Below are positions 1 through 64,000 of a stretch of DNA of 64,000 nucleotides, piece by piece. The first letter of the stretch is position 1; every line of letters begins with the position of its first letter. The DNA comes from Natronorubrum texcoconense (GTDB lineage Archaea; Halobacteriota; Halobacteria; Halobacteriales; Natrialbaceae). Below the pieces are notes generated by a model. That model did no database searches and had not been told where the DNA came from. It saw only the letters and a list, made by a program, of their open reading frames with translations. The stretch is from positions 1-64,000 of the forward strand of contig NZ_FNFE01000008.1 in assembly GCF_900100335.1 (NCBI RefSeq). Reading direction: 5' to 3'. Both the position numbers and the translations under genes were made by a program.

Positions 1-163
1 GAGGGGGTGGAGGGGTGAGTCGCAGTGAGAATGAAGGAGGACGTCGTCAGCGGGGATGTGGACTCGGTCGATGGAGGGGGTGGAGGGGTGAGTCGTCAGC
101 GGGGATGGGGGTCGAGTCGTCGGCGGGGTGGAGGGGTGAGTCGTCAGCGGGGGTGGAGGGGGA
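1..163. repeat. Imperfect G-rich direct repeats downstream of the beta-helix gene
   Basis: The unit GTGGAGGGGTGAGTCG occurs at 7-22, 80-95 and 128-143. The last two copies continue with TCAGCGGG, and a truncated fourth copy (GTGGAGGGGGA) starts at 153. The motif CGTCAGCGGGG also recurs alone near 44-54. The block lies just past the stop codon of the minus-strand gene and runs off the left edge of the window, so its full length is unknown. It could be a slipped-strand minisatellite in an intergenic spacer. No reading frame through it looks like a real protein. Confidence 0.7.
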
Positions 164-204
164 TCGTTCGGTGCTGGCGTCAGCGCGGTGTCGAGTATCC
201 TCGA

Positions 205-1152
205 TCAGGCGTCACCGGCAGCAGCGTCTTCGGCGCTGGTCGGGGTGCCCTCGGGGATGAACGCCTCGGGATCGGTTCCCGAGTCGTCCTCGAGTTGGAC
301 CGACGAGCCGGCGTGTTCGACGATGCCGGCCTGGTCGTCGTAGTCGGTGTCGCGCACGAGGACCTCGGTTCCCTGTCCGTTGGCGCCGGCGTCGATCGCG
401 GTGTGGTTGCCGTTCATCTCGATCTGGCAGTCCTCGATCTCGATCGTTCCGGGGGCCCAGGCCCAGATGCCGCGGCCCGCGTAGCCGTCTTCGTCGACCA
501 GGATGGCGGAGTTCGTCACCTTACTCCCCTCTGTCGCGAGACGGAAGTGGGAGACGTGACAGTTGGCCGCGAAACAGCTGTCGATGTGGATCGTTCCGCC
601 GCCGCTGTTTCCGGGTGCGGAGCCGTAGACCGCGTTGTCCGCGAAGCCCTGAATGTTGACGTTCTGCATGTCGATGTGGCCCGCGTGGTCGGGGTTGACC
701 CAGAACGCGGTCTGTCCGTGACCGGTCGAACTGCCGTTGCGGTCGTCGGAGCCGTCACCGAGGTAGACGTTCTCGATCGTACTCGAGCCGCCGGCGTCGG
801 AGATACCGAACGTTGCGGAGCCGGCTCCGGAGGTGTTCTCGCCCTCGAACCCGATGTTGCGGATGGTCCAGTCGCTCCCGAGGGTCGTGATCGTCACGTC
901 CTGCCCGGTGGTCATGTCGAAGAGTTTGTTCTCCCAGGTCTCACCGTCCTCGATGGTGATCTCCTGGTTTGCGGCTTCGATGACTTCGTAGTCGTCCTCG
1001 TCCTGCGCGGCGGCCGTGCCGGCCGCACCGAGCGAGGTGGCGGCGGTCACGACCGCTGCGAGCGAACGCACGTAGGTGCGGCGATGTAAGCCACTGTTAC
1101 GGTCTGCAGTCGGCGTAGTGTCCGTCTCGGACGAGCGGGGGTTCTGCGCCAT
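205..1152 (-). CDS. Exported right-handed beta-helix protein
   Basis: A 315-residue protein. The ATG at 1152 is chosen because a TATA-like box lies about 30 bp upstream and an N-terminal signal follows: an RR motif (HRRTYVRS, about residues 22-29), a hydrophobic stretch, then AGTAAAQ. This fits Tat export, the usual haloarchaeal route. The rest is rich in Asn, Gly and Ser with recurring short strands such as TIRNIGF, TIENVYL, IDMQNVNIQGF, TIHIDSC and TIEIEDCQIEMNG, the periodicity of parallel beta-helix (pectate-lyase-like) folds. No catalytic residues of a known lyase or hydrolase could be assigned. It probably acts at the cell surface, possibly on polysaccharide, but the substrate is unknown. 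A longer frame begins at 1209 but would put the signal internally. Confidence 0.85.
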   Translation of the reverse strand: MAQNPRSSETDTTPTADRNSGLHRRTYVRSLAAVVTAATSLGAAGTAAAQDEDDYEVIEAANQEITIEDGETWENKLFDMTTGQDVTITTLGSDWTIRNIGFEGENTSGAGSATFGISDAGGSSTIENVYLGDGSDDRNGSSTGHGQTAFWVNPDHAGHIDMQNVNIQGFADNAVYGSAPGNSGGGTIHIDSCFAANCHVSHFRLATEGSKVTNSAILVDEDGYAGRGIWAWAPGTIEIEDCQIEMNGNHTAIDAGANGQGTEVLVRDTDYDDQAGIVEHAGSSVQLEDDSGTDPEAFIPEGTPTSAEDAAAGDA

Positions 1153-2058
1153 ACACTCTCGTAACCTGGGCTTACACTCATAAACTTTTCCTTGGAAATA
1201 TAGCCTCAATTTACAGAATGTCTTTCTACCATTTCATATTGTAGCAGAATTCGTGATTATTCTACTAAGAAATTGTGAACGTACGTGCGGGAATACGGCG
1301 TCCGTTAGCCACTGTTTTCGGCAGAAATAGATGATTACTGCGCTTCAGAGCCGGTGTACTGCCTGTTTTTCGAATCGACGGTCGATCGTTCTGATCGTTC
1401 ACGGACGGGTTCGAAACGACGTGAACGATCGGCGCGTTACGGTCGAAGCGCCCGTCGACTCGTCCCCGTCTGCTGTGTACGCAGCAAAACCAGTAGGGCG
1501 AACGCGTACGACGGACGGTTCCGATCGGTCGAAGACGGACGGGCTGTCTGCGACGACTCGCTCGCACGTCGTCCCGAAACAGCTCTTCGACCTCGCTCCT
1601 CCCAACCGTCGCGGCTCGTTCGTGAGGTCGATTCTCGCGAGCGACTCGTCGGGCGCGTCTCGAGTGGCGCGGGTTGACGATTGCGGGAAGCCACGGCTCC
1701 CGACGGGTGACGCGTAGAGGCCGCTCGCTCACCGAAGTCCCCACTCAGTCGCAGTACGCCCGTTCTCTCGCTCGCGTGCGACACGGTTCTACGGCATGGT
1801 CGGTCGGTCGTCGGTTGCGAGTGCTGGCTCGAGCGCGGTCGTGTTTGGACCTTCGTTTGCTGGTCCCCGCCGGCGACTGCTCGAGTTACCGATCTGCGCG
1901 ATAGCTCACGTCGCGTTCGGCCGAACTACAGAAGGGAGTCAGCGACGGTCGGAGTGGGCCGCGGAAACGGTGACGATCGGACACCGTCTCGAGCCCGACG
2001 GCACGACGTTCGCACTTCTACGCGCGCGCAAAGAACAACCAGCTACGACTGAGCCGAG
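1153..2058. other. Intergenic stretch without a recognisable gene
   Basis: About 900 bp between two minus-strand genes. Open frames exist on both strands, but all are rich in Arg and Ser with no acidic bias, which is the signature of out-of-frame translation in this genome. Apart from the promoter of the beta-helix gene at the left end, I see no RNA gene, repeat or motif. Confidence 0.6.
1178..1186 (-). promoter_or_regulatory. TATA-like box for the beta-helix gene
   Basis: On the minus strand the sequence reads AGTTTATGA, preceded by the purine-rich GGAAA. It lies about 26-34 bp before the ATG at 1152, the spacing expected for a leaderless haloarchaeal transcript. Confidence 0.45.
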
Positions 2059-3849
2059 TTAGTCGTCGCCCTGGACGTTGTACATCCGGAACTCGTCGTT
2101 CGAGATTACTTTGTTCGTACTCGAGTCCTTCTCGAGGGCCTCGAGTGCGGCTTCGCTGTGGTGGAGCTCCTGGTAGACCTCGAGTTCGCGGGTGGTGTCG
2201 AACTCCGTCACGATGAAGTTGTAGTCCACCCCTCCATATGCGCCGCTAAAGTTGCCCTCTTCGAATTCATCGGGCTCGACGGTGCCGCTGGCAGTCGTTG
2301 CTGCGCTGAGACTCTCCTGTCCCTCGACGCCGTTGATGCCGTGGTCGTATCGGTACGGGTCGTACCCCAGCCCGACGAGGGGGACGTCCTCGTCCCCGTG
2401 CTCCATAGTGGTCTCGTAGCCGTTGAACTGCTGGTCGGTGATGTGCTGACCGGGGTTGTAGATGATCGGTGAGGCGAACACCGTCATCAGCCCGAGCACG
2501 AGACAGGCACCGAGCAAGAGCGCTGCGACGGCTGTCCCACCTGGGACCGTGATCACGCCGGAGAGCGCATCGATGGCGCGTGCGATCCCGACTCCCGCCA
2601 GGATCGTCAGGATGATCGCGATGAACCCGATCTGGCGGAACGCCATCGTCGGCGTGCCGACGAAGTAGATGAAGAACATCCCCGTCAGCGGGATCAGCGC
2701 GATCGCGAAGTAGTTGACGAACGACTTCGTCTCGGGATCGAGTCTGGTCCGGCCGAGCCACACCAGCAGGATGAACAGCCCCACGGCGAGCGAGATCAGT
2801 GCGAGGTCGAGGAACATCGTCACGAACAGTTCGCCGAGGCTCCCGCCGACTTCGCCGAGCGAGGCTTCGGCCTGGTCGACTTCGGCACTCCCGCCCACGT
2901 CTTCTGCGAAGACGCCGCTGACGAGCCCTTCGACGGCTCCTCTGAACCGTGCGTTACTCGCCGCCCAGACGGTGAAGATGACGCCGAGAACGGTGGTGTG
3001 GGCGTACGTCGTCGGATGATCGAGCATCGGATGGTCGTCGTACCGTCGTCGGGCGAGATACTGAACGCCGGTGACCGCAGCGATGAGGACGACGACGTTG
3101 ATCATCTGTTGGGGGTGCATGAACAGCAGCCCGATACCGGTGACGTAGATGAGCAGGCTGAAGGGCGAGAGCCCGAACGGCAGCCGCTCGATCGTCGCGC
3201 GCCGACGGAGGTACGCGAGGAACGCGAAGATGACGACGGGCACCAGGAAGAGCGCGTTCGAGTTCGTGTGGATACCCATGTGCGTCGCGATGTTATTGAT
3301 GGGAAGCACCATCCAGGAGACGATCGCGGCGACGCCGATCGCCATTCCGTTACCGCCCATCTCTCGGACGACGAGCGGTACGAACAGCACGAACGGGAGG
3401 AAGGCGATCGCAACGACGAACAGCATTCCGCGCTCGATCGGAACGCCGCCGACGTAGTGAAAGACCGTCGAGATCGCGTGAAACCCGGGATAGAACAGTT
3501 CGTGTGGGGCCAGTGACCCGTCGATGATGTCCCGGGTCCAACCGAGGTGGGTGAGCGCGTCGCCCTTTCCGGAGAATCGGTAGTTCCTGATCACCGGAAG
3601 GCCCACAATCGCCGTCACCGCCGTTCCGCCGAGTGCGATTCCGTAGCCCTGTTCGCGACCACGGCAGGTGAGCGCCGTGCTGGCGGCGATCGCGAGCGCG
3701 AACGCGAACGCGATCCACGTAACCGTCGGCGTCCCGGTATAGATCGACGCTTCGTAGCTGGTTGCGGGGTTGGCTCTCGCGACGAGAATTGCGATCGCAA
3801 TCGCGAGGAAGCCCACGGCGAACGTGACGTTGAGTGTCGACCGTTTCAT
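2059..3849 (-). CDS. Large multi-pass membrane protein, GT-C glycosyltransferase-like
   Basis: 596 residues. About a dozen hydrophobic segments start near residue 9 and continue to about 480. They are followed by a soluble acidic tail of roughly 110 residues with repeated aromatic and Asn patches. The first large loop contains KGDALTHLGW and a PGFH motif, resembling the acidic first loop of GT-C enzymes that use polyprenyl-phosphate sugars, but no diagnostic DXD or WWDXG is visible, so this assignment is an inference. The surrounding genes (PP-loop, ATP-grasp, deacetylase, glycosyltransferases) point to cell-surface glycan work such as transfer, polymerisation or flipping. An ATAACAAA box and a 15-codon leader ORF lie directly upstream, and the leader stop codon overlaps this ATG. 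Confidence 0.8.
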   Translation of the reverse strand: MKRSTLNVTFAVGFLAIAIAILVARANPATSYEASIYTGTPTVTWIAFAFALAIAASTALTCRGREQGYGIALGGTAVTAIVGLPVIRNYRFSGKGDALTHLGWTRDIIDGSLAPHELFYPGFHAISTVFHYVGGVPIERGMLFVVAIAFLPFVLFVPLVVREMGGNGMAIGVAAIVSWMVLPINNIATHMGIHTNSNALFLVPVVIFAFLAYLRRRATIERLPFGLSPFSLLIYVTGIGLLFMHPQQMINVVVLIAAVTGVQYLARRRYDDHPMLDHPTTYAHTTVLGVIFTVWAASNARFRGAVEGLVSGVFAEDVGGSAEVDQAEASLGEVGGSLGELFVTMFLDLALISLAVGLFILLVWLGRTRLDPETKSFVNYFAIALIPLTGMFFIYFVGTPTMAFRQIGFIAIILTILAGVGIARAIDALSGVITVPGGTAVAALLLGACLVLGLMTVFASPIIYNPGQHITDQQFNGYETTMEHGDEDVPLVGLGYDPYRYDHGINGVEGQESLSAATTASGTVEPDEFEEGNFSGAYGGVDYNFIVTEFDTTRELEVYQELHHSEAALEALEKDSSTNKVISNDEFRMYNVQGDD

Positions 3850-3893
3850 GTGCTCTCAGAAGTGGCGCTGTCCGGTCCAGTGGCGATACGCAT
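3846..3893 (-). CDS. Possible 15-codon leader ORF overlapping the membrane-protein start
   Basis: ATG at 3893 encodes MRIATGPDSATSEST and stops at TGA 3846-3848, which overlaps the ATG of the downstream gene. Its start lies 31 bp from the ATAACAAA box, where a near-leaderless transcript would begin. The arrangement suggests translational coupling or attenuation. The alternative is a chance frame in a normal leader; the peptide shows no conserved feature. Confidence 0.3.
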   Translation of the reverse strand: MRIATGPDSATSEST

Positions 3894-4317
3894 GTGTTGG
3901 ACGGATGGTCATCGATAGCGACGTTTGTTATACGGCTCCTATCGGTTCTGCGCACGGAGAAGGCGTCGGTTGCTCGGCCGCTGTGACGTCGTTACAGCCG
4001 GTCGACAGCTCTCGAAGGCCAATCCGGTCGGGTTAGCTCCCTTCTCATCCCAGTTCGAAACCGCTCACGCCCCGCTGGTGTCCCTTTCTATTGCGCGGCT
4101 CGGCACCGATCGTTCTCCAACCGGTCCTGCCTACCCCGGTCGGAACTGCTCTCGCTCTGAAGTATGCACTCATTACCGATTCCAACCCGTCGATATGGAT
4201 TGCATTCCCGAATTCGAGACGATCAACGGTTCTGATGCTTTTTGTACCCGTTTGTACTCCGTTGACTCGACAGCGAACAGTGCGCAACCGACACTGTGGC
4301 GCGATCTCGACCTAACT
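3850..4317. other. Divergent intergenic region with leader ORF and promoter box
   Basis: About 470 bp separate the minus-strand membrane-protein gene from the plus-strand PP-loop gene. The left part holds the leader ORF and the ATAACAAA box. The part from 3932 to 4317 continues the downstream gene's frame without acidic bias, so I treat it as untranslated. No clear TATA box was found for the plus-strand gene. Confidence 0.5.
3924..3931 (-). promoter_or_regulatory. ATAACAAA promoter-like octamer
   Basis: Minus-strand ATAACAAA preceded by T. It lies 31 bp before the leader ORF start and 75 bp before the ATG of the membrane-protein gene. The same octamer stands before six other surface-glycan genes in the window. 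Confidence 0.5.
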
Positions 4318-5622
4318 ATGTCATCAATCGTCATCGACCACGTCAGCGCAGATGGTACGACCCTCGAGTGTGACGTCCGGACGTCTCCGGCGCTCGAGCG
4401 GTTCTTCTCCGGCGAATCGTTTCGAACCGAGTACGACGTTCCGATCGAGGACGTTCCCGACGCAGTCCTCGTAATCCCCGTTCTCGCACAGGTCTGTCCC
4501 GTCGCGTGGGCGAACGGTGCCGACGTCTACGTCGACGAGGTCGACGCAACGTTTGCCGCGGCGTTAGACGACGTTCAGGCGTCGCTGTGCTCGATGCACG
4601 ACTTCCTCGAGGGCGGCACGCTCTACGCGAAAGAGACCGTCGACGTCCAACGGGAGGCGGGCGGCGAGAGCGGCCTGCTCTTTACCGGCGGCGTCGACTC
4701 GACCTGCTCGTACGTTCGCCACCGCGAGGAGGAGCCGACGCTGATCAGCATCCGCGGCTGGACGATTACGCCCGACGCCGCCGACGACGACAAGTGGGAC
4801 CACCTTCGTTCTCGGGCCTCGTCGTTCGCCGACGATCACGGTCTCGAGACCGCGTTCGTCGAGTCGAACATGCTCTCGTTTCTCGCCCACCCGATGTTGC
4901 TGGCTCACTACAAGCGCCACGTCGACGGCGCCTGGTACAGCTCCGTCGGCCACGGGCTCGGATTACTCGGTCTCTGTGCGCCGATGGCCTACGCGCGCGG
5001 CATGGACGACCTCTACGTCGCCGCCACCCACTGGGAGGGGATCGACCTCGAGTGGGGTTCACGGCCCGATATCGACGACCACGTCCGCTGGGCCGGTACC
5101 CAGTGTCACCACGACTCCTACGACTTGACTCGACAGGAGCGACTCGACGCCATCGCCGACTACATCGAGGCGGAAGCGCCGGCGCTCCAGTTACAGACCT
5201 GTAACGTCCGGATGGACGGCAACTGCGGCGAGTGTGAGAAGTGTTACCGGACCGCCGTCGGCCTGCGTCTCTCGGGACTCGAGCCGACGGACCACGGCTA
5301 TCAGTTCGAACACGAGGACTACCGGGAGATCCGGACCGCACTCGAGGAGGGCCGGTGGGTCCTCGGACAGGACGAACGCTACATGTGGGAGGACATCCGC
5401 GATCGCGCGCGCGAGACGGAGCCGTCGTCGCCCGACGAGGCGGCCTTTTTCGCGTGGCTCGACGACGCCGACCTCGACGAACTCGTCTCCGAATCGAGGT
5501 CGCCGCTCTCGCACCGAATCCTTCACGCGGGCGCGAGAAACACGCCGGCCCGCGTCTACAACACCGTCTACCCGGCCTGGCGGAGCGCGAAGTCCGGACT
5601 GCAGCGCGTGCGAAGTCGCTGA
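4318..5622 (+). CDS. PP-loop ATP pyrophosphatase-like protein with C-terminal cysteine cluster
   Basis: 434 residues from the ATG at 4318. The frame is open further upstream, but that part lacks the acidic bias. Residues 122-129 (FTGGVDST) form the PP-loop seen in QueC, ExsB and asparagine-synthetase-type enzymes that adenylate a substrate with release of pyrophosphate. A cysteine cluster near the end (C295, C303, C306, C309; CGECEKC) probably binds zinc. The protein is longer than QueC, and the queuosine and archaeosine pathway genes are absent nearby. Its place among glycan genes suggests an amide- or amine-forming step on a sugar or peptide substituent. That role is inferred; only the PP-loop and the Cys motif are seen directly. 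Confidence 0.8.
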   Translation: MSSIVIDHVSADGTTLECDVRTSPALERFFSGESFRTEYDVPIEDVPDAVLVIPVLAQVCPVAWANGADVYVDEVDATFAAALDDVQASLCSMHDFLEGGTLYAKETVDVQREAGGESGLLFTGGVDSTCSYVRHREEEPTLISIRGWTITPDAADDDKWDHLRSRASSFADDHGLETAFVESNMLSFLAHPMLLAHYKRHVDGAWYSSVGHGLGLLGLCAPMAYARGMDDLYVAATHWEGIDLEWGSRPDIDDHVRWAGTQCHHDSYDLTRQERLDAIADYIEAEAPALQLQTCNVRMDGNCGECEKCYRTAVGLRLSGLEPTDHGYQFEHEDYREIRTALEEGRWVLGQDERYMWEDIRDRARETEPSSPDEAAFFAWLDDADLDELVSESRSPLSHRILHAGARNTPARVYNTVYPAWRSAKSGLQRVRSR

Positions 5623-5740
5623 CGACGTGGCGGCCGCAACCGGTTCCCGTGTGGCAGTACCCTACCCTCGCCGCGCTCGACGCATCGCTCCGTACCGACC
5701 GACATCTGAAAAATCGAACCCCTACCTGGACGCTGCGCGT

Positions 5741-6070
5741 CTACCGTTCGGGAACGCCGTAGTCGACGTGCACGTTCGGAACGCTCGCGGATTCCGGCGC
5801 GGGGACGCCGTTCCAGTCGACGAGGTGGACGTTCGTTACCTGGCCGTCGAATCGGAATCGCTGGACGCCGACGTCGATCGACCCTTCCGCGACGCTGCCC
5901 GAAACGATGGTCGCTTCCTCGACGGGATCGTCCGTGTCCATCTCGATCTCACCGTCGACGGTGATCTCGAAACTCGAGGGAACGCCGCGTCCAACGATCG
6001 TTACGAGGTTCGGGAGTGGTTCAGCGTCGGTCGTGGCAGCTTCGTTCTGTACCGGAGTGTCACGTGCCAT
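5741..6070 (-). CDS. Small acidic protein resembling the C-terminal domain of haloarchaeal beta-helix exoproteins
   Basis: 109 residues. The pattern (a LVTIVGRG strand, FEITVDGEIE, then GSVAEGSIDVG, QRFRFDG and a final VHVDYG) resembles the beta-sandwich tail found after beta-helix domains in haloarchaeal secreted proteins. Here it stands alone without a signal peptide. It converges with the PP-loop gene. A strong TATA-like box (GCTTATAC) lies 23-30 bp before its ATG, so the transcript is probably leaderless. Function unknown. Confidence 0.75.
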   Translation of the reverse strand: MARDTPVQNEAATTDAEPLPNLVTIVGRGVPSSFEITVDGEIEMDTDDPVEEATIVSGSVAEGSIDVGVQRFRFDGQVTNVHLVDWNGVPAPESASVPNVHVDYGVPER

Positions 6071-6092
6071 ACTGTGGTAACCCGAGTATCCC

Positions 6093-6100
6093 GGTATAAG
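6093..6100 (-). promoter_or_regulatory. TATA box of the small acidic protein gene
   Basis: On the minus strand the sequence reads CTTATACC within AAGCTTATACCGGG. Its centre is about 27 bp before the ATG at 6070, matching a leaderless transcript. Confidence 0.55.
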
Positions 6101-6290
6101 CTTTCCTGTCGAATTAATGGTAGCTGTTTTGGAAATACACTCAGTTGGATACTGACACTGCGGTGAACCGCCATCTCGTTGCTGACGAGAACTGGACAGC
6201 CACGGCCGGTGGCGGATCCGTCGGACGGTCCACGACTGCCCGACTGGTTCGGCCGATCCTCGCTACGCTCGGACATCGGAACCGATCACG

Positions 6291-7496
6291 CTACTGCCGG
6301 ATCGACGAGAGCGTGTTCACGAGATCCCGAACGAACGGCTGTGGATCGTCGCGAGAGAGATAGTCGAACCGCGGCTGCTCGAGGAGCGAGCGACCGATAT
6401 CGAGGACGGCCTCAGCCAGCCCCGGCTTCTCGACCAGATCGATCTCGTCGGTGAGGACGGAGTGGAGATATAACAGTTCGCCGCGGAGGAGGTGGCCGCC
6501 GATGCCCGGCTGATAGCTGTGATCGATTCGGTCTCGCATTCCGTTCGCCAACAGCCAGTAGTAGTACGGAAAGTCCGCGCCGGCCTGTACCGAAAACGGC
6601 AGCGACGACCAGAACCGGGGGTTGACCTCCATGAGTTTGAACTCGCCGGTCTCGTCGTCGCGCAGGAACTCGACCATCGCGAGCCCGTGCCACTCGAGTT
6701 CGTCGAGCAGCGCCAGTCCGGCCTCCTCCAGCGCCGGAATGTCGACCGATTCCCGAAACGCGCTGGGGCCGCCGGCGTAGCTGTACCCCCGTCGCTGTCG
6801 GTGTTGAAACGTCGCGACCGGCTCGCCCTCGTCGTAGAGGGCGAAGAAGCCGTACTCCTCGGTCGTCGAGACGTACTCCTGAACCAGCGGGACGTGTTCC
6901 ATCTCGGTCCGGACGTCCTCGGTACTCCTGGCGGGATTCGACTCGAGATACTGGGTCGACGGCGGTGCAACGCACCGTTCGGGCGCATACTCCTCGAGGT
7001 ACTCGTCGCCCAGAATCGTATACCGCGGCTTGACGATCCACTCGCGTTCCCTGTCGGGGGTCGCGGTAAAGAGGGTCGTCTCCGGCGCGGCGACCCCTGC
7101 CGCGGCGGCGGCCTCGAACAGCTGTACCCGATCTTGGGTGCGCGACAGCGTTTCGAACGTCGGCCAGGGGGTACTCACGTGCTCGGCGAATTCGTCTCTG
7201 TACTTCGACAGCACGTAGATATCCGGCTCTCGGACGGGAATAATCGTCTGGACGTCGGACCGCTTCGCGAGCGAGCACAGGACGTCCTTGTACGCCACGA
7301 GATCCTCGTGCGGGGACGGGGCGTGGACCGCCTCGTCGCAGTACTTCGACGCGAACGCCGGCGTCGATTCGTCGCTCGAGACGACGATGGTCCGGATGCC
7401 GCGGCGACCGAGCGACCTGACGCAGGCGACGGAACTCGGTGCGACGACTCCCGGAACGACGACCGATTTCGTCCCGCCCCGACCAGCAGTCTCCAT
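6291..7496 (-). CDS. ATP-grasp family ligase
   Basis: 401 residues from the ATG at 7496; a longer frame to 7562 lies mostly over the preceding gene. Residues 1-110 form a Rossmann-like pre-ATP-grasp region. WIVKPRY supplies the ATP-binding lysine, VQEYV follows in the second lobe, and MEVNPRFWSS carries the metal-binding Glu and Asn. These are the marks of ATP-grasp carboxylate-amine ligases that work through an acylphosphate, in the branch related to carbamoyl-phosphate-synthase-like proteins of surface-polysaccharide clusters. The gene begins 29 bp after the GNAT stop codon on the same strand and is probably cotranscribed with it. Together they could modify a sugar amine with an amino-acid-like group; the substrate is not known. 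Confidence 0.85.
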   Translation of the reverse strand: METAGRGGTKSVVVPGVVAPSSVACVRSLGRRGIRTIVVSSDESTPAFASKYCDEAVHAPSPHEDLVAYKDVLCSLAKRSDVQTIIPVREPDIYVLSKYRDEFAEHVSTPWPTFETLSRTQDRVQLFEAAAAAGVAAPETTLFTATPDREREWIVKPRYTILGDEYLEEYAPERCVAPPSTQYLESNPARSTEDVRTEMEHVPLVQEYVSTTEEYGFFALYDEGEPVATFQHRQRRGYSYAGGPSAFRESVDIPALEEAGLALLDELEWHGLAMVEFLRDDETGEFKLMEVNPRFWSSLPFSVQAGADFPYYYWLLANGMRDRIDHSYQPGIGGHLLRGELLYLHSVLTDEIDLVEKPGLAEAVLDIGRSLLEQPRFDYLSRDDPQPFVRDLVNTLSSIRQ

Positions 7497-7525
7497 ACGT
7501 CCAGTTCCCGTCCGGAATAGAAATG

Positions 7526-8746
7526 TTATGACGTGTCTACATCGAGGCCCGAGAGCGTCCACTCGTCCCTCGTCGTCTCCTCGAATTCGGTTTCCCGATC
7601 GAGGTCACGAGCGAGGAGCGTCAGCGCAGTCGGCCGCTCCAACGTCGAGAGCGGAAACCGTGTGTCGGGATAGAACCGGTACCGGATCGGCGTCGGCAGC
7701 GTCTCCCCGAACGCGGTGACGTAGTTTCGATCCGGACAATCGGCCAGTGCTGCCGCTAGTAGCTGATTGATCGCGTCCTGCGCTGACGTAATCTCTCGTG
7801 GAAGGCTCTCGACGATCCGGAGGTGGTCGTCGACGCGAGAACAGACCAGCGCCGCGATCGGCGTTTCGCCGTCGCGCGTCGCAACGTAGGTCGTGTAGCT
7901 CCGCGCGGGATTCTCGAGGCGCCACCGGTAGAACTCGGCGGTTCGATTCGTGTGAATGCCGTCGGGAATCGACCGCCGGTATACCGACTCGAGAACCTCC
8001 GCGGGCGGCGTCTCGAACCGGATCGCGGCGATCTCCGAATCGGCCTGCGTCACCAGCTTATCGCCCGCGAGCTGCGAGCTCGTGATGACGTCGGAGAGGA
8101 CCTCGGCCACGCCGTCGTCCGAACCGTCGTTCTCGCCGATGAGGTCGCCGGTGTCGTCCTCGGGCGGAAGATCGCGATACACCCATCCGTCCGATCCATC
8201 GCCGCTCGCCGCTGTCTCGTCGCTCGCCTCCGACTCGTCTCCGTCGCCGTCGTCTACCACCTTCTTTACGCTCTCGACTGGGTCTTGTGGCCGGTAGTAC
8301 GTCGGGATCGTTCCGATCTCTTTCCAGCCGTGTTTGAGGTTCCCCGGCTTGGCGCTCTCGTTGGGGAAGTTAAAGCACAGAGACGGTGGACCGTCGGCGT
8401 ATCGCTCGAGCGCGTACTCGTTCATGCGGCTGAACAGGCCCCGGTCCCGGTGTTCGGGGTGGACCATCGTATCGCAGGGCTGGAACGCGATCGGCCGGTC
8501 GTCGCCGACGCGCATCTCGAGGGCGAAGAAGGCCCGACAGCCGACGAGTTCGCCGCCGGCGTCGGCGACGACGATCGGTACGTGGTCGGCGTACGGATTC
8601 TCTGCGTACTTCCAGCGGAACCAGTCCGCGCCGCGCTCTTTCTCGAAGACGGTCTCGTACAGCGACAACAGCGCGTCGCGGTCGCTGGATTCGAACGAGC
8701 GGACCGTATACGACGGTTGCGTCGCCGGTGATGTGGATTCTCCCAT
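7526..8746 (-). CDS. GNAT-family N-acetyltransferase with extended C-terminal region
   Basis: 406 residues from the ATG at 8746; the open frame extends to 8845 but that part is Arg-rich. The first 130 residues carry a GNAT fold: YTVRSFESSDRDALLSLY, then AGGELVGCRAFF, and the acetyl-CoA loop region MVHPEHRDRGLFSRMNEYA, in which HRDRGLF stands for the Q/RxxGxG/A motif. A low-complexity Asp/Ser insert (about residues 155-200) separates it from a C-terminal half that looks like a second, degenerate acetyltransferase lobe (RWRLENPARSY, YVATRDGETP). The gene lies upstream of the ATP-grasp gene. It likely acetylates an amino sugar or related metabolite. Confidence 0.8.
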   Translation of the reverse strand: MGESTSPATQPSYTVRSFESSDRDALLSLYETVFEKERGADWFRWKYAENPYADHVPIVVADAGGELVGCRAFFALEMRVGDDRPIAFQPCDTMVHPEHRDRGLFSRMNEYALERYADGPPSLCFNFPNESAKPGNLKHGWKEIGTIPTYYRPQDPVESVKKVVDDGDGDESEASDETAASGDGSDGWVYRDLPPEDDTGDLIGENDGSDDGVAEVLSDVITSSQLAGDKLVTQADSEIAAIRFETPPAEVLESVYRRSIPDGIHTNRTAEFYRWRLENPARSYTTYVATRDGETPIAALVCSRVDDHLRIVESLPREITSAQDAINQLLAAALADCPDRNYVTAFGETLPTPIRYRFYPDTRFPLSTLERPTALTLLARDLDRETEFEETTRDEWTLSGLDVDTS

Positions 8747-8976
8747 AGCGAAGTCTCGTGCTGCCAGCCTGATGGCGGTCGGTCGTTCGGTTCGCGTCGA
8801 TGGCGTTCGTTCCCTCCGGGAATCAAACGGACCCGGGCCGAACACGGAGCGTCGGCCGAGAGACGGTTCGGTACAGCATCGACTACGGACGAGTGCTGAT
8901 ACGCTCTCACTCGAGTATCGCTATAGCCGAAAACGCAACTTGAGTGACTAGTCGAGACCGATCGTATGCCCCCCGA

Positions 8977-10569
8977 TCACTCCATGTAGCCGAGGCCCTT
9001 CAGCCGATCCTCGACCTCTCCGAAGTCGTCGTCGACCTCCTCGTCGGTGCCGCCCTGTGAGACGCCCGTCCGTTCGACCTTCGTCGATGCGGGAGTCGTC
9101 TCCTCGTCGAACGCGTCGAAGAGGACGCGACCGTCTGCGTTCTTCGGGACCGGTTTGCCGATGCCGTGAAGCAGTGTTGGCGCGATGTCGACGACGCGCG
9201 CCCCGCGAAGCTCCGCCCCGGCGTCGATCGACGGTCCGCGACAGAGGACGATCCCCTCCTTGCGGTGGCTCGCGTCGTAGTTGCCGGTGTCGCCGGTCGG
9301 CTCGTCGGTGAGCGCGTTTCGGGCCTCGTAGACGCCCCGTCCGTTGACGATCAGGTCGGGCGAGTCGTCGTCGGTCGGGAACAGTTCGTCGCCGTCGAAC
9401 ACCTTGAGCATCGGCTCGCCGTCGTCGTCGGTCACCGACTCAAAGAGGTCGGTGAGTTCGTCTTTGATCGCCGGCACCTGGCTCGGATCGACGACCCCGC
9501 TGTCGAAGCGTTCGGTGTCGTTGACGTACAGGCAGCCGGCGCCGTGGACGAACGCGACGGTCTTCTCGTAGTCGACGTCGTAGAGGGCGTGATCGCCCGG
9601 GATCTGCTCGGCAACGGTGTCGACGATCGACCGGGGCAGCGTCGAGACGATCTTCTCCTCTGAGATGCCGACCCGCTCGAGCGCGTCCGTGATCCGGTCC
9701 CGGGAGATGCCGAGACTCGAGAGCGCGCCGCGGGTCCCCTCGTCTTCCTCTCGGAAGAGGTAGCCGTCCTGTTCGAGGATGTGGTTGACGTAAACCAGTT
9801 CCTCGATCGGCCCGAAGCCGTGGTCGGAGACGGTGTAGAGGTCGGCGTCGTGCTCGTCCGTGTAGTCCATCACCTCGCCGAGGATGTCGTCGAGTTTCTT
9901 GTAGTGATCCAGCAGCCGGTCCATATCCCAGATGAGGTGCTGGAATCGGTCGGGCGCGGTGAAGACGAAAAAGAACAGCCCCCAGTCGTCGCCGGCTTTC
10001 TCCATCTGGAGCTGCATCAGTTCGCGCCGGTTCTCGAGCATGTCGTCGACCGCGACCTCGAACTCGTCGAGTCGGTCCGCGTAGTCGGGGTAATCCAGGC
10101 TGATCTCGTAGTCGGGGATTCGGGACTCGATCTCGTCTTTTAGCTCGGGCGGGTGCGTGTACTCCTTCTCGGTCGATGGGGTCATCATGCCGGTGACCAT
10201 CGTCCCGTCGATGGCTTTGGCCGGATACGTCATCGGGACGTTGCCGACGTGGGCTGGCGAGAGCTGCTCCCAGAGCGTCGGTTGTTGCATATCGTAGCTG
10301 GTGTACATCTCGTGCGTATAGTTCGACGAGAGGTTCTGGAAGCCGTAGAGACCGTGCTTGTCGGGCCAGACGCCCGTCGCGATGGTCGGCCACGCCAGCG
10401 GCGTCGTCGCCGGCTGGGTGCTCTCGAGGGTGCCGGAGGCGCCCTCTTCGCGCATCCGGGCGAAGTTCGGGAGCTCGCCCTCGTCGCTCCATTGTTCGAT
10501 GAGTCTCCACGGTACGCCGTCGAATCCGAGCACGAATGCGCGCTCGGCTGTCTGGGAAGACCTGCTCAT
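8977..10569 (-). CDS. Alkaline phosphatase superfamily protein (type I phosphodiesterase/sulfatase-like)
   Basis: 530 residues. The start of the fold is LGFDGVPW (metal-binding Asp17). It is followed by TTPLAWPTIATG, whose Thr (T55 or T56) is the expected nucleophile, and later YTVSDHGFGP provides the DxH metal ligands. There is no signal peptide, so it probably acts in the cytoplasm or on the inner face of the membrane. The C-terminus ends in EDRLKGLGYME, closely matching the tail of the second family member at 34190-35815. Enzymes of this type hydrolyse phosphodiester, phosphonate or sulfate esters; in a glycan locus the substrate may be a lipid- or nucleotide-linked sugar. An ATAACAAA box lies 59 bp upstream of the ATG. 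Confidence 0.85.
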   Translation of the reverse strand: MSRSSQTAERAFVLGFDGVPWRLIEQWSDEGELPNFARMREEGASGTLESTQPATTPLAWPTIATGVWPDKHGLYGFQNLSSNYTHEMYTSYDMQQPTLWEQLSPAHVGNVPMTYPAKAIDGTMVTGMMTPSTEKEYTHPPELKDEIESRIPDYEISLDYPDYADRLDEFEVAVDDMLENRRELMQLQMEKAGDDWGLFFFVFTAPDRFQHLIWDMDRLLDHYKKLDDILGEVMDYTDEHDADLYTVSDHGFGPIEELVYVNHILEQDGYLFREEDEGTRGALSSLGISRDRITDALERVGISEEKIVSTLPRSIVDTVAEQIPGDHALYDVDYEKTVAFVHGAGCLYVNDTERFDSGVVDPSQVPAIKDELTDLFESVTDDDGEPMLKVFDGDELFPTDDDSPDLIVNGRGVYEARNALTDEPTGDTGNYDASHRKEGIVLCRGPSIDAGAELRGARVVDIAPTLLHGIGKPVPKNADGRVLFDAFDEETTPASTKVERTGVSQGGTDEEVDDDFGEVEDRLKGLGYME

Positions 10570-10627
10570 GATTGGATATCTGAGACGTTGGGGACGTCTG
10601 CTGTGCTGGAAGTTACTGGTTGTCGGC

Positions 10628-10635
10628 TTTGTTAT
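10628..10635 (-). promoter_or_regulatory. ATAACAAA promoter-like octamer
   Basis: Minus-strand CCCCATAACAAAGCC, 59 bp before the ATG at 10569. It belongs to the shared set upstream of surface-glycan genes. If it acts as a TATA box it would give a leader of about 30 nt. Confidence 0.45.
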
Positions 10636-10783
10636 GGGGAGATTTCATCCACCGTCCGGACGATGGCCGGCGAATTTGCTCGATTTGTTGTCGAATGTCG
10701 CTCCCTATCGTGTTCCAATATACCACGCCTATATCCGGCCACTATACGTCAGCGAGAACCCCGTCGCCCGTAACAGGCCACCC

Positions 10784-10791
10784 ATAACAAA
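10784..10791 (+). promoter_or_regulatory. ATAACAAA promoter-like octamer
   Basis: Plus-strand CACCCATAACAAAACTA. Its end lies 26 bp before an ATG at 10817 that opens a 15-codon leader ORF, and 54 bp before the first possible start of the deacetylase. Confidence 0.5.
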
Positions 10792-10816
10792 ACTATTCGT
10801 CGGGTAGCTGTGACGT

Positions 10817-10864
10817 ATGAGACGGATTCACCCGCCGTATCCTGGTGGTGACTGCCGTGGGTAG
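10817..10864 (+). CDS. Possible 15-codon leader ORF overlapping the deacetylase start
   Basis: The ATG at 10817 encodes MRRIHPPYPGGDCRG and stops at TAG 10862-10864, in a different frame from the deacetylase and overlapping its candidate GTG starts at 10845, 10848 and 10857. The ATG falls at the position predicted for a leaderless start from the ATAACAAA box. It may couple translation of the two frames. It could also be chance. Confidence 0.3.
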   Translation: MRRIHPPYPGGDCRG

Positions 10865-11807
10865 CGTCGTTATCTCCCTCGACGCGGAACTCGGCTGGGG
10901 CTTTCACGATCTCGAGGACCCGCCGGACGACCGCGTCGAATCGGGCCGCCGCGGCTGGAACGTCATGCTCGAACTCTTAGACGAGTTCGACGTCCCCGCG
11001 ACGTGGGCCGTCGTCGGCCACCTCATGCTCGAGGACTGTGACGGTCGCCACGCCGACCACCCGGCCCCGCCGGGCTGGTTCGATCGCGAACGCGGCTCGT
11101 GGCGCGACCGCGAGGACCTTCGGTTCGCTCCAGACCTCGTCACCGATATTCTCCGGGCCGACGCCGACCACGAGTTCGCGAGCCACTCGTTCTCCCACGT
11201 TCTCTTCGGCGGTGAGGAGACGGATCACGAACTGGCCGACGCCGAACTCGAGCGGGCGATCGAGATCGCCGACATCTGGGATCAGTCGATCGACTCGTTC
11301 GTCTACCCGCGCAACGACGTGGGCCACCGGGACGTCCTCGCGGATCACGGACTCTCGGCCTACCGCGGCAAATCTCCGACCAGAGACGGCGTCCGCGGCG
11401 TCGTCGACACGACGCTCCGGGATCAGTCGATGATCGTCGAGCCCGAAGTCGACGAGTACGGGCTCGTCAACGTCCCGGCCTCGATGTTCCTCTTCGGGTT
11501 CGAGGGGCCGGCGCGGACCGTCGCCGAGTCGATTTGGACCGATCCCATGCTCGAACTCGCTCGGCAGGGCATCGACGACGCGGTCGACGCCGACGGCGTC
11601 TTCCACATGTGGCTGCACCCGAACAACCTGACGAGCGAACGGGATGACCGTCGGATGCGAGCGATCCTCGCGTACCTCGAGCGGCGACGCGCCGAGACGG
11701 ATCTCACGGTCGAAACGATGGCGGACGTCGCTCGACGGGTTCAGGGGTTTGCGGGAACCGACGTCACGGAGCGGATCGACGGACAGATTCCGGCGAGCGG
11801 TAACTGA
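10845..11807 (+). CDS. Polysaccharide deacetylase (NodB-like)
   Basis: 320 residues if it starts at GTG 10845; GTG 10857 would give 316 and places VGSVVISLDAE at the N-terminus. SLDAELGWGF holds the catalytic Asp of NodB motif 1, and FASHSFSH gives the HxxxH metal site of motif 2. YPRNDVGH and the late FHMWLHPNN fit the remaining barrel motifs. The family removes N- or O-acetyl groups from polysaccharides or lipid-linked sugars using a divalent metal. No signal sequence is visible, so a cytoplasmic, lipid-linked or nucleotide-linked substrate is more likely than an external polymer. It is the first gene on this strand before the Gfo/Idh operon. Confidence 0.85.
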   Translation: MVTAVGSVVISLDAELGWGFHDLEDPPDDRVESGRRGWNVMLELLDEFDVPATWAVVGHLMLEDCDGRHADHPAPPGWFDRERGSWRDREDLRFAPDLVTDILRADADHEFASHSFSHVLFGGEETDHELADAELERAIEIADIWDQSIDSFVYPRNDVGHRDVLADHGLSAYRGKSPTRDGVRGVVDTTLRDQSMIVEPEVDEYGLVNVPASMFLFGFEGPARTVAESIWTDPMLELARQGIDDAVDADGVFHMWLHPNNLTSERDDRRMRAILAYLERRRAETDLTVETMADVARRVQGFAGTDVTERIDGQIPASGN

Positions 11808-11930
11808 CGGCTATCGTTCCCGCCAGTGACGGTTGTTCTCAGCTGAACCGCCCGCCGTCCCGGCACCTCGAGCGCCCACCGGCGGAACGAATGCAGGTGC
11901 TACCCGCCAGCTCTCGTCGGTATGGCGACG

Positions 11931-11938
11931 ATAACAAA
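11931..11938 (+). promoter_or_regulatory. ATAACAAA promoter-like octamer at TATA position
   Basis: Plus-strand GACGATAACAAAGCC ends 28 bp before the ATG at 11966, the spacing of a TATA box for a leaderless transcript. It supports 11966 as the start and a promoter for the three-gene operon. Confidence 0.55.
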
Positions 11939-11965
11939 GCCCGCTGCTGGTCCGTTTTCGACCGA

Positions 11966-13069
11966 ATGGCTCCACCCTTTCTCGACCGGTGGTCCGACTC
12001 GAGCGCGCTGCAACTCGGCGTTCTCGGTGTCGGAAACATCGGCATGGTACATCTGAAGTCCGCGCTCGCGATGCCCGGCGTCGACGTCGTCGCGGCCGCC
12101 GACGCGATGCCGGCGAACCGCGACAAGGCCGCTAGCGCCGGCGCGACCCGAACGTACGACGATTACACGACGCTGCTCGAACAGGAGGACCTCGACGCGG
12201 CGGTGGTCGCGTTGCCGCCGTTCCTCCACGCCGACGCGGTCGAGTGCGCCGCCGAGGCCGGCGTCGACGTCTTCGTCGAGAAACCGCTCGCTCGAACGGC
12301 CGCGGAGGCCGAGGCGATGATCGAGACCGCACGCGAGGCGAACATCGCGCTCGGCGTCGACCACACGCTCCGCTACCAGCCGGACATGACGGGCGTCAAG
12401 GAGGCGTACGACGAGGGCAGCGTCGGACACGTCCCCTACGCCTCGATCACGCGACTCAACGATCACCCGCTCGGAAAGCCGCCCGCCGACGAGGCCCCGC
12501 CGGCCTGGCCGATGGATCCCGACGCCGCCGGCGGCGGCTCGCTCATCGAACTCGGCGTCCACTGCTTCGATCTCCTCGAGTGGCTGTTCGGCGACCTCGA
12601 GGTCCAGGACGCGACGATGGGGAAAACGCTCAACATTCCGGCCGAGGACGCCGCGACGGTGTTACTTCGCGCGCCGGAGACGGAGACGACGATCAACCTC
12701 CACTGCGGGACCTACCAGTGGGAACAGCTCCCCGAGGTTAACACCCGACTCCGACTCGAGGGTGTCACGGGGACGATCAGTAACAAGGAGCACATGCCAG
12801 GAAACTTCTACGCGGGCGCGGCCAAGGCTGCACTCTCGAACGTCGCGAGTCGATTCACCGGCGGCGAGCCGGACGTCTTCGGGCCGACGTTCTACCTGCA
12901 GGCCCACTACGACGCGCTAGAAGACTTCTGCGACGCGGTTCGGAACGACGAAGAACCGCCGGTCGGCGGCGAACTCGGCCTGCGAACGCTCGAGTTGGCC
13001 GAAACCGCGTACGAACTCGCAGCCGAAGGCGACGGTGCGGAGCTCGAGCCGCCGGAGGTGATGACGTGA
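11966..13069 (+). CDS. Gfo/Idh/MocA-family NAD(P)-dependent oxidoreductase
   Basis: 367 residues from the ATG at 11966, 28 bp after an ATAACAAA box; an earlier in-frame ATG at 11891 would lie upstream of that box. The N-terminus has the dinucleotide motif GVLGVGNIGMVH. VFVEKPLARTAAEA contains the family's EKP motif with the catalytic Lys, and GGGSLIELGVHCFDLLEWLFG holds the conserved Asp/His pair of the substrate domain. These enzymes oxidise or reduce sugars at a ring hydroxyl, commonly to 3-keto or 2-keto-3-amino sugars in surface-glycan pathways. It overlaps the DUF362 gene by 4 bp (GTGA), indicating translational coupling. Confidence 0.9.
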   Translation: MAPPFLDRWSDSSALQLGVLGVGNIGMVHLKSALAMPGVDVVAAADAMPANRDKAASAGATRTYDDYTTLLEQEDLDAAVVALPPFLHADAVECAAEAGVDVFVEKPLARTAAEAEAMIETAREANIALGVDHTLRYQPDMTGVKEAYDEGSVGHVPYASITRLNDHPLGKPPADEAPPAWPMDPDAAGGGSLIELGVHCFDLLEWLFGDLEVQDATMGKTLNIPAEDAATVLLRAPETETTINLHCGTYQWEQLPEVNTRLRLEGVTGTISNKEHMPGNFYAGAAKAALSNVASRFTGGEPDVFGPTFYLQAHYDALEDFCDAVRNDEEPPVGGELGLRTLELAETAYELAAEGDGAELEPPEVMT

Positions 13070-14007
13070 GCGTTCACGTCGCCGGTATCGACGCCGCAGA
13101 CCGACGCGGCGGGTGGATCGCCGACACCGACGCGCGACTCGCGTCGTTCGAGTCGCCGGCTCGGTCCGTCCTCGAGCCCTACGTCAGTTCGCTCACCGCG
13201 GCGGATCGAATCACGATCGTCCCCGACGCTCACTACCCGTTCCACCCCTCCACGGGGATGGTCACCGACCCCGCCGTCGTCGGCTCGATCGCCGATCACC
13301 TCGCGGGCTGGACGGAGGCCGACGTCGCCGTCGCCGGAGCGAGCGACGACCGCATCGCGTTCGACCGGACCGCCGAGTATCTGAGCTACCCCGACATCGT
13401 CGAGCGCTTCGGCGCCGAGATCGTCGACCTCGCGGACGAGTCGCGGCGCAACAGCGTCGTCACCGTCGACGACGAGCAGGTGTCGGTCTCGGTACCGGAG
13501 CGACTCCTCGACAGCACCGTCGTGGTCGTCCCGACGCTGCGCCCGACCGAATCCGGCCCCGTCGCCGGCGGGATGCGAGCGCTCGGCCGGCTCGTCTCGA
13601 GTGCGGCCGACGCGGAGTCGACTGCGGTCGCGGCGACGCGAACGGTCGAACCCGCCCTTTCGGTGCTGGACGCGACGACCGCGTTCGCCGGCGATCCGAT
13701 CGCGGCGGACACCCTGTTTGCCGGGCCGACACAGCAGGTCGACGCGCTCGCCTCGTCGTTACTCGAGCGATCCATCGATGAGGATCCGGTGCTCCGCGCG
13801 GCGTTCGGCGTGGAAGAGCCGTCGATCACGGTCGAAAACGCCGGCGGGTCCGGTCCCGACGTCGATCTCACGACGCTCAGACGCCGGCTCCCGAATGGGG
13901 CGCTCCCGCCGCGGGACGAGACGCATCCCGCCGTGACGCTCGCGTACCGACTCTACGCGCGGGTGGCCGGCGACGCCGTCCCGCCACAACTCGAGAGTGG
14001 ACGATGA
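13066..14007 (+). CDS. DUF362-like protein
   Basis: 313 residues starting at a GTG that overlaps the stop codon of the oxidoreductase gene. The segment IVPDAHYPFHPSTGMVTDPAVVGSIADHL follows the DUF362 pattern of a conserved first strand, Pro-rich loop and TxPxVV helix. Many DUF362 proteins carry ferredoxin-like cysteines; this one has no cysteine at all, so it is not an iron-sulfur protein. Its function is not known. The fixed position between an oxidoreductase and an SDR enzyme, with overlaps on both sides, suggests one pathway or complex acting on a modified sugar or lipid. Confidence 0.8.
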   Translation: MSVHVAGIDAADRRGGWIADTDARLASFESPARSVLEPYVSSLTAADRITIVPDAHYPFHPSTGMVTDPAVVGSIADHLAGWTEADVAVAGASDDRIAFDRTAEYLSYPDIVERFGAEIVDLADESRRNSVVTVDDEQVSVSVPERLLDSTVVVVPTLRPTESGPVAGGMRALGRLVSSAADAESTAVAATRTVEPALSVLDATTAFAGDPIAADTLFAGPTQQVDALASSLLERSIDEDPVLRAAFGVEEPSITVENAGGSGPDVDLTTLRRRLPNGALPPRDETHPAVTLAYRLYARVAGDAVPPQLESGR

Positions 14008-14975
14008 CCGGGAAGCGAACCGCAGCCGTCACCGGCGCGACGGGCTTTCTCGGCTCGGCGCTCTGTGAGCGCCTGCTCGAGGAGGGCTGGGAGGTCCGCG
14101 GGCTCAGCCGCCCCACGTCGGATCGGCCGGATCTCGAGGAGATCGACTGGTACGTCGGCGATCTCTTCGACGACGAGACGCTGCGCGAACTGGTCGACGG
14201 CGCGGACACCGTCTTCCACCTCGCCGGCATCGGGCTCTGGAGCGCCGGCCCCGAGACCGTCCATCGGGTCAATGCTGACGGCACCGAGCGGGTCCTCGAG
14301 GCCTGCCGCGACAGCGACGTCGGCCGACTCGTCTTCACCAGCACGTCCGGCACGCGCCGACCGTCGGGCGACGACGACTTTGCCGACGAGACGGACGTCG
14401 CGGAGCCGATCGGCGCCTACCAGGAATCGAAGGCGGAGGCCGAGCGACTGGTCGACGAGTACGCCGTGACGGGTGGCGACGCCGTTACCGTTCACCCGAC
14501 CTCGATCTTCGGTCCCGGCGACGAGGAGTTCACCGCCCAGTTGCTGGCGATGGGACTCGAGCCCACGATGCCGGCGTACCTGCCCGGCGGGCTGAGCATC
14601 GTCGGCGTCTCGGACGTCGTCGACGGCCTGCTCCTGGCCGACGAACGGGGAACCAGCGGCGAACACTACATCCTCGGCGGCGAGAACCTGACGTTCGATC
14701 AGGCGGTCTCCCGGATCGCCCACGCGACCGACGGCTCGCCGGCCCGGATTCCGGTCCCGGCGATGGCGATTCACGCGGCCGGGCCGGTCGCCGAAGCCGC
14801 CAGCGCCGTCGCCGACGTCCGCGTGTTCCCCTTCGACCGACAGATGGCCAAACTCGCGACCAAGCGGATGTTCTACACCTCGAGAAAGGCGGAGCGCGAA
14901 CTCGGCTACGAGTACCAGCCGATCGAGGCCCACTTACCGGAGACGATGGCGTGGTATCGGGCGGACGTGCAGTAG
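14004..14975 (+). CDS. NAD-dependent epimerase/dehydratase (extended SDR)
   Basis: 323 residues. GATGFLGSALCERLLEEGWEV is the glycine-rich NAD(P) motif of extended SDRs. VFHLAGIGLWS follows at the usual place, and the active-site triad region has FTSTSGTRR with YQESK (YxxxK). The length matches UDP-sugar epimerases, 3-beta-HSD-like enzymes and flavonol-reductase-like SDRs; the HSD-like branch is suggested by the C-terminal PAMAIHAAGP helix region. It overlaps the DUF362 gene by 4 bp (ATGA) and is the last gene of the three-gene operon. Substrate unknown. Confidence 0.88.
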   Translation: MTGKRTAAVTGATGFLGSALCERLLEEGWEVRGLSRPTSDRPDLEEIDWYVGDLFDDETLRELVDGADTVFHLAGIGLWSAGPETVHRVNADGTERVLEACRDSDVGRLVFTSTSGTRRPSGDDDFADETDVAEPIGAYQESKAEAERLVDEYAVTGGDAVTVHPTSIFGPGDEEFTAQLLAMGLEPTMPAYLPGGLSIVGVSDVVDGLLLADERGTSGEHYILGGENLTFDQAVSRIAHATDGSPARIPVPAMAIHAAGPVAEAASAVADVRVFPFDRQMAKLATKRMFYTSRKAERELGYEYQPIEAHLPETMAWYRADVQ

Positions 14976-15002
14976 CGTCGAACGTCGTTCTAAACCGGCT
15001 TC

Positions 15003-15440
15003 TCACGGCGGATTTTCGGTCGCGTTCAGGATCGACGGATCGTCCGCCTCGAGGGCGTTCCACCAGCACGCGAGTACGGCGAGCGTGACCAGTTCGGGCT
15101 CCTCGTGCGCGATGCACGACTCGCGATGAGCGGACGGGTTCTCGGGCGGGTGGAAGTGTTTCTCCGGATACCGCGACGTTGGACGGATCTCCCAGCCGAA
15201 TCGGAACTCGAGGTCGCGCTCGCCGTAGTGGTACTTGTAGCCGTGGTTGGTCCACCACTGAACGTCGAACCGGCTGCTGTCCGCGTCGAATCCGGTGCCG
15301 ATCGAGAGGCGTAACTCGACTGGGTCGATAGCGTTCGGCACGTACTCCGTGGCCGTCACCAGTCCGTCCAGCCGATCGCGGAAGACGCGTTCGACGGTTT
15401 GCAACGCATCCCAGTCGATCGGACCGCGTTCCTCAGGCAT
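15003..15440 (-). CDS. TumE-like toxin (DUF6516-type), putative
   Basis: 145 residues from the ATG at 15440, which overlaps the end of the upstream HTH gene by 8 bp; an earlier ATG at 15464 is possible. The central part (VELRLSIG, then WWTNHGYKYHYGER, FRFGWE and KHFHPPENP) resembles the TumE toxin pattern: a YxYH strand, an arginine strand and a histidine-rich HFH motif. The tandem with an HTH gene just upstream fits a toxin-antitoxin module, although haloarchaeal members of this pair have hardly been studied. The family assignment comes from motif memory and is tentative. Confidence 0.6.
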   Translation of the reverse strand: MPEERGPIDWDALQTVERVFRDRLDGLVTATEYVPNAIDPVELRLSIGTGFDADSSRFDVQWWTNHGYKYHYGERDLEFRFGWEIRPTSRYPEKHFHPPENPSAHRESCIAHEEPELVTLAVLACWWNALEADDPSILNATENPP

Positions 15441-16026
15441 TCTTTTCGACGGCGCCGTCTTCACCGGTGCTCATCGCATCGACGAATCGCGTCTCCTTGA
15501 ACGAGAGCGCCGTCTTCGCGAACGCGAGGTTTCGGCGCGTCGTCTTCCACCGCGAGCGGTCGTCCCATCCTGCCTCGTCGTCCGGCTCTAAACCGTCGAC
15601 GAGCTCTTCCGGACTCGTCGCTCCGTACTCGTCTTCGAACTCCCGGACCCGCGTTTTCATCTCTCGGATTGAACGCTCGAGTTCCGTCCGCGAGTGCTCG
15701 TTAGCGAGCTGTTGGACGCGCTCGAGCCGTCGCTGATCGGGATCGCGTCGAAACTGCGTGGCGTTCCCGGTCTCGTTCGTCGACGCGCGTCCGGACTCGG
15801 CCAGGGCGAGGAGATGTTTTCGAGCGGTCGGCTCCGAGACGCGGGCTCGATTCGCAATCTCGCTCGCACTCTGCCACTCGGTCGTCCGCCCGAGCACCGC
15901 GTCGACGCGTTCGAACGCCGTCGTCGCGGCTTTCCACTCCCGTTCGGCGGCGTCGTTTACGTCACCCTGGGCGCCCGTCTCCGGAAACGGATCGACGTCG
16001 GACACCTGCGGGTCGCTCCGGTCCAT
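15433..16026 (-). CDS. Winged-helix antitoxin/regulator of the TumE-like pair
   Basis: 197 residues. Residues about 40-95 form a helix-turn-helix (WQSASEIANRARVSEPTARKHL) of the ArsR/DUF7342 style common in haloarchaea. A charged coiled-coil segment follows (LERSIREMKTRVREFEDEY). The TATA-like box 26 bp upstream suggests a leaderless transcript. The gene overlaps the toxin-like gene, so the two proteins are probably made together, with this one repressing the operon. Confidence 0.7.
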   Translation of the reverse strand: MDRSDPQVSDVDPFPETGAQGDVNDAAEREWKAATTAFERVDAVLGRTTEWQSASEIANRARVSEPTARKHLLALAESGRASTNETGNATQFRRDPDQRRLERVQQLANEHSRTELERSIREMKTRVREFEDEYGATSPEELVDGLEPDDEAGWDDRSRWKTTRRNLAFAKTALSFKETRFVDAMSTGEDGAVEKNA

Positions 16027-16048
16027 ACGAACCCCGACGCGCTGTGGA

Positions 16049-16058
16049 AAAATAGTTT
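16049..16058 (-). promoter_or_regulatory. TATA-like box of the TumE-type operon
   Basis: On the minus strand AAACTATTTT, centred about 27 bp before the ATG at 16026 and preceded by GCCCCAAA. The spacing fits a leaderless transcript. Confidence 0.5.
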
Positions 16059-16109
16059 TTGGGGCGGGAAATATACTTTGCCTACGTGGCGTCCGTCACC
16101 CTCGAGCGA

Positions 16110-17075
16110 TCACTCGATCTGCGGCGCGTCCCGAACCTGTTGGGTCGTTTCCCCGGCGACCTGCTCGTAGATCTCGAGTATCTGCTCCGTCGTCCGTTCG
16201 ATGCTCACCTCTTTTGCGGCCTCCCGACCGTTCGAGCGCTCGCCACGTTTGAGGACGTCCATCAGCCCCGTAATCAGTTCCTCGTCGCTGGTTCCGACCC
16301 ACGACGGTTCGACGCGGGCCAACCGTTCCCGCACGTCGCCGACGTCGACGGCAACGACGGGCAGGTTGCAGGCCATCGCCTCCTTGACCGAGTTCGGCGA
16401 TCCCTCGCTGTGGGAGGTCAACAGGAGGGCGTCCGCGGCGTTCATGTAGTCCGGCACGGTGTCGTGGTCGACGCCGTGGACGGTCCGGAGTTCGACCGGT
16501 CGGTCGAGTAAGTTGTCGGCCGCGGTGACGATCCGGCGCGCTCGCGGGTAGTTCTTCACCTCGCGTTCGGGCGGGTAGGGAAACAGCACCTGGTAAGCGT
16601 CGCCGGCGTCGTCCCAGCCGACCCTCTCGCGTGCGCGGTCCTGTGATCCCGGTTGGAACCGCTCGAGATCGACCCCGTCGGGGATCACCCGCGCATCGCG
16701 ACCGAGTTCCTCGCGCATCTCCTCGGACATGACGACGACTTCCTCACACAGCGGCGCACAGAGGCTGCTGACGGGCTTGACGGGTCCGTGTACGTCCGAA
16801 CCCCACAGCGACAGGACCACCGGCGTTCCGAGCTGGGCGAGCGCCATCGGAGCCATCAGCCCGTAGTGGGCGTGGATCAGATCGTAGCCGTTGCTCGACT
16901 CGCTGATGACCTTCGGGACGGTCCGAAGGTAGTCCGTCGGTCCGCGCGCGGTCGTCGCGTCCACGTCGCCGGAGACCGACACCGTCGTAAAAGAGACGCC
17001 GCGGCGCTCGAGTTCGGCCATCTGCTGGTTCATGAACGGTGCGTCCGCGCTGTTCGTGAGGGTGAGGACGTGCAT
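16110..17075 (-). CDS. Glycosyltransferase family 4-like protein
   Basis: 321 residues, somewhat short for GT4 enzymes (commonly 350-400). The N-terminal lobe has HVLTLTNSADAPF and DLIHAHYGLMAP. SLWGSDVHGP follows, then VIPDGVDLERFQPG, the inter-domain motif typical of GT4. SHSEGSPNSVKEAMACNLPVV gives the EX7E nucleotide-sugar site. It is a retaining GT-B enzyme using a nucleotide sugar, presumably cytoplasmic and adding to a lipid-linked glycan. It diverges from the DUF354 gene, and an ATAACAAA box lies 36 bp upstream. Confidence 0.9.
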   Translation of the reverse strand: MHVLTLTNSADAPFMNQQMAELERRGVSFTTVSVSGDVDATTARGPTDYLRTVPKVISESSNGYDLIHAHYGLMAPMALAQLGTPVVLSLWGSDVHGPVKPVSSLCAPLCEEVVVMSEEMREELGRDARVIPDGVDLERFQPGSQDRARERVGWDDAGDAYQVLFPYPPEREVKNYPRARRIVTAADNLLDRPVELRTVHGVDHDTVPDYMNAADALLLTSHSEGSPNSVKEAMACNLPVVAVDVGDVRERLARVEPSWVGTSDEELITGLMDVLKRGERSNGREAAKEVSIERTTEQILEIYEQVAGETTQQVRDAPQIE

Positions 17076-17110
17076 TAGCCGGTTGATCGTCCGCTACCAG
17101 CGGGCGGCGT

Positions 17111-17118
17111 TTTGTTAT
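17111..17118 (-). promoter_or_regulatory. ATAACAAA promoter-like octamer
   Basis: Minus-strand CTCTATAACAAAACG, 36 bp before the ATG at 17075. It belongs to the octamer set in front of glycan genes and would give a leader of only about 10 nt if used as a TATA box. Confidence 0.5.
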
Positions 17119-17522
17119 AGAGCGAACAGCCTGCGAACGACGAGACGCAATCGGTGACTATCTTCGTTTCAGTTGCTGAGAACGGCGCCGTCAGAGGGCG
17201 ATGCTCGAGTTTTTCTTCACGTACTCTTATACGTCGGCGGACACTCCGAACCGATCCGTTCGGTCGCTTCGATCGACCGGCACGTTGGTTACGTACCCGC
17301 TTGCTGTCCGCTGTATCGCTGCTGTCGCGTCGCTGGATCAACTCGCCGACGCGTGACTCGCTCGTCCCGGCGCCGGTATTCGGTGACTGAACCGCGTCCT
17401 GCTGTCGTCCGTCGGAAGTAGCGAATTTCTGATTTCCGTTTTCGGGTCGTTTCTCTCTCGTCGCGACCGCCGTCTATCGGCGCTGAATTTCTCCACAGGC
17501 GATCATATCGGGTAGCTGTACG

Positions 17523-17530
17523 ATTACAAA
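17523..17530 (+). promoter_or_regulatory. Variant octamer ATTACAAA at TATA position
   Basis: Plus-strand ACGATTACAAAGG ends 27 bp before the ATG at 17557. It differs by one base from the ATAACAAA boxes of the neighbouring glycan genes. Confidence 0.4.
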
Positions 17531-17556
17531 GGTTCAGCCTCGGATACAGTCTGTTG

Positions 17557-18666
17557 ATGCGGATCCTCGTCTTCGCCAATACGCCTGCACACGTCCACCT
17601 GTATCGACATACCGTCGACCGCCTCGAGGACGCGGGACACGACGTCCGCGTGCTGACGCGGGAGTACGCCTGTACCACGGACCTACTCGAGTTCTTCGAC
17701 ATGCCGTACCGGGTCTACGGCGGCCACGGGACCGACCGCTACTCGAAGCTCCGGTTCGCCCGCGAACTCGTCGGGCAGGTGGCGACGATCGGTCGCGAGG
17801 CCCGTCGGTTCGATCCGGACGTCGTCTTCGGCCGCGGGCCGTACGCGGCCTACGCGGGCACGCTCACGCGCACGCCGGTCGTCCTCGTCCTCGACGACGA
17901 GCCGGGCGACTTCAACTACGCCGTTTCGCGCCCCTTCGCCGACTGCATTCTCTCGCCGGCGGTCACCCGCCGGGACCTCGGCGACGCCCACTACACCTTC
18001 GAGGGGTTCAAGGAGTGCGCCTATCTCCACCCCGACGTCTTCGAGCGCGACGAGGGCGTCCGCGAGTATCTCGGCGTCGAGTCGGACGAACCGTACGTGC
18101 TCGTCCGGTTCAACGCGCTCGACGCGCTTCACGACGCCACCCTCGAGGGATTCAGACCGGAGCAGCGCCGCGACCTGATCGAACGGCTGAGTGAGCACGC
18201 GACCGTCTTCGTCTCGGACGAGGGAGACGACATGGACCTCACGGACCTGCCCGCTCGGTCGTACGATCTTCACCCGGCGCTGATTCACGACGCGATGGCC
18301 GAAGCGTCGCTGCTCGTCGCAGATACGGGGACGATGGCCACCGAGGCAGCGCTGCTGGGAACGCCCGCCTTCCGGTATCGCGGCACCGACGATCACGAGT
18401 ACGGCGAGTTCCAGGAACTCGAGCGTGCCGGCCTCGCCGAACAGTTCGACGAGTACGAGACGGTTCGCGAGCGCTCGCTCGAGGTCGTCACGGACGACGA
18501 CGCCGCGGCTCGTTGGCAGCGCCGACGCGAGGAGTACGTCGCGGACCTGGTGAACCTTTCCGATCTGCTGGTTGAAGTTGCGGAGTCCCGCGGCGCCGTC
18601 GATCGGCTCAGTTCGTCGATTCGGGGATCGTTGCAGGCGAAAGGACGCGAGCAGCCCCAACTATAA
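17557..18666 (+). CDS. DUF354 family GT-B-like protein
   Basis: 369 residues from the ATG at 17557; a TTG three bases earlier also opens the frame. RILVFANTPAHVHLYRHTVDRLEDAGHDV at the N-terminus, RFDPDVVFGRGPYAAYAG and the C-terminal LLVADTGTMATEAALLGTPAFRYRG match DUF354, a family with the fold of UDP-GlcNAc 2-epimerase and GT-B transferases that is frequent in archaeal polysaccharide clusters. The biochemical activity of the family is not established. It diverges from the GT4 gene and probably serves the same surface-glycan pathway. Confidence 0.88.
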   Translation: MRILVFANTPAHVHLYRHTVDRLEDAGHDVRVLTREYACTTDLLEFFDMPYRVYGGHGTDRYSKLRFARELVGQVATIGREARRFDPDVVFGRGPYAAYAGTLTRTPVVLVLDDEPGDFNYAVSRPFADCILSPAVTRRDLGDAHYTFEGFKECAYLHPDVFERDEGVREYLGVESDEPYVLVRFNALDALHDATLEGFRPEQRRDLIERLSEHATVFVSDEGDDMDLTDLPARSYDLHPALIHDAMAEASLLVADTGTMATEAALLGTPAFRYRGTDDHEYGEFQELERAGLAEQFDEYETVRERSLEVVTDDDAAARWQRRREEYVADLVNLSDLLVEVAESRGAVDRLSSSIRGSLQAKGREQPQL

Positions 18667-18772
18667 CGGCTGTCTGTTGCCGACCTCGTAGAACTTCGTT
18701 CCGTCCACTCACGAAAGACGTGTAGCGCCTTTCGAAACCGTGCGGCGACGGGAAGAGGGAGAACATCGGTGC

Positions 18773-18802
18773 CTGTGGGAATATTTTTGATTGCTCCCAC
18801 AG
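18773..18802. promoter_or_regulatory. Inverted-repeat operator overlapping the vapBC promoter
   Basis: CTGTGGGA at 18773-18780 is repeated inverted as TCCCACAG at 18795-18802, perfect 8-bp arms with a 14-bp spacer. The spacer contains the AT-rich ATATTTTTG, a plausible TATA box whose transcript would start about 8-10 nt before the vapB ATG at 18817. Arms flanking the TATA box are what an autorepressing VapB dimer would bind. Confidence 0.55.
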
Positions 18803-18816
18803 TAGTAGTGAGTACA

Positions 18817-19068
18817 ATGAGCAAAACGGCTGAGGCTGACGATAGAGGCCGAATCGTCATCCCACACGAGATTCGGGAAAAACACGGTGATCGATATCGT
18901 GTCGTCGAACTCAAAAACCGGGTCGAGCTGATCCCGCTCGAAGATGATCCGATCGAGGGGCTCCGGGATGCCGTCGGTGACGCGTTCGACGACAAATCGA
19001 TCGAGGAAATCAAGCGCGAGTCGCGCGAGACCGCTCGAGAAAACGCTATCGACGACGTAACTGAGTGA
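18817..19068 (+). CDS. vapB: AbrB/MazE/SpoVT-type antitoxin (VapB)
   Basis: 83 residues from the ATG at 18817; an earlier in-frame start at 18769 lies upstream of the promoter. The N-terminal half is a swapped-hairpin AbrB DNA-binding domain (DDRGRIVIPHEIREKHG, then YRVVELKNRVELIPL). The C-terminal half is a charged helix (SIEEIKRESRETARENA) of the kind that wraps around and blocks the partner PIN toxin. It is followed 7 bp later by the PIN-domain gene. Autorepression through the inverted repeat at its promoter is likely. Confidence 0.88.
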   Translation: MSKTAEADDRGRIVIPHEIREKHGDRYRVVELKNRVELIPLEDDPIEGLRDAVGDAFDDKSIEEIKRESRETARENAIDDVTE

Positions 19069-19075
19069 GATCGCG

Positions 19076-19456
19076 ATGATCTACGCTGATACGGATTTCT
19101 TTATCGCGCTGGTGAAAGACGACGATTGGCTCCAGTGCAGCGCGGCCGAGATCGCGCTCGAGAACGAGGGAGAAATCTACACTTCTCGGGCAACGTTGCT
19201 CGAACTGCTGATGATTTCGAATCGGTTCGAGTTCGATCGGATGGAGGCGCTCGCCTACGCACTCGAACTCGCAGCGGTCCCCGAAGACGAAGACGTTCTG
19301 TTTCAGGCAGCGGACTACATGGAACAGGACGGACTCACCGCGTTCGATGCATACCACGCCGCCTACGCGGACGAAGACCCGATCGTTTCGTCGGACAAAT
19401 CGTTCGACGATATTACGGACGATCGTATCGCAATCGAAGAGCATAGCGCGGAGTAA
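19076..19456 (+). CDS. vapC: PIN-domain ribonuclease toxin (VapC)
   Basis: 126 residues, the usual length of VapC toxins. The acidic metal-binding residues are visible in order: Asp5 in YADTDFF, Glu in LLELLMI, Asp in FDAYHAAYA and Asp in SSDKSFDD. VapC enzymes are Mg-dependent endoribonucleases that cleave tRNA or rRNA and slow growth when the antitoxin is degraded. The gene follows vapB directly, so the pair is a complete type II module. It stands at the right border of the first glycan island. Confidence 0.9.
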   Translation: MIYADTDFFIALVKDDDWLQCSAAEIALENEGEIYTSRATLLELLMISNRFEFDRMEALAYALELAAVPEDEDVLFQAADYMEQDGLTAFDAYHAAYADEDPIVSSDKSFDDITDDRIAIEEHSAE

Positions 19457-19733
19457 TCGAAACTCGAACGAGGTCGATCGTTCGTGCGCCGCTGTCCCTT
19501 TCGGTGTTTCGAGAGGTCCCCGCCCGAACGTGGCGATTCGCCGAACGTTGCTCTCGGCCGTCCCGCAAATTTCGACCTCGTTTTCCTCGCACGTCCCCGC
19601 CTCGAGCGACCGTCCACCGCGACACTGACTCCGTCGATTCCCTCGCCACTCGAGTCCCCCTCTCGACTGTTGGATAGATTCCCGGCAACGGCAAGTGCGA
19701 TATGTTTCCGTCCGTCCGGTGAACGTTCAGGTC

Positions 19734-20159
19734 ATGTATCAGGATCTGTTGCTCGCGACCGACGGCAGCGACGGCGCTCGACAGGCGACCGAGCACGCGA
19801 TCGAACTGGCCGACCGTCTCGGGGCCACGCTCCACATCGTCTCGGTGTCGGAGGACGGCCCGCACAGTAGCGAAAAACAGGACGCGATGCGCTCGGACCC
19901 CGAGGGCGAGGCCGCGGAGGCCCTAGAGGAGGCCGAACGGGCCGCGGCCCAGCGCGACCTCGAGGTGACGACGACGGTCCGTCACGGCGTCCCCCAGGAG
20001 GAGATCGTCGACGTCGCCGAGGTGAACGCGATCGATATGATCGTCGTGGGAACCGAGGGTCGAACTGGACTCGATCATCTGGTCGTCGGCAGCGTCGCCG
20101 AGGAGATCGTCCGAAACGCGCCGGTTCCGGTCGTCACGGTCCGCGATCAGACGGAGTAA
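19734..20159 (+). CDS. UspA universal stress protein
   Basis: 141 residues from the ATG at 19734; the frame starts 13 codons earlier without coding character. MYQDLLLATDGSDGARQATEHAI is the typical first strand and ATP-proximal Asp. VVGTEGRTGLDHLVVGSVAEEIVRNAPVPVVTV contains the GxxGxxxxxxGSV nucleotide-binding motif, so ATP binding is likely. It stands alone between vapC and the large sensor gene. Such proteins are common in haloarchaea; the specific role is unknown. Confidence 0.92.
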   Translation: MYQDLLLATDGSDGARQATEHAIELADRLGATLHIVSVSEDGPHSSEKQDAMRSDPEGEAAEALEEAERAAAQRDLEVTTTVRHGVPQEEIVDVAEVNAIDMIVVGTEGRTGLDHLVVGSVAEEIVRNAPVPVVTVRDQTE

Positions 20160-20414
20160 GGCTCGATCGCCCCGTCGGGCGTCTCCGCCGGACGACGGAC
20201 GAACCGCCACGCTCCCGAAGCCCCGCCCTAATCAATCACTAGCGTCCGATACGCGATCGATAATTAACCGCCGAGCGACCGATAGCCGTCCTATCGTGTT
20301 CCGTCGGTTCACGACGACCCACCGTCGGCCGGCGACCGGTCGACTTCGTCATCGCTCGTCGTCCATCTCCCGGCTCGCATCCGCGACTTCGTCCCGTGTG
20401 GAGGTGGATCTCCG

Positions 20415-23400
20415 GTGAGCGACGGTGCTACAGCCGTCGTCGGCGACGTCCTCCGGGTGCTCGTGGTCGGCGACTCGCGGCCGGTCGACGCGGCGATGGA
20501 CGCGCTCTCCTCGCAGTTCGACTCGATCTCGCTCGTCAGGGAGCGCTCGGTCTCGAGCGGGCTCGACCGGCTGACGCACCTCGATATTCACTGCGTCGTC
20601 GCTCCGCTCGAGAGCGGTTCGAACGGGGTAGCGATCGAGAAAATTCGCAACAGGGACAGCGAGCTGCCGGTCATCGCGGTCATCGAGGCGGGAGAGACCG
20701 ATACCGACGCGATCGAGCGCGCACTCGAGGCGGGCGCCATCGACGTCTTCGACGCCGATGACCCCCAGTCGCTCGTCGCCGCCCGCGTCAGGAACGCAGC
20801 CGAGCGTTACCGGCTCGAGACCGCGTCCGTCCGCCGCGATCGATCGATCCTCGAGCGCTCGGAGGCGCTCGTCTGGGTGGTCGACGAGTCGGCGACGATC
20901 GAGTACACCAGCGCGGCCGTCGAGCCGCGGCTAGGGTACACGCCGGCCGAACTCGAGCGAACGCCGCTCACCCAACTCGTCCATCCGGACGACCGCGAGA
21001 CGCTCACCGAGGTGTTCGAGGCAGTCTCGGCGGCCCCGTTCGGAACGACCGACCGCGTCGCCGTTCGGATCGGTCACGTCGACGGCACCTGGCACGCCTA
21101 CGAGCTGACGTGCAGCAATCGCCTCGCGGATCCGCTGGTCGGCGGCGTCGTGCTGACGCTTTCGGAGACCTCGGCCGCCGACGTCGGGGCCGACAGCGGT
21201 GTTCGGCCGGCGCTCGAGCGCCTCGCGGAGCCGCTGTTCGCGCTCGGACCACAGTGGGAGCTTCGGTACGCGAACGCGGCCGCCGAACAGCTGTTCGACG
21301 CGGACGGTTCTTCGTCGCCCGGGACCGTCGTCTGGGATCTCCTCGACGAGCGCGTTCGGGGGGTGTTCTACGAGCGCTTCCTCGAGGCCGCCGCGTCGGA
21401 GTCGGCCGTCGAGTTCGAGACTCCGTACCCGTCGCTCGAGACGCGGCTCGCGGTCTCAGTCTACCCCGGCGACGACGGTGTCACGGTGTACGCGCGCGAG
21501 GCACCCGATCCCGGAGCCGCCGCTATCGACAGAGAGCGATTCGATCTGCTCGAGTCGGTCGTCGACGGACTCGACGACGGGGTCGCCGTCCTCGAGAAAT
21601 CGACGATTCGGTTCGCCAACGCGGCGCTGCTCGAGGCCACCGGTGCGGCGACGCTCGTCGGTCGGGAACTGGACGACGTTTTCGACGACGACCTCGCGGC
21701 GACGATTCGGGAGCGTGCCCGTTCGTCGGTCGTCCGGTGGATGGAGCCCGTCACTGGGACGATCACGGCCGCTGACGAGCCGCGAGCCGTCGACGTCTTC
21801 GTCACCCCGCTGCCGGACGACGACCGAACGCTCTGCGTCGTCCGAGACAGGGACCGATCCGCTGCCGGCGCGCTGTCGGCGATCGACCGATCGATCGCGA
21901 CGATGGCCGACGCCGAGAGCCGTCCCGCTGTTCGGCAGGCAGCCGTCGACGCGGTCCTCGCGTATACCGGCGCCGACCTCGCGGGCTGGTACCGCCTCGA
22001 GGACGATCTGTTCAGGCCGGCAGCAGTCGCGACGACGGCCGCGAGTTCGTCGGTCGAACTCCCGCCGATCGGTCGCGACCTGATCGACCGAATCGATCCG
22101 GCAGACGGGACGGACGCCGACGCGGACGCGAACGGGGAGCGCGTGACGACCGTTCTCGACCGATCTGAACTCGAGTCGCTCTTCGCGAAGACGGGAATTC
22201 GTGCCGAGCGAATCCTCGCGATTCCGATCGACGGTCGTGGCGTCGTCCTCGCCACCAGCACCGATCCGATGGCCTTCGAAGGGGACGGTCGAACGCCGCT
22301 CGCGGTCGTTTCGCGGGCGGCGTCGATCACGCTCGAGTCGCTCGAACGCGGCTCGACAGTTCGGTCGTCTCGAGCGGAACTCGAGCGCCTCGAGGGCGTC
22401 GTGGCTCGCTGCCGGCGCTTACGAGAGATCGAGCGAACGGTACTCGATAGCGAGACCCGCAGCGAGATCGAGCAGTCGCTCTGTGACGCGCTGGTCTCGC
22501 TTCCGTTCGCGGAGACGCCGGAATCGATCGACCTGGCCTGGATCGGTCACGTCGATACCGGCTCCGAACGGATCACGCCGGATACGTGGGCGGGTGAGAA
22601 CGGCGCGTACCTCGAGTCGGTCTCGGTGTCGATGGCGGCCGCGGAGCCGGACCATCCGACGGCGGTGGCGGCCGCGACGCTCGAACCGGCGACCGTCGCC
22701 GATATCGGCGACGAGGACACCGCACGGAACGGTCCGGAGTGGCGTCGACGGGCGATCGAGCGTGGCTTTCGGTCCGTACTGGCCGTCCCGCTCGTGACCG
22801 ACGAGTTCTGTTACGGCATACTCACCGTGTTCGCCGACCGGCCGTCCGCGTTCGACGACGTCACGCGGGAGATCTGTACCCATCTCGCGACGGTCGCCAG
22901 CCACGCGATCTCGGCCGCCGAACGGAAACGGGCGCTACTGGCCGAGCGACTGACCGAACTCGAACTCCTCCTCCGAGAGGACGACGAGCCCCTGTCTGCG
23001 ATCGCCCATCGACTCGATCGACGGCTCGACGTGCAGGCGGTGATTCCTCGGTCGTCGGGCGGATCGACGCTGTACTGCACCGTCCCGGCGACCGACGAGG
23101 AGTCGATTCGGGCGGCCGCCGCCGACGTCTCAGGGGTCGAATCCGGGCGACTCGTCGGCGACCGGGCCGAGGAGTCGCTCCTCGAGTTCGTCCTCACGGC
23201 GCCGTCTGTCGCGGAGCCGTTCGCGAACCACGGCGGGACGTTGCGGTCGGTTCTCCCGGTCGACGATCGGACCCGGCTCGTGGTCGAACTTCCCAGCACC
23301 GTCGACGTTCGCTCGTTCGTCAGCATGGTCGAGCGGCGGTACGCCGGGGCGGAACTGGTCGCCCGACGTGAGCGCGACCGATCCACCCGTTCCGCTCGCC

Positions 23401-23624
23401 CGTTCGACGCCGAACTCCGTAACCGGCTCTCGGAGCGCCAGCTCCGGACCCTCGAGACGGCCTACTACAGCGGCTTCTTCGAGTGGCCCCGCGAGAGCAC
23501 CGGGGAGGCGGTGGCCGAATCGCTGGGCGTCTCACAGCCGACGTTCAGCCGCCATCTCCGACTCGCCCAGGACAAGCTGTTCGCGCTGCTGTTCGACGAG
23601 CGCGACGGTGACGACGAGGGGTAA
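20415..23624 (+). CDS. Multi-domain PAS/GAF sensor with C-terminal HTH_10 (bacterio-opsin activator-like)
   Basis: 1069 residues starting at GTG 20415. Order of domains: a receiver-like domain (about 10-125) whose phosphoacceptor position reads CVVAPLESG with no Asp, so it is probably a pseudo-receiver; PAS domains at about 140-255, 270-360 and 375-475; GAF-like regions at about 490-640 and 660-840; a Bat-associated region; and a final HTH_10 helix-turn-helix (about 1010-1060; LSERQLRTLETAYYSGFFEW, then AVAESLGVSQPTFSRHL). It has no kinase domain, so it likely senses a ligand, redox state or light and binds DNA directly. A second HTH_10 gene follows, possibly regulated together with it. Confidence 0.88.
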   Translation: MSDGATAVVGDVLRVLVVGDSRPVDAAMDALSSQFDSISLVRERSVSSGLDRLTHLDIHCVVAPLESGSNGVAIEKIRNRDSELPVIAVIEAGETDTDAIERALEAGAIDVFDADDPQSLVAARVRNAAERYRLETASVRRDRSILERSEALVWVVDESATIEYTSAAVEPRLGYTPAELERTPLTQLVHPDDRETLTEVFEAVSAAPFGTTDRVAVRIGHVDGTWHAYELTCSNRLADPLVGGVVLTLSETSAADVGADSGVRPALERLAEPLFALGPQWELRYANAAAEQLFDADGSSSPGTVVWDLLDERVRGVFYERFLEAAASESAVEFETPYPSLETRLAVSVYPGDDGVTVYAREAPDPGAAAIDRERFDLLESVVDGLDDGVAVLEKSTIRFANAALLEATGAATLVGRELDDVFDDDLAATIRERARSSVVRWMEPVTGTITAADEPRAVDVFVTPLPDDDRTLCVVRDRDRSAAGALSAIDRSIATMADAESRPAVRQAAVDAVLAYTGADLAGWYRLEDDLFRPAAVATTAASSSVELPPIGRDLIDRIDPADGTDADADANGERVTTVLDRSELESLFAKTGIRAERILAIPIDGRGVVLATSTDPMAFEGDGRTPLAVVSRAASITLESLERGSTVRSSRAELERLEGVVARCRRLREIERTVLDSETRSEIEQSLCDALVSLPFAETPESIDLAWIGHVDTGSERITPDTWAGENGAYLESVSVSMAAAEPDHPTAVAAATLEPATVADIGDEDTARNGPEWRRRAIERGFRSVLAVPLVTDEFCYGILTVFADRPSAFDDVTREICTHLATVASHAISAAERKRALLAERLTELELLLREDDEPLSAIAHRLDRRLDVQAVIPRSSGGSTLYCTVPATDEESIRAAAADVSGVESGRLVGDRAEESLLEFVLTAPSVAEPFANHGGTLRSVLPVDDRTRLVVELPSTVDVRSFVSMVERRYAGAELVARRERDRSTRSARPFDAELRNRLSERQLRTLETAYYSGFFEWPRESTGEAVAESLGVSQPTFSRHLRLAQDKLFALLFDERDGDDEG

Positions 23625-23803
23625 TCTCGCTCGCTCGAGCCGACGGTACGAACGCGATTTCGCCCGCTCGCGCCGAGTAGTGGCTGATTACCACGCTGGG
23701 CCGTCGGCGAATACGTGTGTAAGGAGGTGTTTCTATCGGTGGTAAACACTCTGGATGAACGACGCGTGAATAGGTATAGCGTCTCGGTGGCGCGTCGATT
23801 TCC

Positions 23804-23809
23804 TATATA
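23804..23809 (+). promoter_or_regulatory. TATA box upstream of the second HTH_10 regulator
   Basis: TATATA within TTCCTATATAGCG. A transcript would begin near 23833, which lies downstream of the first ATG at 23822 and so argues for the later start at 23897. Confidence 0.45.
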
Positions 23810-23896
23810 GCGTCTACCACCATGTACTCGCGGTCGAATTTGGCATTCAATGAGCGAGTTCGTGGTAACGAGGAATTACAGCCGCCATCTACCCGG

Positions 23897-24610
23897 ATGG
23901 GGGATTCACCTGTGAGCATCGAGAGTACGGAGTTCGAACACGAGCGGACCGGCGTCCGCTCGCAAGCCGACGGGGGGATCGTCACCCAGCTCCGTCTCGA
24001 TCACTCGTCGCTGTTCCTGCGTCCGACGCTTCGTCGCGCGCCCGATGTCACCGTCGAACCGGAGTACTGGACGACCGTCGGAACGGGTCGAACCCTCGTC
24101 TTCTGTAGCGTCTTCGGCGACTCGTTCGACGGCTTCGAGAGCGCCCTCGAGATTGACCCGACGATCAGCGAGCCGATTCTCGCCGACCGCTACCCCGACC
24201 GACGCGTCTACCGCGTCGAACTCACCAGCCGAGCGATACCCTTCATCGCCCAGACGGCGGAGTCCGACGGTCGACTACTCGAACTCTCGAGTTCGCGCGA
24301 CGGCTGGCTCGTCCAGCTTCAGTTCCCCAGTCGGGACAATCTCGTCGCGTTCAACGACTACTGCCGCGAGCACGACATCTCGGTGACGGTCGATCACCTG
24401 CGCGTGTCGGACGACGAGGACGACGGCGTCGTCGCCCTGACGGAGAAACAGCAGGAACTGCTCGCGGTCGCCTACGAGGAGGGGTACTTCGACGTTCCTC
24501 GCGGGATTTCTCAGGACGAACTGGCCGATCGGCTCGGCGTTTCGAAGTCGGCCGTCTCCCAGCGACTTCGTCGAGCGATCGGCGAACTCTGCGCGTCGAA
24601 ACTGTGCTGA
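23897..24610 (+). CDS. HTH_10 (bacterio-opsin activator-type) regulator
   Basis: 237 residues from the ATG at 23897. The ATG at 23822 lies too close to the TATA box, and a GTG at 23912 preceded by GGGGGAT is another option. The N-terminal part is the Bat-associated ligand domain (FCSVFGDSFDGF, then YRVELTSRAIPFIA, and SRDGWLVQLQFPSRDNL). The C-terminus is an HTH_10 domain (LTEKQQELLAVAYEEGYFDVPRG, then DELADRLGVSKSAVSQRLRRA). Such proteins activate or repress metabolic and phototrophy genes in haloarchaea. The target here is unknown. Confidence 0.88.
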   Translation: MGDSPVSIESTEFEHERTGVRSQADGGIVTQLRLDHSSLFLRPTLRRAPDVTVEPEYWTTVGTGRTLVFCSVFGDSFDGFESALEIDPTISEPILADRYPDRRVYRVELTSRAIPFIAQTAESDGRLLELSSSRDGWLVQLQFPSRDNLVAFNDYCREHDISVTVDHLRVSDDEDDGVVALTEKQQELLAVAYEEGYFDVPRGISQDELADRLGVSKSAVSQRLRRAIGELCASKLC

Positions 24611-24811
24611 GCGTCGCAGTTCGGCGGTAGTTCGACTCCCCCGTTGATTGTCAGCCCGACTCTGCGTTCGTCGACTATCGGTTCGACTCTGCGTCGGTTT
24701 GGTTCGTACGTAAAAAGATCGAGATGCATCGGTACGGACCGCTCGAGCCGTTTTGCGGACGGCGTCGAATCCGGTTCGCGGACGGCTACGCATCCGTCCG
24801 CTGCCGGCCGG

Positions 24812-25003
24812 TTACTCGTCTTCCTCGTCCGGGTCGTCTTTCATCGCGTCGAGCTGGGAGACGAGCTCGTCGGTCGAGGCGTCGGACTCGAACGACATTT
24901 TCCCGTCGTGATCGTTCTCGTGAACGTTGACGGCTTCTACGTCGTCTTCGTCGTCGGCCGTCTGCTGCTGTTGTTCGGATTCGTCGTAGCTACCAAAACC
25001 CAT
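24812..25003 (-). CDS. Small acidic haloarchaeal protein (DUF5786-type)
   Basis: 63 residues, very acidic. MGFGSYDESEQ at the start and VNVHENDHDGKMSFE with STDELVSQLDAMK at the end match a short conserved haloarchaeal family that I recall as DUF5786. No catalytic or metal-binding motif is visible. The minus strand carries a short T-run about 95 bp past the stop codon (24712-24716), a possible terminator. Function unknown. Confidence 0.85.
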   Translation of the reverse strand: MGFGSYDESEQQQQTADDEDDVEAVNVHENDHDGKMSFESDASTDELVSQLDAMKDDPDEEDE

Positions 25004-25251
25004 ACCCTAGCTCTCTCAGTGACTGTCAAAGGTGTGCCGGTTCGCTGGCCGTTTTCCGACATATTGTCTTCGAATTTGATATATGCGTCTCGGCCCGAGC
25101 CGACGTCGTTTCCGGACCCACCCCCGAGGTCGTTCCCGCGTGCGGTCTGGACCGGAACCGTGGTGTGTTCGAGTCCGGAATCGATTCGCGTCTCGACGAA
25201 AACCGATCAGATTCGAAGCCAATCCGACCGCTTCGTTCCTCGGACTGGCTG

Positions 25252-27315
25252 TCACTTCAGCCGCAGGTACTGTCGATCGTACTCCGGTTCGCCCTGGCGC
25301 GGGTGAATGGTGATGAACGACTCCGGCGGCATCTCGGCCAGTCGGGCCGGCAGGTCCTCGAGTTCGTTGTGCCAGCCGACGTCGCCGCGACGCGGCGAGA
25401 TGGTCACGATGAGGTCGTCGTCCTCGGATTCGCTCTCGAGCGTCGGGAGGAGGTCGCCCCAGTCGCGGAGCTCGCTGAACTCGGCCGTGGCGTCCTCTTC
25501 GACGAGTTCGAACAGCTGCTCGAACTGGTGGGCGGAGCCCTCGACGACGATCACGTGAAGCTCTGCGCCCAGGCTCGCGGCGATCCGTTTGACGATGTGG
25601 ACGGCCTCGTAGAACCCCTCGTGGTGGTCGGCGCCGATCGGGACGACGACGAAGATCCGTTTGGTCGTGTTGATCGGGTGGCCCAGCCGGGAGATCAGGA
25701 CGGGCAGGGTGGTCCGTTTGAGCACCTGATCGATGATGCTCCCAAAGATTCGGTGCCGGAACGTCGAGGCGGCGTCCCAACCCATGATGATCTGGTTCGC
25801 TTCGATCTCGACCGATCCCTGTACGATTCCGGAGGCGACGTTGTGGTTGACGCGCGTCTCGGTCTCGATGGGGACCTCGGCCGCACTTCCCACGGCGGCG
25901 AGCTCCTCGAGTTCGTCGTTGACCCTCGCGACTTCGGTTTCGGTCGTCCGATCGTCGCTGGGCTGGACCACCGTCATCACGTGCACCGGGCTGGAGCCGC
26001 GCTCGCCTTTGATCACGAACGCGAGCTCGAGCAGTCGTTGCTGGAGCTCGGCGTTGCGAGACAGCGGGAGCAGGATGTTGGGATCCTTCGCGCTGTCGTC
26101 GCCCTCGCCGACCTCGCGCTCGAGGGCGAGGCTCGTCGCGGCCCGTTCGGTCAGCCACGGACTGATCAGGGCCGTGATGAGCAACATCAGGACGACGGCG
26201 TTGAGCACTTCGGAGCCGAACAGCCCGGCTTCGAACCCGATGAGCGTGATCGCCAGCGCGGCGGCGGCCTGTCCGACCGAAAGCCCGAAGATGACGTTTC
26301 GCTCGTTGGGTGTGTATCCCTGGATCGTGGCGACGAGCCAGGCTGCGCCGCCTTTCGTGACCACCATGACGACGACGATGAGCGCGGTGATCTGTAGCGT
26401 CTCCGGCCCGTCGAGAATAACGCTCGGGTCGACGAGCATGCCGACGTGCAACAGGAAGAAGGGGATGAAGAAGGCGTTCCCGACGAACTCGACGCGGTTC
26501 ATCAGCGTGCCGCCCTCCGGAATGAGCTGATTGAGCGCGATTCCGGCGACGAACGCGCCGAGGATGGGCGCGAGTTCGAGGATCTCGGCGAGACTGGCCG
26601 CGGCGAAGATCGCGACCATGACGAACAGGAACTCGAAGTAGCTCTCCTCGCTGAAACTCTGGAAGAACCACCGCGAGATCGGCGGGATGACGAACCAGGC
26701 GGCCCCGAAGAGCACGACGAGCGCGAAGAACACCTGCGCGAACAGCCAGGCGGTGAGTTCGCCCTCGACGGCTCCGGTGACGATCGCGAGCACGACGAGC
26801 GCGAGCGTGTCGGTGAAGAGAATCCCGCCGAAGACGGCCGTGACGGCCCGATTCTTCGTCACGCCGAGGCGGTTGACGACCGGGTAGGCGAGCAGCGTGT
26901 GCGAGGCGAACACCGACGAGAGCAACAGTGCGGCCCACAGGTTATCGGGGAAGAGGAGGGTGTACGTCGCGACGGTACCGATAATAAACGGGATGAAAAA
27001 GCTCGCCAGTCCGAACAGGGCGGCGTTCTCCGGAGCCTCCTTGAACCCCTGGATGTCGAGTTCGAGACCGACGGTAAACAGCAGATAGATCAGTCCGACT
27101 TCGCCGAGCAACTCGATCGCGTCCGAGTGCTCGACGAGTTCGAGCGCGCCCGGTCCGACGGCTGCGCCGAAGATGACGATGCCGACGATTCCGGGCTGGC
27201 CGAGCCGTTTGACCAGCAGTGGGCCGACGAGAAAGATCGCCATCGCGATCGTAAAGACCAGCACCGGCTGATCGAGCGGGAGACCGAGCGCGTCGACGAC
27301 GAGTGGCGTGTTCAT
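25252..27315 (-). CDS. Kef/CPA2-type cation:proton antiporter with C-terminal Usp-like domains
   Basis: 687 residues. The first 400 form about 12 membrane segments of a Na+/H+ exchanger fold, with AVGPGALELV, LLFTVGLELDI and SVFASHTLLAYPVV-NRLG in the conserved positions and GGILFTDTLAL carrying the Asp expected in the ion site. The cytoplasmic part has two UspA-like domains: about 430-560, ending VLKRTTLPVLISRLG, and about 565-687. It probably exchanges Na+ or K+ for protons, with the Usp domains sensing nucleotide. Haloarchaea use such proteins for potassium and pH balance. Confidence 0.92.
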   Translation of the reverse strand: MNTPLVVDALGLPLDQPVLVFTIAMAIFLVGPLLVKRLGQPGIVGIVIFGAAVGPGALELVEHSDAIELLGEVGLIYLLFTVGLELDIQGFKEAPENAALFGLASFFIPFIIGTVATYTLLFPDNLWAALLLSSVFASHTLLAYPVVNRLGVTKNRAVTAVFGGILFTDTLALVVLAIVTGAVEGELTAWLFAQVFFALVVLFGAAWFVIPPISRWFFQSFSEESYFEFLFVMVAIFAAASLAEILELAPILGAFVAGIALNQLIPEGGTLMNRVEFVGNAFFIPFFLLHVGMLVDPSVILDGPETLQITALIVVVMVVTKGGAAWLVATIQGYTPNERNVIFGLSVGQAAAALAITLIGFEAGLFGSEVLNAVVLMLLITALISPWLTERAATSLALEREVGEGDDSAKDPNILLPLSRNAELQQRLLELAFVIKGERGSSPVHVMTVVQPSDDRTTETEVARVNDELEELAAVGSAAEVPIETETRVNHNVASGIVQGSVEIEANQIIMGWDAASTFRHRIFGSIIDQVLKRTTLPVLISRLGHPINTTKRIFVVVPIGADHHEGFYEAVHIVKRIAASLGAELHVIVVEGSAHQFEQLFELVEEDATAEFSELRDWGDLLPTLESESEDDDLIVTISPRRGDVGWHNELEDLPARLAEMPPESFITIHPRQGEPEYDRQYLRLK

Positions 27316-28028
27316 CGATGGTTCGAGAGTTCGTATTCACGGATTTGAGTCCGCCTGCATCGAGGTGGCGCCGACGGCGTGTCGGGCGACGGTTCCGGCA
27401 AACGATGCGCCTTTCGTGTGGTTTCGGCTCGGAGCAGCGTAATCGTCGCGAGAAAATGGCCGGATAGGTAATAAAATGTCCTACTTGGGACGACGGATAC
27501 GGATAAGCGTTCAATTTGTTCCCGGATCGGGGACGCGAAACTGCCTCAGTGAGTGGTTTCTACGGCATTTTCTACGATCAATTCACGTTTGTTCGGCTCG
27601 ACGTGGGTCGTCGTCTACTTGTGCTATTGCTAGACAATATCGAGACCAAAGCTGGCACGATTTTTCTCTCCATACTGTGTTGTTTGGCCATCGATACCGT
27701 TTCGTCGCTCGTTCATACTCGAGTACTGTGGCGCTGTTCGCTTGACATACTGGTTCTCGGAGGGGGCATCGAACGAACTATCTTCGTACTGATACCGAGA
27801 ACTGGACGAATATTTCAAAAATCACTTCGAGCACGTTAGTGTATCGAGAACTGACTTCTGGGGGTGGATATCCGTCACTGGCCGTTACCCCCTCGCTACT
27901 GGGACTAGTAGCCCGTCTATAGTAATGGGTGCTGGTGGGTAGGTCTGTATCATGTCCGTGCACCGTCCCCGCTCTCGAATAGTCTTCGTGGACGAACGAC
28001 TCCCGATGACACGATCACGATTGTCACG

Positions 28029-28050
28029 GGCGGGCGCTCGAGCGCCCGCC
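28029..28050. repeat. Perfect 22-bp palindrome upstream of glmS
   Basis: GGCGGGCGCTC followed directly by its reverse complement GAGCGCCCGCC. It could form a strong hairpin if transcribed, or bind a dimeric regulator. It lies about 120 bp before the glmS start codon and has no T-run, so it is not a typical terminator. Confidence 0.6.
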
Positions 28051-28072
28051 AGCGTTCGTCCGCTGTCAACGC

Positions 28073-28122
28073 GTGCAGACCGAACCGTCGTCCCGTCTAC
28101 TGTGCAAACCGAACCGTCGTCC
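28073..28122. repeat. 21-bp direct repeat in the glmS leader region
   Basis: GTGCAGACCGAACCGTCGTCC at 28073-28093 recurs with one change (GTGCAAACC...) at 28102-28122, 29 bp apart. The pair lies between the palindrome and the glmS ATG at 28169. It may be a duplicated regulator site. Confidence 0.6.
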
Positions 28123-28168
28123 GAGGGAGCGGCTCTCCCCGGGCAGCCGTCCGAATGGTGAGTTTCTA

Positions 28169-29983
28169 ATGTGTGGAATAATCGGCCGAGTCGGAGATGG
28201 AAACGCGCTCGAACCGCTGTTGACCGGGCTCGAGAACCTCGAGTACCGCGGCTACGATTCAGCCGGGATCGCCGTCCAGAACGGTGCCGGTATCGACGTC
28301 CAGAAGCGGTCGGGGAAGGTCGACGAACTGCGAGAATCGATCGGTGATACGGTGCTCGAGGGCGAGGTCGGTATCGGCCACACGCGCTGGAGTACGCACG
28401 GCCCGCCGACCGACGAGAACGCCCATCCCCACACGGACGAGACGAAAGACGTCGCCGTCGTCCACAACGGGATCATCGAGAACTACGCTGAACTCAAATC
28501 GGAGCTGTCCGACTACGGGCACACGTTCACCAGCGACACCGACACCGAGGTCATTCCGCATCTCATCCAGTTCTATCTCGACGAGGGTATGGACAACGAG
28601 GCGGCGTTCCGCCGAGCGATCGACGAACTCGAGGGGAGCTACGCCGTCACGGCCATGCTCTCCGGCGAGCACGTCCTCTACGCCGCCCGGCAGGGCTCGC
28701 CGCTGGTCGTCGGTATCGAAGACGGCGAGTACTTCCTCGCCAGCGACGTCCCGGCGTTCCTCGAGTACACCGACAGCGTGGTCTACCTCGAGGACGGCGA
28801 CGTCGTCATCGTCGACGACGACGGCGTCGAGTACACCGACCTCGAGGGTAATCCCGTCACGCGCGAGCCCGAGACGGTCGAGTGGGACCCCGAGCAGGCT
28901 GGGAAAGGCGAGTACGACCACTTCATGCTCAAGGAAATCTACGAGCAGCCGACCGCGCTGGCCCAGGCGCTCGAGGGGCGAATCGATCCCGAAAACGGAC
29001 GGATAGCCCTCGAGAACTTCGAGCCGGGGACCTTCGCGGATATCAGCAGCGTCCAGTTCGTCGCCTGCGGGACGTCCTACCACGCGGCGCTGTACGGCTC
29101 GCTCGCGCTGAAACAGGCCGGCGTGCAGTCGACGGCGCTGCTCGCCAACGAGTACAGCGTCTCCGCGCCGCCGATCGGCGACGACACGTTGGTCGTCGCG
29201 GTCACCCAGAGCGGCGAGACGGCGGACACGCTGAACGCGATGCGACACGCGAAAGCCGAGGGTGCGTCGACGGTCACCGTCACGAACGTCGTCGGCTCGA
29301 CGGCCGCCCGCGAGGCCGACGAAGCGCTGTTCATCCGCGCCGGCCCGGAGATCGGCGTCGCCGCCACGAAGACGTTCTCCTCGCAGGCCGTCATGCTCAC
29401 GCTGCTCGGGCAGCGTATCGCCGCGGACCTGCAGGGAGAGGTGCCCGCGAACCTCGAGTCGCTCCTGCCGGAACTCGAGGCGATGCCCGATTCGCTCGAG
29501 GCGTTGCTCGAACAGTCCGACGCGGAAGCCATCGCCGAACGGTATGAGAACAGTCAGTCGTACTTCTTCATCGGCCGCGGACTCGGCTTCCCGGTCGCGC
29601 TCGAGGGCGCGCTGAAGTTCAAGGAGATCACCTACGAGCACGCCGAAGGCTTCGCCTCGGGCGAGCTCAAACACGGACCGCTCGCCCTGGTGACGCCCGA
29701 TACACCGGTGTTCGCGGTCTTCAACGGGGTCGAAGACGAGAAGACGCTCAAGAACGCCGAGGAGGCCCAGACTCGCGGCGCACCCGTCGTCGCGGTCTGT
29801 CCGGACGGGCATCGAGCCGTCGACATCGCCGACGCACACCTCGCGATTCCCGAAACCGAACCCGATCTCGCGGGACTGCTCGCGAACGTCCAGCTCCAGC
29901 TCGTCTCCTACTACGCGGCCGATCTCTTAGACCGGCCGATCGACAAGCCGCGGAACTTAGCGAAGAGCGTCACGGTCGAGTAA
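28169..29983 (+). CDS. glmS: Glutamine--fructose-6-phosphate aminotransferase (isomerizing)
   Basis: 604 residues. The ATG at 28169 is fixed by the catalytic N-terminal Cys that must follow Met (MCGIIGRVGDGN). The glutaminase domain (1-230) has YRGYDSAGIA and GHTRWSTHG. Two SIS sugar-isomerase domains follow (VACGTSYHAALYGS, then VTQSGETADTLNAM, and the C-terminal ELKHGPLALV). KPRNLAKSVTVE is the standard C-terminus. The enzyme makes glucosamine-6-phosphate, the first step to UDP-GlcNAc for S-layer and surface glycans. A T6 run follows the stop codon. The convergent glmU-like gene would carry out the last steps of the same pathway. Confidence 0.97.
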   Translation: MCGIIGRVGDGNALEPLLTGLENLEYRGYDSAGIAVQNGAGIDVQKRSGKVDELRESIGDTVLEGEVGIGHTRWSTHGPPTDENAHPHTDETKDVAVVHNGIIENYAELKSELSDYGHTFTSDTDTEVIPHLIQFYLDEGMDNEAAFRRAIDELEGSYAVTAMLSGEHVLYAARQGSPLVVGIEDGEYFLASDVPAFLEYTDSVVYLEDGDVVIVDDDGVEYTDLEGNPVTREPETVEWDPEQAGKGEYDHFMLKEIYEQPTALAQALEGRIDPENGRIALENFEPGTFADISSVQFVACGTSYHAALYGSLALKQAGVQSTALLANEYSVSAPPIGDDTLVVAVTQSGETADTLNAMRHAKAEGASTVTVTNVVGSTAAREADEALFIRAGPEIGVAATKTFSSQAVMLTLLGQRIAADLQGEVPANLESLLPELEAMPDSLEALLEQSDAEAIAERYENSQSYFFIGRGLGFPVALEGALKFKEITYEHAEGFASGELKHGPLALVTPDTPVFAVFNGVEDEKTLKNAEEAQTRGAPVVAVCPDGHRAVDIADAHLAIPETEPDLAGLLANVQLQLVSYYAADLLDRPIDKPRNLAKSVTVE

Positions 29984-30415
29984 GCGCTCGAAAATCGGGT
30001 CTGATGGCCTGTGCGGTCGCTGCTTTTTTCATCCGGCGTTTGCGGACGAATGCGTTTTCTCACGGCTGGCGTCCGTATCGAGAAGGAGCGGTCGCGTCGC
30101 CTGCTCGACCGCTCCGATCACATCGCTCGACGCACGGTGTGCAGTGATGTCGACGGAAACGAGTACGAGTCGTCGACGCCGCCGGAACCGAAACCACCCC
30201 CATAGTCTCGGGTCCACACGGCCTCTTCGGGCACCGACCCGTGACCCGCACTCGGTCGAGTCGGAACCGTCCTGGAGGGTACCTCGGTCGTATCGTCGTT
30301 CGACCCCTCCACGTGTGATAGCAATTCGCAATCTGATAAAGCTCATACTTGCGATGGACGGTTCGATCGAGTGCCGTGCTCTCCGTCTACATCGGCGAAA
30401 ACAGCCGGTCTCGAG
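29984..30415. other. Convergent intergenic region between glmS and glmU-like gene
   Basis: About 430 bp. Apart from the T-run near glmS I see no gene or repeat; the open frames are Arg-rich shadows. Confidence 0.5.
30024..30029 (+). terminator. Poly-T terminator after glmS
   Basis: A run of six T (CTGCTTTTTTC) lies about 40 bp past the glmS stop codon. T-rich runs of this kind end transcription in archaea. Confidence 0.45.
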
Positions 30416-31597
30416 CTATCGATCCCGCTCGACGGTTTCTCCGGGTCGCGTCGTCGCGCCGCTCGTCAGTTTGACTCCCGGCGTCAGGCTGGTATCGATC
30501 CCCGTCTTCGCGCCGTCGCCGGCCACGACACCGAACCGCCGTCGGCCGGTCGAGATCACTTCGCCTTTGACGGTTACCTCGACGTCCGCACCATCGTGAC
30601 GGCGGTTCTCGACGCTCGTTCCCGCGCCGACGGTGACGTTACGGCCGAGGATGCTGTCGGCGACGGACGAGCGGTGATCGATCGACGTCCCACGCGAGAT
30701 CACGCTGTTTTCGACCTCGGCTCCGTCGCCGACCGACACGCCCTCGCCGATCAGGGTCGCCCCGCGGACGGACGCGTTCGTCCCGACGGTCGCGCCCGAG
30801 CGGATCAGCACCGGTCCGTCGATGACGGCTCCGGGTTTCACCGTCGCACCCGACTCGACGACGATGTCACCCGAGAGGTGGGCGCTGTCGCTCACGTCGC
30901 CGTCGATCCGGCGCTCGAGCGCCGCGAGTTTCCACTCGTTGGCCTCGAGCAGTTCCCAGGGTCGGCCGACGTCGAGCCAACGCTCGAGAGTGACCGGCGT
31001 CACCGCGAACCGGTCGACGACCGAGGCGAGCACGTCGGTGATCTCGTGTTCACCGCGGTCGCTTTCGGGGACCTCGAGCCACTTCTGTGCCGCTTCGGGG
31101 AAGGCGTAGGCCCCAGCGTTGGCGAGGTTCGTCGGCGGATCGGTCGGTTTCTCGACGATGTCGACGACGGTGCCATCGTCGGTACTGAGAACACCGTAGT
31201 TACGGGGATCGTCGACCACGACCGCGCAGACGGCCGGACAGGTATCGAAGAGTCGATCGATCGCCGCGGGATCGTAGAGATTGTCGCCGTTGAGGACGGC
31301 GAACGGCCCGTCGAGATGCTTGCGTGCGGTGTCGACGGCGTGGGCCGTGCCGGCCTGTTCGGTCTGGACGGCGTAGCTGACGGGGACGCCGCGATACGCC
31401 GAACCGAAATAGTCGCGGACGGTCTCGGCTTCGTAGCCGACGACGAGAACGATCTCGTCCGCGCCGGCGTCGACGGCGGCGTCGACTGTGTGGGCGGCGA
31501 GCGGTCTATCGGCGACGGGCAACATGGGTTTCGGCAGTGCCGCGGAGAGCGGCCTGATCCGCGTTCCTTCGCCCGCGGTAAGCACAACGGCTTGCAT
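30416..31597 (-). CDS. glmU: GlmU-like sugar-1-phosphate nucleotidylyltransferase/acetyltransferase
   Basis: 393 residues. The N-terminal domain has LTAGEGTRIRPLSAALPKPM with the nucleotide-binding loop, and VLNGDNLYD with the metal Asp. The C-terminal part from about residue 225 is a left-handed beta-helix of hexapeptide repeats (VVESGATVKPGAVI, then VRGATLIGEGVSVGDGAEV). Such bifunctional archaeal proteins make UDP-GlcNAc from GlcN-1-P with acetyl-CoA and UTP, although some act on glucose-1-phosphate or other sugars. It converges with glmS, which supports the UDP-GlcNAc role. The symbol is by pathway analogy. Confidence 0.88.
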   Translation of the reverse strand: MQAVVLTAGEGTRIRPLSAALPKPMLPVADRPLAAHTVDAAVDAGADEIVLVVGYEAETVRDYFGSAYRGVPVSYAVQTEQAGTAHAVDTARKHLDGPFAVLNGDNLYDPAAIDRLFDTCPAVCAVVVDDPRNYGVLSTDDGTVVDIVEKPTDPPTNLANAGAYAFPEAAQKWLEVPESDRGEHEITDVLASVVDRFAVTPVTLERWLDVGRPWELLEANEWKLAALERRIDGDVSDSAHLSGDIVVESGATVKPGAVIDGPVLIRSGATVGTNASVRGATLIGEGVSVGDGAEVENSVISRGTSIDHRSSVADSILGRNVTVGAGTSVENRRHDGADVEVTVKGEVISTGRRRFGVVAGDGAKTGIDTSLTPGVKLTSGATTRPGETVERDR

Positions 31598-31988
31598 GTC
31601 GTCTTCCTACCTCGATTTCGTGGATAATTATACGGCTGCTACTGCCCTCACCCGTTTTCCCGGGTGGAATCGGTCTATTACCGCCTGGAAATCCCCTTCG
31701 TCCCGTCGTCTCGAGGACGTCCGTTCCGAGCGCTTGCGGCGAGTCGGTCGTCTCGTTGGTCCCGTTGATTCTGCGAGCGGGTTACACCCCGCCCAGCGGC
31801 GGTCACCACCCGATAAAACGGTCCATTACTGGATAGAAATATTGAATTTCTGCCGAGTGAGGGTGTGACACTGCCGTTCTCCGAACAGTCTTCGTTCGAT
31901 GAATAATCCGGCTGGATTCAGCGTGACCGTGCCCGACACGGAATTATGCTGTCTATAGTAAATACCGTTCTGTGGCTACGAGTTGTTG
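31598..31988. other. Intergenic region without a recognisable gene
   Basis: About 390 bp holding the promoters of two divergent genes. TGGATAATTATACGG near 31620 is AT-rich and could be the promoter of the glmU-like gene. Otherwise nothing was found. Confidence 0.45.
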
Positions 31989-32198
31989 ATGTCGACGGAA
32001 CCAACCGACACGAAGTGGACGCCGATGACGTCCGGCCAGCAAACGACTGCCCCCCGTTGTGTCAACTGTGGAAACCAGGTCACCCGGCAGTTCGCTCGCG
32101 TCTTCGGGGACAATCGCGACGTCGTCCACGCCTGTCCCGACTGCGCGACGTACCGTGAGATGAAAACGTCCGATTTCATTCCGAAGGAACAGCGATAA
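31989..32198 (+). CDS. Small zinc-ribbon protein (DUF7563-type)
   Basis: 69 residues from the ATG at 31989; two TTG codons precede it. Two CxxC knuckles (CVNCGNQVTRQFARVFGDN, then VHACPDCATYREM) define a zinc ribbon. The middle segment FARVFGDN matches a conserved small protein family of haloarchaea that I recall as DUF7563. Possibly a nucleic-acid or protein adaptor; function unknown. It stands alone. Confidence 0.85.
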   Translation: MSTEPTDTKWTPMTSGQQTTAPRCVNCGNQVTRQFARVFGDNRDVVHACPDCATYREMKTSDFIPKEQR

Positions 32199-32822
32199 CG
32201 GTTTCTTGTAGACGTCTCGTTCGTCCGCGTGTCGTCGTCGATCAGTACGCGGGGCGGTCGCTTCTCTCGCCGCTACCGACGGTCGATATCCACTCGAGCG
32301 GTCGACGGCCGTTCGATAGCGGCTCGCCCGAGTACCGTTCCGTCTCTCGTGGCGCCCATCGATCCGTCGGCGGATTCCCTACTTCCACTTGCTTGCGTCG
32401 GTCGCAACTGACTGTTCTATGCAGTTCCTAGACGGTTACGTTGCCATCGACACGGGGCTGCATGTGTCGGGTGTGAACCGCCAGCCGATCGCCTCGTTGA
32501 CTGTATCGTCCGTGGCGGCCTACAGACTCCCGTGTCCGTTCCGCATCGGATTGCTCCGACGAGCGACGACAGTCGGACGGTACGGCTTGAACACCGGTTA
32601 CGACGCCGTTAGTGTCTCCCTATATTTTTGAACTGTCGTCAGCGTATATACGACCCACTCGCGTTGGACGCATACGAGAATGCATTCAGCGTCACCGTCT
32701 CACAGCCGATGGTCTGCTTCGGCCTGCCCAACCACGTTCGAACGAACGCGAAACGCGTCGCCTCCAGACGAACAGCGCGGCGGCGCAGCACGAACCGCCC
32801 ACGCCGACACGCGGGGGCTGCG
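32199..32822. other. Intergenic stretch without a recognisable gene
   Basis: About 620 bp between two plus-strand genes. The open frame that runs into the following gene from 32628 is rich in Arg and lacks acidic bias, so it is probably leader. TATATTTTTGAAC near 32622-32634 is AT-rich and may belong to a promoter. Confidence 0.5.
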
Positions 32823-33095
32823 ATGAGCGCGACCGAACCCGACGCCGAGGTCGATGCGGACGACGTCGACGCGGACGCCGTCGGGTCGCTAACCGAACTC
32901 CCGCCGAGTTCGAAACTCGTCTACAAGGTTCTCGAGTACGAGGGGTCGATGACCCAGGAGGAGATCGCCGGCGAGTCGAGGCTCTGTTCGCGCACCGTCC
33001 GGTACGCGCTCGGAAAACTCGAGGACGAGGAGTTGGTCACCAGTCGTGTCTATCTCGAAGACGCACGACAGTCGAAGTATCGGATCGTCGAGTAA
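32823..33095 (+). CDS. Winged-helix transcriptional regulator (MarR/TrmB-like)
   Basis: 90 residues from the ATG at 32823; the frame is open far upstream but Arg-rich. After an acidic lead of about 25 residues comes a compact winged helix: SSKLVYKVLEYEGSMTQEEIAGES, a recognition helix with LCSRTVRYALGKLEDEELV, and a wing TSRVYLEDARQSKYRIVE. It could be a DNA-binding protein with no sensor domain. The neighbouring minus-strand glycan genes converge on it. Confidence 0.85.
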   Translation: MSATEPDAEVDADDVDADAVGSLTELPPSSKLVYKVLEYEGSMTQEEIAGESRLCSRTVRYALGKLEDEELVTSRVYLEDARQSKYRIVE

Positions 33096-33176
33096 CTCAC
33101 TTCCTGAGTCGTCGACTGTCCGACAGTCGACTGGCGACGGGGTCGCCGGGCCGCCACCGCGGCACAGTCGGGGCCG

Positions 33177-34187
33177 CTATCTGTGTTTCTGGTACCGATC
33201 GACCAGGAGATCGAGTCCGAAGGCGCCCGACGTGATCTGGTAGTGCGTCTCGAGACGCGGGTTGAACTTCGCCTTGTAGCGGTTGATGCTCGGCACGCCG
33301 GCGCCGACGAGATCGTACGTCTCGACGCCGTCTCGGAGGCCGTCGCGCATGACGTGCCAGTCGAGGAGGTCGTTGATCGGCAGGTCGATCCCGGTATCCG
33401 GTTTGACACCGCCCTGCCATCGGTATCGAGTCCGCTCGGAGTCGACGACGAGGATGCCGCCGAGGAACTCGTCGTCGACGCGACAGACGTAGGGACGGAT
33501 CGAGCCGTCCGGGAGCCGTTCGTGGACCGCTCGCGCGAACTCCGGGCTCAACTCGAACGATTTCCCCTGGCTTTCGTATCGGTTTGCGACCTGTTCGACG
33601 ATGCGCTCGACGTCGCCGTTGGTCCCCTCCTCGATCACGTATGCATCCTCGTCGGCGTTCCGAACGTTACTCCGCGCGTCGCTGCTGAACCGCTTCAACA
33701 ACTCGTCTTCGGACCCCTCGAGGTCGACGACGTACGTATACCCCGGCTCGACGTCGTAACCGTTCCAGATGAACGGCCGCACGTCGTCGAACTCGGCGGC
33801 GACGAACTTGGTGTACAGCGGCGAGATCTCCCGATCGATCCACTCGAGACAGCCCTCGAGGAAACGTTTCGTCCGGCGATCGGCCTTTCGTTGTTTGAGT
33901 TTGTTGACGTTCAACAGCGACGGCCCGAGGTAACACGACCACGAGTGTGGGGCCGGCGAGAACGCGCCGGTGATCGGCCCCTTCTTGTACTCGAAGACGG
34001 GGAAGAGACCGACGGCTTCCTGTCCCTTAAAACCGGCCAGCAGATGCGCCGTCGAACCGGTGTCCTCCGCCTGTAACTGCAGCGCCTCGGCGCGGAAGAA
34101 CGGGTTCGTTCCGTCCGATCGTTCGACGTAGCGATTCCACTCGTCGGCGTCCGTGTCGGCGTCGAGCGTGGTGACTTCGATGGTCAT
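33177..34187 (-). CDS. FemAB/FemX-like GNAT acyltransferase
   Basis: 336 residues from the ATG at 34187; the upstream part of the open frame is Arg-rich and overlaps the phosphodiesterase gene. NPFFRAEALQLQAE, FSPAPHSWSCYLGPSL, and the C-terminal CRVDDEFLGGILVVDSERTRYRWQGGVKP with INDLLDWHVMRDGLRDGVETYDLVGAG match the double-GNAT FemAB-like family. In bacteria these transfer amino acids from aminoacyl-tRNA to peptidoglycan; in archaea, which lack murein, they sit in polysaccharide clusters and may aminoacylate a sugar. It follows the phosphodiesterase gene by 2 bp and is probably cotranscribed with it. Confidence 0.85.
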   Translation of the reverse strand: MTIEVTTLDADTDADEWNRYVERSDGTNPFFRAEALQLQAEDTGSTAHLLAGFKGQEAVGLFPVFEYKKGPITGAFSPAPHSWSCYLGPSLLNVNKLKQRKADRRTKRFLEGCLEWIDREISPLYTKFVAAEFDDVRPFIWNGYDVEPGYTYVVDLEGSEDELLKRFSSDARSNVRNADEDAYVIEEGTNGDVERIVEQVANRYESQGKSFELSPEFARAVHERLPDGSIRPYVCRVDDEFLGGILVVDSERTRYRWQGGVKPDTGIDLPINDLLDWHVMRDGLRDGVETYDLVGAGVPSINRYKAKFNPRLETHYQITSGAFGLDLLVDRYQKHR

Positions 34188-34189
34188 CG

Positions 34190-35815
34190 TTAGAGGTACC
34201 CCAGATCGGAGAGTCGATCTTCGACGGCGGTGTCGTCGGTCGCGCTGATCGGGTCGGCCTCGTAGTCCGGGTACTCCGCCTCCGTGGTGCCGTCGACGAT
34301 GGGGAGGGTCGTCCCGTCCATGGCGGTGTCGACCGGCACGTCGAACAGCGTACAGACCGTCGGTGCGACGTCGAGGATCGTCGCTCCCTCGACTCCGGCC
34401 CCGTCGTCGAACGCGTCTCCCGTGGCCGCGACGATCCCGGTCTGCTTGTGGTTCCACGGCTCCATCGGCTCGCCGAACTGGTCGGTGCCGACGTCGGCGA
34501 CGATCGCGTTGTTGAATCCGGCGGGGACGGTCACGATGTCCGGGCCCTGCTCGACGTGGGGTCCGTCGAAGTACGCTTCTCGAGGTGCGACGACCTCGAA
34601 CATCGGCTCGCCGTCGGGCGTGTCGACGGCGGATAGCTGTTCGATCAGTTCGTCCCGAACGGTCTCGTACTCGTCTGCGGGAACCTGCCCGTTCGGCTCC
34701 CGTCCCTCGAGGTTGATCCGGACGCCGAGTTCGCTTTTCGACCGGAGGTAGGCTTTCGACTCGGGGAAGTCGACCTGCTCGCTCGCCGCTCGAATCATCC
34801 CGTTGGGTACCCGGCTCCCGATCGGCTCCGTTAATCCGACCCTATCCAGGACGCTCGCGACTCGTTGCGTCGTGATGCCGACTTTCGCGGCGACGTTCAT
34901 GGCTCGTTCGAGGACGCCCTCGTCACGCTCGCTGGCGCCGTCGCCCTCGAGCAGGTCGTTCTCCCACGCCGCCGACCAGTCGGGCATTCCTTCGCCGCCG
35001 CTTTTGACCTCGAGGTAGCCCCGGTCTCGGAGGAACTCGTTGACTCGGAACTCGTGGCCCGTTACCTTCCCCATTCCGTGATCGCTGACGAGCAGGACGT
35101 TGTCCGGATCGACCGCCTCGAGCGTCTCGGCGAGTTGGCGGTCGACCGCGCGGTAGACGGCTTCGATCGCCTCTTTGTCGCCTGGTCGCTCGTGGAAGAC
35201 GGTGTCCGTCTGCTGGAACTGCAGGAAGCCCATTTCGGGGGCGACTCGCCGACAGAGGTATCGAAACGCCTCTCCACGGCACTCGACCGTCCGTTCGTAC
35301 CCCTCGATGGACTGGTCGGGCGCGTCCGTACTCTGCGGGTAGACGTGATAGTCGCCACAGGCCAGTTTCACGTCCTCCAGAATCCCCTCGGGGTGGCAGG
35401 GCGGATCTTCCGGAGCAGTCATCCCGGGAATTAACGCGCCGTCGAACGCTCGCGGTGGATGCGTGACGGGAACGTTGACGACGACGCTCGAGATTCCGTG
35501 ATCGCTCAGCAACTCCCACAGCGGTCGTTCCCGAACGTACGTCGAGTTCACGACGTTCCAGTCGTAGCCGTCGAACGACAGAAAGTCGTAGACGCCGTGT
35601 TTCCCGGGATTCTTCCCCGTGTACATCGACGGCCAGGCGCTGGCCGTCCACGGTGGGATCTGTGACTCGAGGGGCCCGCTGGTGCCGCTCTCTATCAGCC
35701 GTTCGAGCGTAGGCACTTCGCCCGCCTCGAACAGCGGCTCGAGAACTGAACGACAGCCAGCATCGAGACCAACCACCAGCAACCGAACGTCGGTTTCGTC
35801 GGTCGAACCTTCCAT
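34190..35815 (-). CDS. Alkaline phosphatase superfamily protein (type I phosphodiesterase-like)
   Basis: 541 residues from the ATG at 35815, exactly 26 bp from an ATAACAAA box; a TTG lies two codons earlier. VVGLDAGCRSVL holds the metal Asp and PPWTASAWPSMYTG the nucleophile Thr. LLVSDHGMGK gives the DxH ligands. The tail EDRLSDLGYL closely resembles that of the paralog at 8977-10569. The protein is predicted cytoplasmic and likely hydrolyses a phosphodiester or sulfate ester of a glycan or lipid intermediate. It is followed at 2 bp by the FemAB-like gene. Confidence 0.87.
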   Translation of the reverse strand: MEGSTDETDVRLLVVGLDAGCRSVLEPLFEAGEVPTLERLIESGTSGPLESQIPPWTASAWPSMYTGKNPGKHGVYDFLSFDGYDWNVVNSTYVRERPLWELLSDHGISSVVVNVPVTHPPRAFDGALIPGMTAPEDPPCHPEGILEDVKLACGDYHVYPQSTDAPDQSIEGYERTVECRGEAFRYLCRRVAPEMGFLQFQQTDTVFHERPGDKEAIEAVYRAVDRQLAETLEAVDPDNVLLVSDHGMGKVTGHEFRVNEFLRDRGYLEVKSGGEGMPDWSAAWENDLLEGDGASERDEGVLERAMNVAAKVGITTQRVASVLDRVGLTEPIGSRVPNGMIRAASEQVDFPESKAYLRSKSELGVRINLEGREPNGQVPADEYETVRDELIEQLSAVDTPDGEPMFEVVAPREAYFDGPHVEQGPDIVTVPAGFNNAIVADVGTDQFGEPMEPWNHKQTGIVAATGDAFDDGAGVEGATILDVAPTVCTLFDVPVDTAMDGTTLPIVDGTTEAEYPDYEADPISATDDTAVEDRLSDLGYL

Positions 35816-35840
35816 GTGCAACTATGCCACCCACCCCGTT

Positions 35841-35848
35841 TTTGTTAT
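35841..35848 (-). promoter_or_regulatory. ATAACAAA octamer at TATA position
   Basis: Minus-strand TCAAATAACAAAAACGG, 26 bp before the ATG at 35815. This is the clearest example of the octamer at TATA spacing for a leaderless transcript. Confidence 0.6.
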
Positions 35849-36040
35849 TTGACTGTTGGGTTCGTGTAAGCCTGGACTGTCCTTCGGACAATGGGTCATA
35901 GTCTCTAGTGCCGATTTCCTGTAAGCGGTGCCTGTGGTACTATCATCCGACAGTACCGTCCCAATCACTAAAACGACGTTCGACTAGGTTCTATTCGTCC
36001 GGCCGTGTCGCTCCTCACGTCCGTCGAAACCACATCTCGT

Positions 36041-37153
36041 ATGATCAGTGAGAGTCCGTCGCTGTTCGGCTGGTCGATATCCGAGCCGCGACCGGCCGGT
36101 ATGGAATCCTTCTTCGAGCAATACACCGCGTCCGTTACGTTCTACGGCTCCAGCAAGACGGCACTTCGTGACGGTCTCGCGGGGCTCGTCGACCCCGGTG
36201 AAAACGTCCTCCTCCCCGCTTATCTTCCCGATGCGGTCGTCGAACCGTTTCACGAACTCGGTCTCGAGGCCCGGTACTACCGCCTCGAAGAGCATCTCGC
36301 GCCGGACCTGGTCGACGTCGAGCGCCGGATCGACGAGGAGACGGCGGCGATCATGTCAGTCAACTACTTCGGTTTTCCACAGCCCGGCCTTCGAGAGTTC
36401 ACGGCGCTCGTCGACGAGTACGACTGCTATCACATCGATGACAACGCCCACGCCCCGCTCAGCGTGGACAATGGGACGTTACTCGGTACTCGCGGCGACA
36501 TCGGCGTCACGAGCCTCTGGAAGCTGCTGCCGATTCCGAACGGAGCGATCCTCTACTGCAACGACGACGCCATCGCCGAGGCGTTCGAACCGTCGTCGCT
36601 GGCCGGCATCGACGATCAGTTTCGGCTCGCCGATTACCGGTTCATCTGCAAATCCCTCCTCTCGGATCTGCTCGACAGAAACGCGGCGGTCCGCCAGTCG
36701 GTCGACGACTTCGTCGCCGGGCAGTCGGCCGGGAGTGTGGGTCCCTACGCGCGATACGAGAACGGCAAAGGATCGATGTCGAGATTGTCCGCGTACGTCG
36801 TCGACGACGCGGATCCGATCTCGATTCGAGCCACACGTCGGGACAACTACCGCGCGTGGCGACGGGTCTTCGACGGTCGATCGAACGCCGACGTGCTCTA
36901 CGAGTCACTGCCGCCGGGGATCTGTCCACAGGTGTTTCCGGTTCGAACGTCGACACCACAGCGATTGCTCGCCGAACTCGAGGCGTGTGGCGTGGGTGGT
37001 GCTCACACCTGGCCGCGACTTCCCGGTGTCGTCCGCGATAACTCGACCTACGACGTCGCGACGCGGCTGGCTCGAGAGATCGTCGTTCTTCCCGTCCACC
37101 AGGATCTCGACTCCTCGTCGATCGACGCGGTCGGCGAGCGCTTGGAATGGTGA
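36041..37153 (+). CDS. PLP-dependent aminotransferase, DegT/DnrJ-like
   Basis: 370 residues from the ATG at 36041; a GTG at 36005 would add 12. Residues about 30-60 (VTFYGSSKTALRDGL) fit the PLP-phosphate loop. YHIDDNAHAPL (Asp133/134) pairs with the pyridine nitrogen. SLWKLLPIPNGAI carries Lys161, the probable Schiff-base lysine. Overall similarity to sugar aminotransferases of the DegT group is partial, and the usual SFHxxK is replaced by SLWK, so it belongs to a divergent branch. It starts divergently from the phosphodiesterase gene. It may aminate a keto sugar. Confidence 0.8.
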   Translation: MISESPSLFGWSISEPRPAGMESFFEQYTASVTFYGSSKTALRDGLAGLVDPGENVLLPAYLPDAVVEPFHELGLEARYYRLEEHLAPDLVDVERRIDEETAAIMSVNYFGFPQPGLREFTALVDEYDCYHIDDNAHAPLSVDNGTLLGTRGDIGVTSLWKLLPIPNGAILYCNDDAIAEAFEPSSLAGIDDQFRLADYRFICKSLLSDLLDRNAAVRQSVDDFVAGQSAGSVGPYARYENGKGSMSRLSAYVVDDADPISIRATRRDNYRAWRRVFDGRSNADVLYESLPPGICPQVFPVRTSTPQRLLAELEACGVGGAHTWPRLPGVVRDNSTYDVATRLAREIVVLPVHQDLDSSSIDAVGERLEW

Positions 37154-37203
37154 CGCCCGACGCTCCGCCGCCGTCGCACACGCACCGCCAGCACTGTCCT
37201 CGA

Positions 37204-38937
37204 CTACTCCGCGCTCGCCATCGCGTCCAGCTTCGATCGGACGTCGTCGCTCAGCGTGTACGTCCGTGCGACCGGGCGCTCGACCACACCCTCGGTCAGC
37301 AGCTCCGAGCACAGCCCCTGTACCGCGACGGTCGACCGACCGACCGCGTCGGCGATGGCGGCCGACTCGAGCGGTCCGTCTCGAGCCAGGACGACGAGTG
37401 CGCGCCGGGCCGTCGACGCCGTACACTGGGACTGTTCAGCCGCGCGCTCGAGACGGTCGTCGATCCACTCGCCTTCGAAGACCGCCTCCGGCGGTTTCGG
37501 CTCCGGCGCGGTGGTGATCTCCTCGGACTCGTCGGCGTCGGACTCGGTCTGACTCGGCCACTCCACCGACGTAAACCCGAACTCGACGTCGTCGCCGCCA
37601 GCCTGGAGGATCTCGGTCTCGTCGGTCGACTCCGCGTTCGACTCTTCTACTTCTTCCGTCTCCACTGCCGTCTCGAGATCTCGCACGCGGTCGCGCAACC
37701 GCTCGTTTTCCTCGCGCAGTCGGTCCACCGTCTCCGTTCGTGACGACAGTTTTCCCTCGAGCGTTTCGATCCGATTCGTCCGCTCGTCGAGTTTGGCTTG
37801 CAACTCGTCGCGTTCGTCCTCGAGGTCGTCCCGCTCGGTCTCGAGATCGACGATCTCGTCGTGGAGCCGACGCAGTTCCTCGTCGTCACCGCCGCCGAGT
37901 TTCGTCTGGAGGGTCTCCTTTCGCGTCAGCGCATCGGCCATCTGCTTGGCCGCGTTCGAGACGTCCCGCGCCGATTCGAGTTCGTCCTCTAAGGTTTCGA
38001 TACGTTTCTCTTTCTTCTCGAGTTCGTTCTCGAGCTCGAGGATGCGACTCTCCTCGCGGTCCTTTCGCTCCGAAATATCCTGGAGGTCGCCGACGAGGGC
38101 GTCGGAGACGGATTTGAGTTCGGGTCGTTCGAAGTCGTCGAGTCCGGGCGTCGCGCCCGCGTCGAACGTGCGCTTGCGTCGGAACTGTACCTTGCGAACG
38201 TCGACGTCCATCCAGTCGGTCTGGACGAACCCCTGACCATCGTTCAGCTCCGAGACGAGCTCCGAGTACTCGGTGTCGATGATCCGCCCGACGACGTTCG
38301 TGTCGTTGTCCCAGGTCAGTCGGTGCCAGACGAGCCAGTTCGCCTGCGTGATGAAGTCCTTCTTGACGTCGGCCGGGCGCTGGCTGATTCCCAGAATTCC
38401 CAGCCCGTGTTTGCGCCCGCGCTTGCTGATCTTGATCAGCAACCGGCCCGTCTCGCCCATTCCGCCGCCTTCCGGAATGTACTCGTGGACCTCCTCGACG
38501 ACGAGCAGGAACGGCTTCTTCAACTTCTTCTCTTTGACGAACAGCTGTCGGGCGATCTTCCGAAGCAACTCGTCGGCCACCTCCTCGTCGAGGTAGCCCG
38601 AGACGTCGAGAATGACTGGGACGTTCTCCTCGAGTGCGAGCGAGGCCATCTGTTCTGCGTGTTCCGGCCCGATCTGGATGTCGCACTCCTCGTCGGCCCC
38701 GGCGTGGAGCATCTCGTACTCCTCTTTGAGCCCGTAGTACTCGCCGTCCGTGTCGACGATCAGGAGGGGGAAGCCGGACTCGAGTAACTCCTCGGCGATC
38801 ACCGAGGCCGTGTTCGACTTGCCGGATCCCGACTTCCCGGTTACGAACCCGCGGCCGGTCAGCAGTTCGACGACGGGGAGGTACAGATCTGTCCCGTCGT
38901 CGCGTTCGCCGACCAGAATCTCGCGTTGATCGCTCAC
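37204..38937 (-). CDS. HerA-like (DUF87) ATPase with coiled coil and C-terminal winged helix
   Basis: 577 residues starting at GTG 38937; further upstream the frame runs into the repeat array and reads YTL-RTV-YTF-YTV-type repeats, which is not protein. Residues 28-41 (GRGFVTGKSGSGKS) are Walker A, and PFLLVVEEVHEYIP is Walker B. KISKRGRKHGLGILGISQRPADVKK is the HerA/FtsK-like sensor region. A long coiled coil spans about 275-440. A winged helix lies at about 495-577 (STARRALVVLARDG, then TVAVQGLCSELLTEGVVERP). The protein likely forms a DNA-translocating ring. It is divergent from parA across the repeat array, so a role in segregation is proposed. Confidence 0.87.
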   Translation of the reverse strand: MSDQREILVGERDDGTDLYLPVVELLTGRGFVTGKSGSGKSNTASVIAEELLESGFPLLIVDTDGEYYGLKEEYEMLHAGADEECDIQIGPEHAEQMASLALEENVPVILDVSGYLDEEVADELLRKIARQLFVKEKKLKKPFLLVVEEVHEYIPEGGGMGETGRLLIKISKRGRKHGLGILGISQRPADVKKDFITQANWLVWHRLTWDNDTNVVGRIIDTEYSELVSELNDGQGFVQTDWMDVDVRKVQFRRKRTFDAGATPGLDDFERPELKSVSDALVGDLQDISERKDREESRILELENELEKKEKRIETLEDELESARDVSNAAKQMADALTRKETLQTKLGGGDDEELRRLHDEIVDLETERDDLEDERDELQAKLDERTNRIETLEGKLSSRTETVDRLREENERLRDRVRDLETAVETEEVEESNAESTDETEILQAGGDDVEFGFTSVEWPSQTESDADESEEITTAPEPKPPEAVFEGEWIDDRLERAAEQSQCTASTARRALVVLARDGPLESAAIADAVGRSTVAVQGLCSELLTEGVVERPVARTYTLSDDVRSKLDAMASAE

Positions 38938-39997
38938 CGCCCCACCACCTCGTTCGCGCGCGACGTGTTCATACGTCGTACAGTTCGAACACGACACCTT
39001 GAATATTGGCCTCGACTCGTGTCTCGCCGTTCGATACGTCGCGAGGGTTCTCGATCCCTCGCGGAGTTCAGGCGTGTAGACTGTGTAGAATGTGTAAACG
39101 GTTCGGAGCGTGTAGGGTGTACCCACTCTTCCACTGTCTCCACAGTCTCCACATTCTGTCCGACCCTCGCTTCGCTACCCCGTCCACTGGCGTTGCGGTA
39201 GCGGCCACTCTAGCAGTTCGGGGGAGTGCGCTTCTGACGCCCCCGCTATCGGGTAACACAGTGTACAATTTGTAAACATCGCACACTGTGTGGACCAGTC
39301 GTCGGTCGTTCCGTTCCTCCGGCCGGTGCTCGCTGACTCTCGACGACTGACTCCGAATTCTGGACTGTTGGAACCGTTCGCACGGTGTAAGAGGTCTAAA
39401 CTGCTCAGACTGTGTAATTTCTTCTCTCTCGGCAGATCACACGAAACCCGGGACGATTCGCTACTACAGTGTACACATCCTAAACAGTGTACACCGTGCT
39501 AGATTCACACATCAGGTACAATGTCTTGACGGTTCGAACCGTGTGAACTGTTTCCGCTACTGTTAAGTCATGCCACTCGGATGATCGACGTGACACTCGC
39601 CGTGTCCGATCGAACCGATAACCACTGAACATCGCACGATGTCTACACTGTGTAACGTTGTGGACGGTACAGGACTCGAGAACCGACCGGACGACCGGAG
39701 GTCAGAGCCTCGACTCGACCGTCTGGAACGCTCACACTGTGTGGACATTCCAAACGGTTTGGACAGTCCAAGACGTTCGGGATGGTCGAACCCCGACGGG
39801 TCGCTGCCGCCATCACGGTCGCGTTCCGATTCCGTGTCGATTCGGGCGCTCGCTCGAGCGTCCAACTACCGTGAACCGTCTGCAAATTTCACACTGTGTG
39901 CACGGTGCAGACTGTTCGGACCTCGAAAACGGCCTTCGACGTTCGGACGGTCTCGACCGTCGAAACGGTCGACACGGCGACGGAGGTGTACCCACGA
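38938..39997. repeat. Array of 9-bp GTNNNNAC repeats, candidate centromere
   Basis: The 1.06 kb between the HerA-like gene and parA holds seven runs of 9-bp units with consensus GTNNNNACN: 39074-39162, 39252-39296, 39358-39420, 39460-39558, 39641-39658, 39712-39792 and 39878-39994. I count 24 units with all four consensus bases, for example at 39074, 39092, 39119, 39136, 39145, 39367, 39376, 39394, 39469, 39487, 39523, 39532, 39541, 39739, 39757, 39896, 39905, 39914, 39941, 39950, 39959 and 39968. The units keep 9-bp phase inside each run. An outlying unit is at 38983. The last run ends next to the parA start codon. No gene lies in it. Confidence 0.88.
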
Positions 39998-40828
39998 ATG
40001 ACGAAAACCCCACGCGCCGTCAGCGTCGCCCTCCAGAAAGGCGGCGTCGGCAAGACGACCCTCGCGATCAACCTCGCCGAACGACTCTCCAACCGAGACA
40101 ACGACGTCCTGCTCGTCGATCTGGACCAGCAGGGCAACGCCACCGAAGGCGTCGGTCTGAGTGATGCCTACTCGAGCGACGTCCACATCGGTGACGTCCT
40201 CGAGGACGGGACCGACACGACGCTCGAGGACGTGATCCACTCGACCAGTTCGTTCGACGTCCTTCCCGCCCACGAGGATCTCGATAGCGTCGAGAACAGC
40301 ATCCGTAGCGCGACCTTCGGCGAGCTCTGGATCAGAAACGAGATCGTCGATCCAGTGCTCGGCGACGAGTACGACTACGTCGTCGTCGACTCGCCGCCGA
40401 ACCTCGGCCCGCTCGCCGACGCCTCACTCATCTCGACACAGAACGTCATCGTTCCGCTGCGGATGAGCGAACCCAGCGTGAGCGGATTCGAGCGGATGTA
40501 CACCCAGCAGATCGGCCCGATCCGCAAGGAGATCGACCTCGACATCCTCGCGATCGTCCCCAACTCTCTGGCCGGCGACAACGAGGAAAAGCGGATCATC
40601 GGCGACTTGGAGGAGTCCCAGTTCGGCGACTACCTCCCGGCGTTCGCCCGTTCGGCCCACTTCGACGATTCGGACTCGCCCGGGCCGGGGATTCGAGAAC
40701 GGATCGCCTTCAAGCGAGCGTGGCGCGAGGGCGTCCCGCTCGCCGAGTACGACCCCGAAAACGACATGCTGGACCGGCTGGATGAACTGGCTGCAGTCGT
40801 CGAGCGCGGAGGTGTTACCGATGCCTGA
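39998..40828 (+). CDS. parA: ParA-type partition ATPase
   Basis: 276 residues from the ATG at 39998. Upstream the frame enters the repeats and reads TVx triplets. LQKGGVGKTTLAINLAERL is the deviant Walker A with the signature lysine (Lys14) and catalytic-site Lys19. LLVDLDQQGNATEGV is motif A', and DYVVVDSPPNLGPLADAS the Walker B region. IVPLRMSEPSVSGFERM and the C-terminal part fit the Soj/ParA branch. It lacks an N-terminal HTH, as in type Ib/chromosomal ParA. It overlaps the RHH partner gene by 8 bp. The repeat array abuts its start codon, so its promoter is probably repressed by the partner bound there. Confidence 0.93.
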   Translation: MTKTPRAVSVALQKGGVGKTTLAINLAERLSNRDNDVLLVDLDQQGNATEGVGLSDAYSSDVHIGDVLEDGTDTTLEDVIHSTSSFDVLPAHEDLDSVENSIRSATFGELWIRNEIVDPVLGDEYDYVVVDSPPNLGPLADASLISTQNVIVPLRMSEPSVSGFERMYTQQIGPIRKEIDLDILAIVPNSLAGDNEEKRIIGDLEESQFGDYLPAFARSAHFDDSDSPGPGIRERIAFKRAWREGVPLAEYDPENDMLDRLDELAAVVERGGVTDA

Positions 40829-41309
40829 GGACAACCGGTTCGCGGGACTGAGCGATGCCGTCGAGGACGAGGAGCCGGAGAACGAGGAATCGGAGGACGA
40901 GCAGTCAGCAGACCCGGCTCTCGATGCCGAATCGTCGACCACCGACGACTCGAGTGAGGTCGACGAACCGACTACCGAAGTAGCGTACGAGTCAGTCGAG
41001 GCGGACGCCGAAGCAGGCGAAGATACCGAGCAGAGCGAGACGGGACCAGATTCCGACGACTCGGCCGACGGTGACGCCGACGATCCGACCGCGTTCCCCT
41101 TCGATGCGACCGAGAAGAAGACGGTGTACGTCCGGCCCGAAACGCTCGACGGACTCGAGGACGCCCGCGCGCTCGTGGACGCACAGCTGCGGACCGAACA
41201 CGACGTCCGCGACTTGACCGGCCGGGAGTTCTACGACGCCGCGTTTCGACTCGCGGCCGCCGATACGGACGGGTTGATCGACGAGATTCTCGAGGCCCGC
41301 GAGGAGTAG
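40821..41309 (+). CDS. ParB-like centromere-binding partner with ribbon-helix-helix C-terminus
   Basis: 162 residues from the ATG at 40821, overlapping parA. The first 95 residues are a disordered, extremely acidic tail of Glu, Asp and Ser. The C-terminal 65 have the ribbon-helix-helix order: a strand TVYVRPETL (101-109), a helix GLEDARALVDAQLR, and a second helix LTGREFYDAAFRLAAAD. RHH dimers bind tandem short operator boxes, as with MetJ, omega and ParG, which matches the 9-bp palindromic units upstream. The acidic tail could contact ParA. The ParB role is inferred from position, fold pattern and the array. Confidence 0.75.
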   Translation: MPEDNRFAGLSDAVEDEEPENEESEDEQSADPALDAESSTTDDSSEVDEPTTEVAYESVEADAEAGEDTEQSETGPDSDDSADGDADDPTAFPFDATEKKTVYVRPETLDGLEDARALVDAQLRTEHDVRDLTGREFYDAAFRLAAADTDGLIDEILEAREE

Positions 41310-41328
41310 TCAGCCACCGGTTGTTCTG

Positions 41329-43272
41329 TTACTCGTCGTCAGCCTCGGATTCGTCGTTCCCATCGCTCGGTTCGACCGTCTGCTCGCGAATCGTCATCCC
41401 CTTGCGGCCGAGATGCTGGAGCTGTTTGCGGGCGAAATCTTCCTCGCGCGTGCCGCGAGTGGCGAGCACGTAGACGAGCGCCCCGCCGGCGGGCCGCATC
41501 GTTCGGCCCGCGCGCTGGGTGCCCTGCCGGCGAGAGCCGCCAAGCCCAGAGGCGACGATGGCGAGGTCCGCAGTGGGGAGGTCGATCCCTTCGTCGCCAA
41601 CGCGGGAGATGACCAGCAAGTCACGTTCGTTCCGCCGGAACTCCTCGAGCAGCCGTCGTCGCTCGTGGTGGGGCGTCTCGCCGCTGAGGAAGGGGACGTC
41701 CAGCGCGGCGGCGATGTCGCGTCCTTGCTCCAAGTAGTCCACGAAGACGAGCGCCTTCGCGTCGGGGTGAGCCGAGAGCAGGTAGCGGACGTCGTCGACT
41801 TTTCCCCGGTTTTTCGCGGCGATTCGGTAGCGCTCTTGGCCGTCCGCGGAGGCGTAGGCGTTTCGCTGTTCCTCGTCGCCCCACGGGACGTATCGAATCT
41901 CGAGTTCGGGTTCGGCGACGAAGCCGGCCTCGAACAGCGCCTCCCAGTCGGTGCCGATGGGTGGCCCGACGAGCGTGAAAATTTCGGTTTGACGGTCGTC
42001 TTCCCGGATGGGGCTGGCGCTGAGCCCCAGTCGATGACGGGACTGCAGGTGGGTACTCCGTCGGTAGACGTCCGAGGGGACGTGCTGGCACTCGTCGAAC
42101 ACCACGAGTCCCCACTCGCGGTCGTCGAACAGCGAGCGGTGGCGGTCCATTCCCGCGATCTGGTAGGTCGCGATCGTTACCGGCCGGACTTCCTTGCGAC
42201 CCCCGTGGTACTGGCCGATCTGGTGGGGCTCGAGCGAGGTGTACTCCTCGATCGCGTCGGCCCACTGTCTCGCCAGATCCCGACTCGGGACGAGCACGAG
42301 CGTTTCGCCGCCCACGTGGGCCATCGCGCCCATCGCGGCGATGGTCTTTCCGCTCCCCGGCGGACCGACGAAGACGCCTTCGCCGCCCTCCGCGAAGCGA
42401 TCGACCCACGTCCGCTGGTAGTCGCGCAGCGAAATCTCGAGATCGATCGGTAGGTCCTCGCCGGACTCGAGGTCACGATGGTCCTGCACCGGGTAGCCGG
42501 CCTCGTAGAGAAGCCGCTTGATGGCGGCTTCCGACCCCTCGCGAACCCAGTCTTCGGTGTCTGAAATCGGCGCGTGGACGTGTTCCTCGTCGAGTTTCTG
42601 GCGGGCGACGTTGCCCATGATCTCCGGACTCTTCGCCTCGAGGACGGTGTACCCTTCCTCGTGAGTCGTCAGCCTGAATTGGTGGGCGCGATCCCACTGG
42701 CTGTGGACCCAGTCCTCGAGGGCCTCCGAGCGCTGGCCGAGCGCCTGTCGCATCGTTCGCGCGAGGGTGTCGAACGAATCGTGGGGGGCCTGCCAGACGT
42801 CCTCCGGCCTGACGACGTATCGGTACCCCTGCTCGCCGTTGCCGTCCGCGAGGTGGGCGAACTGGGAGAGCTGTGCGCGGGTAAACTGGTCCGGTCGATC
42901 GACGACGATTTCGCGACGCTTCGGGAAGACGACGACCCGCTCGCGATCGGTGAGATCCTCGAGTTCGCTCGGATACCAAACGATGGGATCTGTCTCAACG
43001 GCGAGGCGTTCGACGTCGCCGCGATCGGCGAGATTCGTGAGCGCCTCGCGTGCAGCTTCGGTCGGGATTTCGAGCGTCCGAGCGACGGCTGCAGCGGTGA
43101 GGACGGGCCGACCCGCTTCCTGCGATGCATCGTGGAACTCCGCGAGCGTGAACTGGTCGTCATCCTGCTCGTGTTCGGTCTCTTCGACGGCCTCGTCATC
43201 TGCTGGGGCCGCTGGAGCGTCGGGTTGGTGGCGTTCGCCATCAGTCGCCTCCGAAGCACGTTCGTCGGTCAC
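41329..43272 (-). CDS. XPB/Rad25-like DNA helicase
   Basis: 647 residues. An acidic N-terminus and a winged-helix-like region (about 40-105) precede a helicase core. Motif I is FVGPPGSGKTIA, motif II VVFDECQHVPSD, motif III GLSASPIRED, and motif VI QGTQRAGRTMRPAGG. The order and the ISLRDYQRTWVDRF Q-motif fit archaeal XPB. The enzyme would unwind DNA in repair or transcription-coupled processes with 3'-5' polarity. It converges on the parA-RHH operon with a gap of 19 bp. Its genetic tie to that operon is not shown by sequence alone. Confidence 0.92.
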   Translation of the reverse strand: MTDERASEATDGERHQPDAPAAPADDEAVEETEHEQDDDQFTLAEFHDASQEAGRPVLTAAAVARTLEIPTEAAREALTNLADRGDVERLAVETDPIVWYPSELEDLTDRERVVVFPKRREIVVDRPDQFTRAQLSQFAHLADGNGEQGYRYVVRPEDVWQAPHDSFDTLARTMRQALGQRSEALEDWVHSQWDRAHQFRLTTHEEGYTVLEAKSPEIMGNVARQKLDEEHVHAPISDTEDWVREGSEAAIKRLLYEAGYPVQDHRDLESGEDLPIDLEISLRDYQRTWVDRFAEGGEGVFVGPPGSGKTIAAMGAMAHVGGETLVLVPSRDLARQWADAIEEYTSLEPHQIGQYHGGRKEVRPVTIATYQIAGMDRHRSLFDDREWGLVVFDECQHVPSDVYRRSTHLQSRHRLGLSASPIREDDRQTEIFTLVGPPIGTDWEALFEAGFVAEPELEIRYVPWGDEEQRNAYASADGQERYRIAAKNRGKVDDVRYLLSAHPDAKALVFVDYLEQGRDIAAALDVPFLSGETPHHERRRLLEEFRRNERDLLVISRVGDEGIDLPTADLAIVASGLGGSRRQGTQRAGRTMRPAGGALVYVLATRGTREEDFARKQLQHLGRKGMTIREQTVEPSDGNDESEADDE

Positions 43273-43379
43273 TGGCGGGTCGTAGCGGCGGTGCGGGTAA
43301 ACCGATTTCGCTCGGCAAGCGTGTTCGCGCCCGATTGTGTCTCAGTGACTTCGTTGGGGTCCGGTCGTCTTCAGCCGAT

Positions 43380-46300
43380 TCATCCGCCAACCGGTAGCTC
43401 GAGCTCGGTCTCGTCCGAAATGCACTCGTCCGATTCGCCCTGTTCGTCCGGCTCGAAGCTCGCACCCACGTCGTTCCACGCCGTCGAACACTCCTCGCGA
43501 GGGACGTCGAGAGTCGTCGACTGCCACATATCGCCGACGCCGGGCGTCCCTCGCGGGAGCAACTGGGGACTCGGGACGACGACCGGGACGACGAGGCGGT
43601 TCTCGAAGCCGATGGGCTCGACGGAGCCGACCGCGAGTTCGTCCTGATCGGCCCACGGGGGCGTCTCGAGGGAGACCCGCGTGTCTTGGCGAACGTACGT
43701 CGTCTCGTCGCTGGCCGCGGGGTCACCGCTGTTCGCCCGAACCTCGAAGCGGGCGTACTCGCCCTGCACTTCGAGAGAGTAGACGTCGAGTTGCAGGAAC
43801 GACAGCGACGGAACGGGGAGGAGCGGCAGTCCCGGGAAGCCGACGGCGTTGAAGTAGCCCGCCCCCATCGAGGCGTGTTCGCTCGTCGGATCGGCCTCGA
43901 GTAGCGTTCCGCCTTCCGGACGGACCGCAGGGACGTCGCTTCGGTTGACGGGCTCGAGCGAGAGGTACGTCGGCGAGGCTTCGACCTGATAGCTGGTCGC
44001 TTCTAGTAGCTCCGAGTCCGGAGCTGGCGCCCGTGCGTCTTCGGGTTGGCTCTCGGGATCGAGCATCGATTCGACGAACTCCAACGGCGCGCCGAGCAGG
44101 TCGTTGCCCGCGTCGAGCAACCCACCGAGCAGGTCGTCGATCATCCCGGCCCCGCCGTCGATCGTCTCCTCGTGATAACTTTCGACCGTCTCGATGTGCT
44201 CGTAGATCGCCTCGAAGTACTGTTTCCGGACTTCGGCCCGAAGTAGGTCGGCGGTGTTCTCGTAGCTTCCCGTCGTGTTCTCGTAGACGAGTTCGTTCTC
44301 GACGCTTCGGACGTTGTCTTCGACCTCGCCGAGCGGACTCGGTTGCTCGAGCATACTCCAGAGATTGGTCTCGTGGGGTGCGACCGACGTGACGACCGCT
44401 TCGTGCGTTCGGTTGAGTTCGCCGATCACCCAGTCGTAGAGCAGGGTTCTGTCCCGCGGCTCGACGTCGACGTCCGGATCGCTCGAGTACGGAATCGCGC
44501 GCTCGAGGTCGCTCTCGGTGACGATCGACCGGCTCGAGCCTTCGATCTCGTCCTCGAGTTCGCGTTCCTGTGCACCCACCGACGTCGCATCGAGATCGAA
44601 CGTTTCGCCGGCGGCATCCGTTTCGATACCGTCGAAGTTGCCGACGAAACCGTACGACTCGTTCCACGAATCGGTACCGAACGGAGACTCGAGTCCTCGT
44701 TCGCGTTCGACGTCGATGTTTTCCGCGAGATCAGCGTCGATCTCGTAGCTCGCGCTGTACGTTACCGGCCGTTTCCAGTCCGTTCGAACCTGTTCGAGGG
44801 GGACCGTCACGTTCGTTATCGGATCGAGGAACGTCTCGTTGTCGTGTCGCCACGTCTCGATCACACCGACGTCGGTCTCGTACGCGAGTTCGACCTCCGT
44901 GAGCTCCCGATCGTCGAACCCGGCCCCATCGTCGGAGACGACGTCGATCGAAACGCTGGCGTCGCCGCCGCTGGTCGTATAGCTGCGATCGATTCGAGAC
45001 CAGTTTTCACCCGGCCGCTCCGTCTCCGGCAGCTGATCGTGTTTGGTCGGTCCCGTTTCGCTCGTGTCGATCTCGACGTCGTAGACGCTCTCCATGCTGT
45101 CGTCTGTCAGATCGCTCATGGGTGCGGTCTCGTCGATTAGTTCCTCGAGATCGGCCAGTTGCTCGCCGAGCCCGTCGATGGCGTCCGCCGCGTCCTGATT
45201 CGCCGGCTCGTCGGCGAAGTAGTCCTCCAGATAGACGCCGCTGAACCGCTCGTGGCCTTCGAGCGAGTCGTTGAACTCGGATTCGACGTCGTCCATCGCG
45301 AGCCCCGCGACCAGCTCCATGTACGCGATGTCGGCGAACGGGTGGGCCTGAATTTCGACGTCGGTGTCGACGTTGTCCTCGAGGAGCGTGAGGACGATTT
45401 CCTGGATCGTCGGCGGCTCCGGATAGTCGATCTCTCCTTCGGTGTCGATGAAGTCGCTCTCACAGAGTCCATCCGACTCGTTGATCTCGTCCTCGAGTTG
45501 CTCGCCCAGGAGTTCGTCGAGGTCGATATCGCCCGCTTCCGATGCGAGATCGTTCGCCATGCAGATCGTCGGCAGGAACGTCGCGTGATGCTCGTACGGA
45601 TCTGCCGTTCCGAACGAGGCCTCTTGCAGCGCGAAGACGGCGTCGTTCGCCATCACCTCGGTGTGCTCGTTCGGCGTGAGGTTGTGAAACGTTCGATCGT
45701 TGCTCACGAGGCGATCGTAGTACGCCTTCCCCCAGACGTAGGGGTACATTCGCGCCGCGAAGTAGCGACCGAACCCGTCGTAGAACTCGTCGGCCTCGAA
45801 GAAGCCGGTCTCGAGTTGTTCCTCGAACTCGCTCGTCCGATCGCGTAACTCGAGGGCGTTCGTTCCCACCGAGACCGTGATATCACGCCGCTCGCTGACG
45901 GTCTCCTCGCCGTCGTGCTCGACGGTGAGTTCGACGTCTTCGACCGTCGCGGTGAGCACGTCGTCGTCCGTTTGCTCGAGATCGATCCGATCGATGGCAC
46001 TCTCGAGGTCGTCGCCGTCGTCCCAGTCGAGCCGTTCGACCGACGCGACCGCGGTTCGGTCGTGACCGATCTCCTGTTCGGCGCTGGCGAGTGACACCGC
46101 GACGTCGCGGTAGATACGGAGCGCGAGATACTGCTCGAACACGTCGTCGGAATCGACCGCATCGGCGAACGCCGTGTCGGCGCCGTCCGTCGAACTGACC
46201 GGTTCCTTGGCGGCGTCGTCCGTCGCACGGACGACCGCGTGACGAATTTCTCCGGTCGCGATCGATTCGGCTCTGTCGACCGCGAGCCCCTGATCGACGT

Positions 46301-46439
46301 CGACCTCCGGGCGGTCTCTGGACTCGAGTACGGCGACGATCGCGATACTGCTGACGAGCAGGAGAACTGCGAGCAGCGCGAACGGGATTCGCGCTCGATC
46401 GTCCGACGCGAGTGAGACGGTCCGCGGTCGCCCGCTCAT
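43380..46439 (-). CDS. Large membrane-anchored haloarchaeal envelope protein (DUF7286-like)
   Basis: 1019 residues from the ATG at 46439, overlapping the upstream gene by 4 bp; a 200-residue Arg-rich stretch before it is a shadow. Residues about 18-36 (IPFALLAVLLLVSSIAIVAVLES) form a single N-terminal membrane anchor. The remainder is acidic with long charged stretches, cysteines in pairs (CMANDL, then LCESDF) and a C-terminal region with CISDETELELPVGG. It is typical of a large extracellular protein, and I recall it next to two smaller proteins near type IV pilus loci of haloarchaea. Function unknown. Confidence 0.75.
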   Translation of the reverse strand: MSGRPRTVSLASDDRARIPFALLAVLLLVSSIAIVAVLESRDRPEVDVDQGLAVDRAESIATGEIRHAVVRATDDAAKEPVSSTDGADTAFADAVDSDDVFEQYLALRIYRDVAVSLASAEQEIGHDRTAVASVERLDWDDGDDLESAIDRIDLEQTDDDVLTATVEDVELTVEHDGEETVSERRDITVSVGTNALELRDRTSEFEEQLETGFFEADEFYDGFGRYFAARMYPYVWGKAYYDRLVSNDRTFHNLTPNEHTEVMANDAVFALQEASFGTADPYEHHATFLPTICMANDLASEAGDIDLDELLGEQLEDEINESDGLCESDFIDTEGEIDYPEPPTIQEIVLTLLEDNVDTDVEIQAHPFADIAYMELVAGLAMDDVESEFNDSLEGHERFSGVYLEDYFADEPANQDAADAIDGLGEQLADLEELIDETAPMSDLTDDSMESVYDVEIDTSETGPTKHDQLPETERPGENWSRIDRSYTTSGGDASVSIDVVSDDGAGFDDRELTEVELAYETDVGVIETWRHDNETFLDPITNVTVPLEQVRTDWKRPVTYSASYEIDADLAENIDVERERGLESPFGTDSWNESYGFVGNFDGIETDAAGETFDLDATSVGAQERELEDEIEGSSRSIVTESDLERAIPYSSDPDVDVEPRDRTLLYDWVIGELNRTHEAVVTSVAPHETNLWSMLEQPSPLGEVEDNVRSVENELVYENTTGSYENTADLLRAEVRKQYFEAIYEHIETVESYHEETIDGGAGMIDDLLGGLLDAGNDLLGAPLEFVESMLDPESQPEDARAPAPDSELLEATSYQVEASPTYLSLEPVNRSDVPAVRPEGGTLLEADPTSEHASMGAGYFNAVGFPGLPLLPVPSLSFLQLDVYSLEVQGEYARFEVRANSGDPAASDETTYVRQDTRVSLETPPWADQDELAVGSVEPIGFENRLVVPVVVPSPQLLPRGTPGVGDMWQSTTLDVPREECSTAWNDVGASFEPDEQGESDECISDETELELPVGG

Positions 46440-47491
46440 GGCTGCCACGTCTGGACGGTGATCGTCACGTCGTCGGTCGATACCTCCTCGGCGAGCAGCG
46501 CCGCGACCGCCTCCTCTCGCTCGGCATCGTCGTCGGAGTCCTCGTCGATCGCCTCGAGTTCGTCCGCGAAGGCGGTTTCCAGGTCGTTTGCGATCCAGTC
46601 TGCGAGTCCCCTCGCTTCGGAGTCGGATTCGCTTTCGCCGTCGGAGCCGTAGAGCACGCGCTCGTTCGCCTCGAGCGCATCCGCATCGCTTCGGTTGAGC
46701 GGGCGCTCGTCGTCGGCATTCGTCTCCTCGCCGAACTCGTATTCTAGCGGGGCGACCAGTCGTTCGTAGTGGTAGACCGTGAGTTCTCGCGAGAGTCCCT
46801 GACTCTCGAGCGTTCGCTGGACCGAGTCTGCCGGAAGGTAGCCTTCGATAATCGCCGCACCGATGGCTGCTCCGGCGACCTCGAGTGCGTCGTCGTCGGA
46901 CCCGACGGATAGATCGGCTTCGTCGACGGCCGGAAGATCGCTCGAGGCCGTGATCGTGCGACTCGAGACGTCCTCGTCCGGCGGCGGTCGCTCGCCAGCC
47001 GTCGCCGTGCCGTTGATCGCCGCGCCATTGTACGGTTCCCATTCGGCGACGACGTAGAACTCGTGGTTCGCGCCGAGGAGGGCACTCTTAGTGGAGGCGT
47101 CGACGGCGTCTTCGAAGTCGTCGGCGTACGGCAGTATCTGGTCGCCGTCGATGTGGAGGTTCGTGACTGCCGCGTCGGCGAGCAGCCCGGTCGCCGAGCC
47201 GAAGTCGGTTCGGGTGTAGTTGCCGTCGCGCTCGTCGACGGGGTCGGCAGCCCCGAGATCGTACTCGACGCTGAGCGTCACTGCAGCCAGCGTCTCCACC
47301 GTTCTGTCGGGCCGGGTTTCGTCGCGGTCGTCGTCCGCCGCGTGGAGATAGGCGCCGAGCAGGAGGACGCTCGCGCTGACGAGCAGCAGTGCCATCGCGA
47401 CGTCTACGACCGTGCTGACACCCCGTTCGGTGTGCCGGTTACGTCGTGTGCTTCGATCCCTACGCGGTGACGAGCGTGACACGGTACTCAC
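46436..47491 (-). CDS. Envelope protein with prepilin-like signal (DUF7284-like)
   Basis: 351 residues starting at GTG 47491. RRNRHTERG followed by VSTVVDVAMALLLVSASVL is a type III (prepilin peptidase) signal: basic residues, Gly at -1, then a hydrophobic stretch of about 20. The mature part is acidic and has a possible Asp/Glu-rich C-terminal half. It overlaps the upstream gene by 32 bp and the downstream gene by 4 bp. This organisation suggests translational coupling of three parts of one surface structure. Confidence 0.78.
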   Translation of the reverse strand: MSTVSRSSPRRDRSTRRNRHTERGVSTVVDVAMALLLVSASVLLLGAYLHAADDDRDETRPDRTVETLAAVTLSVEYDLGAADPVDERDGNYTRTDFGSATGLLADAAVTNLHIDGDQILPYADDFEDAVDASTKSALLGANHEFYVVAEWEPYNGAAINGTATAGERPPPDEDVSSRTITASSDLPAVDEADLSVGSDDDALEVAGAAIGAAIIEGYLPADSVQRTLESQGLSRELTVYHYERLVAPLEYEFGEETNADDERPLNRSDADALEANERVLYGSDGESESDSEARGLADWIANDLETAFADELEAIDEDSDDDAEREEAVAALLAEEVSTDDVTITVQTWQP

Positions 47492-48431
47492 CCGATTGGG
47501 CGTCCTGCGCTATCTCCGCGGCGTCGCTGGCGATGTCGGCCGTGATCGATCCACCCTCGCAAATGTCAGCGAACCCGTGACTGCTCTCGAGCCGACCTTC
47601 GCACTCGAGGGAGCCGTCGGTGTAAACCCCGACGGCGATGGGGTAGACGAACGCGTTCTGGTTTTCGCCGGTTTCGGAGAGAATCGGTACCTCGAAATCG
47701 GTTTGCGAGCCGTCTGCGGTATCCGTCTCGCTCTTGGTCACCAACAGCTCGTTGTCGCCGCCGTGTTCGACGTCGTCGAAATCTCGGTTTCCGTGACCGG
47801 CGTACTCGAATCCGGTGAGCACGACTTCGATCTCGGCTCCCGATGCAGCCGTGTAGCGAACCGTCGCTTCGGTGGCAGCCGTGGACTCGAAACTTCTGGA
47901 GACGTTCTCGGCCCGATCGATAGAGCCGGCGGTCTCGACCGTTGTTCCCGCTTCCGCCTCGACTTCGAGCGTTCGAACGGCCAGTTCGCCGTCTGCGAGG
48001 TTCCACTCACCGTCGCTTTCCTCGTGAGCCTCGACGAGATCGGCCAGGAACTCGCCCTCGACGTCCTGTCGATCGGTCTCGACGGCGTCGCCGTAGGCAG
48101 ACTCGAGCGACGCGCCGCGAGCGACCGCCTCGAGTCGTTCGTTCCCCACGACGGGAACGACGGTTCCGTACGCGAGACTCGAGCGGGCGGTTCCGTGTTC
48201 GTTTCGCAGCGAGACGGTGGGTCCCTCGAATTTGACTTCCGCGGCGTCGTGGCCGTACGTCGCGCTGGCGTCGTGCGTGGTCCCGGCAACGCGGTCGATC
48301 GTGTTCGCGGCCTGATTCGCGTCCGGCGGCGGGCCCGTCGGGAGCCCGAGTACGAGACCGGCGAGCCCCACACTGACGATGCTGACGGCCAGCCAGACGT
48401 ACCACGCGTCGGCCGGAGTCTCCCAATCCAT
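47460..48431 (-). CDS. Membrane-anchored envelope protein (DUF7283-like), first gene of the operon
   Basis: 323 residues from the ATG at 48431. One N-terminal membrane segment (VWLAVSIVSVGLAGLVLGLP) is followed by an acidic extracellular domain with a conserved-looking SLRNEHGTARSSLAYGTVVPV segment and two cysteines near the end (LECEGRL, then ADICEGG) that could form a disulfide. The strong TATA box about 26 bp upstream marks it as the first gene of the three-gene operon. Function unknown; a pilus-like or surface-attachment role is suspected from the neighbour's signal. Confidence 0.78.
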   Translation of the reverse strand: MDWETPADAWYVWLAVSIVSVGLAGLVLGLPTGPPPDANQAANTIDRVAGTTHDASATYGHDAAEVKFEGPTVSLRNEHGTARSSLAYGTVVPVVGNERLEAVARGASLESAYGDAVETDRQDVEGEFLADLVEAHEESDGEWNLADGELAVRTLEVEAEAGTTVETAGSIDRAENVSRSFESTAATEATVRYTAASGAEIEVVLTGFEYAGHGNRDFDDVEHGGDNELLVTKSETDTADGSQTDFEVPILSETGENQNAFVYPIAVGVYTDGSLECEGRLESSHGFADICEGGSITADIASDAAEIAQDAQSGEYRVTLVTA

Positions 48432-48453
48432 GCGGCCACTGGCCGACTATTCG

Positions 48454-48461
48454 TATTTAAA
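48454..48461 (-). promoter_or_regulatory. TATA box of the envelope-protein operon
   Basis: On the minus strand GGTTTAAATACGAA. The TTTAAATA core is centred about 26 bp before the ATG at 48431, so the transcript is probably leaderless. It is a canonical haloarchaeal TATA box, unlike the ATAACAAA octamers of the glycan genes. Confidence 0.7.
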
Positions 48462-48524
48462 CCTCAGTAGCGATGGAGTGGTGTGTGGTTCCTCTGTGCT
48501 GCGCTCCGTCGGATTACCCGATTT

Positions 48525-50771
48525 TCACCGAGTCGGCTTCCCGTTCTCCCGCGCCGCCTTCAGATGCCGTCGCTCGATGACCACCTCGTCCGCCTTCTCG
48601 TTCGCCTCGTCGGGATCGTACTTGCTGGCCACCTCGCGGATCGCCTTCATCGAGGCCGTCCGAACGAGCGCCTCGAGGTCCGCACCCGTATACCCCTCCA
48701 ACTCGGCGGCCAGCGCCGAGAGATCGATCTCGTCGTCCAGCGGCTTCCCGCGGGTGTGGACCTCGAGAATCTTCTCGCGGGCCGCCTGGTCGGGTTCACC
48801 GACCAGAACGTGCGTGTCCAGCCGTCCCGGACGAAGCAGGGCGGGATCGATCTGATCCTTGCGGTTCGTCGCCGCGAGCACCACCAGATTCGGGTTCTCT
48901 CGCATCCCGTCGAGTTCGGTCAGGAGCTGTGAGACGACGCGTTCGGTCACCTCGTGGCCCTCGCCGCGCGCGGCCGTGATCGCGTCGATCTCGTCGAAGA
49001 AGACGATCGACGGCGCGGACTGTCGGGCTCGCTCGAACACCTCGCGGATCGCCTTCTCGCTCTCGCCGACGTAGCGGTCGATGATCTCCGGACCGTCCAC
49101 GCGGACGAAGTTGACGTCGGTCTCTCCCGCGAGCGCGCGTGCGAGCAACGTCTTCCCCGTCCCGGGTGGGCCGTAGAGCAAGACGCCGGAGGGAGGGTCG
49201 GTGTTCGTCTCCTCGAACAGCCGATCGTACGTCAGCGGCCACTCGACGGACTCCCGGAGGATCTGTTTGGCGTCCTCGAGCCCGCCGACGTTCGAGAAGT
49301 CCGTGTTCGGCGATTCGGCGACGTACTCGCGCATCGCCGAGGGTTCGACGGCGGCGAGCGCGCTGTCGAAGTGGGATTTCGTCACCGTCGGACTCTCGTT
49401 CCACTCGTCGCGCTCGTCGGATTCGGTCGGTCGGTCCCGAATCGCAGCCATCGCGGCCTCGCTCGCGACGGCGTCGAGGTCGGCCCCGACGAACCCGTGC
49501 GTTCGCCGAGCGATAGCGTCGACGCTCACGTCGTCGTCGAGCGGCATCCCGCGAGTGTGGACCTCGAGAATCTCTTTCCGTCCCTCCACGTCCGGAACGC
49601 CGACCTGGATCTCGCGATCGAAGCGCCCGCCGCGACGGAGTGCGGGATCTATCACATCGACCCGGTTCGTCGCGCCGATGACGATCACCTCGCCGCGAGC
49701 GTCGAGCCCGTCCATCAGCGTCAGGAGCTGGCCGACGATCCGGTTTTCGGCGTCGCCGTCGTCGTCTCGCTGGCCCGCGATGGAGTCGATCTCGTCGAAG
49801 AAGATGATCGTCGGCGCGTTCGCCTCGGCCTGTTCGAACACCTCTCGGAGTCGCTCCTCGGACTCACCTTTGTACTTCGACATGATCTCCGGGCCGGAGA
49901 TCGTCTCGAAGTTGGCGTCGACCTCGTTTGCGACCGCGCGAGCGATCAGCGTCTTCCCGGTTCCCGGCGGCCCGTAGAGTAAGACGCCGGAAGGCGGTTC
50001 GACGCCGAGCCGTCGGAACAGTTCCGGCTCCGAGAGGGGGAGTTCGATCATCTCGCGGACGAGTTCGAGCTCTTCATCCAGTCCGCCGATGTCCTCGTAC
50101 GTGACTCCGGAGGTGGGTTCCGCCTCGGTGGTTCCGGGTGGCTGACCGTCCGCCGCTCCGCTCGCTCCGCCGCTACTGCCGCTTTCGCTCGCACTGGCGG
50201 CACTCCCGTCGGCGCTTCGGCTGGTGCTCGAGGATCCCTTCCGAGCCGTGTTCGAACCGCCGCCGGCGATTCGAATCGTGGTCGTACTCGTGATCCGAAC
50301 GTCGCCGCCGGGGTCGGTGTCGGTGACTCTGAACGGCTCCTGTCCGAGCCCCTCGATTCGAATCTGCTCGCCCGCCCGAACCGGGCGGTTTCGAAGCGTC
50401 TTGGCCGCCTCTCGCTCCGCACTGCCACGCTGGGTGTCGGTGAACGACGACGGTGCGGCGAGTGTGACTCGGTTCGCTTCGGCGATCGTCGACGTGTCTT
50501 TCGTTCGAACGGCCACCGTATCACCGACGTGTGCGCCGGCGTTCGCCCGGGTGTCGCCGTCGATCTGGATGACGTTCTCCGGAACCGACGAGTCCGCCGG
50601 CCACATTTTCGCGACGGTCGTCTTCTCGCCCTCGATGACGACGGTGTCGCCGCTCAACACGCCGAGTTGCCGACGTGCGATCTCCGGGATCCGTGCGACC
50701 CCTCGCCCCGCGTCTCGCTTCTCGGCGGCCCGAACCGTCAGCGAAACGCCGTCCGAATCCGACTGGCTCAT
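48525..50771 (-). CDS. Cdc48/VAT-type double AAA+ ATPase
   Basis: 748 residues from the ATG at 50771. The N-domain (about 1-180) is a double-psi barrel starting LTVRAAEKRDAGRGVARI. A Ser/Gly-rich linker at about 180-235 is longer than in VAT. D1 has GPPGTGKTLIARAVA and IIFFDEIDSIAGQRDD; D2 has GPPGTGKTLLARALA and IVFFDEIDAITAARGE. Sensor motifs VIGATNRVD and VLAATNRKD are present. The protein unfolds substrates, often for the archaeal proteasome. It stands alone, next to an HTH_10 regulator on the same strand. Confidence 0.95.
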   Translation of the reverse strand: MSQSDSDGVSLTVRAAEKRDAGRGVARIPEIARRQLGVLSGDTVVIEGEKTTVAKMWPADSSVPENVIQIDGDTRANAGAHVGDTVAVRTKDTSTIAEANRVTLAAPSSFTDTQRGSAEREAAKTLRNRPVRAGEQIRIEGLGQEPFRVTDTDPGGDVRITSTTTIRIAGGGSNTARKGSSSTSRSADGSAASASESGSSGGASGAADGQPPGTTEAEPTSGVTYEDIGGLDEELELVREMIELPLSEPELFRRLGVEPPSGVLLYGPPGTGKTLIARAVANEVDANFETISGPEIMSKYKGESEERLREVFEQAEANAPTIIFFDEIDSIAGQRDDDGDAENRIVGQLLTLMDGLDARGEVIVIGATNRVDVIDPALRRGGRFDREIQVGVPDVEGRKEILEVHTRGMPLDDDVSVDAIARRTHGFVGADLDAVASEAAMAAIRDRPTESDERDEWNESPTVTKSHFDSALAAVEPSAMREYVAESPNTDFSNVGGLEDAKQILRESVEWPLTYDRLFEETNTDPPSGVLLYGPPGTGKTLLARALAGETDVNFVRVDGPEIIDRYVGESEKAIREVFERARQSAPSIVFFDEIDAITAARGEGHEVTERVVSQLLTELDGMRENPNLVVLAATNRKDQIDPALLRPGRLDTHVLVGEPDQAAREKILEVHTRGKPLDDEIDLSALAAELEGYTGADLEALVRTASMKAIREVASKYDPDEANEKADEVVIERRHLKAARENGKPTR

Positions 50772-50836
50772 ACCCGTTCCTTTCGCACGGGCCGTCTTGA
50801 GAATTGTCCTGTCAGTCGGTTCCGAAATCGAGTCAC

Positions 50837-51472
50837 TTACAGCCCGTTCTCGAGCACTCGATCGATCCCTCGTCGAATCCGTTCGGACGCCGACGGCCCC
50901 GAAATCCCCAGTTCGTCCCCGATCTCCGCGGTCGACACCTCTCGCGGGACCGCGAAGTAGCCTGCATCGCGGGCCGCGGTCAGCGCTTCGTACTGCTCGT
51001 GAGTGAGTCCGAACGGCGGATCGTCGGCCGTCGATTCCCGAGTCAGTCGCTCGAGTTGGAACGTGGCGCCGCGCTCGACACAGAACTCGCGGTACTCCGC
51101 GAGCGCCTCTCGATCCGGAAACCGGGACCGACTCCACCAACCGTCGACGGTCACGATGCTGCCGAGCGGCGTGGTGCCCAACTCGATGAATTTCCGGTAT
51201 ATCGGCACCGGTGGATCACGGAGTTCGATCCGATACAGGGCGTTCCCGTCGTATTCGTCCAGCGTCATGGCCCCTGCGACCGTAGCATCGTCCGCCAGTG
51301 CGTCGCGAAATTCGTCGTCGGGCTCGTCGACGACTCGACAGAGCGCCACGGGACGGTCGGGGTCGATGACGAGGATCCGTTCGATGTAGACCGTGACCGA
51401 CGGAACGGCCGCTACTGCGTTCGTCAACGGGAGGTCGAGTGACGTCACCCGAAACTCTGCGATGAGTCCCAT
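50837..51472 (-). CDS. HTH_10 (bacterio-opsin activator-type) regulator
   Basis: 211 residues. MGLIAEFRVTSLDLPLTNAV opens the Bat-associated domain, with LYRIELRDPPVPIYRKF and VTVDGWWSRSRFPDREAL in the middle. The C-terminal HTH_10 is LTHEQYEALTAARDAGYFAVPREVSTAEIG, with a recognition helix around LGISGPSASERIRRG. It diverges from the R2lox-like gene with only 86 bp between the start codons, so it is a good candidate regulator of that gene and of itself. Confidence 0.9.
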   Translation of the reverse strand: MGLIAEFRVTSLDLPLTNAVAAVPSVTVYIERILVIDPDRPVALCRVVDEPDDEFRDALADDATVAGAMTLDEYDGNALYRIELRDPPVPIYRKFIELGTTPLGSIVTVDGWWSRSRFPDREALAEYREFCVERGATFQLERLTRESTADDPPFGLTHEQYEALTAARDAGYFAVPREVSTAEIGDELGISGPSASERIRRGIDRVLENGL

Positions 51473-51558
51473 GGCACCAGATTCAGCTTTAGATACTTAA
51501 ACACCCTACTCTGTGAGATACAAATTCATGTGGGTTCTGCCGGTAGGTCCGTCCAACG
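51473..51558. promoter_or_regulatory. Shared divergent promoter of the HTH_10 regulator and R2lox-like gene
   Basis: 86 bp holding TTTAGATACTTAAACACC and GAGATACAAATTCATG. Both are AT-rich enough for TATA boxes facing opposite genes. The divergent layout suggests common control. Confidence 0.4.
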
Positions 51559-52467
51559 ATGGCAACCGATAGCCGGCCACAACCCGAAACGCAACTCGAC
51601 ACGACGGTGCGTTCGCACAACTACTACCGCAACGCCGTCGAGAAACACTGGGATCCCCACGAGATCGACCTCGAGGCCGATCTCGAAGGCGCTGCCGAAC
51701 TTCCGGAACCGGCGTTCGAAGGGCTCAAACAGTCGCTCGCACTGTTCGGCGCCGGCGAGGAGTCGGTGACGGAGGATCTCGCGCCGCTCGCGGTCGTCCT
51801 GGACGATATCGGCGACCAGATGTTCCTCACCACCCAGCTCTACGAGGAGTCGAAACACACGGATTTCTTCGACCGCTACTGGCGCGAGGTGGTTCACGCC
51901 GAAGAGAAACGGCGCGGTCAGGAGCTGTCTTCGCCGACCGACGAGAAGTGGTTCAACGAGCCCTACGACGAACTGTTCGAGCGCAACGAGCGGGCGATGG
52001 ATCGCCTCCTCGAGGACGATTCGCCCGAAAACCGTGCGAAAGCTCACTGTCACTACCACCTGACGATCGAGGGCATTCTGGCGCAAACGGGCTACTACGG
52101 ACTCACGCTCGCCTACGGCGAGAACGAACCCGACCTCCCCGACCTACCGGGACTGGTCGAGGGGCTCAAACTGATCCGCAGCGACGAGGGACGCCACGTC
52201 GGGTTCGGAATGGCACAACTCAAGTCGCTCGTTATCGACGGCGACGTCGAGGCCGACCTCCTCCGCGAGACGGTCGGCGAACTGGTCCCGCTCGTCCAGG
52301 AGAGTCTGACCAGCGACGACGGTGCCAGCTCCGAAGGCGGTCCCGGTCCGAGCCCGTCCGATCTCTCCGAGTACGCCTATCACAAACACGAACAGCGAAT
52401 GCAACAGATCACCACCGCCAGCGAGAAAATTCCGGAAGTCGAGGAACTCACGGAGCTCGACGCCTGA
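51559..52467 (+). CDS. R2-like ligand-binding oxidase (R2lox) / ribonucleotide-reductase R2 homolog
   Basis: 302 residues. Ferritin-like helices carry the dimetal ligands: QLYEESKHTDFFDRYW (ExxH), HYHLTIEGILAQTGYYGL and RSDEGRHVGFGMAQL (ExxH). The length and the first ExxH context fit R2lox, a Mn/Fe oxidase with a bound fatty acid, better than true R2, which is longer with a different C-terminal tail. No large-subunit gene is adjacent, which also argues against a classical reductase. The physiological role of R2lox is not settled. It diverges from an HTH_10 regulator. Confidence 0.85.
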   Translation: MATDSRPQPETQLDTTVRSHNYYRNAVEKHWDPHEIDLEADLEGAAELPEPAFEGLKQSLALFGAGEESVTEDLAPLAVVLDDIGDQMFLTTQLYEESKHTDFFDRYWREVVHAEEKRRGQELSSPTDEKWFNEPYDELFERNERAMDRLLEDDSPENRAKAHCHYHLTIEGILAQTGYYGLTLAYGENEPDLPDLPGLVEGLKLIRSDEGRHVGFGMAQLKSLVIDGDVEADLLRETVGELVPLVQESLTSDDGASSEGGPGPSPSDLSEYAYHKHEQRMQQITTASEKIPEVEELTELDA

Positions 52468-52590
52468 GCGTCCCCCGCTCCAGCGGGGCCGTCTGCGGAT
52501 TCAAACCACGTTCTCGCTCGTCGCCTCACCGCGTCGAACACCTAGTCACCTCGAAGAAACGCCTTTGTCGTTCGTCGTGAACTGTCGGGT

Positions 52591-52725
52591 ATGGTAGTCC
52601 AGACCGAGCGGGACGACGCCACGTGGTGGGAGTGTGAGACCTGCGGGCTACTGTTCGACGAAAAGGCGGACGCCTCGGAGCACGAGCAGCGGTGTGACGA
52701 CAGCGAACCGTCGTACATTCAATAG
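52591..52725 (+). CDS. Short zinc-finger-like protein (DUF7128-type)
   Basis: 44 residues. TERDDATWWECETCGLLFDEKADASEHEQRC gives a C2HC-type knuckle (CETC, later H and C), ending DSEPSYIQ. The pattern recurs in many haloarchaea and I recall it as DUF7128. It lies 123 bp after the R2lox-like gene and may be separately transcribed. Function unknown; binding of zinc is likely. Confidence 0.8.
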   Translation: MVVQTERDDATWWECETCGLLFDEKADASEHEQRCDDSEPSYIQ

Positions 52726-52771
52726 CTCGACCCCACAGCGATAGCGTGTCGTTCGGCGGATCGACCGACGA

Positions 52772-53017
52772 TCACTCGAGTCGCTCGCGGTGATCGACAG
52801 CTAGTTCCTGAGCCTGCTCGAGCGTGTGGGTTTCCGTCCACCGCACGCGCTCGCCGTCGCCGTAGGCGAGCGCCGTCTTGAGTTCGTCCCGGAGGACGCC
52901 GTGTCCGACCGACTGAACCGTCCCCGACGAATCGGCGAGTTCGTACACGCCAGGTCGGTCGGGTGCGCTGGCGACCGTCCCGCGGTCGAGGTCGCGCCAG
53001 GGTTTCTGTAGCGGCAT
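52772..53017 (-). CDS. Small haloarchaeal protein, GIY-YIG-like (DUF7508-type)
   Basis: 81 residues from the ATG at 53017. MPLQKPWRDLDRGTVAS is followed by GVYELADSSGTVQSVGHG, which resembles the GIY-YIG first strands with degenerate catalytic residues. LKTALAYGDGERVRWTETHTLEQAQELAVDH completes the fold. The family is short and conserved in haloarchaea. Nuclease activity is doubtful because the second tyrosine is absent. The gene lies 4 bp after the DUF5796-type gene on the same strand. Confidence 0.8.
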   Translation of the reverse strand: MPLQKPWRDLDRGTVASAPDRPGVYELADSSGTVQSVGHGVLRDELKTALAYGDGERVRWTETHTLEQAQELAVDHRERLE

Positions 53018-53021
53018 CGCG

Positions 53022-53543
53022 TTATCCCCACTCGGTGCCGTCGGTCTCGGCACTCTCGTCCGGTTCATCGCGCTCGGTATCGGCGCCGGCACGTTCGCCC
53101 TCGCTATCGACGCGCTCGGCGTGGGCGACGAGTTCGTAGGCGTGCTCGCTGAGTTCGTCCTCGGCGAAGACGAACACGCGGCCGTCGACCAGCGAGAGGT
53201 CGGCATCGACGCGAATCGAGTACGCTTCCGTCGAGACGGTCACCCCCGGAAACAGGACCTCCTCGTCGTCCCCCTCGAGCATCACGCGGCCGACGCCGGT
53301 CGTCTCGAGGATGTCGTCGTGGGTGTTGTGGTCGTTGACGTAGGTCATGACGCCCTCGATTCCGTCGGGGTCGGTGACGAGGACGTGGACCTCCTTGCCC
53401 GGCGGGGTCTTGATCGATTCCTCGACGGGTTTCGGCGGGCCGTGGTAGAAGACGTCCCGGCCGTCGAGATACTCGACGACGACGCCACCCTCGACGAAGT
53501 CGACCCCGATCGTACTGGGTGCGACGTTGCTGCGAACGCTCAT
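53022..53543 (-). CDS. Conserved haloarchaeal protein (DUF5796-type)
   Basis: 173 residues from the ATG at 53543. SVRSNVAPSTIGVDFVEGGVVVEYLDGRDVFYHGPP, then PGKEVHVLVTDP and a long acidic C-terminal tail, match a haloarchaeal family I recall as DUF5796. There are no membrane segments, signal peptide or catalytic motif. It precedes the GIY-YIG-like gene by 4 bp, so they probably form an operon. Function unknown. Confidence 0.83.
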   Translation of the reverse strand: MSVRSNVAPSTIGVDFVEGGVVVEYLDGRDVFYHGPPKPVEESIKTPPGKEVHVLVTDPDGIEGVMTYVNDHNTHDDILETTGVGRVMLEGDDEEVLFPGVTVSTEAYSIRVDADLSLVDGRVFVFAEDELSEHAYELVAHAERVDSEGERAGADTERDEPDESAETDGTEWG

Positions 53544-53712
53544 TACTCGTCCATTGGGTCGGATCCCGGAAAAACGGTCCGTTCTGCCGTCCGTTCGTTC
53601 GTTCGGATCGGCCGGTAATTGACTCGAGTCTACCGTCTCAGTCGAGCGGTCGTCCGCGGAGAGAATCGTCGAGACCGTCAGCCGTAAATACGCGCTCTGA
53701 GTCGGTTGTCGT

Positions 53713-54585
53713 ATGGACGGCCGCGCCGTCGCCCCAGCAGCCGGAACGGTTCTCAACGCCCTCGCAACCGGGACCGGCGCTGCGTTCGCGATTGACCTCG
53801 AGACGACAGCCACCGTCGAACTCACGACCGACGGGAGTATCGACGCCGAAATCGCCGGCCAACCCGACGCAGATACGGTGCTCGTCGAGCGCTGTGCTGA
53901 ACTGACGATCGACGAGTACGCCGAGATCGCAGGACTGGACGCTTCGGCCGTCGGCGCTCGCGTCCGAACCGAGAGCGAGGTGCCGATGGCGTCGGGGCTG
54001 AAGAGCTCGAGCGCCGCGGCGAACGCGACCGTGCTCGCGACACTCGATGCCCTCGAGATCGTCGGCACGGTCGAGCGAATTGACGCCTGTCGACTGGGTG
54101 TCCGTGCGGCCCGCGACGCCGGCGTCACGGTTACGGGTGCGTTCGACGACGCCAGCGCGAGCATGCTCGGCGGCGTGACGGTCACCGACAACTTGGGCGA
54201 TGAGTTGCTCGCTCGCGAGGAAATCGACTGGTCGGCGTTGGTGTACATCCCGCCAGAACAGTCGTTCAGCGCCGACGCCGACGTCTCGGCCTGCGAGCGG
54301 ATCGCCCCGATGGCGGATCTCGTCGCGGAACTCGCGCTCGACGGTCGCTACGGCGAGGCCATGACCGTCAACGGCTTTGCCTTCTGTGGCGCCCTCGAGT
54401 TCTCGACCGGCCCGATGATCGACGCCCTGCCCGACGTCACGGGCGTCTCGCTGTCGGGAACCGGGCCGAGTTACGTCGCCGTCGGCGACCAGGACACGCT
54501 CGAGACGGTTCGTGAACGGTGGGCGGAACGGGATGGAACGACACGATTACTGCGGACGCGGACAGACGGAGCACAAGTGATATGA
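53713..54585 (+). CDS. aroK: Archaeal shikimate kinase (GHMP type)
   Basis: 290 residues. VPMASGLKSSSAAANATVLATLDA is the GHMP ATP-binding loop and helix. APAAGTVLNALATGTGAAFAIDL at the start and SLSGTGPSYVAVG at the end match archaeal shikimate kinase, which is unrelated to bacterial AroK. It phosphorylates shikimate in aromatic amino acid synthesis. Its stop overlaps the chorismate mutase start (ATGA), so the two pathway genes are coupled. Confidence 0.93.
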   Translation: MDGRAVAPAAGTVLNALATGTGAAFAIDLETTATVELTTDGSIDAEIAGQPDADTVLVERCAELTIDEYAEIAGLDASAVGARVRTESEVPMASGLKSSSAAANATVLATLDALEIVGTVERIDACRLGVRAARDAGVTVTGAFDDASASMLGGVTVTDNLGDELLAREEIDWSALVYIPPEQSFSADADVSACERIAPMADLVAELALDGRYGEAMTVNGFAFCGALEFSTGPMIDALPDVTGVSLSGTGPSYVAVGDQDTLETVRERWAERDGTTRLLRTRTDGAQVI

Positions 54586-54908
54586 CTCGAGACCCAGAGA
54601 CAGCCACGGACGGCGGCGAGACGGAGCGAACACCGGACGAGATGAGCCTCGACGAACTGCGCGAGGAGATCCAGACGATCGATCGCGAGATCGTCGAACT
54701 GATCGCGCAGCGAACGTACGTCGCGGATACGATCGCACAGGTCAAAGACGAGCAGAATCTGCCGACGACCGACGAGAAGCAAGAACAGCAGGTGATGGAG
54801 CGCGCGGGAGCCAACGCAAAACAGTTCGACGTCGACGACAATCTTGTAAAGGCGATCTTCCGACTGTTGATCGAACTGAACAAAGTTGAGCAGCGTGAGA
54901 ACCGGTAG
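54582..54908 (+). CDS. aroQ: Chorismate mutase (AroQ class)
   Basis: 108 residues from the ATG at 54582, overlapping aroK by 4 bp. SLDELREEIQTIDREIVELIAQRTYVADTIAQVKDEQNLPTTDEKQEQQV is the first two helices of the AroQ fold with the Arg and Lys that bind chorismate. IELNKVEQRENR is the end of the third helix. It converts chorismate to prephenate for Phe and Tyr synthesis. The 3' end (54876-54922) is repeated at 55628-55674, bordering a toxin-antitoxin insert. Confidence 0.93.
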   Translation: MTRDPETATDGGETERTPDEMSLDELREEIQTIDREIVELIAQRTYVADTIAQVKDEQNLPTTDEKQEQQVMERAGANAKQFDVDDNLVKAIFRLLIELNKVEQRENR

Positions 54909-54922
54909 CAAGCAACACGCGT
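54876..54922 (+). repeat. Direct repeat, left copy: 3' end of aroQ
   Basis: 47 bp spanning the last codons of aroQ and 14 bp past the stop. It matches 55628-55674 in 40 of 47 positions. The coding part encodes LNKVEQRENR in both copies, with only synonymous changes. Confidence 0.8.
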
Positions 54923-55011
54923 TTCACGTCCCTACTATCGTTTCTCTTCGTCAATAGCTTCAGCGCTCGGACGGCGAAACACCTACGGTAACACGTGGGT
55001 AATACACTCGT

Positions 55012-55296
55012 ATGTCCGAAGCGGCCACGAACAACGGCGACGACGAGATCGTCACGGTGAACTTTAAAGTCAAACGGTCGTTTCTCGACGAAATCGAAGA
55101 CACGTGGCAAGGACGAGGATTCAACAGCCGTAGCGAATTTATTCGGTATACCTTACGCGATGCCGTCGAACATCCCACGTTCGACCGCGATGAACTCGTT
55201 GCACTCCTCCAAGCCGAAGAAGATGTCCGTGAAGAACGGACGATGAGCGCCGAAGAAGCGCGCGAACGATTCGGCACCGACGACACGAATGAGTGA
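55012..55296 (+). CDS. Ribbon-helix-helix antitoxin
   Basis: 94 residues. VTVNFKVKRSFLDEIEDTWQGRGFNSRSEFIRYTLRDAV is a CopG-like RHH domain: a strand, a helix, the SRSEFIR second helix. The C-terminal acidic helix (LLQAEEDVREERTMSAEEAR) is fitted to cover a toxin. It overlaps the RelE-like toxin gene by 8 bp. The pair is carried on the segment bounded by the duplicated aroQ end. Confidence 0.87.
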   Translation: MSEAATNNGDDEIVTVNFKVKRSFLDEIEDTWQGRGFNSRSEFIRYTLRDAVEHPTFDRDELVALLQAEEDVREERTMSAEEARERFGTDDTNE

Positions 55297-55573
55297 CGAC
55301 GGGTGGGTGTGGGAACTCGCATCGAAAGCACAGGACGACCTCCATGCACTCAATCCGAACGAGCAGCAACGAATTATCGACAAACTCGACGAAATCGTCG
55401 ATTCCCCGTGGCGCGACCCACCAGACTATGGCGAACCGCTCCAGAACAGTCCACGCCGTAAGGTACGTATCGGTGAGTTCCGTCTCGCGGTCACTTTCCA
55501 CAGAGACGAACGCCGAATGGTCGTTGCTCGAATCAAGCGTCGTGGAGGCGCGTATACCGCTGACGACGACTGA
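55289..55573 (+). CDS. RelE/ParE-type toxin
   Basis: 94 residues. WELASKAQDDLHALNPNEQQRIIDKLDEIV is the first two helices. PRRKVRIGEFRLAVTFHRDERRMVVARIKRRGGAY is the beta-sheet with the catalytic Arg and Lys of RelE. The length matches RelE/YoeB-type mRNA interferases or ParE gyrase poisons, which cannot be separated by inspection. It overlaps its antitoxin. Confidence 0.88.
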   Translation: MSDDGWVWELASKAQDDLHALNPNEQQRIIDKLDEIVDSPWRDPPDYGEPLQNSPRRKVRIGEFRLAVTFHRDERRMVVARIKRRGGAYTADDD

Positions 55574-55627
55574 GTAGATGTACCAGAACCGGCAAAGTAG
55601 ACGAACTCTGTAACATCAGTCAGAGAC

Positions 55628-55674
55628 CTGAACAAGGTTGAACAGCGCGAAAATCGGTAGCAAGCACTACGCGT
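55628..55674 (+). pseudogene. aroQ 3'-end fragment (right copy of the direct repeat)
   Basis: CTGAACAAGGTTGAACAGCG and the following bases encode LNKVEQRENR and a stop, with the same downstream bases as aroQ. Changes from aroQ in the coding part (five) are all synonymous, so the copy comes from a functional but diverged allele rather than from random drift. No further aroQ sequence is seen before it. Confidence 0.75.
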
Positions 55675-55850
55675 ACGAACCGACCGAATCAGTAGATAAT
55701 ACGTCTCTTTACCACACTGATCGCAGCGCAAAGGTCACCCAACGTCGTTCTGGACGACTACCGCAGGGCGGGTTTTCTTCATCTCGTGCCCTTCCGCAGG
55801 ACCAAATCGAACGACAACGACGCCACCGCGACGAACCTTCGTACCCTCGC

Positions 55851-56090
55851 TCATTTATCCAGCTCGCTCCACGCTTCGTCCGACGCGGCGTCCCAATCTT
55901 TTACAAGTTCTTCTGCACTCTCAGACGTCTCGCGGGAGGCGGCTGCCAGTTCGTCCTCGTCGGGATGGTCGGATTCTACCTCGCCGACGGCGACGGTTAC
56001 GCGCTTGTTCGCGTACTCCATTCCGAGATTGATTCGCCTTCGGTCATCAGTCTCGTTGGTTTGGAGGTCTCGCGCATCCACCTTCATCAT
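55851..56090 (-). CDS. Small acidic protein, possible AbrB-like antitoxin
   Basis: 79 residues; two adjacent ATGs (56090 and 56087) can start it. KVDARDLQTNETDDRRRINLGMEYANKRVTVAVGEVE resembles a swapped-hairpin AbrB strand pair (DRRRINLG), followed by an acidic helix ending SDEAWSELDK. No toxin gene is adjacent on its strand, so it would be an orphan. It could also be an uncharacterised haloarchaeal protein unrelated to antitoxins. It sits just outside the direct-repeat segment. Confidence 0.6.
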   Translation of the reverse strand: MMKVDARDLQTNETDDRRRINLGMEYANKRVTVAVGEVESDHPDEDELAAASRETSESAEELVKDWDAASDEAWSELDK

Positions 56091-56499
56091 GTTCCCAACT
56101 AGATTCTACTACTGAATGGGCCTTGACCACTATTACCCGCAACCGATATTTTCCGCGAGTCGTGCCATAGAGGCGGTACGGTACACTCTCTGCACAGGAA
56201 CGAGTTGGAGAACGCTTGCCACGTACGGAACGTAATCGAACGCCTCCTTCACGAGTGAACGACTGGTGGCTCGTTCGTCTCGAATGTACTGACACTCATC
56301 AATAACTGGCAAATGGTTGATTGATATGGTCGAGAATGTGAGCGTATGTCCGAATTCGACCGACGACGGAGCCTATCGTCGATAGGTACACGCGTACGAA
56401 CTGACCCAACTGCAGTTGTAATGACGGTAAATCGGTCGATCGAAGAAACAGACGACGAGCGGAGAGCGACTCGGAACGCGCTCGAGAAGGGGAATCGAG
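56091..56499. other. Intergenic stretch without a recognisable gene
   Basis: About 410 bp. A 29-codon frame (56421-56510) runs into the next gene but lacks support. Some AT-rich patches (for example ACCGATATTTTCC near 56150) may belong to a promoter. Confidence 0.4.
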
Positions 56500-57210
56500 A
56501 TGCAAACTGATCCTGACGCCAGAGACGAGGGAGTGGCACAGCCCGGAGTCGAGTTCCAGGACTGCACGCGGGTCCAAATCACTGGCACGTACGAGGACGT
56601 CCTTCTCGGTGTAACCTTCGTCTCTGACGACGGAGAGACGGGTACTGTCGTCGATTCGGTCGGCGGCGTCGACGGTGAACGAACGATCGACTCGGCCGTC
56701 GAATTCGACCTCTCGCCGGAGTCGACGGTCATCGAGTACGCCGAACTGTTCGAGAGCGAGGCTGCAATCCCGGGGCTCGGAGACGTACGGGTCGAAAATC
56801 CGCAGTTCGAGGACTGTTATCTCGAGCGCGTGGACGGCGAAAACGGTGGCTTGGGGTCGTCGCCGTATGCGGAGTTCCTCGACTGCGAGACGGTTCGGGT
56901 CACCGAACCCGCAGCCGAGGTGCTCCTTTCGTTATTCTGGTGGGACGAGCGGGGACAGCTCGGAACGATCACCGAACCGGTCGGTAGTGTCGAAGAGGAG
57001 CGAACGATTTCGGCGACGACGGAGTTTGGAACGTTCGCCTACGGCCCGGTTATCACGGGAGTCGAACTCTTCGACGCCGGAACGCCGACGGTTCCAGGTG
57101 GCGGAGACGTGTCGGTTCGAAATCCGGACGCCGAGTCGTGCGCAACGTCGATCCGCGACGCGTACGACGGGCCCGACGAACTGGACGAGAGTCCACCCGA
57201 ACGTTCCTGA
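56500..57210 (+). CDS. Acidic protein of two tandem homologous domains
   Basis: 236 residues, no signal peptide. Residues about 17-108 (VEFQDCTRVQITGTYEDVLLGVTFVSDDG, then DSVGGVDGERTIDS, and ending RVENPQFEDC) are repeated at about 124-216 (AEFLDCETVRVTEPAAEVLLSLFWWDERG, then EPVGSVEEERTIS, and RNPDAESC). Each unit starts and ends with a Cys about 85 residues apart, so both could form disulfides or bind a metal. I do not recognise the family. The plus-strand neighbours are unrelated and the flanking genes are transcribed toward it. Confidence 0.75.
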   Translation: MQTDPDARDEGVAQPGVEFQDCTRVQITGTYEDVLLGVTFVSDDGETGTVVDSVGGVDGERTIDSAVEFDLSPESTVIEYAELFESEAAIPGLGDVRVENPQFEDCYLERVDGENGGLGSSPYAEFLDCETVRVTEPAAEVLLSLFWWDERGQLGTITEPVGSVEEERTISATTEFGTFAYGPVITGVELFDAGTPTVPGGGDVSVRNPDAESCATSIRDAYDGPDELDESPPERS

Positions 57211-57287
57211 TCGGGTTCGAGACGAAAACTCGACTGCACGGGCTATCGGCGTCGGGGATGGTCGATTATGCGATTTGGGACTCAGAA

Positions 57288-58757
57288 CTACACTTCTTTC
57301 GAGGAAAGCGTCTCACGCGCCTGCTCACGCGAGACCGGGTCGTGACTGTCGAGGATAGCGGCCGCGTTCTCGTAGCTCGGCGCTCGTTCGAGCGTCTCGT
57401 AGTTGTTGTATCTGGTCGCCGTATAATCGGCGTACGCGTTGGAGTTGAACTGTTCGTTCAACTCGAGACAGTGGTCGCGAACCGTCCGTTCGGGCTCGAA
57501 TCCTAGTTCCGTCCGGATCTTCTCGAACTCCACGCGATAGCTCCGTTCGTCGGTGAGTTCGTCGTGGTACTCGATCGAAGCGTCGGGGAAGCAGTCGGCG
57601 ACGATGGTCGCGAGTTCGTCGATCCGGTAGTTCTGCTGGTTCGACCCGACGTTGTACACGGTGTCGGCAACGTCATCGATCGGCGCGGTTAGGCAGTCGA
57701 CGTACGCCCGAGCGGCGTCTGCGACGTGGACGTTCGGTCGGTACTGATCGCCGCCGAACACCGGGATCGTTCCCTCAGTATGGGCCTTGGCCGGCAGGAT
57801 GTTTCCGACGAGATCGAATCGCATCCGCGGCGACTGGCCGTAGATCGTTGCCATCCGGAGGATCGTCGGGGAGAAGTGCTCGTCGGCGAGGTCGTGGAGC
57901 ACGCGCTCGGACTGAATCTTCAGCCGAGCGTACAGCGAGACCGGATTTCGTGGCGATTCCTCGGAGAGGCGCTCGGCTTCGGTCTCGGAGCGTCCGTAAA
58001 CGCTGCAGGTCGAAGCGAAAACGAAGCGGTTGATGCCGTGGTACTTACAAATCGACGCCAGCAGCTGCGTCGAGTGGAGGTTGTACTCGAGGGTCTTCTC
58101 CGGATCGATCTCGGAGGCCGGATCGCCGACGATGCCGCCGAGGTGGACGACGGCGTCGACCCCGTCGATCGCCTCGAGAACGGTATCGATCGATCGGGCA
58201 TCGCCTCGATACAAGGTGAACCGATCGTCGTCGCGGAGCCCGCTGATGCCCGCGTCGCCGTACATCAACGGATCGAGCACGCGAACGTCGAACCCGTCCT
58301 CGAGAAGTTGTCGGCAGAGCACCGAGCCGAGATATCCAGCTCCACCGACGACGAGAACCGTGTCGACGGCGTTCGAATTCGGTTCGACTTCTCGGGTCAC
58401 GTCGTCGATCAACTCGATCGTCGTGACGTCGGTGACTCGTTCGTCGCCGTCGACCACGGGCGCGATGGTCGTCTGCTGTGCTCGATCGTTGCCCTCGAGA
58501 GCGTCCGATGCCCCTTCCACTGTTCGGATACTCCCGCTCGTATCGACGACGATGGGATCGTCGTTCACTACGTCCGAAATCGGCGTATCTGGTGTAACCC
58601 CCTCGAATAGTTTTTGCCTGAGTCGCTCGTCGGTCGCGGTCCCAACGAGTTGGTTCCCGTCGTCGACGACAACGATACCCCCTGCTTCGGATCGATCGAT
58701 CCGTGAAAGTGCGGTCCGGATCGACATCCGCGAATCGGCTGTGACTGGCCATCTCAT
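57288..58757 (-). CDS. CBS-domain/NAD-dependent epimerase fusion
   Basis: 489 residues from the ATG at 58757; a GTG at 58823 would add 22 basic residues. Residues about 10-125 are a CBS pair (MSIRTALSRIDRSEAGGIVVVDD, then QLVGTATDERLRQKLFEG and ISDVVNDDPIVVDT). The remainder is an extended SDR: VVGGAGYLGSVLCRQLLEDGF, VVHLGGIVGDPASEID, FASTCSVYGRSETE and YARLKIQSE (YxxxK). CBS pairs usually precede sugar nucleotidyltransferases in polysaccharide loci, so this fusion to an epimerase is unusual and suggests adenine-nucleotide control. An ATAACAAA box lies upstream. Confidence 0.88.
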   Translation of the reverse strand: MRWPVTADSRMSIRTALSRIDRSEAGGIVVVDDGNQLVGTATDERLRQKLFEGVTPDTPISDVVNDDPIVVDTSGSIRTVEGASDALEGNDRAQQTTIAPVVDGDERVTDVTTIELIDDVTREVEPNSNAVDTVLVVGGAGYLGSVLCRQLLEDGFDVRVLDPLMYGDAGISGLRDDDRFTLYRGDARSIDTVLEAIDGVDAVVHLGGIVGDPASEIDPEKTLEYNLHSTQLLASICKYHGINRFVFASTCSVYGRSETEAERLSEESPRNPVSLYARLKIQSERVLHDLADEHFSPTILRMATIYGQSPRMRFDLVGNILPAKAHTEGTIPVFGGDQYRPNVHVADAARAYVDCLTAPIDDVADTVYNVGSNQQNYRIDELATIVADCFPDASIEYHDELTDERSYRVEFEKIRTELGFEPERTVRDHCLELNEQFNSNAYADYTATRYNNYETLERAPSYENAAAILDSHDPVSREQARETLSSKEV

Positions 58758-58842
58758 GATTACGTATCGACTCCAACTGCCGCTGATGTCGGCTCGGTAC
58801 CGACGCCGACGCGGCCTATTCACTCAACCCAGAGCGTTCCCC

Positions 58843-58850
58843 TTTGTTAT
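58843..58850 (-). promoter_or_regulatory. ATAACAAA promoter-like octamer
   Basis: Minus-strand GACCCATAACAAAGGGG, 86 bp before the ATG at 58757 and 20 bp before the alternative GTG at 58823. It closely resembles the copy before the deacetylase (CACCCATAACAAAACTA). Confidence 0.45.
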
Positions 58851-58940
58851 GGGTCGGTTGGATTGATAGTCAACTAATATTGATAGAAGGTTGTCGTGAC
58901 GTGTGACGGATTTCGTCGACTGCGTCAGGCCTGGAAAATA

Positions 58941-60116
58941 TCAGCTCTGTATCGTATTCGACTGGGCCCCACCGGCAGCCCTGTCACGCTCGAGACCGTC
59001 TCTGACGCCGGTTGTGATCCGATCGATCTCGTCGTCGCGTAGTCCCGGATGAATTGGAAGCGAGAGGACCCGTCCTGCGATCTCTTCGGTGACGGGAAGC
59101 GAACCCGACTCGTAGCCGTACTCGTTGCGGTACGCTCGCGTGAGGTGAACGCTCGGATCCCAGTACACCTTCGACGCAATCCCTCGCTCGGTTAGGGTAT
59201 CGATAACGGCGTCTCGGTCGACCTGTTCGTCGAGCGTGACCGTGTACAGCTGGTAGACGTGGCGTCCACGACCGGCAGCTCCGTGGGGATCGACACCGTC
59301 GACAGCAGCGAGACCGTCGGACAGGCGTGACGCCACGCGTCGGCGGTTCGAGATGTGATCTTCGACTTTCCCGAGTTGCGCACAGCCGATACTCGCCACG
59401 AGGTCCGACATCCGGACGTTCGTCCCGACGCTGGTGTACTCGCCGCTATCGGGCGAGTCGAAGTACTCCGACGAGGCGCGACCGTGCGAGCGGTACCGCT
59501 CGAGACGGCGAGCGAGGTCGTCGTCGTCGGTAACGATGGCACCACCCTCACCCGTCGGCAGAACCTTGTTCTGGCAGAAACTGAGTATCGCCGCGTCACC
59601 GATCGTTCCTAGCGCCCTGCCGTGATAATCGGCCCCGAACGATTCGGCGACGTCCTCGATCAACGGGACGCCCGCGTCGGCAGCGATCTCCTCGAGTGGA
59701 CCGATCTCGCAGGCGGCGCCGTAGGGATGGATCGGTAAAATCGCCGCGGTGTCGTCAGTTATCCGCGCCTCGACGCGTTCGGGATCGAGGCCGTACGTCT
59801 CCCGCTCGATATCGGCGAACACCGGGGTGGCACCGACGAGTCGAACGGCGTTCGCGGTCGCGATAAACGTAAACGAAGGGACGATCACTTCATCACCCTC
59901 GCCGATACCGTACGCCGTCAGCGCGGCGACCAGCGCCGTCGTCCCCGAGTTGACGGTCACAGCGTGTTCGACCCCCAGATACCCCTCGAGTCCATTCTCG
60001 AACTCCTCGATGTACGGCCCGTTCGCCCAGTACGAACCCCGCGTGATCGAGTCGACGGCGTTCGAAACGTCGTCTTCGTCCCACGGGATTTCGAACAACG
60101 GAATCTCGTCACTCAT
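58941..60116 (-). CDS. DegT/DnrJ/EryC1 family sugar aminotransferase
   Basis: 391 residues from the ATG at 60116. VNSGTTALVAALTAYGIGEGDEVIVPSFTFIATANAV is the first conserved block. LIEDVAESFGADYHGRALG carries the pyridine Asp, and SFCQNKVLPTGEGGAI the PLP lysine (QNK). RMSDLVASIGCAQLGKVEDHISNRR is the dimer region. These enzymes aminate keto sugars linked to nucleotides, giving perosamine, viosamine or similar. It is upstream of the CBS-SDR gene on the same strand, and both probably belong to one nucleotide-sugar pathway. Confidence 0.93.
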   Translation of the reverse strand: MSDEIPLFEIPWDEDDVSNAVDSITRGSYWANGPYIEEFENGLEGYLGVEHAVTVNSGTTALVAALTAYGIGEGDEVIVPSFTFIATANAVRLVGATPVFADIERETYGLDPERVEARITDDTAAILPIHPYGAACEIGPLEEIAADAGVPLIEDVAESFGADYHGRALGTIGDAAILSFCQNKVLPTGEGGAIVTDDDDLARRLERYRSHGRASSEYFDSPDSGEYTSVGTNVRMSDLVASIGCAQLGKVEDHISNRRRVASRLSDGLAAVDGVDPHGAAGRGRHVYQLYTVTLDEQVDRDAVIDTLTERGIASKVYWDPSVHLTRAYRNEYGYESGSLPVTEEIAGRVLSLPIHPGLRDDEIDRITTGVRDGLERDRAAGGAQSNTIQS

Positions 60117-60263
60117 CGAGCGGTGATTCACCGGACTGCCGATTAAGTAGCCGTTCGCTACCGACAAAAATTTGACTATTTTGATGCTTGCAACTTCCTG
60201 CACAGTCGTTATCAGCACGGTTCTCTCGAGCTTCCAGGGTAATTTCGACGCTCCTCGAACTCG

Positions 60264-60650
60264 TTACGCGTCCGGGACTGGCACGACGACGACCGGCAGC
60301 GACGCCGTCTCGAGCAGCCGCCGCGTGGTCGACCCGACGGATGTCGACTCGTCGGCGAGCCCGTCGTGAGCGGCGATCAGTATCTCGTCCGCGTCGACTT
60401 CCGTCGCGGTCTCGAGGAGCGTTTGGACCGGCTCCTCGCCGGTTCGTAGCTCCGTTTCAACGTCGCCGAGCGCAGCCAACCTGACGGGAGCGACGTTCAA
60501 CGCCTCCTGTGCGTCCCGCCGTGCCGTCGCGTCGTCCGCCGGTGCAACGGCGACGACCGTGGCGTCGTCGTCGCTCGTCGCGCGCTCGTCGAGGTAGTCA
60601 CAGATCGCTGCCGTCGTGTGCACGGACGCCGTGCCGACGAGAAAGTGCAT
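60264..60650 (-). CDS. UspA-like universal stress protein
   Basis: 128 residues. MHFLVGTASVHTTAAICDYL at the start and IAAHDGLADESTSVGSTTRRLLETASLPVVVVPV at the end fit a short UspA protein. The nucleotide loop reads GLADESTSVGSTTRRLL instead of GxxGx9GS, so ATP binding may be weak. Role unknown. Confidence 0.82.
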   Translation of the reverse strand: MHFLVGTASVHTTAAICDYLDERATSDDDATVVAVAPADDATARRDAQEALNVAPVRLAALGDVETELRTGEEPVQTLLETATEVDADEILIAAHDGLADESTSVGSTTRRLLETASLPVVVVPVPDA

Positions 60651-61115
60651 ATCGAATCCTCGAAGAGCGACACGAAGAACGTGTTGACACTCGCGTCTCG
60701 ATCACGACTTGGTCGAACGCGACGCAACCGAGTCGATCCGTCGTGAGGATTTTCCGACTCAGAAAATTCGCTCGTATCACTATTACGTGCTAGTCGAAAG
60801 GAGGGAGCGGGAGGGTCCTTCCCTCCGAACGGCGTGTGTCGTCGGACCCGATCATCCCAACGGCCCAACGGTGCCACTCCGCTGACGAACTGCTGCCCCC
60901 GGCGGACGATCACGTGCCGGACCACGGTTGTCCGGACGGTCTCCCCGACAAAGTGGTCCCCCAGTCCCCGCCTCCGCTTCGGCCCCACGAACCCGACACT
61001 CGTCTCAGTTTTGCAGCCAGTAGGACCCAGCGTGCTCGACCCATACGGTAAGTCATCTCCAGAGCATCAGCGAGCCATCTTGCGGTCGTCCAGTAACCAG
61101 TTACAGCAGCCCGTC
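60651..61115. other. Intergenic stretch without a recognisable gene
   Basis: About 465 bp between a minus-strand UspA gene and the minus-strand membrane-protein gene. The frames in it are Arg- and Pro-rich shadows. CGAATTTTCTGAG-type AT-rich sequence near 60760 and TATTACGTGC near 60780 may form the UspA promoter. Confidence 0.45.
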
Positions 61116-61427
61116 TCAGTGGTGGCCGTACAGCGAGTACATGATCGCGACCAGTCCGAGAAGTCGACTCACGTTCTCGAGAAAGACCGTGACGACCTGT
61201 CCCGGGCTGGCAATCGTCGTGACCGTGACGTTGATCAGGAACGGACAAAGCGTTAACAAGAGCAATCCAGTGGCGAGATAGAGCATCGATCCCGCGTCGT
61301 TGCGACGGTAGCCGCGGTAGGCCTGATAGGCGATGACCGTACCGAACAGCGCGACGAGAAAGAGCGTCGCTACGGTCAAGAGTTCGAACAACGGTGCTTC
61401 GTCGATCCGGACGATGTCCTGGCTCAT
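61116..61427 (-). CDS. Small membrane protein paired with wHTH regulator (DUF7521-type)
   Basis: 103 residues from the ATG at 61427. Three hydrophobic segments (LLTVATLFLVALFGTVIAY, LYLATGLLLLTLCPFLINV, VSRLLGLVAIMYSLYG) make a small membrane protein. It overlaps the upstream wHTH gene by 4 bp. Pairs of a winged helix and this membrane protein are common in haloarchaea, and I recall this one as DUF7521. The membrane protein may sense or sequester the regulator, but this is inference. Confidence 0.83.
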   Translation of the reverse strand: MSQDIVRIDEAPLFELLTVATLFLVALFGTVIAYQAYRGYRRNDAGSMLYLATGLLLLTLCPFLINVTVTTIASPGQVVTVFLENVSRLLGLVAIMYSLYGHH

Positions 61428-61771
61428 CGCATCCCCTCCCACAGACGGGTGAACTTGTCGGCGACGTCTTCCTCGCGATACGTTACCTCGAGTTCGAACG
61501 AGCCGTCCTCGAGGGAGAGCTCGAGATGTTCGAGGTTCGCGCTGTAGACGCTGTAGTGATTTCCGTCGGGTGCGAGCTCCGTCTCTTCGGTGACAAGCTG
61601 GCACTCCTCGAGGCGGTCGAGTCGACGATAAATCGTCGGTAGGGACGCATCACACCGGTCACTCAGGGTACTGGCAGACATGGGTTCGATGCTCGTATGG
61701 GTGAGGATTTTGCGTGCGTACTCGTCGTCGAGCACCGCGAGTACTGTCGACAGATCGGTATCCTCACTCAC
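61424..61771 (-). CDS. Winged-helix (ArsR-like) regulator
   Basis: 115 residues. VLAVLDDEYARKILTHTSIEPMSASTLSDRCDASLPTIYRRLDRLEECQLV is a winged helix with the recognition helix LPTIYRRLDRL. The remainder forms a wing and a C-terminal helix (DVADKFTRLWEGMR). It is cotranscribed and translationally coupled with the membrane-protein gene behind it. Confidence 0.9.
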   Translation of the reverse strand: MSEDTDLSTVLAVLDDEYARKILTHTSIEPMSASTLSDRCDASLPTIYRRLDRLEECQLVTEETELAPDGNHYSVYSANLEHLELSLEDGSFELEVTYREEDVADKFTRLWEGMR

Positions 61772-61944
61772 TGCTACCTGTTCGTTCCGGCAACGCTATG
61801 AAAAACGGTCCGGTTTTTCTGACCGAGAGAATCCGCTCTCGAGGCCGACCGGTGGCGATTTGGGACTGCTGTCGATACTTGAAAATCGGTTCGAGCGGCC
61901 GAGAAGAATGATATATCGATATGCGATTTATCGTGGCGAGGCGA

Positions 61945-62655
61945 TCACTGCGTCTCGAGCCAGTGAAACGTCCGCTCGAGCAGCCGTTCTTCCGCTTCTG
62001 ACGAGAACAGGTGGCCTTCCTCGGCGAACGTCTCGAGGAGGAGATTCGTCTCGAGTGCAGCCGTGGCCTCGATGCTGTGGGAAACGTCGACGGAGTCGTC
62101 CTGCCGGCCGTGGAAGATAGCGACCGGAACGTCGATCGAGTCCGCGACGTCGTCGAACGCGTAGTCGTCGAAGTCCGCGAAGAACCGCTGATCGATCCGA
62201 TCACCGGTGTCGAACTGACACGCACCCTCGCCCTCGACGACCGTTCGGTACGCGTCGAACGTGGGGTTGTAGGTCACGGGGGCCCGCGTAACGATTGCCT
62301 CGAGACGCTCGTCCTCGGCAGCAGCGTGGAACGCGACCTTGCCGCCGAAACTCGAGCCGAACAGCGCGTACGACGGTGGTTCGAACCACTCGACGACGGC
62401 CGCCAGATCTGCGAGCTTCGAACTGAGCGTCTGGTCGACGAACGCGCCGTCGGACTCGCCACAGCCCCGAAAGTCGAACCGAACGGCGTTGTACCCCCGT
62501 TCGACCGCTCGACGACAGCGTCGCTCGTAGCTCCCCGATTTGTCGCTCAGGAAGCCGTGACAGAAGACCAGCCAGTCGTCTCCGGTCGCCTCGTGGTGGA
62601 CGGCGGCGACGGATTCGCCGTCGCCGACCGGGATACGATGGTCCGTTTCGGCCAT
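61945..62655 (-). CDS. Alpha/beta hydrolase
   Basis: 236 residues. DDWLVFCHGFLSDKSGSY holds the oxyanion HG motif. ALFGSSFGGKVAFHAA is the nucleophile elbow with Ser in GSSFGG. IFHGRQDDSVDV provides the acid Asp and EEGHLFSSEAEE the catalytic His, so the triad is complete. This family includes esterases, peptidases and BAAT-like hydrolases; the substrate cannot be told from the sequence. Upstream of it, divergently, lies a zinc-ribbon gene. Confidence 0.92.
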   Translation of the reverse strand: MAETDHRIPVGDGESVAAVHHEATGDDWLVFCHGFLSDKSGSYERRCRRAVERGYNAVRFDFRGCGESDGAFVDQTLSSKLADLAAVVEWFEPPSYALFGSSFGGKVAFHAAAEDERLEAIVTRAPVTYNPTFDAYRTVVEGEGACQFDTGDRIDQRFFADFDDYAFDDVADSIDVPVAIFHGRQDDSVDVSHSIEATAALETNLLLETFAEEGHLFSSEAEERLLERTFHWLETQ

Positions 62656-62769
62656 TGTGTGTCCTCTCGAGACTTACGACCGTAGGCGTTGTCGTTCGTG
62701 GTGGATTAGCACCGTGCGGCTTCCATCGCTGGCACACCGTTTACGCACCGGCGTGGCGACTGCCTCGGT

Positions 62770-62934
62770 ATGACCCGCACGACCTATCGATGCACCTGCG
62801 GCGCGCTGTTGAAGTTCGCACAGGATCTCGAGAAGGAGTCCGGGATCACGACGCGGAGCTGGAAGTGTACGGACTGCGGGACGCCCGTTCCGGGACAGAT
62901 CGCCGAGAAGGTCCGCCACCAGCATCCGTCCTGA
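62770..62934 (+). CDS. Small zinc-ribbon protein
   Basis: 54 residues. CTCGALLKFAQDLEKESG and a second knuckle WKCTDCGTPVPGQIAEKVRHQHPS form two CxC/CxxC pairs for zinc. The protein is short but has good codon use and a clear fold. Similar short ribbons are widespread in haloarchaea. Function unknown. Confidence 0.75.
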   Translation: MTRTTYRCTCGALLKFAQDLEKESGITTRSWKCTDCGTPVPGQIAEKVRHQHPS

Positions 62935-63057
62935 TCCCCGTCCCCGGTCCAATCGAAAGGGGCGTCGCGTGCCGGTTCGGCACTGTTCGACGCGGTTCGC
63001 ACACGGCATCGCAAGCACCGCCGATATGTCTCGGAGGGGAAACAACCAACGTACACG

Positions 63058-63330
63058 ATGGATCGCAACCGTAGGCGCATGCTCGAACTGACGGGACTCG
63101 CTGCAGTCGGCTCGATAACCCTGCTCGCCGGGTGCAGCGACGAGGGCCCCGGTGACGAGGAGCCGGACGACGGCGAACCGGACGAGAACGACGGCGATGG
63201 GGGGAACGGTGACAACGGCGACGACGAGCAGGCCGAGCATCCCGACGAAGTCGGCGACGAGGGCGACGCCGGTGCCGATGACGCGGCGGAGCCGACGGGC
63301 GGCGCTCCCGATGAAGACGACGATAACTGA
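63058..63330 (+). CDS. Tat-exported acidic lipoprotein
   Basis: 90 residues. MDRNRRRMLELTGLAAVGSITLLAGC has the twin arginine, the hydrophobic stretch and the LAGC lipobox, so the protein is probably exported folded and lipid-anchored at Cys26. The remainder is a flexible tail of Asp, Glu, Gly and Pro with no domain. It may be a spacer, a surface charge carrier or a remnant of a longer protein. Confidence 0.8.
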   Translation: MDRNRRRMLELTGLAAVGSITLLAGCSDEGPGDEEPDDGEPDENDGDGGNGDNGDDEQAEHPDEVGDEGDAGADDAAEPTGGAPDEDDDN

Positions 63331-63345
63331 GTACGTCGAAGATCG

Positions 63346-63663
63346 TTACTGACGGTCGGCCTCGAGTTCGTACTCGAGAGCGAGCCGACGCTGTCGTGCG
63401 TATCGCCACTGCACGTATCCGTAGTAGACCAGCGAGAAGCCGGTGAGAACTCCCAGTACGATGGTCGAGGCCAATAACGCGACCAGCGGTTCGATCGTCG
63501 TTTCGAAAGGGCGGGAGAGGAACTGCTCGAGCGCTTGCCGTTGAGCCGCCGAGAGACCCACGACGAAGGCGTACCAGGCGAACGAGAGCGTGCTCGCGGC
63601 CCAGAGAACGAGGCAGGTCGCGGAGACGAGCCAGCCACGTCGCTGGAGCGTCGCGTCACCCAT
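63346..63663 (-). CDS. Small membrane protein, three predicted segments
   Basis: 105 residues. Hydrophobic segments: WLVSATCLVLWAASTLSFAWYAFVVGL and PLVALLASTIVLGVLTGFSLVYYGYVQW. A basic C-terminal tail (RYARQRRLALEYELEADRQ) probably faces the cytoplasm. I do not recognise the family. It converges with the lipoprotein gene. Confidence 0.75.
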   Translation of the reverse strand: MGDATLQRRGWLVSATCLVLWAASTLSFAWYAFVVGLSAAQRQALEQFLSRPFETTIEPLVALLASTIVLGVLTGFSLVYYGYVQWRYARQRRLALEYELEADRQ

Positions 63664-63846
63664 CCGTCTCTCTCCTCGATGGGACGGCGAAATTCGACTT
63701 CCGAATGTACATCGGTACTCGTGACCGCCTTTGCGTGAACACGAACAACCGAATCGCGATCCATTGTCGCCTGCATTTGGCCGAGAGTTATATCGGGTTC
63801 AGTCACGTGCACAGGTAGTTGTATCGGCAGGTCGTATCGCGCGAAT

Positions 63847-64000
63847 ATGACCGACGAGCGACGTCAGGACAACGGCGGTTCAGATCGATCGGAAACGTCT
63901 GAAAGAGATAGATTGGCACCGCCGGGTTCGCCAGGCGGAGCCGCGGCCGCTGCCTCCGTGCTGTGGGGCGCCGTCGCCTTCCTCCATCTGGAATCGATCG
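63847..64000 (+). CDS. Start of a gene that runs off the right edge
   Basis: 51 codons are visible from the ATG at 63847. A polar, charged N-terminus (MTDERRQDNGGSDRSETSER) leads into GGAAAAASVLWGAVAFLHLES, which may be the beginning of a first membrane segment. The frame is still open at the window end, so neither length nor function can be judged. Confidence 0.5.
   Translation, partial: MTDERRQDNGGSDRSETSERDRLAPPGSPGGAAAAASVLWGAVAFLHLESI

Follow-up and report, generated by a model that had tools for sequence, protein, structure and literature searches.

A 1-kb array of 9-bp palindromic repeats upstream of parA as a candidate centromere of haloarchaeal plasmids

In the partition systems ParFGH (TP228) and delta-omega (pSM19035), RHH dimers read short DNA units, spaced at 8 bp in the former and at 7 bp in the latter, and operator and centromere overlap. 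The closest known design to the one described here is that of the Leifsonia plasmid pCXC100 (type Ib), where Huang et al. in 2011 reportedly observed cooperative binding of RHH ParB dimers to nine uninterrupted 9-nt repeats. The pCXC100 centromere is composed of direct repeats only (PMC5016525). In known type I systems the RHH protein occupies a static array of centromeric repeats, and RHH-ParB systems are reported to be enriched on plasmids below 50 kb (PMC13245405). Among archaeal systems, SegB contains an RHH (PMC9178275) and recognises palindromes of 13 bp at dispersed chromosomal sites (PMC12284271), while plasmid pNOB8 is partitioned by three genes, AspA-ParB-ParA, with a DNA-spreading protein and one 23-bp palindrome (PMC5120986). 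The nature of the centromeres on archaeal chromosomes and plasmids was considered an open question in a review (PMC5120986), and searches of open-access papers turned up no account of such a site for haloarchaeal partition.

The window analysed here, a stretch of 64,000 bases, belongs to a Natronorubrum contig of 208,817 bases and contains a two-gene parA operon preceded by an intergenic array of short repeats, with the following arrangement:

37204–38937, minus strand: gene of a HerA-like (DUF87) ATPase with a long coiled coil (Pfam DUF87, E 1.6e-12), with a GTG start at 38937 read off the sequence
38938–39997, no strand: intergenic region with the 9-bp array, candidate plasmid centromere (from unit counts, 9-bp periodicity and presence upstream of parA in relatives)
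39074–39152, no strand: array runs 1–2, ACNGT cores at 39080, 39098, 39133 and 39142
39364–39413, no strand: array run 3, cores at 39364, 39373, 39382 and 39409
39466–39551, no strand: array runs 4–5, cores at 39466, 39484, 39493, 39529, 39538 and 39547
39718–39767, no strand: array run 6, cores at 39718, 39736, 39754 and 39763
39893–39975, no strand: array runs 7–8, cores at 39893, 39902, 39911, 39947, 39956 and 39965, with a probable promoter overlap
39998–40828, plus strand: parA, Walker-type ParA ATPase of 276 residues with KGGVGKTT (Pfam AAA_31, E 1e-35; CbiA, E 3.6e-16)
40821–41309, plus strand: partner gene overlapping parA, candidate centromere-binding protein of 162 residues
41085–41306, plus strand: C-terminal domain of the partner (AlphaFold2 model, mean pLDDT 94.0)
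41329–43272, convergent to the parA-partner pair: XPB-like helicase, the next gene after the operon

The locus shows three features of a type I RHH system, namely a small ParA in which no N-terminal HTH domain was found, a small partner gene behind parA and an array of short repeats upstream, and by analogy it would most likely work like one. It shares with pCXC100 the small ParA, the small partner gene behind it and the tandem direct repeats upstream of parA. In contrast to pCXC100, it is archaeal, its palindromic and degenerate units form interrupted runs over about 1 kb, its partner combines an acidic linker with a domain that matches no recognised family, and several unit words occur across one family. 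The plasmids concerned are also larger (100–900 kb) than those on which RHH-ParB systems are enriched, and the spacing is 9 bp instead of the 8 and 7 bp of ParFGH and delta-omega. An earlier note on this DNA knew of no described chromosomal archaeal partition site of this design with 9-bp spacing; going by the reported repeats of pCXC100, a spacing of 9 bp would already be known from bacterial RHH centromeres, and for archaea no description was found. SegAB of Sulfolobales resembles the locus in pairing a ParA relative with an archaeal partner, but its sites are scattered, whereas here a single dense array is placed on a plasmid. The likeness to pNOB8 would lie in archaeal plasmid partition by a DNA-spreading protein, with two genes and a repeat array here against three genes and a 23-bp palindrome there.

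Counting of the units showed that the array of 9-bp repeats proposed in the earlier note is real, with counts and 9-bp phase far above both shuffles and window rate. The unit as first written, GTNNNNAC, starts 26 times in 38983–39997 against 4.7 expected at the rate of the 64-kb window and 9.2 ± 3.0 in Markov shuffles of the array region (maximum 20 in 2000 shuffles), so that the claimed excess stands and the count of 24 is corrected. The form GTNNNNACNGT is found 16 times in the array against 0.8 in shuffles (shuffle maximum 6), and ACNGT 32 times against 8.8 in shuffles and 5.7 expected at the window rate. The distances between GT-GT pairs in the array peak at 9, 18, 27, 36 and 45, and the two runs named at the outset (39523/39532/39541 and 39941/39950/39959/39968) advance in exact 9-bp steps. 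Four or more in-phase units follow one another in four runs of the array and in two elsewhere in the window, against a mean of 0.02 such runs in region shuffles. Three exact consecutive units are present at only seven places of the 4.64-Mb genome, four of them in the array and one elsewhere on the same contig, and the ACNGT form likewise gives seven places with four in the array; in-phase runs are therefore not equally dense elsewhere. In a contrast of multiples of 9 against the remaining multiples of 3, the array region supplied the six highest-scoring tiles (800 bases each) of the window. The units are clustered in about eight runs with gaps between them, and the kilobase is not tiled throughout. 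The last run (39941–39975) leaves about 23 bp to the start of parA and would therefore lie over the likely parA promoter; scans for sigma-70 promoters and terminators and a search of Rfam returned nothing relevant.

The pool of 26 orthologous arrays gave a better description of the unit. The palindromic 9-bp repeat of the earlier note was retained and is best written as ACNGTNNNN, with the consensus ACNGTGTAC, which is palindromic about its N and also about the spacer; each unit consists of an ACNGT core and a 4-bp spacer. Successive cores in the pool are separated by 9 bp (263 cases), 18 bp (149), 27 bp (63) or 36 bp (36), and the 9-bp phase is detectable past 100 bp. Between the members of two close species pairs, differences are found at 6 of 180 sites for the four core positions and at 29 of 224 for the spacer positions (p 0.0006); two further pairs, which share members with the first two, point in the same direction below significance. 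Indels of 9 bp are in excess between close pairs, the only ones from which indel statistics were taken because the alignment of distant arrays is unreliable. The smaller divergence of the cores together with the excess of 9-bp indels therefore indicates a fast turnover of the sequence with retention of the pattern.

The replicon carrying the array is not a chromosome. The contig of the window is a 209-kb element with three orc1/cdc6 genes, and orthologues of its parA are found on plasmids of 100–500 kb in Natronorubrum, Haloterrigena, Haloferax and others. Those at least 68% identical are hosted by plasmids of Haloterrigena (pHTUR04), Halosolutus, Halostagnicola, Haloferax (pHME505), Salinigranum and Salinibaculum, and contigs with this parA correspond to plasmids already named in Natronorubrum daqingense, N. 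bangense and N. aibiense. Each of the ten genomes available for the genus has the gene, mostly on contigs of 155–245 kb. What remains of the original proposal is thus a centromere-like site that is linked to the parA-partner pair and kept in relatives, without the label chromosomal.

Conservation of the array was assessed upstream of the parA genes of related genomes, and it was present in every close relative examined. In the nine other species of the genus (9/9) parA is 91–97% identical and is preceded by array units, with about 100 bp upstream of parA covered in one of them. A motif-free test for period 9 took the 5-letter word most often in 9-bp phase within up to 1 kb upstream of parA and compared it with 68 control tiles of the window (maximum 8.7). 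Among Natrialbaceae orthologues, 26 had sufficient DNA upstream; every one of them scored above all control tiles, and in 25 of these 26 loci the best word was AC.GT. Since the array is kept in relatives and concentrated at this spot, the proposal survived the two observations named beforehand as speaking against it, absence from close relatives and equal density elsewhere. The Haloferax orthologues have a looser form of the array (AC.GT, ATTGTA or ACAGT), the signal of Salinigranum is weak, and pNMAG01 of Natrialba magadii carries a broken parA-like stretch and no array.

Other haloarchaeal parA-partner loci often have 9-bp arrays too, built on other words (CAATAGGTA, CTATTCNNN, ACCTNAGGT and AATGTAGAT). 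The genome of the window carries a further ParA-partner pair at 225202–226086 of a 398-kb contig, accompanied by a 9-bp array with the unit AATAGGNAC, and in the group related to this paralogue 20 of 29 loci exceed the strictest control. Among more distant ParA loci only 12 of 42 do so; many display no clear array and some none, and the rule is therefore not universal. Sorted by ParA group, the best words are AC.GT; AATAG or ACCTA (consensus CAATAGGTA); CTATTC, found in Halobacterium pHS2 and relatives; ACCTNAGGT; and AATGTAGAT. A scan of genome contigs was dominated by the Walker motif and returned mostly bacterial ParA. In Haloterrigena turkmenica three plasmids represent three ParA groups: pHTUR04 has a strong AC.GT array, pHTUR03 a CTATT array (score 11.6) and pHTUR02 a weaker CTA.T signal (score 6.6, under the strictest control). 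The window-type ParA is single-copy in all 27 family genomes having it (27/27), which fits incompatibility, although duplicates would be few by chance too.

The product of parA has its KGGVGKTT motif near the N-terminus and AAA_31/CbiA as its only Pfam domains, with no N-terminal HTH domain found by Pfam; the nearest NCBIfam family is ParA_partition (E 9e-21), under the family cut-off. Relatives of the partner sit behind parA in the loci read. The partner starts with the motif NRFAGL (NPFDDL in other groups), followed by a variable acidic linker and a conserved C-terminal domain of about 70 residues, in which the alignments show invariant F, Y, R-E, A and R residues. No family was assigned to it by Pfam or NCBIfam, and a ParB/Spo0J domain, the mark of HTH-type ParB/parS (CTPase) systems, was absent in both scans; the search of PHROGs with the window's partner domain gave no match. 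In the AlphaFold2 model of the domain, built with 57 sequences, an extended segment (KKTVYVR) is followed by helices of 22, 14 and 13 residues. The RHH monomer has the same order, a strand and then helices, and its strand pairs only in the dimer; the modelled layout would fit this order, though the first helix is long. Foldseek gave no significant match of the domain model to the PDB. A second fold comparison with the PDB listed eight entries, two of them RHH-like, both at values below any safe level: PcfF, with Z 3.0, rmsd 2.6 and 42 aligned residues, and a TCP domain, with Z 2.7, rmsd 4.2 and 46 aligned. The full-length model was poor and without a fold match; against PDB sequences, the full-length profile retrieved nothing and the domain profile insignificant matches only. 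The extended segment varies with the unit-word group (KKTVYVR, QKPFYAR, QRPFYAR, QHAIYGR, MHGFYVR), as would be expected of a DNA-reading strand, a correspondence that with about five groups is suggestive only.

Taking these results together with the architecture of the locus, we consider it quite probable that the array serves as centromere to a plasmid of about 200 kb with type I, ParA-driven partition, its 9-bp units being coated by the partner. Judging from locus anatomy and from known type I systems, the partner, probably as a dimer, would recognise one palindromic 9-bp unit (ACNGT and the 4-bp spacer), and dimers packed side by side on in-phase units would build an ordered complex, a filament extending over about 1 kb. 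This complex could contact ParA, perhaps through the conserved N-terminal NRFAGL peptide of the partner, and ParA would then move or anchor the plasmid copies, while the run nearest parA (39941–39975) may also serve to repress the parA operon. Other haloarchaeal plasmids would rely on this machinery but on other unit words, and with a different word on each plasmid coexisting replicons would be distinguishable; incompatibility may accordingly follow the word. Several points count against this explanation: the partner belongs to no recognised DNA-binding family, the fold search of the PDB gave no significance, 30 of the 42 more distant ParA loci stay below the strictest control of the period-9 test, haloarchaea are polyploid and their plasmids may or may not need active partition, and a short perfect array elsewhere on the same contig is kept also where the window-type ParA is missing. 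A broader and rather doubtful version would have haloarchaeal replicons share one centromere system, in which an archaea-specific domain other than a classical RHH polymerises on 9-bp units and the word, equivalent to the incompatibility group, sorts the megaplasmids of one cell.

It is improbable that the array is only an extended operator with no role as a centromere, at which parA and the HerA-like gene opposite would both be repressed, be it by the partner or by some other regulator. It lies between divergent genes, its last run overlaps the likely parA promoter, and a short array of an ACNGT-type unit is found upstream of an unrelated regulator gene elsewhere; but a length of about 1 kb and a number of cores above 30 go far beyond the needs of an operator, the array upstream of parA is retained in Haloferax despite a different neighbour gene, and known RHH systems combine autoregulation with centromere function. 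Iterons of a replication origin are a very unlikely alternative reading, brought up by Haloferax plasmids in which orc1/cdc6 is placed 0.6–1.8 kb from the partner gene. In the contig of the window, however, the orc1/cdc6 genes (at 119, 147 and 162 kb) are far from parA (at 40 kb), the unit word tracks the ParA/partner group, and 9-bp palindromic units are unlike ORB elements, which are longer.

Still less credible is a loading site for the HerA-like ATPase, with parA being incidental. In those Natrialbaceae loci that were read, the HerA-like gene adjoins or neighbours the array. It is absent, however, in Haloferax, which has array and parA, and in Salinigranum, and arrays are present in other ParA groups too. 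A compositional artefact or codon periodicity, which the GC-rich DNA and a period that is a multiple of 3 could suggest, was refuted and retains a practically negligible probability: the region is non-coding, codon periodicity is discounted because the baseline of the contrast was the other multiples of 3, and shuffles and genome-wide counts exclude chance.

With the plasmid centromere as the preferred reading, sister plasmid families share one design with different words, and archaeal centromeres are therefore directly testable. The arrays can be detected from sequence alone and point to the protein to purify, and some are on plasmids of species that can be handled in the laboratory, namely pHME505 of Haloferax mediterranei (parA locus at 338,428–339,252 of the record) and pHS2 of Halobacterium salinarum. 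With several unit words in one protein family, nature provides the data from which a DNA-recognition code might be read, and the words could account for which megaplasmids can coexist in one cell.

Outside the window, at 151738–151760 of the same contig, a short array stands by itself upstream of a PAS/GAF-type regulator gene and contains the perfect palindrome ACAGTGTACACCGTGTACACTGT. Two other genomes, of which one is without the window-type ParA, have it at the corresponding position; it may be a relic or may act as a secondary or a regulatory site.

In the virus PhiCh1, the gene behind the viral ParA (locus record 2758–3156) looks RHH-like by eye (NVNMYLPEDLVEEL) and may encode a centromere-binding partner. 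Comparison of its profile with that of the haloarchaeal partner gave an E of 0.002 but a probability of 13%, which was not taken as proof, and no 9-bp array was found upstream of the PhiCh1 parA. As to gene neighbours, the partition locus of several Natrialbaceae plasmids, but not that of Haloferax, has the HerA-like ATPase and the XPB-like helicase on its flanks, and in Natronorubrum bangense the locus lies beside rdfA (rod-determining factor) and a gene for an archaea-specific SMC-related protein (locus record 8135–9825).

Follow-up and report, generated by a model that had tools for sequence, protein, structure and literature searches.

In many proteins CBS pairs bind adenine nucleotides, and the CBS nucleotide-binding motif, G-x-x-T-x-x-D, carries an Asp. 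Related CBS parts occur on two kinds of sugar-pathway enzyme. The CBS-nucleotidyltransferases of nonulosonate clusters (Azospirillum thermophilum, NZ_CP029359.1; a methanogen-side locus, L090) have a TDGD(I/V)RR CBS subtype, an NTP_transferase catalytic part and neighbors encoding a LegC-type aminotransferase, NeuC and a cytidylyltransferase. The KdsD/KpsF isomerases have a SIS catalytic part, and the CBS pair of an arabinose-5-phosphate isomerase has been solved (PDB 3k2v), presumably with CMP-Kdo bound. Among sugar-modifying SDRs, the 4,6-dehydratases (RmlB, GMD, LegB) use a catalytic Asp or Glu after the Ser/Thr. Cj1427, a GDP-D-glycero-D-manno-heptose C4-dehydrogenase (PDB 6vo6, 6vo8) from a bacterial capsule pathway, has no CBS part; its reaction is oxidation at C4 of GDP-heptose, and alpha-ketoglutarate was used in its assay (PMC10680097). 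In Halorubrum sp. PV6, the genes for the aminotransferase LegC and the SDR LegB follow each other in that order next to those for CMP-sugar synthetase, NeuC and NeuB, and LegB owes its dehydratase annotation to BLAST searches (PMC6137143).

Here we describe a gene from Natronorubrum texcoconense that joins the relic of a CBS pair to an SDR. It lies in a 64,000-nucleotide stretch (the window) of a 208,817-bp contig (NZ_FNFE01000008.1; G000:C8 in our numbering). The encoded protein shares the SDR fold, SPRMR and YxxxK with Cj1427, at 28–29% identity for the window model. Its ancestral relatives have the CBS subtype of the nucleotidyltransferases and isomerases, with an SDR in place of their NTP_transferase or SIS catalytic parts, whereas in the window protein the motif Asp is gone.

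Domain architecture of the fused gene

The gene spans 57288..58757 on the (-) strand; its product of 489 aa starts at the ATG at 58757, a position supported by orthologues and by the RefSeq starts of orthologues. A preliminary description of the window, made from the sequence alone, had placed the ORF on this strand and read it as a CBS pair fused to a sugar epimerase; the ORF and strand hold. The first CBS domain (residues 1–66, 58560..58757) is degenerate. It accounts for the only Pfam CBS match (PF00571, residues 4–50, E = 6.6e-5), the 23.6 bits of which fall just below the gathering score of 24 bits. The NCBIfam kpsF model also matches residues 11–111 (E = 1.8e-5) because the kpsF isomerase family carries CBS domains. 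Residues 67–131 (58365..58559) comprise the relic of a second CBS domain and a linker, and a second CBS was not matched there in the Pfam scan; calling the N-terminal part a CBS pair overstates it, since only the first half gives a (weak) match.

The catalytic part, at residues 132–441 (57435..58364), is an extended SDR domain, as the preliminary description had recognized from GGAGYLG and YxxxK. GxxGxxG, YxxxK and the Pfam Epimerase profile (PF01370, residues 134–371, E = 6.6e-44) are all present, and the NTP_transferase catalytic domain is absent. Aligned motifs include GGAGYLG for dinucleotide binding (residues 138–144, 58326..58346), STCSVYG (57993..58013), YARLK with the catalytic YxxxK (Y276xxxK280, 57918..57932) and SPRMRFDL (57810..57833), the counterpart of SPRMRLDL in Cj1427. 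GGAGYLG, except at its L/I/V position, and YxxxK are kept in 33/33 fused orthologues, as are STCSVYG (T or S at residue 250) and SPRMRFDL. The 33-row alignment left out a 5'-truncated copy (L036, from genome G056) and a second copy in G073 (C1:669737, 76%).

Distribution and single origin of the fusion

The CBS–SDR gene fusion is genuine and inherited. An ATG start opening the sequence M(R/K)W stands at the same place in 27/27 orthologues that share the window-type N-terminal part, and codons 12–164 of the window gene include no ATG, which rules out a mis-called start. RefSeq models on Haloterrigena turkmenica pHTUR04 and on a Natronorubrum daqingense plasmid use the same start and include the N-terminal part; their product names give SDR or epimerase only, with CBS unmentioned. 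The pooled dN/dS of the N-terminal part is below 1. The preliminary description had pointed to homologues devoid of the CBS part, with a start after it, as the sign of an error; the homologues instead carry the N-terminal part behind a conserved ATG.

Within the family Natrialbaceae, 56/125 genomes gave matches at E ≤ 1e-40, and 28/125 contain a fused orthologue with its N-terminal part. A 29th orthologue (G056) is truncated; the other 28 comprise 27 of the window type and one canonical form (G015), and the remaining family matches are SDR-only relatives at about 37–44% identity. In the class-wide sample, the fused protein was found in 26/391 genomes at an identity of at least 52%, and the next ten genomes (42–49%) match the window protein in the SDR part only, in keeping with the earlier remark that the architecture is uncommon. 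It is real and old and, in the searches made here, confined to haloarchaea. Our literature search, which had most subscription papers outside its reach, found no CBS–SDR fusion named.

In a tree of the SDR part, all fused proteins form one clade (support 98/99), which rules out recent separate fusions in each genus: the fusion has a single origin. The 27 window-type proteins form one clade (100/100), sister to G242/G245 (98/95), that branches from among the canonical members; the window form is thus the derived one.

Several observations concern individual copies and their replicons. The truncated L036 copy lacks the CBS part and the first half of the SDR, and its genome, G056, still has NeuB. 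The SDR–aminotransferase pair also occurs on plasmids of 160–212 kb, such as pHTUR04 and the N. daqingense plasmid, where shikimate kinase and chorismate mutase are encoded nearby; two ORFs of the window (53713–54908) read as the same enzymes, which hints at a possible origin of the window in a plasmid-like replicon. Neighboring (-) proteins at 43380–47042 and 47460–48431 match Pfam DUF7286 and DUF7283, respectively.

Canonical members and their CBS type

Six members (G015, G242, G245, G255, G317 and G398) have a canonical TDGDIR-type CBS and form the oldest branches of the fused clade; the G317 sequence is identical to L046 (Halobium salinum). PF00571 exceeds its cut-off, with one motif, in 4/6 of them and stays below it in 2/6. 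The closest solved structure to the canonical CBS is the isomerase CBS pair 3k2v (E = 2e-8). TDGD or SDGD followed by (I/L/V)RR is present in 2/2 CBS-nucleotidyltransferases, 2/2 other CBS fusions and 4/4 isomerase-like archaeal proteins examined, the last with TDGD(I/L)RR; the isomerase-like and cupin-like labels (L087–L089, L092, L094, L100) were assigned from motifs. In two loci (L087:1015-1797 and L088:1420-2211), an SDGDIRR-type CBS is joined to a different, putatively cupin-like C-terminal domain.

Against a small set of CBS proteins, the best BLAST match of the canonical CBS was an Azospirillum plasmid CBS-nucleotidyltransferase for 4/6 members, a methanogen-side CBS-nucleotidyltransferase for 1/6 and, for the sixth member, a CBS protein whose C-terminus looks cupin-like. 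The only match of the canonical form in the plasmid database was the CBS part of an Azospirillum 'nucleotidyltransferase family protein', encoded in a cluster with a LegC-type aminotransferase, NeuC and an acylneuraminate cytidylyltransferase. The likeness to CBS parts of sugar nucleotidyltransferases, noted in the preliminary description, is thus borne out. A separate CBS-nucleotidyltransferase donor was not found in Halobacteria, where the canonical CBS matches 16/391 class genomes (E ≤ 1e-8), all 16 through fused proteins.

Decay of the CBS half in the window's lineage

In the window's lineage the CBS pair has decayed to one weakly constrained half. The alignment column of the motif Asp reads D in 6/6 canonical members and R (24) or Q (2) in the 26 readable window-type proteins; Arg45 (58623..58625) occupies this place in the window protein. 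The denominator is 26 rather than 27 because the motif column of L019 is unreadable at a Nextera mosaic end. The second-half segment (CBS2) measures 33–98 aa in the 27 window-type proteins versus 64–68 aa in the six canonical ones. Pooled over eight independent pairs, dN/dS was 0.36 (0.24–0.53) for the first half (CBS1), 0.70 (0.53–0.97) for CBS2, 0.12 (0.09–0.14) for the SDR and 0.25 (0.17–0.37) for the C-tail. The low value in the SDR, together with catalytic motifs intact throughout the alignment, rules out plain pseudogene decay. In the sole canonical pair close enough for comparison (G242/G245), the CBS halves gave 0.32 and 0.45 and the SDR 0.14; since the CBS evolves faster in this pair too, the pattern extends beyond the window's clade, and dN/dS by itself is no proof of decay. 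AlphaFold confidence in the CBS region was middling, with block means of 41–83 for the window protein and 37–85 for L046, and pLDDT fell under 50 at residues 81–93 and 123–129 of the window protein.

The L019 sequence (the same genome region as L048, Haloterrigena salina contig_54) contains a perfect 19-base Nextera mosaic end at L019:1483-1501, in the CBS region of the orthologue and adjoining the unreadable codon. This is an assembly artefact that mimics a deletion.

CBS1 is still under purifying selection and hence not simply junk; it may serve in the structure or in some changed form of binding. Nucleotide sensing would then be gone and the half-CBS retained as a structural or dimerization module, or as the binder of a new ligand, a possibility that we take seriously while thinking it improbable. 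The CBS1 dN/dS, the invariant M(R/K)W start and block-mean pLDDT values of 63–83 across CBS1 are in its favor, but the model is of a single chain only. Under the reading we prefer, that of a decaying sensor, the sensor half has been deprived of its key binding residue and of part of its fold and probably no longer reads the energy state of the cell.

Catalytic part and aminotransferase neighbor

By sequence, the best solved relative of the window protein is Cj1427 (E = 8.6e-36), followed by the UDP-GlcNAc C4-epimerase 6wjb (5.8e-31); the scores were 127 versus 111 bits, and 205 versus 139 with a profile. By fold, six Cj1427 chains top the Foldseek results for the models of both the window protein and L046 (TM 0.93 on target), with 6wjb close behind by fold score for the window model, at 30–31% identity versus 28–29% for Cj1427. 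Closest sequence, closest fold and the SPRMR motif all coincide in the window protein. Judged from these comparisons, the catalytic part is most similar to the NDP-heptose C4-dehydrogenase Cj1427, and the epimerase role given in the preliminary description is not established, the nearest solved structure being a C4-dehydrogenase.

A DegT/DnrJ/EryC1/StrS aminotransferase gene (58941..60218, (-) strand; PF01041, E = 9.3e-115; Lys218 in SFCQNK) lies 183 bp upstream on the same strand. Such a gene directly precedes the fused gene in 32/33 loci, L073 being the sole exception, and is found within about 1.3 kb of unfused haloarchaeal SDR relatives in 8/8 loci examined. The adjacency in the fused loci suggests a 4-amino-sugar route.

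Could the SDR be an ordinary NDP-sugar C4 epimerase, with the neighboring aminotransferase acting on another substrate? We consider this unlikely. UDP-GlcNAc C4-epimerase structures do rank beside Cj1427 at similar identity, and the Epimerase profile is joined by a weak GalE match (TIGR01179, 125.2 bits, under the equivalog cut-off of 262.3), but the sequence and profile scores, the SPRMR motif shared with Cj1427 and the near-constant aminotransferase neighbor all argue against it. A LegB-like NDP-GlcNAc 4,6-dehydratase heading a legionaminic-acid route is very improbable. At L144, the order of aminotransferase, SDR and CMP-sugar synthetase near NeuC and NeuB resembles legC-legB-legF-legG of Halorubrum sp. 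PV6 (PMC6137143), a likeness in gene order. However, STCSVYG is without the Asp/Glu of the 4,6-dehydratase triad in 33/33 fused proteins, the LegB and RmlB equivalog cut-offs are unreached (LegB profile, 73.8 bits versus 475) and the window genome has no NeuB match.

A different context was seen on three Deinococcus plasmids (L148, L149 and L152), where an SDR relative (38–42% identity) follows rfbF and overlaps lhgO, encoding L-2-hydroxyglutarate oxidase, in 3/3 cases. The overlap is a contextual hint that the SDR makes 2-hydroxyglutarate. No lhgO was present at four other unfused plasmid loci examined, two of which (Klebsiella variicola and Azospirillum oryzae) have a DegT aminotransferase nearby, and no lhgO orthologue was found near the window gene and no clear one in its genome (best match 28% identical).

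Association with nonulosonic-acid synthesis

The canonical fusion is associated with NeuB, which is present in 6/6 canonical genomes versus 1/27 window-type genomes. Strong CTP_transf_3 matches (E < 1e-15, a threshold picked after seeing the table) show the same split, 6/6 versus 1/27, and weaker matches over the Pfam cut-off occur in G087, G093, G095, G071, G094 and G074. The lone window-type genome with both NeuB and a cytidylyltransferase, G091, is a MAG with 7% contamination. For NeuB, the raw hypergeometric probability of 6e-6 overstates the contrast: the 27 genomes make up a single clade, so that little more than one evolutionary change is counted, and only 17/125 genomes of the family have NeuB at all. 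In the window genome, neither NeuB nor a CTP_transf_3 match was found. In canonical loci, NeuB lies about 0.2–17 kb and the cytidylyltransferase about 0.03–9 kb from the fusion, both within 18 kb; the clusters of L046, L141 and L142 also include a polysaccharide deacetylase, an oxidoreductase and a formyltransferase.

This setting of the canonical CBS points to a pathway metabolite rather than AMP or ATP as its ligand, contrary to the adenine nucleotide proposed in the preliminary description. That the pair binds AMP/ATP and tunes an epimerase to the energy state of the cell, as had been suggested, we regard as the least probable reading of all: a CBS match exists, but energy sensing is unsupported for the window protein given a motif Asp replaced in every readable member of its clade and a second half that Pfam does not recognize and that is hypervariable or shortened, and the canonical members sit in nonulosonate clusters.

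Proposed history and implications

We propose that, in an ancestor of these haloarchaeal proteins, a Cj1427-like SDR whose gene would already have neighbored that of a PLP aminotransferase gained, at its N-terminus, a TDGDIRR-type CBS pair such as sugar-1-phosphate nucleotidyltransferases and arabinose-5-phosphate isomerases carry. With NAD tightly bound, the SDR most likely oxidizes an NDP-sugar at C4; the aminotransferase would then add nitrogen to the ketone to give a 4-amino sugar, and the alpha-ketoglutarate formed from glutamate could re-oxidize the NADH of the SDR. The CBS pair of the founding members probably responded to a product of the nonulosonic-acid pathway linked to it. The window's lineage would since have lost this pathway, retaining the SDR–aminotransferase pair for a different glycan while the CBS pair decayed. 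Taken as a whole, fusion ancestry, C4 oxidation toward a 4-amino sugar and sensor decay form an explanation about as likely to be right as wrong.

The most interesting part of the story lies outside the window, in the canonical members, whose CBS pair may be an end-product sensor of nonulosonic-acid synthesis. In its most specific form this idea is unlikely: the pair would be a swapped-in feedback sensor for a CMP-activated nonulosonic acid, of the type found on nucleotidyltransferases and on the Kdo-pathway isomerase, and the window's lineage would show such a sensor dying after its route was lost. If true, TDGDIRR CBS pairs would be portable end-product sensors of ulosonic-acid pathways and not energy sensors, and CBS pairs on sugar-pathway enzymes would be worth testing against CMP-ulosonic acids, beyond adenine nucleotides. 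Because one tree includes this enzyme with its sensor both intact and decayed, the two states can be compared directly, and the window protein, which fails the motif test, is a warning against inferring energy sensing from a CBS label.
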